Origin: Alphaproteobacteria bacterium
GTDB lineage: Bacteria > Pseudomonadota > Alphaproteobacteria > Reyranellales > Reyranellaceae
Length of the DNA: 36,712 nucleotides
Direction: 5' to 3'
Assembly (NCBI GenBank): GCA_019235415.1
Contig: JAFAKN010000162.1
Coordinates: 1-36,712, forward strand
The notes below the pieces were generated by a model. The model was not told the origin of the DNA. It did not search any database and saw only the letters and a program-made list of their open reading frames with translations. Each line of letters starts with the position of its first letter. Within the stretch, counting starts at the first letter, position 1. Made by a program: the position numbers and the translations under genes. Below, in pieces: positions 1 through 36,712 of the stretch.

Positions 1-629
1 GGATCGTCGACCAGGAGGTCGGCGACCTCGCCCAGCGCCAGGTCGACCTCGTTGCCGACCGAGATCAGGCGCGAGAAGCCCAGGCCGCGCGCGTCGGCGC
101 GCGACAGCAGCGCGCCGATCAGGCTGCCGCTTTGGCTGACGAGGCCCCAGTTGCCCCGGCGCAGGGACTCGATGGCGAAGGCGGCGTTGGCGGTGAGCGC
201 GACCGGCGGCCGGGTGCTGACGGTGCCGATGCTGTTGGGGCCGACCAGCCTCACGCCCGTCTCGCGCACGATGCGTAAAAGCTCGTGTTGGAGCGTCGCG
301 CCGGCGGCACCGGCGTCGGCGAAGCCGCCGGCCAGGATCGAGGCCACCTTGACGCCGCGCCTGCCGCAGGCGGCGAGCGCGTCGACCGCGGCCTTGCCGT
401 TCAAGAGGATGTAGGCGTGATCGACCTCGCCCGCGATGTCGTCGAGGCTCTTGTAGGCTTTCAGCCCCAGCACCTCGTCGCGCGCCGGATTGACCGGCAG
501 GATCTCGCCTGTGTAGCCGTGCTTGACGAGGAAGCGCTGCGGCCGCGAGGTCGTCCGCGTCGGATCGGCGGAGGCGCCGATCAAGGCGATGCGGCGTGGT
601 TCAAACAGGGCGTGAAAAAGATCGCTCAT
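1..629 (-). CDS. Acyl-CoA synthetase (NDP-forming), CoA-binding N-terminal part, truncated by window edge
   Basis: The reading frame is open from an ATG at 627-629 (minus strand) to the window edge, giving about 209 codons. The protein begins MSDLFHALFEPRRIALIGAS, a Rossmann-type CoA-binding start, and continues with segments such as GEILPVNPARDEVLG, GPNSIGTVS and LVSQSGSLIG. These are typical of the CoA-binding and succinyl-CoA-ligase-like domains of NDP-forming acyl-CoA synthetases (acetate-CoA ligase/Pat-like family). Such enzymes activate a carboxylic acid to its CoA ester with ATP or ADP turnover. The substrate cannot be read from this part. The gene is divergent from the Rid-family gene with only 38 bases between start codons, so the two promoters must overlap. 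The C-terminal ATP-grasp part would lie outside the window. Confidence 0.85.
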   Translation of the reverse strand, partial: MSDLFHALFEPRRIALIGASADPTRTTSRPQRFLVKHGYTGEILPVNPARDEVLGLKAYKSLDDIAGEVDHAYILLNGKAAVDALAACGRRGVKVASILAGGFADAGAAGATLQHELLRIVRETGVRLVGPNSIGTVSTRPPVALTANAAFAIESLRRGNWGLVSQSGSLIGALLSRADARGLGFSRLISVGNEVDLALGEVADLLVDD

Positions 630-667
630 GCGGCGAGTATAGCCAACTGAACGAGGAGGAGATGCTC

Positions 668-1069
668 ATGGCCATCCAACGAATAACGTCGCCCGCTGCG
701 CCCGAGCCGCCGCCCGAGCGATGGTCGAACTGCCTGCTGGTCGACGGCGTCGCCTACGTCTCGGGCATGGTGGCGCGCGGCGCCCAGGGCGAGATGCCGA
801 CCGGCATGGACGAGTACGAGCAGGCCAAGGCGATCTTCGGCAAGATCAAGGGGCTGCTGGAGGCAGCCGGCGGCTCGATGGCCGACGTGGTCAAGATCAC
901 GGTCTACGTCGTCAACATCAAGAACAACGTCAAGGTCTGGGCGGCACGCCGCGAGTTCTTCAAAGGCAACTTCCCGGCCTCGACCCTGGTCGAGGTGCGC
1001 GCGCTCGCCTCGCCCGAGATCCTGGTCGAGATCGAGGCCATCGCGCACATCGGCAAAGGAGTGAGGTAG
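668..1069 (+). CDS. Rid-family (YjgF/YER057c/UK114) protein, lacking the canonical RidA arginine
   Basis: This 133-residue protein has the compact Rid fold. Segments GVAYVSGMVA, VVKITVYVVNI and EILVEIEAIA match the family, which normally hydrolyses reactive enamine/imine products of PLP enzymes. Of two close ATGs (662 and 668), the one at 668 lies 8 bases after an AGGAGG (654-659) and is preferred. The arginine that binds the substrate carboxylate in archetypal RidA (Arg105 in E. coli, in a P-A-R motif) is replaced: the matching segment reads F-P-A-S-T. This suggests one of the Rid subfamilies without the classical deaminase activity. The downstream glutamate (E121) is retained. The gene lies close to two PLP aminotransferases, a sensible partner for a Rid-type protein, though that link is inference. 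Confidence 0.88.
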   Translation: MAIQRITSPAAPEPPPERWSNCLLVDGVAYVSGMVARGAQGEMPTGMDEYEQAKAIFGKIKGLLEAAGGSMADVVKITVYVVNIKNNVKVWAARREFFKGNFPASTLVEVRALASPEILVEIEAIAHIGKGVR

Positions 1070-1083
1070 CGAAGGCGATACGG

Positions 1084-1158
1084 CTGTCATCCCGAGGGCG
1101 AAGCCCGAGGGACCTTTACTGTTGCCGTAAAGGTCCCTCGCTTCGCTCGGGACGACAG
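1084..1158. repeat. Palindromic repeat family A, copy 1 (likely bidirectional terminator)
   Basis: A 75-base inverted repeat starts CTGTCATCCCGAG and ends CTCGGGACGACAG. It has an inner perfect stem ACCTTTAC / GTAAAGGT around a seven-base loop. It fills the gap between the convergent Rid and aminotransferase genes. The same arm sequence (GTCATCCCGAG...GAGGGACC) recurs near 13990, 19071 and 19149, so this is a dispersed REP/MITE-like element as well as a potential terminator. Confidence 0.85.
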
Positions 1159-1186
1159 GAGCTGCGCTTGGAAATGACGGAGCGTG

Positions 1187-2587
1187 CTACGCCGCCTTGA
1201 CCTCGCGCTCGGCCTTGAGCGCGCGCACGGTCTGGCGCAGCGCATGCGCGGTCTTCTCGATCTCCGCGCCGCCGTGGGTGGCCGAGACGAAGCCGCCGGG
1301 GGCGCCCATGACGTCGACGCCGTGGCTCATCAGGCCCATGCGGATCTTGCCGCTGAGCGGGCCCGAACGGGCGCCCTTGAGCTTGGCGAAGCCGAGCTCC
1401 AGCGGATCGAAGGTCGCGGGGTCGACGTCCTCGCCGGTCGGATTGGGATAGATCAGGAAGGTCGAGGACTGGCCGTAGATGCCCCACGGCACGCTCTCCT
1501 CGACCAGCACCTGGCGCAGCGCCGCCCGCAGCTCGGCGGCGGTGCGGTTGGCCTTCTCGGCGAGGTCTTCGTCGCGCACCAGCGACAAGGCCGTCACGGC
1601 AGCGGCGGCCGACAATGGGTTGGCGTTGAAGGTGCCGGGATGGGCGATCTTGTCGCGCTTCTTGGCGGCCGAAACCGCGAAATCGATCTGGTCGAGGATC
1701 TCGCGCTTGCCCGCGACCGCGCCGCCCGGCAGGCCGCCAGCCACGATCTTGGCCATGATGCAGAGGTCGGGCGTGACGCCCAGCGCCTTCTGCGCCCCGC
1801 CCGAGGACCAGCGAAAACCGGTGATCACCTCGTCCATCAGCATGACGACGCCGCGTCGCGCGGTGACCTCGCGGATCGCCTGCACGAAGCCCGGCGGCAA
1901 CGGCACCTGGCCCCACGACGCGCCCGAGGGCTCGAACATCACGGCGGCGATGTCGTCGCGCGATTCGAGGAGCTTGACGACCGGTTCGACGTCGTCGGTC
2001 GGCATCAGGATCGACAGGTCGGTCACGCTCTGCAGCACGCCCGGCGGCGAGGAGCCGTCGTAGTGCGACGTGGCGCCGCCCGCGACGTGATCATGCCAGC
2101 CGTGGAAATGGCCGATGAAGCGCACGATCTTGTCCTTGCCGGTCGCGGCGCGGGCGAGCCTGATCGCCATGTGCGAGGCCTCGGTGCCCGATGCCGTGAA
2201 GCGCACCTTCTCGGCCGACGGCACCAGCTCGCAGACCAGCTCGGCCCAACGCACCTCGAGCTCGTGGCTCGAGCCGTAGTGGGTGCCGAGCTCCATCTGG
2301 CGCGTGACCGCCTCGACGATCGCCGGATGCGAATGGCCGAGCAGCAGGGCGCCGTGGCCGCCGAAATAGTCGACATATTCGTTGCCGTCGACGTCCCACT
2401 TGCGCGGCCCCGTGGCGCGCGAGACATGAATCGAATAGGGGTCGAGGTAGCGGGCATCGTGCGTGATGCCGCTCGGCAGCACCTTGCGCGCGCGCTCGAA
2501 AAGCGCGGCGGAGCCGCCGGTGCGGGCCTTGTAATCGGCCACAATCGCGGAATTGGTGGCCATGGAATCGGATTTCTGCGCGCTCAT
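1187..2587 (-). CDS. Class III PLP aminotransferase, glutamate-1-semialdehyde aminomutase-like
   Basis: The 466-residue protein is a fold-type I, class III aminotransferase. Motifs include VDYFGGHGALLLGHSHP near residue 72, FTASGTEASHMAIRLARAA near 130, the aspartate motif MLMDEVITGFR (Asp252) and the PLP-lysine motif DLCIMAKIVAGGLPGGA (Lys280). The GGLPGGA segment and overall shape resemble glutamate-1-semialdehyde 2,1-aminomutase. Many paralogues of this type are amino acid or omega-aminotransferases, so hemL is not assigned. The chosen ATG at 2585-2587 gives the longest frame; an internal ATG at codon 9 is possible. The gene is divergent from the class V aminotransferase with about 100 bases between starts, containing a small perfect inverted repeat. 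It ends close to a palindromic element shared with the convergent Rid gene. Confidence 0.9.
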   Translation of the reverse strand: MSAQKSDSMATNSAIVADYKARTGGSAALFERARKVLPSGITHDARYLDPYSIHVSRATGPRKWDVDGNEYVDYFGGHGALLLGHSHPAIVEAVTRQMELGTHYGSSHELEVRWAELVCELVPSAEKVRFTASGTEASHMAIRLARAATGKDKIVRFIGHFHGWHDHVAGGATSHYDGSSPPGVLQSVTDLSILMPTDDVEPVVKLLESRDDIAAVMFEPSGASWGQVPLPPGFVQAIREVTARRGVVMLMDEVITGFRWSSGGAQKALGVTPDLCIMAKIVAGGLPGGAVAGKREILDQIDFAVSAAKKRDKIAHPGTFNANPLSAAAAVTALSLVRDEDLAEKANRTAAELRAALRQVLVEESVPWGIYGQSSTFLIYPNPTGEDVDPATFDPLELGFAKLKGARSGPLSGKIRMGLMSHGVDVMGAPGGFVSATHGGAEIEKTAHALRQTVRALKAEREVKAA

Positions 2588-2617
2588 CTGCCCTCATCTG
2601 GCTAATGGCTGAGCATC

Positions 2618-2632
2618 GCAAGCCTCGCTTGC
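2618..2632. promoter_or_regulatory. Perfect inverted repeat between divergent aminotransferase genes
   Basis: GCAAGC-ctc-GCTTGC is a perfect 6-3-6 dyad in the roughly 100-base region from which both aminotransferase genes must be transcribed. It could be an operator. No regulator gene is adjacent, so this is a suggestion only. Confidence 0.3.
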
Positions 2633-2687
2633 CTCGCCAAGGCCTGTGGCCCTATGGTCCGCCACTTTTCGCACATCGGAGCCATTC

Positions 2688-3866
2688 GTGAACGCCAAGC
2701 CCCGCGGCCGACAGTTCTTCAACAATCCCGGCCCGACCAACATCCCCGACCGCGTGCTGCGGGCGATGGACCGCCCCGTCATCGACTTCCTGTCCGACGA
2801 GTTCTTGGCCATCCATCACGCCTGCCACGCCGGCGTGAAACGCGTGCTGCGTACCGACCAGCAGCTCTACATGTACAACGCCAGCGGCCATGGCGCCTGG
2901 GAAGCCGCCCTCGTCAACCTGTTCTCGGCCGGCGAGCGGGTCGTCATCCTGGAGAGCGGCTATTTCTCCGAGAGCTGGACCGACATGGCGGTCAACCTCG
3001 GCATCAAGGTCGAGACCATCACGGCCGACTGGCGCAAGGGCGTCGACGTCGCGAAGCTTGCCGAGCGCCTCGCGGCCGACAAGGCGCACGAGATCAAGGC
3101 GGTGCTCGCCGTCCACAACGAGACGGCGACAGGCATGGTGCTGCCGGTGAGCGACATCCGCCGCGCCATCGACGAGGCCAAGCATCCGGCCCTGCTGTTG
3201 TCCGACACCATCTCCTCGCTCGCCAGCATCGACTACCGCATGGATCCATGGGGCGTCGACGTCACCGTAGGCGGCAGCCAGAAGGGCCTGATGCTGCCGA
3301 CCGGCATGTCGTTCACCGGCGTCTCGAACAAGGCAATCGAGGCGGCGCGCAAGAACAAGTCGCCGCGGCATTACTTCAACTGGGACCAGATGACCGGCCG
3401 CTCGCCGCAGAAGTTCATGGGGACGGCGCCGGTGCACATGTTCTTCGGCCTGCACGAATCGCTGAAAATGCTCGAGGAGGAAGGCCTCGAGGCGGTGTTC
3501 GATCGCCATGCGCGGCTGGCGGAAGCCACGCGTGCGGCGGTACGCGTGTGGGGCGGCAACGGCGCAGGCCCGCAGCTGTTCTGCCAGTCGCCGGACCGGC
3601 TCTCCAACTCGGTGACCACGGTCATGATGCCCGAAGGCGTGAGCTCCGACCCGCTGCGCAAGGCGGCGATCGACCGCTACAACCTGTCGCTGGGCGGCGG
3701 GCTGGGGCCGTTGACGGGCAAGGTGTTCCGCATCGGCCACATGGGCGATCTCAACGAGCCGATGCTGCTCGGCGCGCTGGCCACGACCGAGCTCGCGATG
3801 AAGACCGCCGGCGTGCCGTTCGCACCGGGCGGCGTCGACGCCGCGATCGAATCGCTGGCGGGCTAG
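2688..3866 (+). CDS. Class V PLP aminotransferase, serine-glyoxylate / alanine-glyoxylate type
   Basis: The protein (392 residues from the GTG at 2688) begins near the family motif NNPGPTNIPDRVLRAMDRP, which is characteristic of serine-glyoxylate and alanine-glyoxylate aminotransferases. The PLP-lysine motif GGSQKGLMLPTGMSF (Lys199) and the aspartate in LLLSDTISSLASIDYRMD (about residue 173) follow at the expected places. These enzymes transfer the amino group of serine or alanine to glyoxylate. The GTG is preferred because CGGAG lies 6 bases upstream (2677-2681) and the protein then starts just before the family's conserved core; another in-frame GTG at 2646 would add 14 unlike residues. It is convergent with the carbonic anhydrase gene. 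Substrate choice within the family is uncertain. Confidence 0.9.
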   Translation: MNAKPRGRQFFNNPGPTNIPDRVLRAMDRPVIDFLSDEFLAIHHACHAGVKRVLRTDQQLYMYNASGHGAWEAALVNLFSAGERVVILESGYFSESWTDMAVNLGIKVETITADWRKGVDVAKLAERLAADKAHEIKAVLAVHNETATGMVLPVSDIRRAIDEAKHPALLLSDTISSLASIDYRMDPWGVDVTVGGSQKGLMLPTGMSFTGVSNKAIEAARKNKSPRHYFNWDQMTGRSPQKFMGTAPVHMFFGLHESLKMLEEEGLEAVFDRHARLAEATRAAVRVWGGNGAGPQLFCQSPDRLSNSVTTVMMPEGVSSDPLRKAAIDRYNLSLGGGLGPLTGKVFRIGHMGDLNEPMLLGALATTELAMKTAGVPFAPGGVDAAIESLAG

Positions 3867-3878
3867 CCTTTTCTTGCC

Positions 3879-4005
3879 GGAGCGCGGACCTCCAGGTCCG
3901 CTCATGTTCATACGGACCGCGCGCGTCTTGCGCGCCTCATGACGTATGAGCGCGCAGGATGCGCGCGGTCCAGAAGAGCAAGAGCGGGCGGGACGCCCGC
4001 GGTCC
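3879..4005. repeat. Palindromic repeat family C (compound hairpins)
   Basis: Three hairpins follow one another. The first is GCGGACCT-CC-AGGTCCGC near 3884-3901. The second is a long stem from GGACCGCGCGCG at 3914 pairing with CGCGCGGTCC ending at 3971. The third is GCGGGCGGGACGCCCGC near 3984-4000. They fill the gap between the convergent class V aminotransferase and carbonic anhydrase genes and could terminate both. The sequence is unrelated to families A and B. Confidence 0.7.
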
Positions 4006-4746
4006 TCAGAACGCCGGCTTGCGCCTGGCGAGCGCGGCAACGAACTGATCGGGCTTGATTCCCGACAGCGCGGCCTGCTGCGTGATGGCGCCGCCCAGCT
4101 TCACGCCCAGCACCGGCTCGAAGGCCGTCGTCTCGGGATTGAAGGCATACAGCTGGCCTTCGACCAGGTTGAACCACCAGGCGTGCAGCGACAGCGTGCC
4201 CGCGGCGACCTCGAGGGCGACCCAGCGGAAGGTCAGGAGGTTGCGCACGCTGTTCACCACGGCCGCCTGCTCCAGCGCGCGAGCGATTTCGGCGCGCGGT
4301 CGTCCCTTGAACTCGCGCACCACCAGGTTTCGCACCTCTTGGGCGATGCTGGTCCAAGTGGCGAGATAATCGTAGTGGCCGTAGGCACCGCCGCTGCCGT
4401 CCATCAGGGCGGCGATGCCGCCGCACAGCGCATGGCCCAGCACGACGATATGCTTGACGTGCAGCCCGCGCACCGCGAACTCGATCGCGGCCGAAGTGCC
4501 GTGATGGCGCTCATCGGCCGGGAACTGCGCCGGCGGCACCATGGCCCCGACGTTGCGCACGGTGAAGATGTCGCCCGGCTTGGTCTGCGTCAGGATGGTG
4601 GGATCGACGCGCGCATCGGAGCAGCCGACGATCAGGATTTCCGGCGACTGGCCTTCGGACGCGAGCTTCTCGAACAGATCGAGGTGCTCGCGGTAATAGC
4701 CCATGCGGAAATCGGCGAAGCCCTTGAGAAGCCGTTCCAACGCCAT
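4006..4746 (-). CDS. Beta-class carbonic anhydrase
   Basis: The 246-residue protein interconverts CO2 and bicarbonate at a zinc centre. The beta-class signature is complete: VGCSDARVDP carries Cys42, Asp44 and Arg46, and LGHALCGG carries His105 and Cys108, so the zinc set Cys42/His105/Cys108 and the Asp-Arg dyad are all present. The segments PGDIFTVRNVGAMV and GTSAAIEFAV are also standard. Length is typical of proteobacterial enzymes. It is expected to be cytoplasmic, since no signal peptide is seen. It is divergent from the crotonase-fold gene (start codons 44 bases apart) and convergent with the class V aminotransferase. Bicarbonate supply for carboxylation or pH balance is the usual role; no specific partner is evident here. 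Confidence 0.95.
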   Translation of the reverse strand: MALERLLKGFADFRMGYYREHLDLFEKLASEGQSPEILIVGCSDARVDPTILTQTKPGDIFTVRNVGAMVPPAQFPADERHHGTSAAIEFAVRGLHVKHIVVLGHALCGGIAALMDGSGGAYGHYDYLATWTSIAQEVRNLVVREFKGRPRAEIARALEQAAVVNSVRNLLTFRWVALEVAAGTLSLHAWWFNLVEGQLYAFNPETTAFEPVLGVKLGGAITQQAALSGIKPDQFVAALARRKPAF

Positions 4747-4789
4747 GATGCGTCGCCTACCATGCTTTTGAACCCACGCGGCAGCTCCA

Positions 4790-5569
4790 ATGACCCAAGA
4801 ATTGCTCTACGACAAGCGCGGCGAAATCGGCTGGATCACCTTCAACCGGCCGCAGGCGCGCAACGCGCTCAGCTTCGCCATGTACGAGGGCCTGGCCGAG
4901 GCCTGCGAGCGCCTGTCGCGCCAGCGCGAGGTGAAGGCGCTGGTGATCACCGGCGCCGGTGAGAAGGCCTTCGCCGCCGGCACCGACATCGCGCAGTTCA
5001 AGGACTTCAAGGACGGCGAGGACGGCATCGCCTACGAGCGCAAGCTCGACCGCATCCTCGATGCCGTCGAGCGCTGCCGCGTGCCGACCATCGCCGCCGT
5101 TGCCGGCTTCTGCACCGGCGGCGGGGCGGGGATCGCCGCCGCCTGCGACCTCAGGATCGCCGCGGCGAACGCGCAGTTCGGCTTTCCCATCGCGCGCACC
5201 CTCGGCAACTGCCTCTCGATGGCCAACCATGCCCGGCTGGCGGCGCTGATCGGCCCGCAACGGGTCAAGGAAATGCTGCTGCTGGCCAAGCTGATCGATG
5301 CGCCGACCGCCGCCTCGGTCGGCCTGGTGAGCGAGGTCTTGCCCGACACCGCGGCACTGCACGCCCGCGCCCAGGCGCTGGCCGAAAGCCTGGCCGGGCA
5401 CGCGCCGATCACGCTGCAGGTCACCAAGGAGGCGCTGCGGCGGCTGCAGGCGCGCCTGGCTGAGGAGAATATCGACGATCTGATCCGGTTGGCCTACGGT
5501 AGCCGCGACTTCCGCGAGGGCATGGCGGCTTTTCTGGAGAAGCGCGCGCCGAACTGGACCGGGACGTGA
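4790..5569 (+). CDS. Crotonase-fold protein (enoyl-CoA hydratase/isomerase family)
   Basis: The 259-residue protein has the crotonase fold: ITFNRPQARNALS near residue 17, GEKAFAAGTDIAQF (the CoA/oxyanion loop) near 57, and AAVAGFCTGGGAGIAAACDL near 103 with the oxyanion glycines. The two glutamates that catalyse hydration in classical enoyl-CoA hydratase are not evident: the first site reads GGGAGIAAACD and the second AQFGFPIARTLGNCLS. It may therefore perform another crotonase reaction (isomerase, hydrolase, decarboxylase or lyase) or act on an unusual substrate. The family identity is secure, the reaction is not. The lipoprotein gene starts about 30 bases downstream on the same strand but is probably unrelated. 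Confidence 0.9.
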   Translation: MTQELLYDKRGEIGWITFNRPQARNALSFAMYEGLAEACERLSRQREVKALVITGAGEKAFAAGTDIAQFKDFKDGEDGIAYERKLDRILDAVERCRVPTIAAVAGFCTGGGAGIAAACDLRIAAANAQFGFPIARTLGNCLSMANHARLAALIGPQRVKEMLLLAKLIDAPTAASVGLVSEVLPDTAALHARAQALAESLAGHAPITLQVTKEALRRLQARLAEENIDDLIRLAYGSRDFREGMAAFLEKRAPNWTGT

Positions 5570-5600
5570 CGCGGCACGGTACCGCATGGAGGACTCGTTT

Positions 5601-6014
5601 ATGAGACGGATTGGAACTGCTGTGGCCGCGACCCTGGCCGCCGCCGGACTTAGCGTCCTGTTGGCCGCCTGCGAGACCCCGCAGCAGAAGGTCGCCAACA
5701 AGGAAGACATGCTGTCGGCCGCCGGGTTCAAGTTCCTTCCGGCCAACACGCCGCAGCGCCAGGCGCAGTTCGCAAGGCTGCCGCCGCACCAGTTCTCGCG
5801 CACGATCAAGAACGGCCAGGTATTCTACGTCTATCCCGACCCGACCGTGTGCGTCTGCCTCTATGTCGGCGACCAGCAGGCTTACGGGACCTATCGCAAG
5901 AACGTGTTCGAGAAGAAGCTGGCCGACGAGAACGCCATGACCGCCAACGAGATGGCGATGAACGACTGGGACTGGGGCCCGTGGGGCGGCTGGCCGTACG
6001 GCTGGTACTACTGA
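5601..6014 (+). CDS. Small lipoprotein of unknown function
   Basis: The start at 5601 is chosen over an upstream ATG (5586) because GGAGG at 5588-5592 lies 8 bases before it. The protein (137 residues) opens with a classic lipoprotein signal: MRR, a hydrophobic stretch and the lipobox LLAAC, with the lipidated cysteine at residue 24. The mature part includes FSRTIKNGQVFYVYPDPTVC and a Cys-x-Cys pair, with a charged middle and a C-terminus rich in Trp, Gly and Tyr (WDWGPWGGWPYGWYY). It is probably membrane-anchored in the periplasm. I do not recognise a characterised family. The aromatic tail could mediate wall or surface contact, but that is speculation. Confidence 0.8.
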   Translation: MRRIGTAVAATLAAAGLSVLLAACETPQQKVANKEDMLSAAGFKFLPANTPQRQAQFARLPPHQFSRTIKNGQVFYVYPDPTVCVCLYVGDQQAYGTYRKNVFEKKLADENAMTANEMAMNDWDWGPWGGWPYGWYY

Positions 6015-6019
6015 TCCCG

Positions 6020-6763
6020 TCAGAAGCGCGCTTCGACCGCGCCCAGGCCTGAGAAGGCGCCACGGGCGCGGGTGCCGGGCGAAAAATAGCGCAAGCCCGT
6101 CCACGAGCCGGTGGTGATCGCCTGGCCGCGGCGGACGCCGCCGCGGCGGCGCACGGCGTGGTCGATCATCCAGGCGAGCGGCCGCAGCGGGTCGACGGCG
6201 CCGAGGCCTCCGGTCTGATCGACGACCGTCTGGCCGTCGACCTCCAGCCTGACCTGCAGCGTCGGCCAGTCGAGCGTGCGCCAATCCTTGATGGGATCGC
6301 CGACGACCAGCGCGTGGTTCATCTGGTTGTCGGCCAAAAGCCATTCGGGATCGGCCTCGCGGAAATTGGCGAGCCGGGTGTCGACCACTTCCATGCCGAC
6401 GAAGGCGTCGCCGACCGCCGACAGCGCCTCCTCGCGGCCGACCGGCGCCTCGCGTGCGGCAATGTCCCGGGCGATGTGGAACGAGATCTCGATCTCGATG
6501 CCGATCATGTGCATGGCCCTGCCGTCGAACACGGCGGGCGACGGCACCAGCGCGCCCGCCAGCAACGGCGCCGGATTGGGCTCGGCGGTCGGCGTGCGGG
6601 CGCCGACCTTCCAGCCGGCGATCGGTCCGGTCGCCTTCGATACGCCGTCCTGGATGGCGTAGACCGTATCGCGGTTCGGCAAAGGGAATGGCGGCGCAAC
6701 CTGCACGCCGCTGCGGCGCGCCTCGAGCAAGGCCCGCACCGCCTGGGAAATATCGACGTCCAT
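6020..6763 (-). CDS. 2-keto-4-pentenoate hydratase-like enzyme (FAH/MhpD family)
   Basis: The 247-residue protein belongs to the hydratase/decarboxylase branch of the fumarylacetoacetate hydrolase fold, which acts on 2-hydroxydienoates or related 2-oxo acids in meta-cleavage routes. Evidence is GPIAGWKVGA (Lys52), the metal-binding Glu-x-Glu in IGIEIEISFHIARDI (Glu90 and Glu92), VGMEVVDTR near residue 123, and the C-terminal GQAITTGSWTGLRYFSPG. Although the frame stays open far upstream, the start at 6763 fits the family length and lies just before the divergent amidohydrolase gene (37 bases between starts). Divergence from an amidohydrolase-crotonase pair suggests a shared degradative route for an aromatic or cyclic acid. 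The exact substrate is unknown. Confidence 0.85.
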   Translation of the reverse strand: MDVDISQAVRALLEARRSGVQVAPPFPLPNRDTVYAIQDGVSKATGPIAGWKVGARTPTAEPNPAPLLAGALVPSPAVFDGRAMHMIGIEIEISFHIARDIAAREAPVGREEALSAVGDAFVGMEVVDTRLANFREADPEWLLADNQMNHALVVGDPIKDWRTLDWPTLQVRLEVDGQTVVDQTGGLGAVDPLRPLAWMIDHAVRRRGGVRRGQAITTGSWTGLRYFSPGTRARGAFSGLGAVEARF

Positions 6764-6799
6764 GCTAAGCTCGCAGCAAAGGAAAACAGCGGAGGGACA

Positions 6800-7984
6800 A
6801 TGCCCTATGCCGGCGGCCGCGTCATTCACGACGCCGACGCGCACATCATGGAACTGCCGGGCTTCCTCGCCGAACATCTCGAGGCGAAGTACCGGCCGAT
6901 GGTGACCGACGCGCTCTTGTTCCCGCGCCGCGAGGGGTTTCACAGCCATCGCACCGAGGCGCACCGCGCCGACACCGGCCGCGATGCCGCGTTCGACGAA
7001 ACGCAGATCATGCTCGCCAAGAACTGGGATGCGCTCGGCGCCTACGACAGGCGGGACCGGCCGCGTTCGATCGAGCTTCTGGGCTTTGCCAGCCAGCTCA
7101 TGTTCACGACGGCGTTGCTCAACTTCTCGAGCGTGCTCGAAGGGCAGCATGACGTCGAGCTGGCGTACGCCGTGGCCCGGGCGCATACGCGCCACATGGT
7201 CGAGTTCTGCGCGCTCGACCGACGGCTGCTGCCGACCGGCTACGTGCCGCTGATCGACTTCGGCCGCACCGCGCAGGCGGCGCGTGAAGCGATCGAGCTC
7301 GGCGCCAAGGCGCTGCTGATCCCCTCGCGCTGCCCGGATGGCCATTCGCCGAGCCATATCGGCTTCGATCCGCTGTGGGCCAGCGCGCAGGAGGCCGGTC
7401 TGCCGATCGTGTTCCATGTCGGCGGCGGCGGTAAGCTTCTGGAGGATGCCTTCTTCAACAACGGCCTGCCGCCGGTGCCGGACTTCCATGGCGGCGACGA
7501 CAATTTCCGCTCGCTCGACTACATGGCGATCGCCTATCCGCCGATGAAGGCGCTGACGGCGCTGATCGTCGATCGCGTGCTCGACCGCTTCCCACGGCTC
7601 AAGTTCGGCGTCATCGAGCAGGGTGCCTCGTGGGTGCCGGGCTGGATGCGCAACATGGATTCGGCGCACAACGCCTTCTACAAGAACGAGGAGCGGCTGC
7701 AGAAAATGTCGCTCAGGCCCTCGGAGTTCGTGCGCCGCCAGGTGCGCGTGACGCCCTATCCGCACGAGGACGCCGGTTGGATCATTGCCAATGCCGGCGA
7801 CGAAGTCTGCCTGTTTTCGTCGGACTACCCGCATGTCGAGGGCGGCCGCAATCCGATCAAGCGCTTCGAGGCGTCGATGGCGTCGGCCGGCATCGGCGAG
7901 CCTCAGAAGCAGCGCTTTTATTGCGACAACTTCATCGACCTGATGGGTGAAGGCCTGGCGCCCGAGTTGAGGGTTGCAGCATGA
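6800..7984 (+). CDS. Amidohydrolase-2 family metal-dependent hydrolase or decarboxylase
   Basis: The 394-residue protein is a TIM-barrel amidohydrolase of the ACMSD/dihydroxybenzoate decarboxylase-related group. The N-terminal metal motif reads VIHDADAHIMELP, a known variant of the D-x-H-x-H pattern. Other features are GLPIVFHVGGGG on a mid-barrel strand, RLKFGVIEQGASWVPGWMR, and the C-terminal SSDYPHVEGG, whose aspartate is the usual catalytic base. The start is set at the ATG at 6800 because GGAGGG (6791-6796) lies just upstream. The stop overlaps the start of the next crotonase gene by 4 bases (ATGA), so the two are translationally coupled and probably work in one pathway. Whether it hydrolyses or decarboxylates cannot be told. 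Confidence 0.9.
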   Translation: MPYAGGRVIHDADAHIMELPGFLAEHLEAKYRPMVTDALLFPRREGFHSHRTEAHRADTGRDAAFDETQIMLAKNWDALGAYDRRDRPRSIELLGFASQLMFTTALLNFSSVLEGQHDVELAYAVARAHTRHMVEFCALDRRLLPTGYVPLIDFGRTAQAAREAIELGAKALLIPSRCPDGHSPSHIGFDPLWASAQEAGLPIVFHVGGGGKLLEDAFFNNGLPPVPDFHGGDDNFRSLDYMAIAYPPMKALTALIVDRVLDRFPRLKFGVIEQGASWVPGWMRNMDSAHNAFYKNEERLQKMSLRPSEFVRRQVRVTPYPHEDAGWIIANAGDEVCLFSSDYPHVEGGRNPIKRFEASMASAGIGEPQKQRFYCDNFIDLMGEGLAPELRVAA

Positions 7985-8811
7985 GCTACACGACACTGCT
8001 GACGGATCGAACCGGCGCCGTCCTGAAGATCACGACCAACCGGCCGGAAGTGCTGAACGCGCAAAGCCGCATCCTGCTGGAGGAGCTCGATGACGCCTTC
8101 AAGCAGGGTATCGCCGACGAGGCGGTGCGCGTGATCATCCTGGCGGGTTCCGGCAAGCATTTCTCGGCGGGGCACGATCTCGGCAGCCCGCAGGAGATGG
8201 AGGACCAGAAGAACACGCCGCTGGAGCCCGGCTTCAAGGGCGAGCACCGGCGCATTTGGGAGCGGTTCTTCGAGAACACCATGCGCTGGCGCGACCTGCC
8301 CAAGCCGACCATCGCCCAGGTCCAGGGCTACTGCATCATGGGCGGCATGATGATCGCCTCAGCCTGCGACATCATCATCGCCAGCGACGATGCGCTGTTC
8401 GCCGACCGCGCCGTCAAGTGGGGCGGCGCGCACGTGCAGTATTTCTCGATGCCGTGGGATTTCGGCCCGCGCAAGACGAAGGAGTATCTGTTCACCGGCG
8501 ATTTCATCACCGCGGCGGACGCTGAGCGGGCCGGCCTGGTGAACCGCGTTGTCGCGCGGGAAAAACTCGAGGAGGAGACGATGGCGCTGGCGCAGAAGAT
8601 CGCCGAGCGCGATCCGTACGCGCTGAAACTTGCCAAGGCGTCAGTCAACGAGACGCTCGACGCCCAGGGCTGGCGCCAGGCGATGGAAAACGCCTTCAAG
8701 AACTACATGCTGACCATCCCGCATCGCATGGAGATGGGCACCTACGGGCCCAAGGCGCGCGAGAAAGCGCCCAAGGAGCGGTTCGCGGTGTTGAACAGGA
8801 AGTCGGGCTAG
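7981..8811 (+). CDS. Crotonase-fold protein (enoyl-CoA hydratase/isomerase family)
   Basis: The 276-residue protein shows the crotonase fold: LKITTNRPEVLNAQ near residue 14, GSGKHFSAGHDLGSP near 57, and QVQGYCIMGGMMIASACDI near 113. The positions normally held by the two hydratase glutamates appear as Met in GGMMIA and a different residue in ALFADRAVKWGG, so simple enoyl-CoA hydration is doubtful. An insertion rich in charged residues (residues about 70-95) is also present. It overlaps the preceding amidohydrolase by 4 bases. A joint role in degrading a CoA-linked or ring-derived acid is inferred. Its own terminator region is occupied by a palindromic repeat starting one base after the stop. 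Confidence 0.9.
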   Translation: MSYTTLLTDRTGAVLKITTNRPEVLNAQSRILLEELDDAFKQGIADEAVRVIILAGSGKHFSAGHDLGSPQEMEDQKNTPLEPGFKGEHRRIWERFFENTMRWRDLPKPTIAQVQGYCIMGGMMIASACDIIIASDDALFADRAVKWGGAHVQYFSMPWDFGPRKTKEYLFTGDFITAADAERAGLVNRVVAREKLEEETMALAQKIAERDPYALKLAKASVNETLDAQGWRQAMENAFKNYMLTIPHRMEMGTYGPKAREKAPKERFAVLNRKSG

Positions 8812-8922
8812 CCTCCCCAAGCTTGCTTGGGGAGGTGTCGGCGTCTTACGCCGACGGAGTGGTCATGGCGCGACCCCTCCGTCCGCTTCGCGGACACCTC
8901 CCCACGTCAGACGTGGGGAGGA
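8812..8922. repeat. Palindromic repeat family B, copy 1 (four-hairpin element)
   Basis: The element begins CCTCCCCAAGCTTGCTTGGG and ends CACGTCAGACGTGGGGAGG, with outer CCTCCCC/GGGGAGG ends. It is built from four small hairpins: CTCCCCAAG/CTTGGGGAG, GTCGGCGT/ACGCCGAC, GTCCGC/GCGGAC, and CCCCACGT/ACGTGGGG. The two halves can also pair through the GGAG.GGTC / GACCCCTCC region. It sits exactly between the convergent crotonase and GST genes. A second copy is at 10242. Confidence 0.85.
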
Positions 8923-8925
8923 GAA

Positions 8926-9546
8926 CTAGGCCGCGCGGCGCTGGCGCTCGGCCATCTCGACGCCCATCGCCTGGGCCACCGCGGGGCGCTGCAGGTGCTT
9001 TCGGTGGTAGGCGGCGATGGTCGGCCACTTCTTGAGGTCGCAGCCGACGAAGGCGAACCAGTTCAGCAGGGTGACGAGATAGGCGTCGGCGACTGTAAAC
9101 TTGTCGCCGACCAGAGTGTCGCGATCGTCCAGCCGCTTGGCGATGTAGTCGAGCGTCGGCTCGAGCAGCGCCCTCGCCGCCTCCTTCGTAGGCTCCGCCG
9201 CCTTGGGATTGAAGACGTTGGCGAAGATTCGCTTGTGCACCTCGGTCGACAGATAGTTCAACGTGTCGATCAGCTCGTAGCGTTCCATGGTGCCCCACGC
9301 GGGCGCGAGCCCGGCCTCGGGCTTGCGGTCGGCGAGGTATTGCAGGACCGACGGGCCTTCGTTCAGGATCTGGCCGTCGTCGAGGCGGAGCGCCGGCACG
9401 TAGCCCTTGGCCGAGATCTGGTAGTAGTCGCCGCCGTCGTCGGTCTTCTTGTTCTCGATGAAGCGGACTTTTAGCGGCAGTCCCGCCTCCAACGCCGTGA
9501 TATGCGAAGCGAGCGAGCAGGCCATCGGTGAAGCGAAGAGTTCCAT
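8926..9546 (-). CDS. Glutathione S-transferase, beta-class-like
   Basis: The 206-residue protein has an N-terminal thioredoxin-like domain starting MELFASPMACSLASHITALE, in which Cys10 matches the catalytic cysteine of bacterial beta-class GSTs. The cis-proline/glutathione site VPALRLDDGQILNEGPSVLQ is near residue 53, and a helical C-terminal domain contains FTVADAYLVTLLNWF. The start at 9546 is preferred over far upstream alternatives because GGAGG lies 5 bases before it and the family motif begins at once. It conjugates or reduces electrophilic or disulfide substrates with glutathione in the cytoplasm. The adjacent divergent TetR regulator and the duplicated box between them suggest it is the regulator's target. 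Confidence 0.92.
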   Translation of the reverse strand: MELFASPMACSLASHITALEAGLPLKVRFIENKKTDDGGDYYQISAKGYVPALRLDDGQILNEGPSVLQYLADRKPEAGLAPAWGTMERYELIDTLNYLSTEVHKRIFANVFNPKAAEPTKEAARALLEPTLDYIAKRLDDRDTLVGDKFTVADAYLVTLLNWFAFVGCDLKKWPTIAAYHRKHLQRPAVAQAMGVEMAERQRRAA

Positions 9547-9562
9547 CGCATCCTCCATGTTT

Positions 9563-9583
9563 TTATGCGATGTGGTACAAAAA
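9563..9583. promoter_or_regulatory. Putative TetR operator, box 1
   Basis: The sequence TTATGCGA-tgt-GGTACAAAAA is repeated at 9612-9632 with only the three central bases changed (18 of 21 identical), 49 bases apart in the same orientation. This copy lies 16 bases before the GST start codon, where bound repressor would block GST transcription. Function is inferred from position and repetition. Confidence 0.5.
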
Positions 9584-9611
9584 GGCGGGGGCGAGGCCAG
9601 GTCAAGGAAAA

Positions 9612-9632
9612 TTATGCGAACCGGTACAAAAA
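9612..9632. promoter_or_regulatory. Putative TetR operator, box 2
   Basis: The sequence TTATGCGA-acc-GGTACAAAAA matches box 1 at 9563. It spans the start codon of the TetR gene (9614-9616), so binding would give autorepression. As part of it is coding, conservation of the box beyond codon constraint would be the test. Confidence 0.5.
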
Positions 9633-10231
9633 TAATCGCAGCGTCACGAAGCAAGCCTCGCGGCCGCCCGCGGTCGTTCATTCCCTCCGAGGTACTTGAC
9701 CGGGTGCGCGCGGTGTTCATGGCCAAGGGCTTCGCGGCCGCATCGTTGGACGAGCTCGCCGCCGCGGCAGGCCTCAATCGCCCGAGCCTGTACGCGGCGT
9801 TCGGCGACAAGGAGCAGCTCTACATTGCGGCCCTGCGCTTCTACGGCGAAAAGAGCGTCGAGGCGCTCGACCAGATCCTGGCCGCACCCGGGACCATCGA
9901 GCAGCGCCTCGGCAAGGTCTACAACGCCGCGATCGATCTCTACACCGCCCCGCCGCATCGGCCGGGCTGCATGATCGTCGGCACCGCCGCCGCCGAGTCG
10001 CCCATGCATCCGCAGATTGCCACGGTCGCGCGCGGGCTCCTGGCCGACATCGAAGGCAGCTTCGAGCGTGCTTTTGCCGACAGTCGCCTCTCGACGACTC
10101 CCTCGCCGCCGGCCCGCGCCCGGATGGCGGGCGCGATTCTCTACGCCATCGCCATCCGCGCGCGCCTGGGCGCCAAGGCGACCGAGCTGCGCGCCTTCGC
10201 AGCCTCCATGGTGCCGGCGATCTGCGCCTGA
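9614..10231 (+). CDS. TetR/AcrR-family transcriptional regulator
   Basis: The 205-residue protein carries an N-terminal TetR helix-turn-helix: basic GRPRSF, then VFMAKGFAAASLDELAAAAG and LNRPSLYAAFGDKEQLY (about residues 17-72), the most conserved part of the family. The C-terminal ligand domain includes HRPGCMIVGTAAAESP, typical of a common subgroup near redox or xenobiotic genes. The ATG at 9614 is chosen because AAGGA lies about 6 bases before it; a longer frame from 9449 would run antisense through the GST gene. It is divergent from the GST gene, with two 21-base direct repeats between them, and is probably its repressor. The ligand is unknown. Confidence 0.9.
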   Translation: MRTGTKIIAASRSKPRGRPRSFIPSEVLDRVRAVFMAKGFAAASLDELAAAAGLNRPSLYAAFGDKEQLYIAALRFYGEKSVEALDQILAAPGTIEQRLGKVYNAAIDLYTAPPHRPGCMIVGTAAAESPMHPQIATVARGLLADIEGSFERAFADSRLSTTPSPPARARMAGAILYAIAIRARLGAKATELRAFAASMVPAICA

Positions 10232-10241
10232 ATTTCAGCTT

Positions 10242-10362
10242 CCTCCCCAACGCAGTTGGGGAGGTGTCCGCGTCATCGCGGACGGAGGGGTCATGATTCA
10301 TGAGAGCCATGACCCCTCCGTCGCCGTAAGACGGCGACACCTCCCCAGCGAAGCTGGGGAGG
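10242..10362. repeat. Palindromic repeat family B, copy 2 (four-hairpin element)
   Basis: It begins CCTCCCCAACGCAGTTGGGG and ends CCCCAGCGAAGCTGGGGAGG. Stems are CTCCCCAA/TTGGGGAG, GTCCGCG/CGCGGAC, CGTCGCCGT/ACGGCGAC, and CTCCCCAG/CTGGGGAG. The central GGAGGGGTCATG pairs with CATGACCCCTCC. The layout is the same as the copy at 8812, with compensating changes in stems. It lies between the convergent TetR and permease genes. Confidence 0.88.
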
Positions 10363-10386
10363 CGGTCCACGCTCCGCATGAGCGAC

Positions 10387-11298
10387 CTACCGGGTGCGCA
10401 GCTTGGGGTCGAGGGCGTCGCGCAGGGCGTCGCCGAACAGGCTGATGCCGAGCACCGTCAGCATGATGGCGAGCCCCGGGAACACCGCGATCCAAGGCGC
10501 GGTGGTAGCATATTCCTCGGCGCCGCCCTGCAGCATCAGGCCCCAGGCCGGCACCGGCTCCTGCACGCCGAGGCCGAGATAGGACAACGAGGCCTCGGCG
10601 AGGATCGCCTGGCCGACGAAGGCCGACAGCAGGATCAGGAAGGGCGCCAGCACGTTGGGCATCATGTGGCGCAGCACGATCCGCGCGTGGCTGAAGCCCA
10701 ACGCCCGGGCGGCGTCGACATAGGGGATCTCGCGCACCGCCAGCGCGCTTGCCCGCACGATGCGGCCGCAGCGCGGGAACAAGGGGATGGTGATGGCGAT
10801 GATGACGTTGATCACGCCGGTGCCGAACACCGCGACCACCGCCAGCGCCAGGATGATCAGCGGGAAGGCCATCAGCACGTCGAGCACCCGCTGGAAGACG
10901 AGGTCGAACCAGCCGCCGAAATAGGCGCTCGCCACCCCCAGCACCAGCCCGAGGAAGCCCCCGACCAGGGCGGCAGTGAAGCCGACGATCAGCGCGGTGC
11001 GCGCGCCGAACACCAGGCGGGAGAAGATATCGCGGCCCATCTGGTCGGTGCCGAGCAGATGGACCCAGCTCGGCGCCTGCATCATGGCGCTGAAGTCGTT
11101 CTCCTCGGGATCGAACGGCGCGATCCAGTCGGCGAGGCAACCGGTCGTGAACATGATCAGCACGATCACCAGGCCGAATGTGCCGAGCGGCTGGCGCCGG
11201 ACGAACTGCCAGCCGACGTCCAGCACCGAGCGTTTTCGTTCTGCGCCCTCCTCGACCGGGGGCGAAACAGCCGCCCGCTCGCGTGCGACGATGGTCAT
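10387..11298 (-). CDS. Peptide/nickel-type ABC transporter permease (DppC/OppC family)
   Basis: The 303-residue inner-membrane protein has an N-terminal cytoplasmic tail, a first membrane helix (TFGLVIVLIMFTTGCLADWI) and five more hydrophobic segments. The motif HLLGTDQMGRDIFSRLVFGAR and the EAA loop VDAARALGFSHARIVLRHMM, which docks on the ATPases, are typical of DppC/OppC. The start at 11298 gives a 13-base gap after the upstream permease gene; an earlier in-frame start would overlap it. It is the last gene of a five-gene minus-strand operon that imports oligopeptides or related solutes. A family B palindrome follows the stop. Confidence 0.93.
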   Translation of the reverse strand: MTIVARERAAVSPPVEEGAERKRSVLDVGWQFVRRQPLGTFGLVIVLIMFTTGCLADWIAPFDPEENDFSAMMQAPSWVHLLGTDQMGRDIFSRLVFGARTALIVGFTAALVGGFLGLVLGVASAYFGGWFDLVFQRVLDVLMAFPLIILALAVVAVFGTGVINVIIAITIPLFPRCGRIVRASALAVREIPYVDAARALGFSHARIVLRHMMPNVLAPFLILLSAFVGQAILAEASLSYLGLGVQEPVPAWGLMLQGGAEEYATTAPWIAVFPGLAIMLTVLGISLFGDALRDALDPKLRTR

Positions 11299-11311
11299 GG
11301 CGGCAGCCCCT

Positions 11312-12283
11312 TCACGAGAAACGAATGCGCGGGTCGAGCCACGCATAGAGCAGGTCGACCACGAGGTTGGTGACCACGAAGATCACCACGACGAGCATGG
11401 TCAGCGCCTGGGTGAGCACGTTGTCCTGGTTCTGCACCGCCAGCACGAACAGCCGACCGATGCCGTTCAGGTTGAACACCTGCTCGGTGACCACCAGGCC
11501 GCCGATCAGGAAGGCGAACTCGATGCCGATCAAGGTCACGACCGGCAGCAGCGCGTTCTTGAGGGCATGCCGGTTGATCACGATCTGCTCGAGCAGTCCC
11601 TTGGCGCGCGCGGTGCGGATGTAGTCCTCGCGCATCACCTCGAGCATCGCCGAGCGCGTCATGCGCATGGTCACGGCGGAATATCGGTAGCCGACTGTGA
11701 TGGCCGGCAGGAGCACGATCGACAGGTTGCGCAGCGGATCCTGCCAGAACGGCACGAAATCGATCGGCGGCATCCATGCCTTCCCGGTAGCGAGGTAGGT
11801 GATGTCGAGCACCAGCACCAGCGACATGATTCCGAGCCAGAACGAGGGGGTCGCGATGCCGGCGATCGCCACCATGCGCACGATATGGTCGAGCCAGCTG
11901 TTCTCCTTCAAGGCCGACAGCGTGCCAAGCGGGATGGCGATCAGGACGGCGATCACCGTCGCCATCAGGGCGATCTGCAAGGACACCGGCAGCCGCTTGC
12001 CGATCTCCTCGGTGACCGGATGGCCCGACCACATCGAGGTGCCGAAGTCGAAGGTGAGGTAGCTGCCCAGGAAGTCGAGGAACTGCGCGATAATCGGATC
12101 GTTCAGCCCGAGCTCCTGGCGGCAGTGGGCGAGCGCGGTTGGATCGACATGCATGCCGCCTGCGCCCAGGCGTATCACGCAGACGTCGCCCGGGATAAGC
12201 CGCAGCAGCACGAACACCAGCGCGGCGGCTCCCACCAAGGTGGGAACCGCCAGCAGGAGCCTGGTGACGATGTAGCGATACAT
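11312..12283 (-). CDS. Peptide/nickel-type ABC transporter permease (DppB/OppB family)
   Basis: The 323-residue protein begins MYRYIVTRLLLAVPTLVGAA, the usual first helix of DppB/OppB permeases, followed by VFVLLRLIPGD, a periplasmic loop and five further membrane segments. The EAA loop DYIRTARAKGLLEQIVINRH and the following ALKNALLPVVTLIG are diagnostic. It forms the membrane channel with the DppC-like protein encoded next. It lies 19 bases downstream of the binding-protein gene. A Cys and an extra loop around residues 34-55 (GDVCVIRLGAGGMHVDPT) are slightly unusual but found in the family. Substrate cannot be inferred from permeases. Confidence 0.93.
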   Translation of the reverse strand: MYRYIVTRLLLAVPTLVGAAALVFVLLRLIPGDVCVIRLGAGGMHVDPTALAHCRQELGLNDPIIAQFLDFLGSYLTFDFGTSMWSGHPVTEEIGKRLPVSLQIALMATVIAVLIAIPLGTLSALKENSWLDHIVRMVAIAGIATPSFWLGIMSLVLVLDITYLATGKAWMPPIDFVPFWQDPLRNLSIVLLPAITVGYRYSAVTMRMTRSAMLEVMREDYIRTARAKGLLEQIVINRHALKNALLPVVTLIGIEFAFLIGGLVVTEQVFNLNGIGRLFVLAVQNQDNVLTQALTMLVVVIFVVTNLVVDLLYAWLDPRIRFS

Positions 12284-12302
12284 GGCCGTCTCCCGACGCC
12301 GG

Positions 12303-13907
12303 CTACTTTTCCAGCCAGATGTTGGCGAGGTCCTGGTTCAGGTAGTGGCTGGGGCTGATCTTCCAGCCCTGGACGTAGGAGCGCATCGGCACGATGCGGT
12401 ACCAGTAGGGCAGCACGATCGAATGGACCATGGTGTCGAGCGTGTGCTTCTCGTAGGCTCGCATGTCGTCGCGCTGCTTCTTGGGATCGGTCTCGGTCTG
12501 CATCTTGTCATAGAGCTCGATCGACTTGTCGTCGTCGAACTGGCCGTAGTTCTCCGGGAACACTTTGGCCGGCAGGTACTTGCCGGTGTCGAGCAGCGGA
12601 TTGACGACGCTTATGCAATTGGCCTCCATCACCACGTCGAAGGTGCCGCCGCGCATGTTGGAGAACCACGGCCCGGTCGGCACGACCTTCTGCTCGACGT
12701 TGAGGCCGATCTTCTTCCATTCGCCGATCACCCAGGTGCCGACGAACTTGTAGGGCTGGTCGACATTGCGGTTGAGCAGCTCGAACTTCAGTCCTTCGGC
12801 GCCGGCCTCCTTCAAAAGCCGCTTGGCCTCGGCGCGCGACTTTTCGATGTCCGGCCAGTAGCCCGCCATCTGTTGCAGCTCGTCCTTGGTGGCGGCGAGC
12901 GGCGAGCCCGGGAAGACGATGCCGCCCACCGTCCGGACGTTGGCGATCTTGGCCAGTGCCGGCGCGCCGTGCCACTGATCGATGGCGAGCGCAAGCGCGC
13001 GGCGCACGCGCACGTCATCGAACGGCTTCTTCTTGTGATTGGGCGTGATGATGTTGCCGCAGTTCCAGTCGCTCTCCTGGAAGACGATGTCCTTGCCGCC
13101 CTCCTTGGCAAGCTCGTCGCGCGCCGACGGCGGCAGGCCGCGGAACTCCATGGCAGCGCGGTCGGAGCGGATGGCGTCGACCCGGACCGACTGCTTGGGC
13201 GCGAACAGGGCAACGAAGCCGTCAAGGTAGGGCTGCCCCTCGTGATAGTAGTCGGGATTGCGCTCGCCCTTGATCGACTGGCCGATCTCGTACGAGACGA
13301 ACCTGAAGGGGCCGGAGCCCATGACGTGCTGCTCGTAAAAGTGCGGATCCTTCTCGAGGATCTTCTTCGAATAGATCCAGCTGTAAGGATCGGCGAGCGC
13401 CGGCAGGAACGCGCTGGCCGGATACTTGAGCTTGAAGACGACCGTCTGGTCGTCGGGGACCTCGATCTTGTCGACCATGGCGTAGAAGGTGACGCGGGCG
13501 CTGGTTGTGCCCTTGGGCGGAAAGACGATCCTGTTCCAGCTGTCGCCCACGTCCTGCGCCGTGAGCGGCGAGCCATCGTGGAACTTCACGCCCTGGCGGA
13601 TCTTGAAGGTGTAGGTCTTGCCGCCGTCGGTCGGCTTGGGCATTTCGGTGCAGAGATCGCACACGAACTCGGTGGTCGAGGACGGATTGTCGGGCGGCAC
13701 GCGGATCAGCACGCTGTAGAACGGTGCGGCCGCGTGCACCGTGGCGTAGGTCGTCTCGCGATGGCCGTCGAGGCTCGGCGGCGCGTCGGCCGGAATCATG
13801 TAGGTGAGCGTTCCACCACGCTTGGGCGCCTCGGCGCCGGCGGACCCTGCCGCGATCGCGGCAACCACGCCGAGGGCAATCGCCGCCAGTCTCTTGCGAA
13901 CGTACAT
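12303..13907 (-). CDS. ABC transporter substrate-binding protein (SBP_bac_5 / DppA-like)
   Basis: The 534-residue protein starts with a Sec signal peptide (MYVRKRLAAIALGVVAAIAA, probable cleavage after GSAGA) and continues with KRGGTLTYMIPADAPPSLDG. It then carries the family 5 binding-protein core: YTFKIRQGVKFHDGSPLTAQDV near residue 105, SAFLPALADPYSWIYSKKIL, and VRRALALAIDQ near 310. It binds a peptide or other solute in the periplasm and delivers it to the two permeases encoded immediately downstream. A strong GAGGAGGAGG Shine-Dalgarno sequence precedes the ATG, fitting high expression of binding proteins. It is separated from the upstream ATPase gene by 84 bases that include part of a palindromic repeat. 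Confidence 0.93.
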   Translation of the reverse strand: MYVRKRLAAIALGVVAAIAAGSAGAEAPKRGGTLTYMIPADAPPSLDGHRETTYATVHAAAPFYSVLIRVPPDNPSSTTEFVCDLCTEMPKPTDGGKTYTFKIRQGVKFHDGSPLTAQDVGDSWNRIVFPPKGTTSARVTFYAMVDKIEVPDDQTVVFKLKYPASAFLPALADPYSWIYSKKILEKDPHFYEQHVMGSGPFRFVSYEIGQSIKGERNPDYYHEGQPYLDGFVALFAPKQSVRVDAIRSDRAAMEFRGLPPSARDELAKEGGKDIVFQESDWNCGNIITPNHKKKPFDDVRVRRALALAIDQWHGAPALAKIANVRTVGGIVFPGSPLAATKDELQQMAGYWPDIEKSRAEAKRLLKEAGAEGLKFELLNRNVDQPYKFVGTWVIGEWKKIGLNVEQKVVPTGPWFSNMRGGTFDVVMEANCISVVNPLLDTGKYLPAKVFPENYGQFDDDKSIELYDKMQTETDPKKQRDDMRAYEKHTLDTMVHSIVLPYWYRIVPMRSYVQGWKISPSHYLNQDLANIWLEK

Positions 13908-13967
13908 CGCCTCCTCCTCTTACGACTTGTTCTTATCGAGCCTCCGTACTCACGCTTACGCCACGCC

Positions 13968-13984
13968 TGTCATCCGGAGCGCAG
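13968..13984. repeat. Half-copy of palindromic repeat family A
   Basis: TGTCATCCGGAGCGCAG repeats the left arm of the adjacent full element (TGTCATCCCGAGCGCAG at 13990-14006) with one mismatch, 22 bases away in the same orientation. It looks like a remnant of a tandem or repeated insertion between the ATPase and binding-protein genes. Confidence 0.6.
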
Positions 13985-13989
13985 AACTC

Positions 13990-14060
13990 TGTCATCCCGA
14001 GCGCAGCGAGGGATCCTTCGCGTTCATGGAAAGATCCCTCGCCTGCGGCTCGGGATGACA
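13990..14060. repeat. Palindromic repeat family A, copy 2, overlapping the oppF-like 3' end
   Basis: The 71-base element has outer arms TGTCATCCCGAGC and GCTCGGGATGACA and inner arms GAGGGATC / GATCCCTC. It lies inside the 3' end of the upstream ATPase gene, whose stop codon (13992-13994) is formed by the repeat's terminal GTCATCC. Other copies are at 1084, 19071 and 19149. Confidence 0.85.
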
Positions 14061-15053
14061 AGACACCTCGCTGCACGCCACCCAATGGCCCGGCCGCAGC
14101 TCGCGCAGCGCCGGCCGCCTGTCTTGACAGGACTCGACCGCGATCGGACAGCGCGGATGGAAGACGCACCCTGACGGCGGATTGATCGGGCTCGGCACCT
14201 CGCCCTTGGGCGGCCGGAACTCGCGCCTCGCCTCGATGCGCGGATCCGGCACCGGCACGGCCGACAGCAGGGCCTGGGTGTAGGGATGGAGCGGGTTGTC
14301 GAACAGCTCGTCGCTCGCCGCCATCTCGACGATGCGGCCGAGATACATAACGGCGACGCGCTGGCAGAGATGGCGCACGACCGACAGGTCATGGGCGATG
14401 AAGAGATAGGTGAGGCCGAAGCGCCCGCGCAGATCCTCCAGGAGGTTGACCACCTGGGCCTGGATCGACACGTCGAGCGCCGACACCGCCTCGTCGCAGA
14501 CGATGAACTCCGGATCGAGGGCGAGCGCGCGGGCGATGCCGACGCGCTGGCGCTGGCCGCCCGACATCTCATGCGGATAGCGGTCTGCGAACTTGGGGTC
14601 GAGGCCGCACACCGCCAGGAGCTCGCGCACGCGCTCGCGCCGCCGGCGCGCATTCGGCTGCACGCTGTGCACCTTGATCGGCTCGGCGATGATGTCGCCC
14701 ACCTTCATGCGCGGGTTGAGCGAGCTGTAGGGGTCCTGGAAGATCACCTGCATGCGGCGCCTGAGCGCCGTCAGCTCTTCGCGCTCCATGCGGCCGATGT
14801 CCCGGCCGTCGAACAGGACCTCGCCGGCCGTCGGTTTTTCGAGCCGCAGGATGCAGCGGCCGGTCGTCGTCTTGCCGCAGCCGCTTTCGCCCACCAGTCC
14901 CAGCGTCTCGCCACGCTCGATCGAGAAATCGACGCCGTCGACCGCCTTGACCGCGCCGATCCGCCGGCTGAACAGCACGCCCTCGGAGACCGGAAAGTGC
15001 ATGGCAAGCCCGCGCACTTCGAGAAGCGGCGGCTGTGGCGGCACGCCGTTCAT
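13992..15053 (-). CDS. Oligopeptide/dipeptide ABC transporter ATP-binding protein (OppF/DppF-like)
   Basis: The 353-residue ATPase has Walker A GESGCGKT (residues 55-62), Q-loop [11 protein letters not shown], signature [15 protein letters not shown], Walker [13 protein letters not shown] and switch His in IAHDLS. The C-terminal oligopeptide-transporter cysteine region reads [18 protein letters not shown], with GHWVAC near the normal family end. The ATG at 15053 overlaps the preceding ATPase's stop (ATGA). About the last 21 residues after VACSEVS are encoded by the palindromic repeat at 13990-14060, which also supplies the stop codon, so the original C-terminus has been replaced or extended. 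It powers the importer with its OppD-like partner. Confidence 0.93.
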
Positions 15054-16051
15054 GCCGGCGCACCCTGGCCGACCAGCAGCTCTGCGGCGCGAAAGCAGGC
15101 GGCGAGATGGCCGGACTCGCCCGCCCGTTCGAGCGTCGGCCGGTCGCGAGCGCAGCGTTCCACGGCAAAGCGGCAACGCGCCCGAAAGGCGCAGCCGGCG
15201 TCGAGCCGCGTCAGATCGGGCGGCTGGCCATCCACGGGGTCGAGCCGCGCACGCCGCGGCTGGTCGAGTCGCGGCACCGAGCGAAGCAGCGCCACGGTGT
15301 AGGGATGTCGCGGATCGTGATAGATCGCATCGGCGGTGCCGGCCTCGACGATCCTGCCGGCGTACATGACGTTCACTCGGCTGGCATAGCGGGCCACGAC
15401 GCCCAGGTTGTGGGTGATGATGATCTGGGCGACGTTGAGCCGGCGGGTCAGAGACTTCAGGAGCTCGAGTATCTGCGCTTGGATGGTGACGTCGAGCGCC
15501 GTCGTCGGCTCGTCGGCGATGATCAGTCGAGGATTGCAGGCGAGCGCCACCGCGATCATCACCCGCTGCCGCATGCCGCCGGAGAGCTGGTGCGGATATT
15601 GCCGCAGCCGCCGGCGCGGGTCGGATATGCCGACCATCGAGAGCAGCTCGAGCGCACGCTTTTCCGCCGCGCCCCGATCGGCGCCCTGGTGCCGCTCCAA
15701 AGTCTCGGTGATCTGGCGGCCGATGGTCAGCACCGGATTGAGCGAGGTCATCGGCTCCTGGAAGACCATGCCGATGTCGCGGCCGCGCATGGCGCGCATG
15801 TCCGCTTCGGAAAGGCCGCGCAGGTCGCGTCCCTCGAACAGAATCTCGCCGCTCGTGATCCGTCCCGGCGGGTCGGGAATGAGGCGCAGGATCGACAGCG
15901 CGCCGACCGATTTTCCCGAGCCGCTTTCGCCGACGATGGCCACGGTCTCGCCATGCTCGACCGTGTAGGACACGCCGTCGACGGCGCGCACCAGTCCCGC
16001 CCCGGTGCGGAACTCGGTATGCAACGCCTTCACCTCCAACAGTGGCGGCAT
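15050..16051 (-). CDS. Oligopeptide/dipeptide ABC transporter ATP-binding protein (OppD/DppD-like)
   Basis: The 333-residue ATPase has Walker A GESGSGKS (residues 41-48), Q-loop [11 protein letters not shown], signature [15 protein letters not shown], Walker [14 protein letters not shown], and switch His in IITHNLG. The C-terminal cysteine region [19 protein letters not shown] is typical of the OppD/DppD branch. The start at 16051 begins [14 protein letters not shown], the usual family N-terminus; the frame is open further upstream but that part has no family similarity. It is the first gene of the minus-strand transporter operon. Its promoter should lie in the 282-base gap shared with the divergent carotenoid-oxygenase gene. 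Confidence 0.93.
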
Positions 16052-16333
16052 GCGACTGGTCTCCGACTGGCCGCCAGGCAGCCAGCATCCGTTGCGAGCA
16101 GGCGCCCGCTCATGAATGCTTTGACCGCAGAGCTTCCCACACTCCGCGGAGGAACGCGCCGACGGCTCGTGAAAGCACTGTGAAGCCTGTTTCCTCGAAA
16201 TACGCGCTACCGCCGCCATCGGCACCGGGCGCAGCCTCTTGCGGGCCGTGCAGAGCCTACGAAAGCAGGCGCACCGCCGCAAGCGCCGGCAATGCCCGCC
16301 GCGATTCGGCCCGCGAAGTGCTAGTGTGGCGAC

Positions 16334-17749
16334 ATGACGGCCAATGAACCTTATCCGTGGAGCGCCGGCTTCCGTTCCCTCGACGAAGAGCACAGCTATC
16401 GCGTGGAGGACGTCGAGGGCGAGCTACCGGCGCGCCTGCGCGGCAGCCTGTTCCGCAACGGTTCCGGACGGAACGCACTGGGCGGCAAGTGGTTCGCGCA
16501 TTGGTTCGATGGCGACGGCATGATCGTGGCCGTGCGTTTCGACGACCAGGGCATCCATTTCCAGAACCGCTACGTCACGACACGCAACCACCGCGACGAG
16601 ACCCGGGCCGGCCGCATCCTCTATCGCGGCTTCGGCAAGATGGTGCCGGGCGGGGTCCTCGCCAATGCCTTCCGTCCGCTCGCCAACGTGTCGAACACCT
16701 CGGTCGTATTGGAGTACGGGCGCCTGCTGTCGCTGTGGGAAGGCGGCCCGCCCATGGCGCTCGACCCGGCAACTCTGCGGACGCTCGGCATGGAGACCTT
16801 CAATGGCTCGGTCGATGCCTTTTCGGCCCATCCCAAGGTCGATCCCGAGACCGGCGAGCTGTTCAATTTCGGCATCGACTACGGCGCACGCAGCACGCTG
16901 ACGCCCTATCGCCTCAACAAGGGCATCGTGACCCGACTGCCCGTGGTCGACCTGCCCTATCCCGTGATGAACCACGATTTCGTGCTGACCCGTCGCCATA
17001 TGGTGTTCTGCCTCGGGCCCATCGTCGTGGACACGCCGCTCAAGGTTCTGCTGGGCCTGCGCAGCTTCGACAAGGCCCTGCGCTGGGATGGCGGCAAGCC
17101 GACGCTTATCCTGCTGGTGCCGCGCGACGGCAGCGGCAAGTCGCGCATCATCGAGACCGAGCCGTTCTTCCAGTTCCACTTCGCCAACGGCTTCGAGGAG
17201 GACGGCGCGCTCACAATGGACTTCGCGCGCTACCCCGACTATCTCACCATCGGCCAGGCCTTGCGCGATTTCTGGAAGTCGGAGTGGCCGGCCGACGGCA
17301 TGGCCGCCCTGACGCGGCTCCGGCTCGACCTCGCCAGCGGGAAGGTCGATAGCCGGACCTACGACACGGGGCTCGCCAACGAATTCCCGACCATCAACCC
17401 CAAGCGGATCGGCGCCCCCTACCGCTATGCCTATATTCTCTGCAATCCGTCGGACCGCCGGCACGGACTGCAGCAGCAGGTCGCCAAGATCGACTTCGAG
17501 ACCGGCACGGTGCGCCGGCACGAGTTCGGTCCCGATCGCTATCCGGGAGAACCCTTGTTCATCGCCACCGGGGAGGATGGCGAGGACGACGGGGTGATCG
17601 TGACCTTGGTGTTCGACGCGGCGCGCCGGCTGAGCGAGCTCGTCTGCCTCGACGCTCGCGACCCCGCGTCCCGCCCGGTCTTCATCGCCCGGCTCAAGCA
17701 CGCCGTTCCCTTGGGCCTGCACGGCACCTTCACGTCTCGGCTATTCTAG
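16334..17749 (+). CDS. Carotenoid oxygenase family (RPE65/CCD) dioxygenase
   Basis: The 471-residue protein is a seven-blade propeller non-heme iron dioxygenase that cleaves a C=C bond in carotenoids, stilbenes, lignans or similar compounds. All four iron-binding histidines are present: His166 in SAHPKVD, His214 in MNHDFVLT, His282 in FQFHFANGFEE, and His463 in LHGTFTSRLF near the C-terminus. The start region LPARLRGSLFRNGSG and WFDGDGMIVAVRF are also family hallmarks. No carotenoid synthesis genes are nearby, so a catabolic role on plant-derived aromatics is as likely as carotenoid cleavage. Its 3' end overlaps that of the MFS transporter by 20 bases in convergent orientation. Confidence 0.94.
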   Translation: MTANEPYPWSAGFRSLDEEHSYRVEDVEGELPARLRGSLFRNGSGRNALGGKWFAHWFDGDGMIVAVRFDDQGIHFQNRYVTTRNHRDETRAGRILYRGFGKMVPGGVLANAFRPLANVSNTSVVLEYGRLLSLWEGGPPMALDPATLRTLGMETFNGSVDAFSAHPKVDPETGELFNFGIDYGARSTLTPYRLNKGIVTRLPVVDLPYPVMNHDFVLTRRHMVFCLGPIVVDTPLKVLLGLRSFDKALRWDGGKPTLILLVPRDGSGKSRIIETEPFFQFHFANGFEEDGALTMDFARYPDYLTIGQALRDFWKSEWPADGMAALTRLRLDLASGKVDSRTYDTGLANEFPTINPKRIGAPYRYAYILCNPSDRRHGLQQQVAKIDFETGTVRRHEFGPDRYPGEPLFIATGEDGEDDGVIVTLVFDAARRLSELVCLDARDPASRPVFIARLKHAVPLGLHGTFTSRLF

Positions 17750-19004
17750 GAATTCCTTCGGCTCCGGGCCGCGGCCGTCGGGCGGCAAGAGCCGCGACCG
17801 CCGCGAAGACCGACAACACGCCGAACACACTGAGCGATGCAGTGTAGTTGCCGGTCCAATCCCGCAGGCCGCCGGACAGCACGGGACCTACCGCCTGCGC
17901 AATCACCTGCAGCGAAAGCGCCACGCCGCGGATCGCACCGTAGCTCTGCCGGCCAAAGTAGTCGGCCCAGGCGATCGGCAGCAGCGTCAAGATGGCGCCG
18001 ATCCCGGCGCCGAACACGCCGGCGGCCGCATAGGCCTCGACCGGCGAGCGCACGCCGATCAAGCCGAACGTGCCGACGCTCAGGATGACCGCCGCTCCCA
18101 GCATGCCGTAGCGGACCGGCCAGCGCCTGGGCAGGAAGCCGACCGCGAAGCTCGTGATCGCCGAAAGGACCGAGAAAACGCCAATCGCCGTCGCCGCGGC
18201 GAACGGCGCAATGCCGCGTTCGATGAGGTGCGCCGCCTGATGCAGGCTGACGCCCGCCTGCACGGGGAAGACCAGCACGGTGTAGAGCGACAACAGCCAA
18301 AAGGCCCGCGTGCGCATCGCCGCGGCACGGCTGAATTGCGGCTCGACTCGAGCGCCCGCCGATGGCGTACGGTGGTCGGGCTGCAGGCCGAGATCCTCGG
18401 GGCGGCGCACCATCAGCAGCCATACCGGCGCGAAGCCCACGAGCAGGACCGTCCAGCCGACGGCGATCCAGCCGGAGCGCCAGTCGCCGTCGCGCATGGC
18501 GAGCTGGGCGATGATCGGCAGCGCCACGAGGCCCGACATCTGCGCAAGGGTAGCGATGGAGGTCGCCATGGCGCGGCGCGCCACGAACCAGTTGTTCAAC
18601 GCGCTGTACAATCCGAGGTCGAACGGGCCGGCCCAGTTCATGCGCGCGAAGCAGAACAGCAGGTAGAACCAGACGAGCGACTGGGTGAGCGACAGCGCCA
18701 TCGTGGCAAGCCCGGTCCCCAGGACGGCGAGGCACAGGATTAGCCGCGCCCCCTGGCGGTCGACCAGCGGCCCGAGCATCGGCGACAGGAAGGCCGCCAG
18801 CACGCCGCCGAGCGAGACCGCGCCGGCAATCTCGGTACGCGACCATCCGAAGGAGTCGGTCATCGGCACGACGAAGACCGAGAGCACGGCAACGGCCGGA
18901 CCCTGACGGGCAAAGCCCGCCAGACAGATGCAGGCGAGCACGATCCAGCCGTAGAAGAAAGGCAGCCGAGCGGCGAGAAGGCGGGGAACGGCCGGGGCAA
19001 GCAT
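17730..19004 (-). CDS. Major facilitator superfamily transporter
   Basis: The 424-residue protein has about twelve hydrophobic segments in two halves separated by a hydrophilic loop (near residues 205-235, VRRPEDLGLQPD...). The first helix region reads FFYGWIVLACICLAGFA, the inter-helix motif is LGPLVDRQGARLIL (the conserved D-R-x-G type loop), and a PVxxGxxxD-like pattern occurs as VGPVLSGGLRDWTG. This resembles oxalate/formate antiporter-like and monocarboxylate MFS proteins common in proteobacteria. An ATG at 19004 is preferred to a TTG four codons upstream; neither has a strong ribosome site. The convergent overlap with the dioxygenase gene may reflect a linked function such as substrate uptake, but that is only inference. 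Confidence 0.9.
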   Translation of the reverse strand: MLAPAVPRLLAARLPFFYGWIVLACICLAGFARQGPAVAVLSVFVVPMTDSFGWSRTEIAGAVSLGGVLAAFLSPMLGPLVDRQGARLILCLAVLGTGLATMALSLTQSLVWFYLLFCFARMNWAGPFDLGLYSALNNWFVARRAMATSIATLAQMSGLVALPIIAQLAMRDGDWRSGWIAVGWTVLLVGFAPVWLLMVRRPEDLGLQPDHRTPSAGARVEPQFSRAAAMRTRAFWLLSLYTVLVFPVQAGVSLHQAAHLIERGIAPFAAATAIGVFSVLSAITSFAVGFLPRRWPVRYGMLGAAVILSVGTFGLIGVRSPVEAYAAAGVFGAGIGAILTLLPIAWADYFGRQSYGAIRGVALSLQVIAQAVGPVLSGGLRDWTGNYTASLSVFGVLSVFAAVAALAARRPRPGAEGIPRIAET

Positions 19005-19070
19005 CGCCGCGCACAATGCCGGCTCTTGCAGGGCAAGGCGACGGCTTCGACGCAGCGGCGGTCGACAATG

Positions 19071-19137
19071 CTGTCATCCCGAGCGCAGCGAGGGACCCTT
19101 GAGGCAGCAGGAAAGGTCCCTGCTCAGGCTCGATGAG
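19071..19137. repeat. Palindromic repeat family A, copy 3 (decayed)
   Basis: The left arm CTGTCATCCCGAGCGCAGCG is intact, followed by GAGGGACCCTT. The right side AAGGTCCCTGCTCAGGCTCG has lost several pairs, so the hairpin is imperfect. It lies directly next to copy 4, between the EAL gene's 3' end and the MFS gene's 5' end. Confidence 0.65.
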
Positions 19138-19148
19138 TTCACATCCCT

Positions 19149-19265
19149 CCGTCATCCCGACCGGAGGCGAGCGAAGCGAGACGTAGTGGAGGGACCTTTC
19201 TTGGTGTCGCTGCCAACATGAAAGGTCCCTCCACTACGCGCTTCGCGCTCCGGTCGGGATGACGG
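19149..19265. repeat. Palindromic repeat family A, copy 4 (long form)
   Basis: The 117-base inverted repeat has outer arms CCGTCATCCCGACCGGAG / CTCCGGTCGGGATGACGG and a strong inner stem GTAGTGGAGGGACCTTTC / GAAAGGTCCCTCCACTAC. It ends 2 bases before the stop codon of the EAL-domain gene (minus strand) and could terminate it. It is longer than copies 1 and 2 but shares the GTCATCCCGA ends and the GAGGGACC core. Confidence 0.85.
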
Positions 19266-19267
19266 GA

Positions 19268-20470
19268 CTAGGTATGATCGCCTGGTGCCCTGTAGTAGCG
19301 GCCGCGCGCGGCCATGCGGTCGACCCAGCCGGTGAGCTGGTCTGCCGGCATGGGGCGGGCGAGCAGGAACCCCTGCCCGTAGTCGCAGCCGAGGTGCTCG
19401 AGCTCTTTCCACTGCTGCTCGGTCTCGATGCCTTCGCCGGTGAGCGAGAATTGCTCGCGGCGGGCCAGCGCGACCAGCATCGTGACGATGTCGTGCCCCT
19501 CCCGCCCACCGGCGTCGAGCTTGGCGACCAGCCAGCGGTCGACCTTGAGGTCGCTGAACGGGTAGTAGCGCAGCCGCTCGAGGTCGGAAAAGCCGACGCC
19601 ATAGTCGTCCATCGAAACTTCCACGCCCGCCTCGCGCAACCGCGACAGCAGAGCGCGCGCGACCGGCGGGTTGATGGCCGCCTCCGTCTCGGTGATCTCC
19701 AACATCAAATGGCGCGGCTCGCCGTTCTTCTCCTGCAGCAAGGCCAGGATATCGTCGGCGGTCTTCAGCGAGGCGAGGAACAGCGCCGAGATGTTGACCG
19801 ATACCGCCAGCGTCAGGCCAGACCTCTTCCAGGCGACCTGCTGGTCGATCGCGCGCGACAGAACCTCCCAGGTCAGCGGGGTGATGGAGTCGGCCCGCTC
19901 GAACATGCTGATGAACCGTACCGGCCTGATCAGCCCGTGCTGCGGATGCTGCCAGCGCACCAGCGCCTCGGCGCGGCGCAGCGTCCGATCGGTCATGGCA
20001 ACGATCGGTTGATAGTGCACGACGATCTCCTCGCTCGGTATGGTCTCGACGTGGCCGAGCGAGGGATCGAGGTCCAGCAGATTTCCCTCCCGCGGCGGCA
20101 AGCTGCCCAGCAGCTGGCGCAGCTTCGGGAGCGACAGTGGCCTTCGCAGCAATCCGACCGGTTCGAGACCGCCTTGCGCGGCGGCGCGACGGACATGATC
20201 GGCCACCGCGGGAGCCGACTCGCCGACCAGTAGGGTGCGCGGCCGCACGTGCTGCCCGGCCAGAAGCTCGACAGTCTGCAGACAGACATCCTCGCCCAAG
20301 CCGAGATCGAGAATCAGCCAGTCGAAGCCGTACCGCCTCAGGAGTCGCGGCAAGTCGCCGGGGCCGCGCGCAGATCGCACCGAAAACCCCACGCTCATGG
20401 CTCGCTCGACGAGTTCTTCCCGGAAGTCGTCGTCATCGCACACCACCAGCGAGCGGAACCTGTTGGGCAC
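19268..20470 (-). CDS. Receiver-like plus EAL-domain cyclic-di-GMP phosphodiesterase
   Basis: The 400-residue protein has an N-terminal receiver-like domain (about 1-125) and a C-terminal EAL domain (about 145-390). In the receiver, the acidic cluster VVCDDDDF and a phospho-acceptor candidate Asp55 (LILDLGLGE) are present, but the conserved lysine before proline is Arg (LLRRPLS, about residues 107-113). The EAL domain keeps the catalytic set: EAL at 168-170, Asn226 (SVNIS), Glu258 (LEITE), Asp288-Asp289 (MDDYG), Lys309 (LKVDR), Glu346 (GEGIE) and Gln366 (GQGF). Active hydrolysis of c-di-GMP is therefore likely. The start is a GTG at 20468-20470. It lies 142 bases downstream of the cellulose operon's last gene in the same orientation. 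Confidence 0.92.
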   Translation of the reverse strand: MPNRFRSLVVCDDDDFREELVERAMSVGFSVRSARGPGDLPRLLRRYGFDWLILDLGLGEDVCLQTVELLAGQHVRPRTLLVGESAPAVADHVRRAAAQGGLEPVGLLRRPLSLPKLRQLLGSLPPREGNLLDLDPSLGHVETIPSEEIVVHYQPIVAMTDRTLRRAEALVRWQHPQHGLIRPVRFISMFERADSITPLTWEVLSRAIDQQVAWKRSGLTLAVSVNISALFLASLKTADDILALLQEKNGEPRHLMLEITETEAAINPPVARALLSRLREAGVEVSMDDYGVGFSDLERLRYYPFSDLKVDRWLVAKLDAGGREGHDIVTMLVALARREQFSLTGEGIETEQQWKELEHLGCDYGQGFLLARPMPADQLTGWVDRMAARGRYYRAPGDHT

Positions 20471-20569
20471 GGGTGGCCTAGGCGGCTAAGGACAAAGCGC
20501 GGCTCGGGCGACAACGAGCGGCTGCAGCATCAGTTCCGGCAAGACTCCAATACGTGTGCATTCCTTGTG

Positions 20570-20598
20570 AGATTATCGTCTTGTGGTTTAGATAACAA
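20570..20598 (-). promoter_or_regulatory. Possible sigma-70-like promoter for the EAL gene
   Basis: On the minus strand TTGTTA (20593-20598) is followed after 17 bases by TAATCT (20570-20575); the overlapping GATAAT is a better -10 match at 15-base spacing. The short stretch is clearly AT-rich for this genome and lies in the 142-base gap between bcsZ and the EAL gene. This would allow expression independent of the bcs operon. Confidence 0.3.
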
Positions 20599-20612
20599 CT
20601 TGCCGCGCTCGC

Positions 20613-21656
20613 CTACGGCCGGCTGGCAGACGGCGCCTCGCGGGCGGCGATGTTCGACAGAAGCTTGAGGCTCGCAGAATAGTAGTCGTCGCCTTCGATC
20701 ACGCCGGCGACGGGCGGATCCGTCTTGAAACCCTCGCCCACGAACTGGCACAGGGCGAAGATCGCCGTGTAACCGCCCGGCGCGGGAAACGGCGCAATCC
20801 CTCCGTCGCGCAAATTGATCCAGGCGGGCGGCTTGCCGCCGAACTGGGGCGCGCGCCACAGCGCGAGAAAGCGGCCAAGACGCGGGCCTTCATTGTGCCA
20901 GGCGAGGTAGAGCGGGATGCGAACGGCATCGAAGCCGAAATGCGGCGGCCAGCCCTCGGCGATCCTGAGGTCACGCTCGCCGACCAGCAGCCAATCGGGC
21001 GGCAAGTGAAAGGTGCCGAACTCCGCCTTGTCGAGCAGCGACAGGCCATCGGTCTGCAGGCGCTTCCAGTCGCCGGCGTGCTCGCCGCCCATGCTCGCGA
21101 AGGAGGCGATGGCCGGCCACACATAGTACGACAGGTTCACGACGTGCCCATCTTTCCGGGCAAACCCTTGTATCCCCGGCAGGAGGGTCAGCTTGCCCTG
21201 AAGTTCGACGAGCAGGTGCTGCGCAATGGCGTTGCGGATGTCCTGCGACTGCGCCGCCAGCCGCGGGTCGTCCCAGCGCTTGGCGGCGCGTGCCAGCGCC
21301 CAGGCGATCAGGATGTCGCCATCCGCTGCGTTGTTCTTGTCGGCGACATGGTTCTTGTCCTTCGCCGACCAGCGCCACGAGAACAAGCCATCGGGCCGCC
21401 GCAGGGTGGACGCCGTCCACTCCCACAGCTTCTGGAAGGTTTCCCGGTCGTCGTTGTCCTCGGCGAACAACATGCCCCAACCCTGACTTTCGGTATGGCT
21501 GACATCCTCGTTGCCGGTATCGGCAATGCGCTCGCCGTCGCGCAAGAACCTCCTCTTGAACAGCGTCCAGTTGTCCGGGTCTGCGGCGCGCACGGAGACG
21601 GGCTGCAGCGCCAGAGCCGCGAGGCCCGCGCACATTTGCAAAAAACTGCGCCTCAT
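20613..21656 (-). CDS. bcsZ: Glycoside hydrolase family 8 endo-beta-1,4-glucanase (BcsZ)
   Basis: The 347-residue protein starts with a Sec signal peptide (MRRSFLQMCAGLAALALQPV, cleavage probably after SVRA) and is a periplasmic GH8 cellulase. Catalytic motifs are DVSHTESQGWGML, with the acid Glu56, and HFGFDAVRIPLYLAW, with the conserved Asp243; the NAADGDILIAWAL segment carries the other conserved acidic pair near residue 112. In bcs operons BcsZ trims nascent cellulose during export and is needed for proper fibre formation. The ATG overlaps the bcsD stop codon (ATGA), so it is coupled to the operon as its last gene. Length is near that of E. coli BcsZ. Confidence 0.94.
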   Translation of the reverse strand: MRRSFLQMCAGLAALALQPVSVRAADPDNWTLFKRRFLRDGERIADTGNEDVSHTESQGWGMLFAEDNDDRETFQKLWEWTASTLRRPDGLFSWRWSAKDKNHVADKNNAADGDILIAWALARAAKRWDDPRLAAQSQDIRNAIAQHLLVELQGKLTLLPGIQGFARKDGHVVNLSYYVWPAIASFASMGGEHAGDWKRLQTDGLSLLDKAEFGTFHLPPDWLLVGERDLRIAEGWPPHFGFDAVRIPLYLAWHNEGPRLGRFLALWRAPQFGGKPPAWINLRDGGIAPFPAPGGYTAIFALCQFVGEGFKTDPPVAGVIEGDDYYSASLKLLSNIAAREAPSASRP

Positions 21657-22150
21657 GGCTGGACCGCAGTGGTCCGTTCGTAGCGGAAGACCAGCGGCGG
21701 GTAGACGCCCTGTCCGCGCTCTATCAGACGCATCGCCAGGCCCGGCCGGGAAGCCTGGGCGCGCAGCCAGCCGTCGAGCAAGGCTTCGAGAATGGCGGCG
21801 AAGGCGGTCTGGGCCTCGACCCCGTCGAAACAGGGATAACCCATGACGACAAACTCGAGCGCCCTGTCGGCTTCGTAGACCTCGACCTGGCCCCAATCCA
21901 GGGTGGCCAGGCCGGCATTCATGGCCGCCTTCAGCTCCGCAAGCGACGAACAAGCGGGCACCGGCTGCTCCTTCGCCAGCGACGCACCAATGCCGGCCAG
22001 GACGCGCAGCGCCAACTCGTCGCCCGCCAGCTCTGAAAGGCTGGCGCCCAAAGCTTCCATGAAGGCGCGCCACTGCGGCGGGCACGATCGCTTGGCGGCG
22101 ACGACCAGCGTCGTTCCCTCGATTGCACTCTTCGCCGGACGACCCGTCAT
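21653..22150 (-). CDS. bcsD: Cellulose synthase subunit D (BcsD-like)
   Basis: The 165-residue protein has no signal peptide and matches BcsD in size, position and pattern: WRAFMEALGASLSELAGDEL at the start, LAELKAAMNAGLATLDWGQV in the middle (compare the N-x-x-x-x-x-x-x-x-W-G segment of Komagataeibacter BcsD), and PPLVFRYERT near the end. In acetic acid bacteria BcsD forms a periplasmic or cytoplasmic octameric ring that helps crystallise glucan bundles. Its presence marks a type I-like bcs operon. The start ATG at 22150 lies 23 bases after bcsC; the frame is open further upstream but that part runs through bcsC. Assignment rests on context plus weak sequence resemblance. Confidence 0.8.
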   Translation of the reverse strand: MTGRPAKSAIEGTTLVVAAKRSCPPQWRAFMEALGASLSELAGDELALRVLAGIGASLAKEQPVPACSSLAELKAAMNAGLATLDWGQVEVYEADRALEFVVMGYPCFDGVEAQTAFAAILEALLDGWLRAQASRPGLAMRLIERGQGVYPPLVFRYERTTAVQP

Positions 22151-22173
22151 GCAAACCCGCTTTGGAACCGCGG

Positions 22174-25100
22174 CTAGTTTATAGCGCTCCGAACGAACAA
22201 CAGGATAGTGCCCTGGTCGTACTGGTAGGAGTTGTCGAAGTTCGCCTTGCCGCCGATCGAGGTACGGTCGTTGACGGCGTATTCGAAGCCCAAGCGCAGG
22301 GCGAAGGCGAGGCTGGTCGTGTTGGTCGTGAGATAGACCGGAAGGGTGTTGTTGGTCGTCGCGGCAAGGTTGGCGGCGTTCTGCAGCGTGTAGCTGGTGG
22401 GAAAAAACGGCGATGCGTTCTGCTGGATGTTCTGCACGCCGATCGCCCCGCCGGCATTGTACTTGAACTTGCCGACGGCGTCGTTCCAGTCGATCGGGAT
22501 CGTGAGGCTGTAGAAGGCCTGTGGGCTGAAATACCCGCCCTGTCCGAGCGTGAACTGGCTGAGGTTCTGGTTGTAGGACAGGTACGTTCCCGACAGGCCG
22601 ATCTTCAGTTCCTGATTCTCCTCCTTCACGGCACGGTAGTAGCCGCCCGCGGTCAGCTCGTACGACTGGTTGGGTGCAACGTTGGTGCCGGTATAGTTGC
22701 CGTAGGCGAACTTGGCGTAGATGCCCAGCATGCCGTCGTCGTAGCTGCCGATCGTCTCGGCGCCGGCCCGCAGCACGCCGCCCCACGTGGTGTTGGTGAT
22801 CGGGTCGGTGGTGCCGGCGTAGGACAACAGCGAATCGGTCACCGGCCGGCGCGAGGCCTCCAGCCTCAGGTTGAAGGTGTCGCCGAGCGGCTGGTTCCAC
22901 GCGACGCCGCCCACGACGTTGCTGACCGGAAAGCCGAGCGGCGTGCTGCCGACGTCGAGGCTGAGCCGGCCCCATTCGAAGCCAAGGTCGAGTGCGGCAC
23001 CCGCGGCGCTGGTCGATCCCGGCCCCTGGAAGAAATTGGAGTTGGGCAGAATGGCGTTAGCGCCGAACTGCGCCAGGGTCGAGTTTGACGGCACCGGGCC
23101 CGAGCTCAGCGTCACCGGCATCACGAGCGGGATCATCGCGGCGTTGCCGATCGGTATGCGCATCTTGAGCGGCACGTTGAATTCGGTGAGCTGGCCGAAG
23201 CCCGATTGGCCGTTGCGGCCGCGGAAGCCGATGCCCGCGTCGATTACCGGAGAGGTCGCGCGCTTGAGCGCAACGAGCTCGCGATTGATTTCGCGGCCGA
23301 GCGGGTCGGCGTCGCCGGGAGAGGCGGATGGGCCGCCCGGAGGGGCCACCAGCGGCCCCAGCCCTGTGGGCGGCGCGCCGGCCGGCGGGGTGTAGGGCCC
23401 AGGCGTTGCCGGCACTGTAACGGACGGTGCCGTCGGTGCGGTGACGCCGCTGCTGGCGAAGCCCGAATCGCCTGGCCGACGCAGCGGCACCAGCGGGCTC
23501 TGCGCGACCTGAACGGGTGCGGCCACCGGTGCGGCTTGCGCGATCTCGGTGAGGGACACCGTCTGGCGGCGCGGCGGCGCTGCCTGCGAGGTAAGAACCG
23601 CGGGGACCGCCAGCGGCACGCGAGGCTCGATCGACAGCACCTCCGGCGCCGAAGTCGTCGCGGGTGGGGGTTGCGTCGACGGTTGCTGGGGCCGGCGCGC
23701 GGCGACCCGGCGTTCGAATTCGGCCATCGTTTCGCCGTCGGCGTTGCGCCCGTCGGGGTTGAGCGACACCATCTCCACCGCGTCGCCCATGGCAATGACA
23801 CGGCCGTCGCCGACCTTGCCCTCGCTTTCCGCGACGCTGACCGGCTGCTCACGCGGTGCTGCGGAGAGGGGCGCGGACCCGGCGTCGCTCTGGCGCATGC
23901 CGCGATTGAGCTGCAGCGCGGTCTCCAGCGCGCGCCGGGCACCGCTGGTGTCACCCTGCGCCTTCAGCAATCGCGCCTGCACCATGTACAGCCGCGGATC
24001 CTGCGGTTGCAGCCGCATCGCCTCGGCCAGCCACACCTTGGCCCGCTCGTACTTCTTGAGATCGATGGCGATGTTGACCGCTTCCTGCAAGGTCGCGGCA
24101 TCGGCCGGGCGCGACACCATGATGCCGTCGAGCACCTGGATCGCTTCCTCGCTGTAGCCCGAGTCCTTGTAGACGCGGGCCAGCGCCAAACGCGCCGCGA
24201 CGCCGGGCGCGGCGCCCGAGACGTAAGGCACGAGGACGTCGTAGGCGGCGCCGAGGTTCTTCTGCTCGCGCAGCCGATCCGCCTGACGGATGGCGAGCGA
24301 CTCCTGCAAGCCGACGACGTCGCGGCTGGCCGTTCCCGTGCCGCGCGACATGCGTGCCAGCACGCTGTTGGCCTCGCTGTCCTGGCCGGCCTCCATCGAG
24401 GCGTAGAACATAAGCCGCATCGTGTCGGACGACAGGTCGTTGCGCGCCATCAGCCGGCGCACGATCGCCATCGCCTGCGCCTTCTCGCCGATCTTGGCGA
24501 GCGACAGCGCCGAGTTGGCCAGCTGCACGGTCGTCGCCTTGGGGTCGTTGGCGCGCGAAATGATGGTGGCGCGCGCGGCTGCGTCGCCCGCCTTGGCGGC
24601 GGCGACGAGCGCATCGGTGTCGCCCGCGGTCCGGAGGTCGTTGCGCAGGGCATTCATTCGGGCCGAGCGCTGATTGGGAGGAATCTGGTCGAGCAGCGCC
24701 ACCGCCTCGCCGGTACGCTGCTGCTCCGAATAATAGACCGCCGCCGCGAACAGGCTTTCGGGCCGGCCGCTGGCCACAAGTTCATCGATCAGCGGCTGCG
24801 CCTCGGCGACGCGACCCTGGCTCGCAAGAACCTTGGCGAGCTCGTACTTGGCCCACGGGTCGGACGGCTCCATCTGGATGGATTGGCGATAAAGCGCCTC
24901 GGCACGGTCGGGCTGCGACCGCTCCAGCCCCTTGGCCTGGACGCGCAGGCTGGCCGCCGCCGCTTGCGCGCCGTCAGCCTGGATCCTGTTGCGTGTCGTG
25001 GCGTCAAGATTGGCCAGCAACGGCTCGCTTCGCGTGTCACGCCCCTGCGACGTCAGCACCTGATACAGCCCGACCAGGGCGTCCCGGTTGGCCGGATCGC

Positions 25101-26379
25101 TCTTCAGCGCCTCGCGATAGTAGGCCTCGGCCTCGCGCTGCTTACCCTGCCGGCGCAGCAGGTCGCCCATCAGGGCCTGGGCAAGCGGCCTCTCCTTGCC
25201 GGCCCGCTCGGCCAAAGGCCGCAAGATCTTCTCCGCCTGGGCGATGTCGTTGCGGTCACGCAGCGCGACGGCCTCGTGATAGGCCGACCAGAAGTTGGCC
25301 GAATCGAGAGCCGCGGCCCACTCGGACTGGCGGTCGGGTGCCAGCCGGATCGCCTTCATCAGCTGATCGCGCGCCTCGGCGAAGCGCTCCTGGCGCAGTC
25401 GAACGATTCCAATTCCGGCGATCGCATCAACATTGTTCGGGTCGGTCTGCAGGACGCCCTCGAAGCGGGCGATGGCTTGGTCGTTGAACCCCTGGTCCGA
25501 CAGCTTGTAGGCCTCGTTCACGGCGACGGCCAACGGGTCCTGCTTGACCGGGCGAAGCGAGCCCGCGAGCTTGTCGCGCATCAAGGTGTCGCCCGGGAAA
25601 CGCTTCAGGTACGACTCGTAGAACGGCCGATCCTGCGGGCCGATCGACAGCCACAGCATGGCCTGCCTCATGGCCTCGAAGGCGGCTTGGCCGACAGCCG
25701 GATCGCCCGCGAGATCGGCCAGCATCACGATCCCTTCGCGACGGGTCTGCTCGTTGTAGGTCAGCACCCGGGCGTAGGCGAATTTGACCCGCGACGTGGC
25801 AAAGCTGCGCTCGGCCAAAGCCTTGAGCCGGAGCCTTGCCTCCTCCCAACCGGCGCCCGTGCCGGCCAGCGTCTCGTAGTACTCGACGGCGAGATCGAAC
25901 GGCGGCGGCCCGCCGCGAAAGGCGCGTTGATAGGCAGCAATGGCGCGATCATAAGCGCCACCGGCGGCAAGCCGGCGCGCCTCGGCGAGGGCCGCGTCAT
26001 CGGTCTGGCCGACGGCCATGGCGCGCTCCAGCTCGGCCGCCCGCGGGTCGTTGGGATCGATCTGCTTGAGGCGCGAGACGGTCGTGCGGACCTGATCGAA
26101 GTTCTGGTTTTGCAGCTCGATCGAGCCGAGCTGGAACAGGGCTTCGGCATTGTCCGGCTGGCTTTCCAGGATCTTGCGCAGCGACTGGGCCGCCAGATCG
26201 AAGCGGTTGCGCTCCCGCCACATCGCAGCCTGCTCGAACAGAAGGCCGTAAACCGCAGAAGAGTCCGGCGTAGTGGTCGCAGGCGGATAGGCCGCCAGGG
26301 CTTGGTGGGGCAGCGAAACAGCAATGACGGCGCCGGCAAGAGCGCTGGCAATGGCTCCGGTCGATCCCGAGCGCGCCAT
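22174..26379 (-). CDS. bcsC: Cellulose synthase outer-membrane export subunit BcsC (TPR plus beta-barrel)
   Basis: The 1401-residue protein starts with a signal peptide (MARSGSTGAIASALAGAVIA, cleavage after HQALA). A long array of tetratricopeptide repeats follows (about residues 40-830, for example NAEALFQLGSIELQNQNFDQ and NRDALVGLYQVLTSQGRD). Next is a Pro/Ala/Ser/Thr-rich linker (about 890-1030). The BCSC_C beta-barrel domain runs from DPLGREINRELVALK to the end, closing with the alternating strand YQYDQGTILLFVRSAIN. The TPR part scaffolds in the periplasm and the barrel forms the glucan exit pore. The start at 26379 sits 38 bases after the bcsB stop. It is somewhat longer than the roughly 1150-1300 residues usual in the family, mainly through the linker. 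Confidence 0.93.
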   Translation of the reverse strand: MARSGSTGAIASALAGAVIAVSLPHQALAAYPPATTTPDSSAVYGLLFEQAAMWRERNRFDLAAQSLRKILESQPDNAEALFQLGSIELQNQNFDQVRTTVSRLKQIDPNDPRAAELERAMAVGQTDDAALAEARRLAAGGAYDRAIAAYQRAFRGGPPPFDLAVEYYETLAGTGAGWEEARLRLKALAERSFATSRVKFAYARVLTYNEQTRREGIVMLADLAGDPAVGQAAFEAMRQAMLWLSIGPQDRPFYESYLKRFPGDTLMRDKLAGSLRPVKQDPLAVAVNEAYKLSDQGFNDQAIARFEGVLQTDPNNVDAIAGIGIVRLRQERFAEARDQLMKAIRLAPDRQSEWAAALDSANFWSAYHEAVALRDRNDIAQAEKILRPLAERAGKERPLAQALMGDLLRRQGKQREAEAYYREALKSDPANRDALVGLYQVLTSQGRDTRSEPLLANLDATTRNRIQADGAQAAAASLRVQAKGLERSQPDRAEALYRQSIQMEPSDPWAKYELAKVLASQGRVAEAQPLIDELVASGRPESLFAAAVYYSEQQRTGEAVALLDQIPPNQRSARMNALRNDLRTAGDTDALVAAAKAGDAAARATIISRANDPKATTVQLANSALSLAKIGEKAQAMAIVRRLMARNDLSSDTMRLMFYASMEAGQDSEANSVLARMSRGTGTASRDVVGLQESLAIRQADRLREQKNLGAAYDVLVPYVSGAAPGVAARLALARVYKDSGYSEEAIQVLDGIMVSRPADAATLQEAVNIAIDLKKYERAKVWLAEAMRLQPQDPRLYMVQARLLKAQGDTSGARRALETALQLNRGMRQSDAGSAPLSAAPREQPVSVAESEGKVGDGRVIAMGDAVEMVSLNPDGRNADGETMAEFERRVAARRPQQPSTQPPPATTSAPEVLSIEPRVPLAVPAVLTSQAAPPRRQTVSLTEIAQAAPVAAPVQVAQSPLVPLRRPGDSGFASSGVTAPTAPSVTVPATPGPYTPPAGAPPTGLGPLVAPPGGPSASPGDADPLGREINRELVALKRATSPVIDAGIGFRGRNGQSGFGQLTEFNVPLKMRIPIGNAAMIPLVMPVTLSSGPVPSNSTLAQFGANAILPNSNFFQGPGSTSAAGAALDLGFEWGRLSLDVGSTPLGFPVSNVVGGVAWNQPLGDTFNLRLEASRRPVTDSLLSYAGTTDPITNTTWGGVLRAGAETIGSYDDGMLGIYAKFAYGNYTGTNVAPNQSYELTAGGYYRAVKEENQELKIGLSGTYLSYNQNLSQFTLGQGGYFSPQAFYSLTIPIDWNDAVGKFKYNAGGAIGVQNIQQNASPFFPTSYTLQNAANLAATTNNTLPVYLTTNTTSLAFALRLGFEYAVNDRTSIGGKANFDNSYQYDQGTILLFVRSAIN

Positions 26380-26417
26380 CTGCTTCGTCAACCCCCAATC
26401 CAAACCAGAGCCCAATC

Positions 26418-29282
26418 CTAGGCTCTGCGCGCCAGCAGCTTGTTCGCGTGATAAGCGGCGAATCGCTGAATGGTAACTGCGAAGATCAGTATAGCACAAA
26501 TAATCAAAATGAAGGCAGCAGGTCCAAAAGAGCCTGCAAGCCACTGAATTCTCCACCAAATCGGAAGTTGCCCGACGAATTTTCTCCGGTTTGACGTGTA
26601 AAATTCACCGCGACCGTCGGTAAAATAGAAAAAGTCGCCCTGGATCTTGGACGTGATGTCCGGGTCTTCCCACTGCTTGGTCATCTCGACCAAGGCTTGG
26701 CCGTTGTTGCCGCCGATCGCCACGACGATCCGGTTGGCGTCAAGCGGCGACCAGTAGCTCGACATGTAGGCGTACGGCTTGCCGAGATTCATGCGCGCGA
26801 GCTCGACCGCGGCGCCGGCGTAGTATGGCGCCCGTGGATCGAAAGGTTGGAACAGCCGCTGGAAGAAACTCGGCTGGGGCACGGCGCTGACGCTGGTGCT
26901 GGTGATGTGGACGGAATTGTAGGACTCCCACTTGCGCAGCAAGCTGTCCGGCGAATCGAGGCCGACGACGATGAGGTTGCGGTCGGCGACGGTGTCCACA
27001 TGCGCCGCGTCGACGATGGCATAGCGAGTCGCTGGAATGCCCGTGTCGTCGGCGATCTTGCCCAGGATATTCAGGAACGCCTGCACCTCTTCGGCCGACG
27101 GCGCTTCCGAGACCACGAAGGCTGTGTCCGACAGATCAGCCAGCCGCGAGAACGGAAAGCCCGAGTTGGCGAACAGCGCGAGGTTGGGGAATGCCGCGAA
27201 ATGGGCGACGTGCGTGAGATCGATCAGCGAATCGGGATCGATGCCGGTTCGGTCGCTCCATTCGAGGCTGGTGCAGTCGGCGCTCTGCGAAGCTCGAAGC
27301 TCGAAGACGAAGTCGAGACGGTTCGAGCTGAACAGCTGATAGCCGGGCAGGATCACCTGGCTCACGCGGTCGTCCGCCCTCCCGGGAAACAGCCATTCCT
27401 TCAAGCGGGACAGCACCTTCAGCTTGGGTTCGAGCGGCACCTCGCCCGCGATCCGCTGGTTGAGGTAGACGAACAGCCGCGAATTGCCGGCATCGATCCA
27501 GGTGTCGTCGGCGCGATGAAGCCTCAGATAGAGCGTGCCGCCCGACAGCGCGCCGAAGAACAGGTCGGGTGCGGTACGAAACGACACCTGCGGCGAGTCC
27601 GCGATTCGCCTCCCATTGAGCGAAGATGGCGCGACCAGATCGCCGAGCCGCACCGGATGGTCGGTCGAGATCCACTTCGGCGCGTCGTAAGGCTTGCGCG
27701 GCGGCGGCAATGGATCGCGGGCCGCGGTCCAGCCACCGGAAAGATGCTGTGCCCCCAGGGCCAATGTCGCAGCAGCGGTCTGCAGCTCGGCCGCGTTGGC
27801 GCCGATGACCAGCAGCAGCTTGCTGTCGACCTGGGCCGGATTGGTGATGACGGCAAGGCGGGGGCCCTCGCCGGGAATCGAGGCGACACCTGGCGGATAG
27901 CGGTCGGCAAGCACGAACACGATGGCGTTGGTGGCGGGCAGACCGTCGAACACGACGGGAAACGTGGCACCCTTGTACTGCGCGATCAGGCCGAAGTAGC
28001 CGGCCACCATCCCGGCCGCCTGCAGGATTTCCGGGGCCGGGCTCGCCGGCATCACGAACGGCAGCGTCAGCGTCAGCGGATCCTTGGGATCGACGAAGGG
28101 CCGCGGCAGGAAGGCAAGATCGTCGGCCAGCGGCAGGCGCGCGGCGCTGAGATACACGAACGAGTTGGGCTCGATGTTCACCCAGAAGGCTTTGTCCCGG
28201 GCGATCTTGCAGGCATCGGCGCCTTGGCCCTTCAGCGCGAAGCGAAACTGCAAGCGGTTGTCGGTTGCCAGCAGGGCCGGACTGAAGGTGAACTCGGTGC
28301 GCGATTTTGGCCCCTTCGACTTGCCGATGGCCACGCTGCCCACCGGCTCGTTGTTGAGCAGCACGGAGAGCTCGCCTTCGTCCCGGGCAACCGCCTGCGA
28401 GTAGCTGAAGATCAGGCTGACGCGGGATCCCACGAAGGCATCGTCCTGTCGGGCCGTGAACGACACGCTCGCTTCAGCCGCCGTGCCTTCGAGGTGCAGG
28501 CCCTCCGATCGGCCCATGTCGCGCAGCCGAATGATCTGGCCTCGGCTGTCCGCCGAGCCCGCGAACATCGGGTAAGTGGAAGAGGACTGCACCGGTGGCA
28601 AGTCGCGCAGCGGCGGAACGACCACGCGAGGTGTCGGAGGCGGCGTGACGCTCGCCGCCGGCGCAGCCCCCGCTGCCGGCGTCGCCTGGGCAGGAGCGAC
28701 CCGACCGGGCGCCGCCTGGACAGAAACCGGTGGTGCAGGAGCGGACTGGGCAGGTGCCGGTTGAGGCGCCGCCGTTGCGGGCAGCGGCGAGGCCTGCGGA
28801 ATGGTGGGAGGCACGATCGGGGTGGCCACATCCTGTGGCGGCAGCGGCGTGGTCGTGGGCAAGGGGGCAAGCGGCTGGGCCGGCGGCATCGCCGGGGCGA
28901 CACCACCGGGATTGCCCGCGCTGGCTCCCGGCGCGGCGGCCGGTGGAGGGGATGCCGGCGAAGCCGGCGCCTGTGGCCCAGCAGCAGGCGAACTGGCAGC
29001 AGGCGAACTGGCAGCGGGCTGCGCCGGCGCGCGTTGGCCCTGGTTGTCCGGTTGCGGAATGATCGCTACGCCCGACGGGATCGTCGGAAACGTCGAGGGC
29101 AATTCGAACTTCTGCTGTGCTTGCGCTCCCGACGTCGGCGGAGCCGTGGAAAAGAGCATCGGCAGCTGGCCGCTCGATGGCGGCTTGTCCCCGGCTTGCT
29201 GCGCCGATGCCGCCAGCAGGCCGCCCCCGAGAACGCTCATGAGAACGCCCATGACCGCGGCCGCCGTGGCTAGCCGGTTCAT
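26418..29282 (-). CDS. bcsB: Cellulose synthase periplasmic regulatory subunit BcsB
   Basis: The 954-residue protein has a signal peptide (MNRLATAAAVMGVLMSVLGG, cleavage after ASA), then a Pro/Ala-rich linker (about residues 80-222). The BcsB carbohydrate-binding and flavodoxin-like domains follow, with segments FTARQDDAFVGSRVSLIFSY, NDFVYL-like and FVLADRYPPGV. A C-terminal membrane anchor comes last (GPAAFILIICAILIFAVTIQ). BcsB binds BcsA through this anchor and guides the glucan through the periplasm. Its ATG overlaps the bcsA stop (ATGA). It is longer than usual (roughly 700-800) because of the linker. The last 200 bases are unusually AT-rich relative to the rest of the gene. Confidence 0.92.
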   Translation of the reverse strand: MNRLATAAAVMGVLMSVLGGGLLAASAQQAGDKPPSSGQLPMLFSTAPPTSGAQAQQKFELPSTFPTIPSGVAIIPQPDNQGQRAPAQPAASSPAASSPAAGPQAPASPASPPPAAAPGASAGNPGGVAPAMPPAQPLAPLPTTTPLPPQDVATPIVPPTIPQASPLPATAAPQPAPAQSAPAPPVSVQAAPGRVAPAQATPAAGAAPAASVTPPPTPRVVVPPLRDLPPVQSSSTYPMFAGSADSRGQIIRLRDMGRSEGLHLEGTAAEASVSFTARQDDAFVGSRVSLIFSYSQAVARDEGELSVLLNNEPVGSVAIGKSKGPKSRTEFTFSPALLATDNRLQFRFALKGQGADACKIARDKAFWVNIEPNSFVYLSAARLPLADDLAFLPRPFVDPKDPLTLTLPFVMPASPAPEILQAAGMVAGYFGLIAQYKGATFPVVFDGLPATNAIVFVLADRYPPGVASIPGEGPRLAVITNPAQVDSKLLLVIGANAAELQTAAATLALGAQHLSGGWTAARDPLPPPRKPYDAPKWISTDHPVRLGDLVAPSSLNGRRIADSPQVSFRTAPDLFFGALSGGTLYLRLHRADDTWIDAGNSRLFVYLNQRIAGEVPLEPKLKVLSRLKEWLFPGRADDRVSQVILPGYQLFSSNRLDFVFELRASQSADCTSLEWSDRTGIDPDSLIDLTHVAHFAAFPNLALFANSGFPFSRLADLSDTAFVVSEAPSAEEVQAFLNILGKIADDTGIPATRYAIVDAAHVDTVADRNLIVVGLDSPDSLLRKWESYNSVHITSTSVSAVPQPSFFQRLFQPFDPRAPYYAGAAVELARMNLGKPYAYMSSYWSPLDANRIVVAIGGNNGQALVEMTKQWEDPDITSKIQGDFFYFTDGRGEFYTSNRRKFVGQLPIWWRIQWLAGSFGPAAFILIICAILIFAVTIQRFAAYHANKLLARRA
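28617..29045 (-). other. Pro/Ala-rich low-complexity linker in BcsB
   Basis: Residues about 80-222 of BcsB are almost entirely Pro, Ala, Ser, Thr and Val, with short repeats such as PAASSPAAS. The segment lies between the signal-proximal region and the first folded domain. It is probably disordered in the periplasm. Confidence 0.8.
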
Positions 29283-31474
29283 GTCGCCTTGGCGGCCGCT
29301 CGTGGCATGTCGCTCGCGGCGGCCGGCTCGCGCTGTCCCTCTCGCTCTGGGGTGGCTCTCGGCTTGGGCCGCCGTGCCACAGTGGCGAGCGTGCGGATCG
29401 CCCGGATCAGGTCGGCCCACGACTTGCCCACGGTGTCGGGCGGACGGTCGTCCCAGCCCAGCCAGGCATCGGCGCGGCCAAACACCGCGCTCACGATGGT
29501 GCGCTCCTCGTCGAGCGAGGTCGGCTTGAACTCCAGGCGAACTTCGCGGCCCTTCACCCCGATGATGCGGGCCGGCACGCTGGAATTGCCTTCGATCTGC
29601 TCGAAATTGATGACCACCTGCTCGTCGATCGACATGTCTTCGGCGAGGTCGTCCATGCGCAGCATGCCGCCGCCCAGCGAAAGATCCTCGGTACGTCCCA
29701 TCAACGAACGCCGGCCGTCGAAGTAGAGCGCCACGGGCTGGCGGATGCGAATGCGCGGCTGCGTCCTGACTTGCCGCCGCTCCAGTCCGACGGCGAGAGC
29801 GGCCAGCACGCTGAAAGCGCTGTAGCAGCACCAGAACAGGTTCATCAGAAGCACACTGGTGTCGCCGGGAAACAGCTCGGTGAAGTTCAAGCGGTATATG
29901 CCGATTGCAATGGCGCCCAGCAGCACCATGACCAGGGCCACCAGGGGCCGCATCACTTGCAGGTCGTAGACTTCGCTTTCGAGAATGCCGCCTTTGGCGG
30001 TCACGTTGAACTTGCCGGCCTTGGGGTTGATCAGCGCGAGCAGAGTGGGCGCCATGATGTGGAACAGCAGGACGTTGTCGTAGATCTCGCCCCAGAACGA
30101 ATAGCGATACCTGCCGTACAGGCGCGACTGGGTGCCGAGCGTGTGAAAGATGTGCGGTCCGGCATAGACCATGACCATGAGCGCGCTGGCGACGATGATG
30201 TTCTGCGAGGTCAGCAGATAGGCGACCGGCGCCGTGAGGAAGACGAAGCGCGGCAGCGGAAACAGGAAATACATCATGGCGTTCAGGTAGCAGATGCGCT
30301 GCCCGAAGCTCAGCCCGCGGCCCAACAGCGGATTGTCCATGCGGAAGATCTGGATCATGCCGCGTGCCCAGCGCATGCGCTGGCCGATATGGATCGACAG
30401 CCGTTCCGTCGCGAGCCCCGCGGCCAGGGGGAAGCGCAGATACGCAGTGTGCCAGCCGCGCCGGTGCATGCGCAGCGAGGTGTGGGCGTCCTCGGTCACG
30501 GTCTCGACGGCGATGCCGCCGATCTCGGTCAGGGCCTCGCGGCTGAGCACGGCGCAGGAGCCGCAGAAGAAGGTGGCGTTCCAGAAGTCGTTGCCGGGCT
30601 GGATCAGGCCGTAGAACAGCTGGCCCTCGTTCGGCACCCGGCCGAAGGTGCCGAGGTTGCGCTCGAACGGATCGGGCGAATAGAAGTAGTGCGGCGTCTG
30701 CAGCATGCCGAGCTTGCGGTCCTCCAGGAACCAGCCGACCGTCATCTGCAGGAAGGCCCGCGTCGGCACGTGATCGCAGTCGAAGATGGCTACGAGCTCG
30801 CCCTTGGTGATGCTAAGCGCATGGTTGATGTTGCCCGCCTTGGCATGCGCGTTGTTCTGGCGAATGATGTAGCCGCAACCCGCCTGCTCGGCGAAACGGG
30901 CGAATTCCGGTCGACGGCCGTCGTCGAGGATGTAGACGCGGAACTTGTCGGGCGGATAGTCCATCGCCATGGCCGCCAGGACCGACGGCTTCACGACGTC
31001 CAGGCTTTCGTTGTACGTGGGAACGAACACGTCGACGGTGGGCCATTCGTCTACCGAGGCCGGCATCTTCGCGGGGCGTCGCTCGAGCGGCCACAACACC
31101 TGGAAGTAGCCGATCATCAGCACGATCCAGGCATAGAGCTCCGCGGCGTAGAGGCCGTAGCCGAACATCATGTCGAACGGGTCGACGAAGCCCAGCGTCT
31201 CGGTGGTGCGCCACCACAGATAGCGTGTCGACACCAGCGCCGACAGCGCGACGATGATCAGGGTGGCGAGCCGATCCTGGAAGCGATTGACGACGAAGAA
31301 GAGGATGGCCGTGAAAATGCCGAATGCCGCCTGGCTCTGCAGGTCGAACGGCGTGATGACCACGAAGGCCGCCGCCATCACGCCGACCAGCGCCAGGAGC
31401 AGGTACAAGAGCCGCAGTCCGATGGGAAACTTGGCGTACTTCCGCTCGATGAGATGCACGTCCTGGTTTGTCAT
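29279..31474 (-). CDS. bcsA: Cellulose synthase catalytic subunit BcsA with PilZ domain
   Basis: The 731-residue membrane glycosyltransferase (GT2) polymerises UDP-glucose into beta-1,4-glucan and extrudes it. Four N-terminal membrane helices precede the catalytic loop, whose motifs are complete: YILDDGRR (Asp184-Asp185), FDCDH (Asp232 and Asp234), VTEDAHT (Thr327-Glu328-Asp329) and the Q-x-x-R-W motif IGQRMRWARG (Gln365, Arg368, Trp369). Further helices follow. The C-terminal PilZ domain has R-x-x-x-R (Arg570, Arg574 in RTQPRIRIR) and D-x-S-x-G-G (Asp597 to Gly602 in EDLSLGGG), so activation by c-di-GMP is expected. The tail after about residue 690 is charged and proline-rich. Start overlaps the bcsQ stop by 4 bases. 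Confidence 0.97.
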   Translation of the reverse strand: MTNQDVHLIERKYAKFPIGLRLLYLLLALVGVMAAAFVVITPFDLQSQAAFGIFTAILFFVVNRFQDRLATLIIVALSALVSTRYLWWRTTETLGFVDPFDMMFGYGLYAAELYAWIVLMIGYFQVLWPLERRPAKMPASVDEWPTVDVFVPTYNESLDVVKPSVLAAMAMDYPPDKFRVYILDDGRRPEFARFAEQAGCGYIIRQNNAHAKAGNINHALSITKGELVAIFDCDHVPTRAFLQMTVGWFLEDRKLGMLQTPHYFYSPDPFERNLGTFGRVPNEGQLFYGLIQPGNDFWNATFFCGSCAVLSREALTEIGGIAVETVTEDAHTSLRMHRRGWHTAYLRFPLAAGLATERLSIHIGQRMRWARGMIQIFRMDNPLLGRGLSFGQRICYLNAMMYFLFPLPRFVFLTAPVAYLLTSQNIIVASALMVMVYAGPHIFHTLGTQSRLYGRYRYSFWGEIYDNVLLFHIMAPTLLALINPKAGKFNVTAKGGILESEVYDLQVMRPLVALVMVLLGAIAIGIYRLNFTELFPGDTSVLLMNLFWCCYSAFSVLAALAVGLERRQVRTQPRIRIRQPVALYFDGRRSLMGRTEDLSLGGGMLRMDDLAEDMSIDEQVVINFEQIEGNSSVPARIIGVKGREVRLEFKPTSLDEERTIVSAVFGRADAWLGWDDRPPDTVGKSWADLIRAIRTLATVARRPKPRATPEREGQREPAAASDMPRAAAKAT

Positions 31475-32244
31475 CTCGATGCGTGTTCCGGACTAGGCAA
31501 CAGTTCGCGTATCGCAGCCGTCAGGCCGCGAATATCCGAGGCGGCCTTGCTCATGGGCGCGCGGTCCACCACCAGCTGCTGGTGAGCGACCGCGTCGCCG
31601 AACGTGTCGTCGTAGTTGACGATGCCGATCATAGTGCTTCCCAGACGCCGCCGCAGCAGGCCGACGACGTCGCGCGTCAGCTTCCGGCGCAGGTCCACCA
31701 TGTTGAAGACGTAGCGGACCGAGCGCGGATGATCCGGCGGTGGCGGCCCAAGGAAGCTCTGCGCCTCGACGGTGGGCAGCAGCGACACCGAGGTGGCATC
31801 GGCCTGCAAGATGACCACGTCCAGGGTGGACACGCCGCGGGTCTGGTCGAGGTAGACAGAAGGTCCGGGTGGCGTGTCGATGACCACCATGAAGCCGCGC
31901 TCGAGAAAGGGCGCAAGAGTTTGCTTGAGCCAGTTGAGGTTGCCTTCGAAATAGTCCGACACGGCGTGGAGCTGCGCCGGTGTCACCCGGCCGAACGGGA
32001 GGATCAGGAGGTTCCCCGTGCCGGGAATGATCGCCTCGCGCATGGACCGGCCGTTGATAAGGCACGGTGCAAGGCCGCGATCATCGCCCAGCTGCACCCC
32101 GAGATGCAGGCGCATGGAATTTTGGACGTCCAGATCGACGACCAGCACGCGATAGCCGCTGCGGGCCAGGACGCCCGCCACGTTGACACTGAGAGACGTC
32201 TTGCCCACTCCGCCTTTAGGCGAGCAGAAGCAGACGACCGACAT
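31471..32244 (-). CDS. bcsQ: Cellulose biosynthesis ParA/MinD-type ATPase BcsQ
   Basis: The 257-residue protein starts directly with the deviant Walker A motif VVCFCSPKGGVGKTSLSVNV (KGGVGKT at residues 10-16). It continues with GYRVLVVDLDVQNSMRLHLG and MVVIDTPPGPSVYLD (Walker A'/B region), as in ParA/MinD ATPases. BcsQ helps localise or assemble the cellulose secretion complex, at the pole in E. coli. Its ATG shares one base with the preceding gene's TAA (TAATG), and its TGA overlaps the bcsA ATG, so translation is coupled on both sides. Confidence 0.93.
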   Translation of the reverse strand: MSVVCFCSPKGGVGKTSLSVNVAGVLARSGYRVLVVDLDVQNSMRLHLGVQLGDDRGLAPCLINGRSMREAIIPGTGNLLILPFGRVTPAQLHAVSDYFEGNLNWLKQTLAPFLERGFMVVIDTPPGPSVYLDQTRGVSTLDVVILQADATSVSLLPTVEAQSFLGPPPPDHPRSVRYVFNMVDLRRKLTRDVVGLLRRRLGSTMIGIVNYDDTFGDAVAHQQLVVDRAPMSKAASDIRGLTAAIRELLPSPEHASR

Positions 32245-32714
32245 TAACCGGCCAGACGATCGAACAGCCCGTTGAGATCACCACTGGTCGGAGCGCCTGG
32301 AATTTCTTCGGCAGGTTTCGTGATGATGCGCCGGATGTCGCTCAACGATCGTTTCGAGGCCGCCCCCTGGTGCAGGCTCGCCAAAGGCGGACGCGCATGG
32401 GGCGGAAACTGGCCGGCGCCCTGTGGATATCCAAAGGCAAGCGCGGAATTGGGCGCGGGGTAGGTGCTGGCCGGGGTCATCGGGCGCGGGCCTTCGAAAA
32501 CTTCGCTCAGGATGTCCGAGCTCGACAGCCCGCGCTGGAGAGGTGCCGGCGAGTGCATGTCGGGCGTCGGCTCCGGTGGCCCCTTGGCGAAAACCGCGTC
32601 GATGAGAGGCGCCGACATCTGGTCGGTCGGGGACTCGAACTCGCGGTAGGACGAGCCCGAGCCGCCTGTCGCCTCGAGGAGATGCGCCACGTCATCGTTG
32701 TTCTTTATTGGCAT
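32244..32714 (-). CDS. Small proline-rich cellulose operon protein, BcsR/BcsP-like
   Basis: The 156-residue protein is the first gene of the bcs operon. Its N-terminus (KNNDDVAHLLEATGGSGSSY followed by REF) resembles the short BcsR/BcsP motif, in which a D-[IV]-x-x-L-[FL] helix is followed by a Gly and a Y-x-E turn. The rest is rich in Pro, Ser and Ala and likely disordered, ending with a possible amphipathic helix (KRSLSDIRRIITKPAEE) and DLNGLFDRLAG. In enterobacteria BcsR pairs with BcsQ to promote BcsA/BcsB assembly and c-di-GMP sensing. A similar regulatory partner role is inferred from position and the 1-base overlap with bcsQ. The name bcsP would be plausible but is not certain. Confidence 0.72.
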   Translation of the reverse strand: MPIKNNDDVAHLLEATGGSGSSYREFESPTDQMSAPLIDAVFAKGPPEPTPDMHSPAPLQRGLSSSDILSEVFEGPRPMTPASTYPAPNSALAFGYPQGAGQFPPHARPPLASLHQGAASKRSLSDIRRIITKPAEEIPGAPTSGDLNGLFDRLAG

Positions 32715-33200
32715 GCCAGGTCACTCCGCCTGTCGCTGTTTATCTACACCACATATCGCGGCACGTCATCCCGGCATACGCAATTGCAGGGGTTGCCGAC
32801 CTATCTTCAGCGTCGAGGTGCCAACGCAAGACGCGTGCGACCTTACCTGCTCCGGGGCGCGCGCCCTTTGGTGCCCCCGGCCTCTCTCGGCTAGGCTGCG
32901 TCTTCGCCAGTTCGATCTCTTGATCGTCCCACACGCCTGAGAATTCAATAGCGGGGGTTCTTGCCCGGAACAAAGGAGAATTTGCGGCGATAGTTCAGAA
33001 ACGCGCTTGCAGACCGAGCAGCGCTTGCCTAGCGTGCGGCGCTCGCGTGGGGAGCGCGCGCACTGGGACCGGGGACCGCTCGACAGCTGCGCCTCGGCCG
33101 CACGGAAACTGGGGCGCATGGATACAAATCGCTCGGGGCGAAGCAGGCTTTGGCGCCAAAAGGACTGGCAAGGCCGCAGTGAGGGGCGGATACCGAGACC
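32715..33200. promoter_or_regulatory. 486-base divergent regulatory region between bcs operon and GGDEF gene
   Basis: No supported gene lies here; short frames overlap without family features. It must hold the promoters of the bcs operon (minus) and the diguanylate cyclase (plus). A GGAG stands 9 bases before the first bcs ATG. A GTCATCCCGGCATACGCAAT stretch (32765-32784) resembles one arm of a palindromic repeat without a clear partner. No convincing -35/-10 pair was identified by eye. Confidence 0.5.
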
Positions 33201-34391
33201 ATGGACCTCGACGTCAGGACACTGATCTGGGTCAACGTCGTCGTGGCGTTCGCCATCTCGGCGCTGACTTACTCGTTCTGGTCGAGCCAGCCGACGATTC
33301 GCGGGCTGAGGGGCTGGTCGGTCGGAATGGCGCTGTGCGGCCTGGGCTGGCTTACCGTCGGCCTGCGCTCCGCATCCCCCTCGCCCTTCATGATCATCGC
33401 TCCGGGCGCCTTGATCGCGGCCGGCTTCACGGTGGTCTGGCTGAGCATTCGACGCTTCAACGAGGCGCGGTTCAGCGTGCACCGCGTGATCCTGCCGCTC
33501 GCGATCTTCGGGGCGATCTTCGCGATCGCCTGGCTTGGCGGCGCGGACAACCAGGTACGCCTCACCCTGCTCTCGCTTTTCGTCGCCGTGGTCACCCTGC
33601 TTTCGGGCTGGGAGCTGCTCAAAGCCGATCGCGCGGAGAGGCTGCGCGGCCGATGGCTGACGGCGATCACCTTCTTCATCCTGAGCGCCACGATGATGGC
33701 TCGCGCCGCCCTATCGTTGCGCAGCGTGCTCGCGACACCGGGGGTGCACGAGCCGAGCGGCGGCTTGGCGCTGTTTGTCGGCACGATCTGCCTGGTCGCG
33801 ATCACGCTCGGCTTCCTGATGATGTCGAACGAGCGATTGCGCGACCGCTATGCCAGGCTCGCCCTCACCGACGAATTGACCGAGCTGCCGAACCGCCGGT
33901 CCTTTCTCGAGCAAGGAACCCGGCTCGGCCAGCGCGCGCGAAAAGGCGGCGTGCCGGCTTCGCTGCTGATGATGGACCTCGACCATTTTTCCAGCGTGAA
34001 CGAGCGGTTCGGCCACGCCGGCGGTGACCAGGCGCTGACCGAGTTCACCGACTTGTTGCGGCAGTCGGTTCGGCCAGCCGACCTGCTGTGCCGCTATGGC
34101 GGCGAGGAATTCTGCGCCCTGCTGATCGGCGCCCCGATCGAGGAGGCTGCCCGGGCGGCCGAACGAATCCGCGCCAGCGTCGCGAACCACGTCATCGATT
34201 TCGGCAGCCAGAAGCTCACCATCACGGTCAGCATCGGCGTCGCCTCCCTCTCCGAAAGGGGGCTCGCAGCGACCATCCAGTCGGCCGACGAGGCGCTCTA
34301 CCAGGCGAAGGCCCGCGGGCGAAACGCCATTGCCATTGCCGCCCACGACGATCCTTCCGAACGGGCCGTCACGCGGCGTATGGCGATGTGA
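33201..34391 (+). CDS. Membrane-bound GGDEF diguanylate cyclase
   Basis: The 396-residue protein has about seven hydrophobic segments (roughly 8-28, 37-56, 63-82, 97-113, 120-138, 152-170 and 188-208) followed by a GGDEF domain (about 215-380). The active site reads RYGGEEF (GGEEF at residues 300-304), with LTDELTELPNRRSFLEQ and LMMDLDHFSSVNERFGHAGG before it. The allosteric I-site R-x-x-D is present as RPAD (Arg291-Asp294), five residues upstream of GGEEF, so product feedback is expected. It makes c-di-GMP, the ligand of the BcsA PilZ domain. It is divergent from the bcs operon. No named sensory domain was recognised in the membrane part. Confidence 0.94.
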   Translation: MDLDVRTLIWVNVVVAFAISALTYSFWSSQPTIRGLRGWSVGMALCGLGWLTVGLRSASPSPFMIIAPGALIAAGFTVVWLSIRRFNEARFSVHRVILPLAIFGAIFAIAWLGGADNQVRLTLLSLFVAVVTLLSGWELLKADRAERLRGRWLTAITFFILSATMMARAALSLRSVLATPGVHEPSGGLALFVGTICLVAITLGFLMMSNERLRDRYARLALTDELTELPNRRSFLEQGTRLGQRARKGGVPASLLMMDLDHFSSVNERFGHAGGDQALTEFTDLLRQSVRPADLLCRYGGEEFCALLIGAPIEEAARAAERIRASVANHVIDFGSQKLTITVSIGVASLSERGLAATIQSADEALYQAKARGRNAIAIAAHDDPSERAVTRRMAM

Positions 34392-34624
34392 GACCATCAT
34401 GGCTTCGCGGCGGGCAGTGGCGCACGGTTGAGTCTGCGACACAATTGACAGCCGACCGTCGCTGGATCCAAAATCCCACTCGGTTGATACGACCTGCCGG
34501 TTGCGTCCCTTAGCGGGAACGGTGAACGTATCGAAGCCTTGTCGGCCTTCCCTTTGCCCGAGCGACCGGGTCAGCAACGCAACCACCTGACACGCCTGGT
34601 TCGCTCTTGCAGAGGACGAGATTC

Positions 34625-35866
34625 ATGCGCGATTTTCGCGACGCCAAGGTCATGGCGCAGACGCTGCGCGAATCCCTGAGCGGCAAATCCCTCACCATCA
34701 GCCACAGCGAGAGCCTGGAGCTCGTCTCCAGGATGTTAGGTCTTGCCGACTGGAACACCCTGTCGGCGCTGCTGCAAGCCGAACGGCGGCCCGAGGCCAC
34801 CCGTCCGGTGGCGAGCGCCATCGCCAGGGAACGAATCGAACCGGGACGCTATCCAGCCGTTCCAGTCAGGGACTTCGTTCCCTTCCCGACTGCAGTTTTT
34901 CCGCTTTTTATCGGACGCGAGAAGACCAAAGCTGCGCTCGACCGCGCATTCAACGACCGGCGCGAGGTCGTCCTCGCCGTTCAAAAAAGCGCCGGCGTCG
35001 ACGCGCCGGGACCCCGAGACATCGACACCATCGGCCTCCTCGCGAAGTTGATCGAATATGAGCAATTGGAAGACGGCACGTCGAAGGTCTTGGTGGCCGG
35101 CCGCCAGCGCGTCGTCATCAACCGCTTCATCACCGACAAGGATTGGTATCAGGCCGAGATCGTCGACCCCGACGAAGAACCCGGTGGCGACGCGACCGAC
35201 CTCGTCCAGAGAATTCTGGAGCGCTTCCAGCCCTATGCGTCCGCCAATGACGTTCGAGTGCCTAAGGGATGGCCATATCCAGACGAAACCCACGATCCGG
35301 GGCGCATCGCCGACGTCATTGCCATGCACGTGGTCATGCCGCTCGAGGACAGGCGAAGGCTGCTGGCGACGCTAAATCCACTTGTCCGCTTGCAGCGCAT
35401 CGCCGCGCTGTTGGAGTCGTGGGCAGTTCCACTCTCACCCGCCTTCGAAGAGACGCGGCGACGAGCCTTAGCCTCTTCCACGCAACGCGGCCATCGGTCT
35501 GCGACTCTGGAACATCTTCTGCTCGCGCTGACCGACGATGCCGATGCATCTTCCGTTCTTGGCGCGTGCGGCGCCGATGCTACGGTATTGAAAGCCGACC
35601 TGGTCAGCTTCCTCGGCAGCGAACGCGACAATATCTTCGTAGCGCCTGGTACGGAGTCGAGACCCACGCCAGCCTTCATGCGCGTCATCCATCGTGCTCA
35701 GCTGCAGGCACAGGAGCAGGGATCCGCGGCAGTCACGGGCATGCATGTCCTGCTGGGCCTGTTCCCCGAGACGCGCAGCCCAGCCGCCCGCTTGCTCGAC
35801 AAGCAAGGCGTCTCGGCAGCACGGGTAGCCGACCTCATTGGTCGAAACCGCGGCACGTCCGGCTGA
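34625..35866 (+). CDS. Fusion of glyoxalase-related module, Lon N-terminal domain and Clp N-terminal domain
   Basis: The 413-residue protein combines three regions. Residues 1-55 (MRDFRDAKVMAQTLRESLSG ... ISHSESLELVSRMLGLADWN) match the short glyoxalase-related N-terminal module found in several proteobacterial proteins. Residues about 78-265 (VPVRDFVPFPTAVFPLFIGR ... EYEQLEDGTSKVLVAGRQRV) match the Lon/LAN substrate-binding domain. Residues about 275-405 form the two-repeat Clp N-domain (SATLEHLLLALTDDADASSV and TGMHVLLGLFPETRSPAARL). There is no AAA+ ATPase, Walker motif or protease domain. It may be a stand-alone adaptor or substrate receptor for Lon or Clp machines. The ATG at 34625 has GAGGA 8 bases before it; a TTG six codons earlier is less likely. 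Function is inference. Confidence 0.82.
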   Translation: MRDFRDAKVMAQTLRESLSGKSLTISHSESLELVSRMLGLADWNTLSALLQAERRPEATRPVASAIARERIEPGRYPAVPVRDFVPFPTAVFPLFIGREKTKAALDRAFNDRREVVLAVQKSAGVDAPGPRDIDTIGLLAKLIEYEQLEDGTSKVLVAGRQRVVINRFITDKDWYQAEIVDPDEEPGGDATDLVQRILERFQPYASANDVRVPKGWPYPDETHDPGRIADVIAMHVVMPLEDRRRLLATLNPLVRLQRIAALLESWAVPLSPAFEETRRRALASSTQRGHRSATLEHLLLALTDDADASSVLGACGADATVLKADLVSFLGSERDNIFVAPGTESRPTPAFMRVIHRAQLQAQEQGSAAVTGMHVLLGLFPETRSPAARLLDKQGVSAARVADLIGRNRGTSG

Positions 35867-35879
35867 GTCCCTGCGCAAG

Positions 35880-36275
35880 TCACGCGCTGGCTGGGCTCGG
35901 CTCGAAAGGAACGAGCGCATTCGGGGCCAGGATCACGTAGGCCTGCCGCCACGGCTGTTCGTCGACGAGCTTCCAGCTATGGCCGGAACCCGCCGTATCC
36001 TCGGCGAATAGGATGTCGCCGGGGCCGAGCCGGAAATGCCGGCCTTCTCGCGTCTGAAAATCCAGCGTGCCGCTCAGGGTGATCACGAGTTGGCGCGCCG
36101 GTGCCGTGTGCCACGCGAACGTGCCGCCCGACCTTGTCTCCTCGAACGACACGCTGACCGTCCCCAACTTTCCGGTCAGCACGTCGCCACGCACCCCGGG
36201 GTCGAGGACAATGTGGCCTTCCTCGAAGTGCGATTGTTGGTCCTTGCCAGTCCACAAGTGTATGCATCGGATCAT
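35880..36275 (-). CDS. Cupin-domain protein
   Basis: The 131-residue protein is a single small cupin barrel. Motif 1 is GGTFAWHTAPARQLVITLSG and motif 2 is LGPGDILFAEDTAGSGHSWK, with histidines that could bind a metal but a Gln where the motif 1 Glu is often found. The start at 36275 is supported by GGGAGG 6 bases before it (ribosome site), which makes the long upstream frame extension unlikely. It lies convergent to and 13 bases from the Lon/Clp-domain fusion gene. Its substrate or role (enzyme, sensor or binding protein) is not evident. Confidence 0.85.
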   Translation of the reverse strand: MIRCIHLWTGKDQQSHFEEGHIVLDPGVRGDVLTGKLGTVSVSFEETRSGGTFAWHTAPARQLVITLSGTLDFQTREGRHFRLGPGDILFAEDTAGSGHSWKLVDEQPWRQAYVILAPNALVPFEPSPASA

Positions 36276-36667
36276 GGCTTGCCTCCCGTATGGGGCGCGA
36301 TTGCTGGAGCGGCGCGCTTTCGACCATGACCGCGCCTCGCGCCTCCTCACCAAGGCGATACCATCGTCCAAGTGGCGCGGCCACCTCTGCAGTCCCGATC
36401 GACCACGAGAGTCACATGACGCGACCGGAATCGGCGCTGTACCCGCAATCACGCACACCGTGGTTTGGGTGCCACAAAAACGTTTCAGCGGTCGCCAAAG
36501 ACGGGGATCACCGCCAGCAAATGATGGCGCTACGCTCCTTCGAACGGTCGGGGGATCGAAATGCCGACCATCATCGATGTCGACGCATGATGAGCACGGT
36601 GATTCCGGGTCTCCATTATCGACGACCCTCGAGGGGTCGAGCGCAAACCGAAAGAGAGGAGTGTCCG
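36276..36667. other. 392-base intergenic region between the cupin gene and a gene starting at the window edge
   Basis: No supported gene is seen; the overlapping frames show no family features. A small palindrome CGACCC-TCGAG-GGGTCG lies at 36623-36639, about 29 bases before the next start codon, and may be regulatory. The region must hold divergent promoters. Confidence 0.4.
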
Positions 36668-36712
36668 ATGAGCACACGAGGCATCGTCGTTCAGCCGGGA
36701 TGGGCCCCGGTG
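36668..36712 (+). CDS. Start of an unidentified gene, cut by the window edge
   Basis: An ATG at 36668 follows AGAGGAG (36654-36660) at good ribosome-site distance and opens a frame MSTRGIVVQPGWAPV that runs off the window. Fifteen codons are too few to identify a family. Confidence 0.45.
   Translation, partial: MSTRGIVVQPGWAPV

Follow-up and report, generated by a model that had tools for sequence, protein, structure and literature searches.

A covarying pseudoknot leader RNA ahead of a Lon/ClpA N-domain fusion gene and of MATE exporter genes in Alphaproteobacteria, with a possible decoy role for the fusion protein

The window analysed here, a stretch of 36,712 nucleotides from a Reyranellaceae genome (GCA_019235415.1, contig JAFAKN010000162.1), carries a gene for a three-part protein in which a short N-terminal module (N-module) is followed by a Lon substrate-binding N-domain (LonN) and a ClpA-type Clp N-domain (Clp_N). 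The upstream regions of otherwise unlike N-module genes resemble one another, and an RNA of about 140 nt, made of two hairpins joined by a pseudoknot, precedes nearly every N-module gene examined. The two hairpins and the covarying pseudoknot of this leader RNA are well supported by the aligned sequences. On the reading favoured here, the RNA is riboswitch-like and turns on proteins for export and sequestration, and the three-part protein is a soluble decoy for binders of the Lon and ClpA N-domains. To this reading we give somewhat less than an even chance; its ligand, direction of control and decoy activity are what we infer.

The gene and the domains of its product were located as follows.

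34625..35866 (+), three-part protein gene (P0001): ATG start, 413 aa, ORF intact, no internal stop
34625..34789 (+), N-module, residues 1-55: residues 4-55 match positions 8-59 of the 143 of the Pfam model Glyoxalase_8 (4.6e-11); three predicted helices
34850..35416 (+), Lon substrate-binding N-domain, residues 76-264: Pfam LON_substr_bdg, 1.9e-34; Foldseek 9jwa, 4e-18
35453..35845 (+), two-repeat Clp_N of the ClpA type, spanning roughly residues 277-407: Pfam Clp_N, 7.6e-17, two stretches, the best at 358-407; PRK11034 ClpA, 277-406, 3.9e-17

All three parts exceed the curated Pfam cut-offs, and NCBIfam, profile and structure searches agree on LonN and the two-repeat Clp_N, so that the architecture proposed by eye in the preliminary description stands. 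NCBIfam matched the N-terminal parts of Lon and Clp/AAA models only (best Lon 1.4e-26, ClpA 3.9e-17). With a profile of six relatives, the nearest structures were those of ClpA for the fused Clp_N (1lzw and 1k6k, about 1e-32) and of the bacterial Lon 9jwa for the fused LonN (5e-50), and E. coli ClpA-N was the closest to the Clp_N by sequence profile. An AlphaFold model (6 sequences; mean pLDDT 74, pTM 0.50) was matched by Foldseek to Lon 9jwa (E 4e-18) and to ClpA-N 1r6o (TM 0.88, scaled by target length). Two ClpA-N:ClpS complexes, 1r6o and 1lzw, are among the best structural relatives. Foldseek also matched the LonN fold of stand-alone LonN proteins (PDB 1zbo, BPP1347; 7cay, Xanthomonas) and of cereblon, a eukaryotic ubiquitin-ligase receptor, none of which are Lon proteases; the 1zbo and 7cay entries, of about 170-200 residues, are too short to hold all three parts.

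As had been claimed, the protein lacks a catalytic domain: at E ≤ 1, Pfam matched it to no peptidase and to no AAA or Walker-type family. Having neither an AAA ATPase nor a peptidase domain, it is not a member of the Lon or ClpA AAA+ proteases. The earlier concerns that the Lon or Clp_N domain might vanish in profile searches, or that a frameshift had left a fragment of a full AAA+ protein, were not borne out: both domains were detected, and the frame of 413 aa is intact. The designation of the N-terminal part as glyoxalase-related has to be narrowed. The Glyoxalase_8 match is real and limited to the helical N-part of that model, and the N-module has no VOC fold and contains no glyoxalase (VOC) domain. 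Modelled alone, it gave three helices at moderate confidence (AlphaFold mean pLDDT 72.8); no PDB sequence relative was found (best E 1.3) and no Foldseek relative at E ≤ 0.001. Weak HTH-like matches were set aside. An anti-phage role was likewise dropped because PADLOC gave 0 matches for 4 proteins at E ≤ 0.01.

The same architecture, whose wider occurrence the preliminary description had proposed to survey, was found in a second genome of the same genus (G063; 67% identity over residues 1-412). In another family, of which 198 genomes were searched, 11 have it, with nine copies full length and two shortened. We labelled this family Bradyrhizobium-type, since a Bradyrhizobium locus (L009) has the same gene type. 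Within the window's order, two of 76 genomes (the window's own and G063) hold the three-part gene and eight others a module-LonN gene. In 13 aligned rows the N-module opens with MRD[FY]RDAK, and its basic residues R2, R5, K8 and R15 are invariant in 13 N-modules. At 34625-34640 in the window, the codons for M-R-D-F-R-D form an inverted repeat (CGCGAUUUUCGCG), a small hairpin directly after the start codon, which may add constraint on this invariant beginning.

Based on Pfam, the N-module also occurs with LonN alone (L007, L017), with Clp_N alone (L009, L010) and with the ClpX C4 zinc finger (L011, L012), so that the protease heads on it cover three machines, Lon, ClpA and ClpX. It is further joined to DUF3471, to the VOC family Glyoxalase_7 and to the C-part of Glyoxalase_8. 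At E ≤ 1e-8, an N-module search over the 198 genomes yielded 39 rows from 35 of them, which we typed by eye from ORFs, with Pfam for a few, as 11 three-part (two shortened), 6 LonN, 5 Clp_N, 4 ClpX-finger, 9 DUF3471 and 4 VOC-like rows; one DUF3471 row (G622) was typed only because its frame length and its leader resemble those of its genus. The shortened three-part genes, in G514 (L125) and G619 (L109/L146), are both cut within the Clp_N region, which indicates that loss of that part occurs. In G541 (L121/L156), a module-LonN protein of 311 aa shows, by eye, an apparent internal duplication in its LonN part.

Module-LonN genes were also found on plasmids of Agrobacterium, Rhizobium and Phyllobacterium, in at least 17 of 82 plasmid records (H1-H17) among the matches listed, which cover 40 of the 82. 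A three-part gene on plasmids was rejected, as none of the 82 records had a single place covering 80% of the query. In the four plasmid stretches read from these three genera (L135-L138), the module-LonN gene has the leader RNA as well; repABC immediately precedes it in one stretch, and traG lies close by in two.

No neighbour gene was constant across lineages in the 34 loci compared (25 top clusters), and an operon partner for the N-module genes was therefore rejected. Most of these clusters were frames overlapping the gene itself; one, common to eight loci at differing distances, was an ABC-transporter-like ATPase (as read in L006). Neighbour genes were held in common among the syntenic g290 loci L139-L143. 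Elsewhere in the window, at 29279-32714 on the minus strand, three genes stand in operon order, as judged by eye:

29279-31474 (-), cellulose-synthase-like glycosyltransferase with a PilZ-like end
31471-32244 (-), ParA/BcsQ-like ATPase
32244-32714 (-), short protein

For nine close pairs from one genus, dN/dS was 0.10-0.19 over the whole three-part gene, and by part 0.06-0.16 in LonN, 0.10-0.22 in ClpN and 0-0.40 in the short N-module. Judged by these ratios, the close orthologues are under purifying selection, from which it follows that the protein is no fragment. In a LonN tree of 56 rows, a branch with weak support (77/9) had the fused domains all to one side, and they fell into two well supported clades. 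The first groups L007, L156 and L132 with the three-part genes; the second unites the remaining module-LonN proteins with the plasmid copies. A second Lon-type protease of the window's genome (L004, G000:C328:15041-15796) is long-branched in this tree. The fused rows of the ClpN tree did not form one group; it should be noted that L125, labelled native there, comes from one of the shortened three-part genes. We compared the fused domains with native ones at those positions where the native domains are constant to 90% or more. Nearly all the native domains are from the window's order, and so narrow a set inflates invariance, so that the following figures overstate loss: the fused Clp_N (16 rows) kept 33 of 56 such positions, 16 in part, and lost 7, and the fused LonN kept 26 of 155, 52 in part, and lost 77. 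With 26 of 155 positions kept, the LonN surface may bind something else.

The leader occupies the gap between a GGDEF-type gene (read from its translation) and the three-part gene, and its parts are given below.

34445..34474 (+), TTGACA-N18-CAAAAT, sigma-70-like promoter by consensus match alone, immediately upstream of the leader
34486..34627 (+), leader RNA, comprising two hairpins with a pseudoknot and running up to the start codon (CM R1; covariation in 40 leaders)
34486..34532 (+), hairpin A, closed by P0 GAUACG/CGUAUC, with conserved CCYGCYG and GGUGAA
34499..34504 (+), pseudoknot 5′ strand GGUUGC, in hairpin A, pairing with 34579-34584
34551..34615 (+), hairpin B, with P1 CCUUUGC (34551-34557) / GCAGAGG (34609-34615), plus P2 and P3
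34579..34584 (+), GCAACC of the hairpin B apical loop, which forms the 3′ strand of the pseudoknot
34609..34615 (+), stretch with the Shine-Dalgarno, paired within P1 (sequence, fold and P1 pairing)

The promoter-like pair had 10/12 matches against a mean of 0.0 (sd 0.2) in shuffles. Scans of 55 upstream regions found an EcfG-like promoter in none (1.4 expected) and a sigma32-like promoter in one (1.6 expected), and on these scans heat-shock and general-stress promoters were rejected. The model R1, which includes the window row, matched the window leader with 133.4 bits (E 1.1e-27), the sole match at E ≤ 1 in this genome. The window fold of hairpin B had a z of -3.2, with 2 of 200 shuffles equally stable. 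Over 40 leaders of the window's group, 99.6% of P0 cells and 92.7% of P1 cells were paired; at least six of the seven P1 pairs, and hence the Shine-Dalgarno pairing, were present in 33, and the pairing was weak in the other 7, including all four ClpX-finger types. This pairing would presumably have a regulatory effect on translation.

These 40 leaders were aligned, out of 52 found upstream of N-module genes, by MAFFT without use of structure; near-copies and two VOC-type leaders (L078, L079) were left out. The pseudoknot, which had no part in choosing the leaders, pairs in all 40 with compensatory changes, as GCUUGC/GCAAGC (27), GGUUGC/GCAACC (9), GCCUGC/GCAGGC (3) and GCCUGC/GCGGGC (1). Over the whole structure, two-sided changes were found at 19 of 35 pairs against 8.8 in shuffled alignments, a value reached by 0 of 500 shuffles, and no slid register came near it. 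A further set of 23 leaders (20 Glyoxalase_8-type and three VOC-type) had been chosen via a pattern scan, without long linkers, so that its 23/23 pseudoknot is partly due to selection, its other helices being unselected; here 20 of 24 pairs showed double changes against 13.3 shuffled, and neither any of 500 shuffles nor any slid register reached this. This pattern scan, run over whole Glyoxalase_8-type loci of other families (L046-L075) and reporting at least 4 of 6 pairs, found the pseudoknot with 6 of 6 at the leader in 28 of 30 and nowhere else in the locus, where matches had 4 or 5 of 6. It added the types GCUCGC/GCGAGC, GCCCGC/GCGGGC, GUCCGC/GCGGAC and GCCCGU/ACGGGC; by eye, L046 has an extra base near the pseudoknot core. 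The shuffling leaves the relatedness among leaders in place; such a variety of pair types across families would be hard to get without pairing.

Model searches tie the RNA closely to the N-module, a coupling that is partly built in, as R1 and the second model, R2, were both made from leaders of N-module genes. In the 198 genomes, R1 gave 39 sites at E ≤ 0.001, of which 38 lie at N-module genes (25 being model rows and 13 not), and 38 of the 39 N-module genes carry the RNA. The exceptional site, in G645 (L214, G645:C1:6053115-6053187), has hairpin A only, of a ClpX-finger-type leader, with neither hairpin B nor an N-module gene, and looks, from its sequence, like a decayed copy; the exceptional gene, in G460, is a divergent ClpX-finger gene lacking an R1 match. 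In a class sample of 387 genomes, R1 matched six, all at N-module genes.

R2 was run over 269 genomes with 12 candidates scored per genome, so that absences mean little; of its 30 matches at E ≤ 2e-5, 26 lay at N-module genes (17 model rows, 9 not) and four directly before MATE exporters (G227, G238, G317, G327). With G432 and G656, the RNA-MATE pairs come to six genomes from three families, and none of the six leaders is in a model. Pfam MatE matched the exporters of G432, G317 and G327 at 2e-31 to 5e-38; the other three were recognised as MATE by eye. In G327 (L051) the RNA stands ahead of the MATE gene, the frame of which runs into the start of a Glyoxalase_8 gene in operon-like order. The other five MATE loci have no N-module gene in the stretch around the RNA (G656, G238, G317, G227; G432 by eye), and all six genomes hold an N-module gene.

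R2 matched 36 of 39 Glyoxalase_8-positive genomes. Among the three without an R2 match, G354 has an R1 match, in G173 only the C-part of the Glyoxalase_8 family was matched, and in G117 no leader was found. Weak R2 matches (10 at E 4.8e-4 to 0.037; 3 at 0.025-0.04) were treated as chance; the sole one inspected, in G281, had no sound gene start after it. R2 gave no match on the window's own leader, and the two leader groups, modelled apart, are joined by shared anatomy and not by one model. A VOC (Glyoxalase_7) protein also belongs to the gene set of the RNA. In L053, an FMN riboswitch (746-909) lies about 0.6 kb from the Glyoxalase_8 gene.

Two features expected of a riboswitch or other cis-regulatory class were thus found, a structured leader covarying beyond column composition and the same RNA before different, functionally linked gene families (N-module types and MATE). 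Rfam 15 gave nothing at E ≤ 10 on the window leader strand and no match at a leader in 13 loci (E ≤ 1 and E ≤ 5); a minus-strand overlap with the Vax2os1_2 lncRNA (6.4 bits, gathering score 55) was taken as chance. A UCGCU-like box in the leader, which we took as a hint of a ROSE thermometer, had no Rfam match to go with it, and that idea was rejected. In the literature covered, which leaves out most subscription journals, we recognised no published description of this RNA or these proteins, and the words glyoxalase and Clp are absent from the main text of two genome-wide RNA discovery papers.

Several known systems come near. The Glyoxalase_8 (PF20066) proteins have the same N-module and, in 28 of 30 loci, the same leader plan, with a C-part in place of the protease heads. 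The yjdF motif riboswitch is, in the available part of PMC4793209, likewise a structured leader; it accompanies almost no genes but those of a single protein family without known function, and a response to toxic compounds was proposed for it; the present leader is another RNA, also stands before MATE genes, and its proteins carry protease N-domains. Closest to the protein is mycobacterial ClpC2, which, in the available part of PMC10030653, is a partial homologue of the unfoldase ClpC1 with a Clp N-domain and a dedicated expression switch, is induced by cyclomarin, acts as a sponge for this compound striking the unfoldase N-domain, and represses itself until released by cyclomarin. The three-part protein, too, is a Clp N-domain protein without ATPase. 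However, ClpC2 is ClpC-type and controlled by its own DNA binding, whereas here a ClpA-type Clp_N is joined to the N-module and LonN, and control apparently lies in the leader RNA. Since its Clp_N is ClpA-type, the protein might be said to work like ClpC2 and not to be a ClpC2.

Exporters, VOC proteins and N-domain proteins behind one RNA suggest a response to a harmful compound. We propose that the three-part gene would be one output of a regulon under the structured 5′ leader RNA, in which a riboswitch ligand (a toxic compound or a stress-accumulated metabolite) would free the ribosome site. The protein would work through binding and not catalysis, its Lon and ClpA N-domains titrating any agent that attacks or loads such N-domains, in the first place inhibitors and failing these adaptors or damaged substrates. 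The co-regulated MATE pumps would export the compound, VOC proteins would bind or detoxify it, and the N-module, as the part in common, may serve in dimerisation or bind a ligand. The decoy role is drawn by analogy with the ClpC2 sponge. We know of no natural product that targets ClpA or Lon N-domains in these bacteria. In its fullest form, in which an undescribed class of pseudoknotted riboswitches in Alphaproteobacteria senses an AAA+ protease-disabling compound and turns on MATE export together with modular Lon, ClpA and ClpX N-domain decoys, two of them in the window protein, the proposal must be called doubtful. Of the functions first suggested for the protein, withholding substrates or sensing stress fits best, given the precedent of ClpC2 and an RNA common to the genes of MATE exporters and of VOC proteins, and a substrate-recruiting adaptor found no specific support.

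The main rival to the decoy is that the N-module itself reads the leader. By binding the pseudoknot it would repress translation of its own gene and, in trans, of the MATE genes, and the C-terminal heads would be effectors, an inhibitor or client on a head lifting the repression, as in ClpC2 at DNA. The self-repression of ClpC2, lifted by cyclomarin in the available part of PMC10030653, speaks for this, as do the tight association of the RNA with the N-module in genes of different head types and the four invariant basic residues of the 13 N-modules. The N-module gene in all six RNA-MATE genomes leaves room for binding in trans. On the other hand, the RNA also stands before MATE genes, whose proteins contain no N-module, and neither the PDB sequence search nor Foldseek recognised an RNA-binding fold in the N-module; on balance we think autoregulation rather unlikely. 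An adaptor is improbable. Here the N-module would capture a client class, and the LonN, ClpN or ClpX-finger head would pair with the N-domains of the host machine and deliver the cargo. One module with three alternative protease heads does resemble a common cargo with a choice of machine, and Lon N-domains and ClpX zinc-binding domains are known to self-associate; yet ClpA N-domains are, to our knowledge, not known to dimerise, no client was found, and the co-regulation of MATE is left unexplained.

MATE is equally unaccounted for if the protein competes with endogenous adaptors, its ClpA-type N-domain titrating ClpS and its LonN titrating Lon adaptors in a stress retuning of proteolysis without any toxin. 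The native-constant positions kept by the fused Clp_N and the ClpA-N:ClpS complexes among its structural relatives agree with such competition, but that invariance is inflated by the narrow native set, and we hold it to be quite improbable; the available part of PMC9663308 does not give the ClpS contact residues. That the gene is ordinary debris, the functionless remnant of a truncated protease, is hardly credible. Two of the 11 copies in one family are indeed shortened, but the low dN/dS of LonN and ClpN already contradicts it, and both the architecture, in distant families, and the leader are conserved.

Even if the decoy idea fails, there remains an RNA with strong covariation and no credible Rfam 15 match, standing before genes annotated mostly by domain name. 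This RNA offers an assay: inducers of a leader-reporter would be candidates for the ligand, and any of them found to bind LonN, ClpA-N or the ClpX finger as well would be candidate protease-directed toxins. If the decoy reading is right, one feature joins an orphan riboswitch-like RNA, drug export and free-standing AAA+ protease N-domains. The system would then be a Gram-negative, RNA-controlled counterpart of ClpC2, and natural toxins aimed at the N-domains of Lon and of ClpA/ClpX would be predicted.
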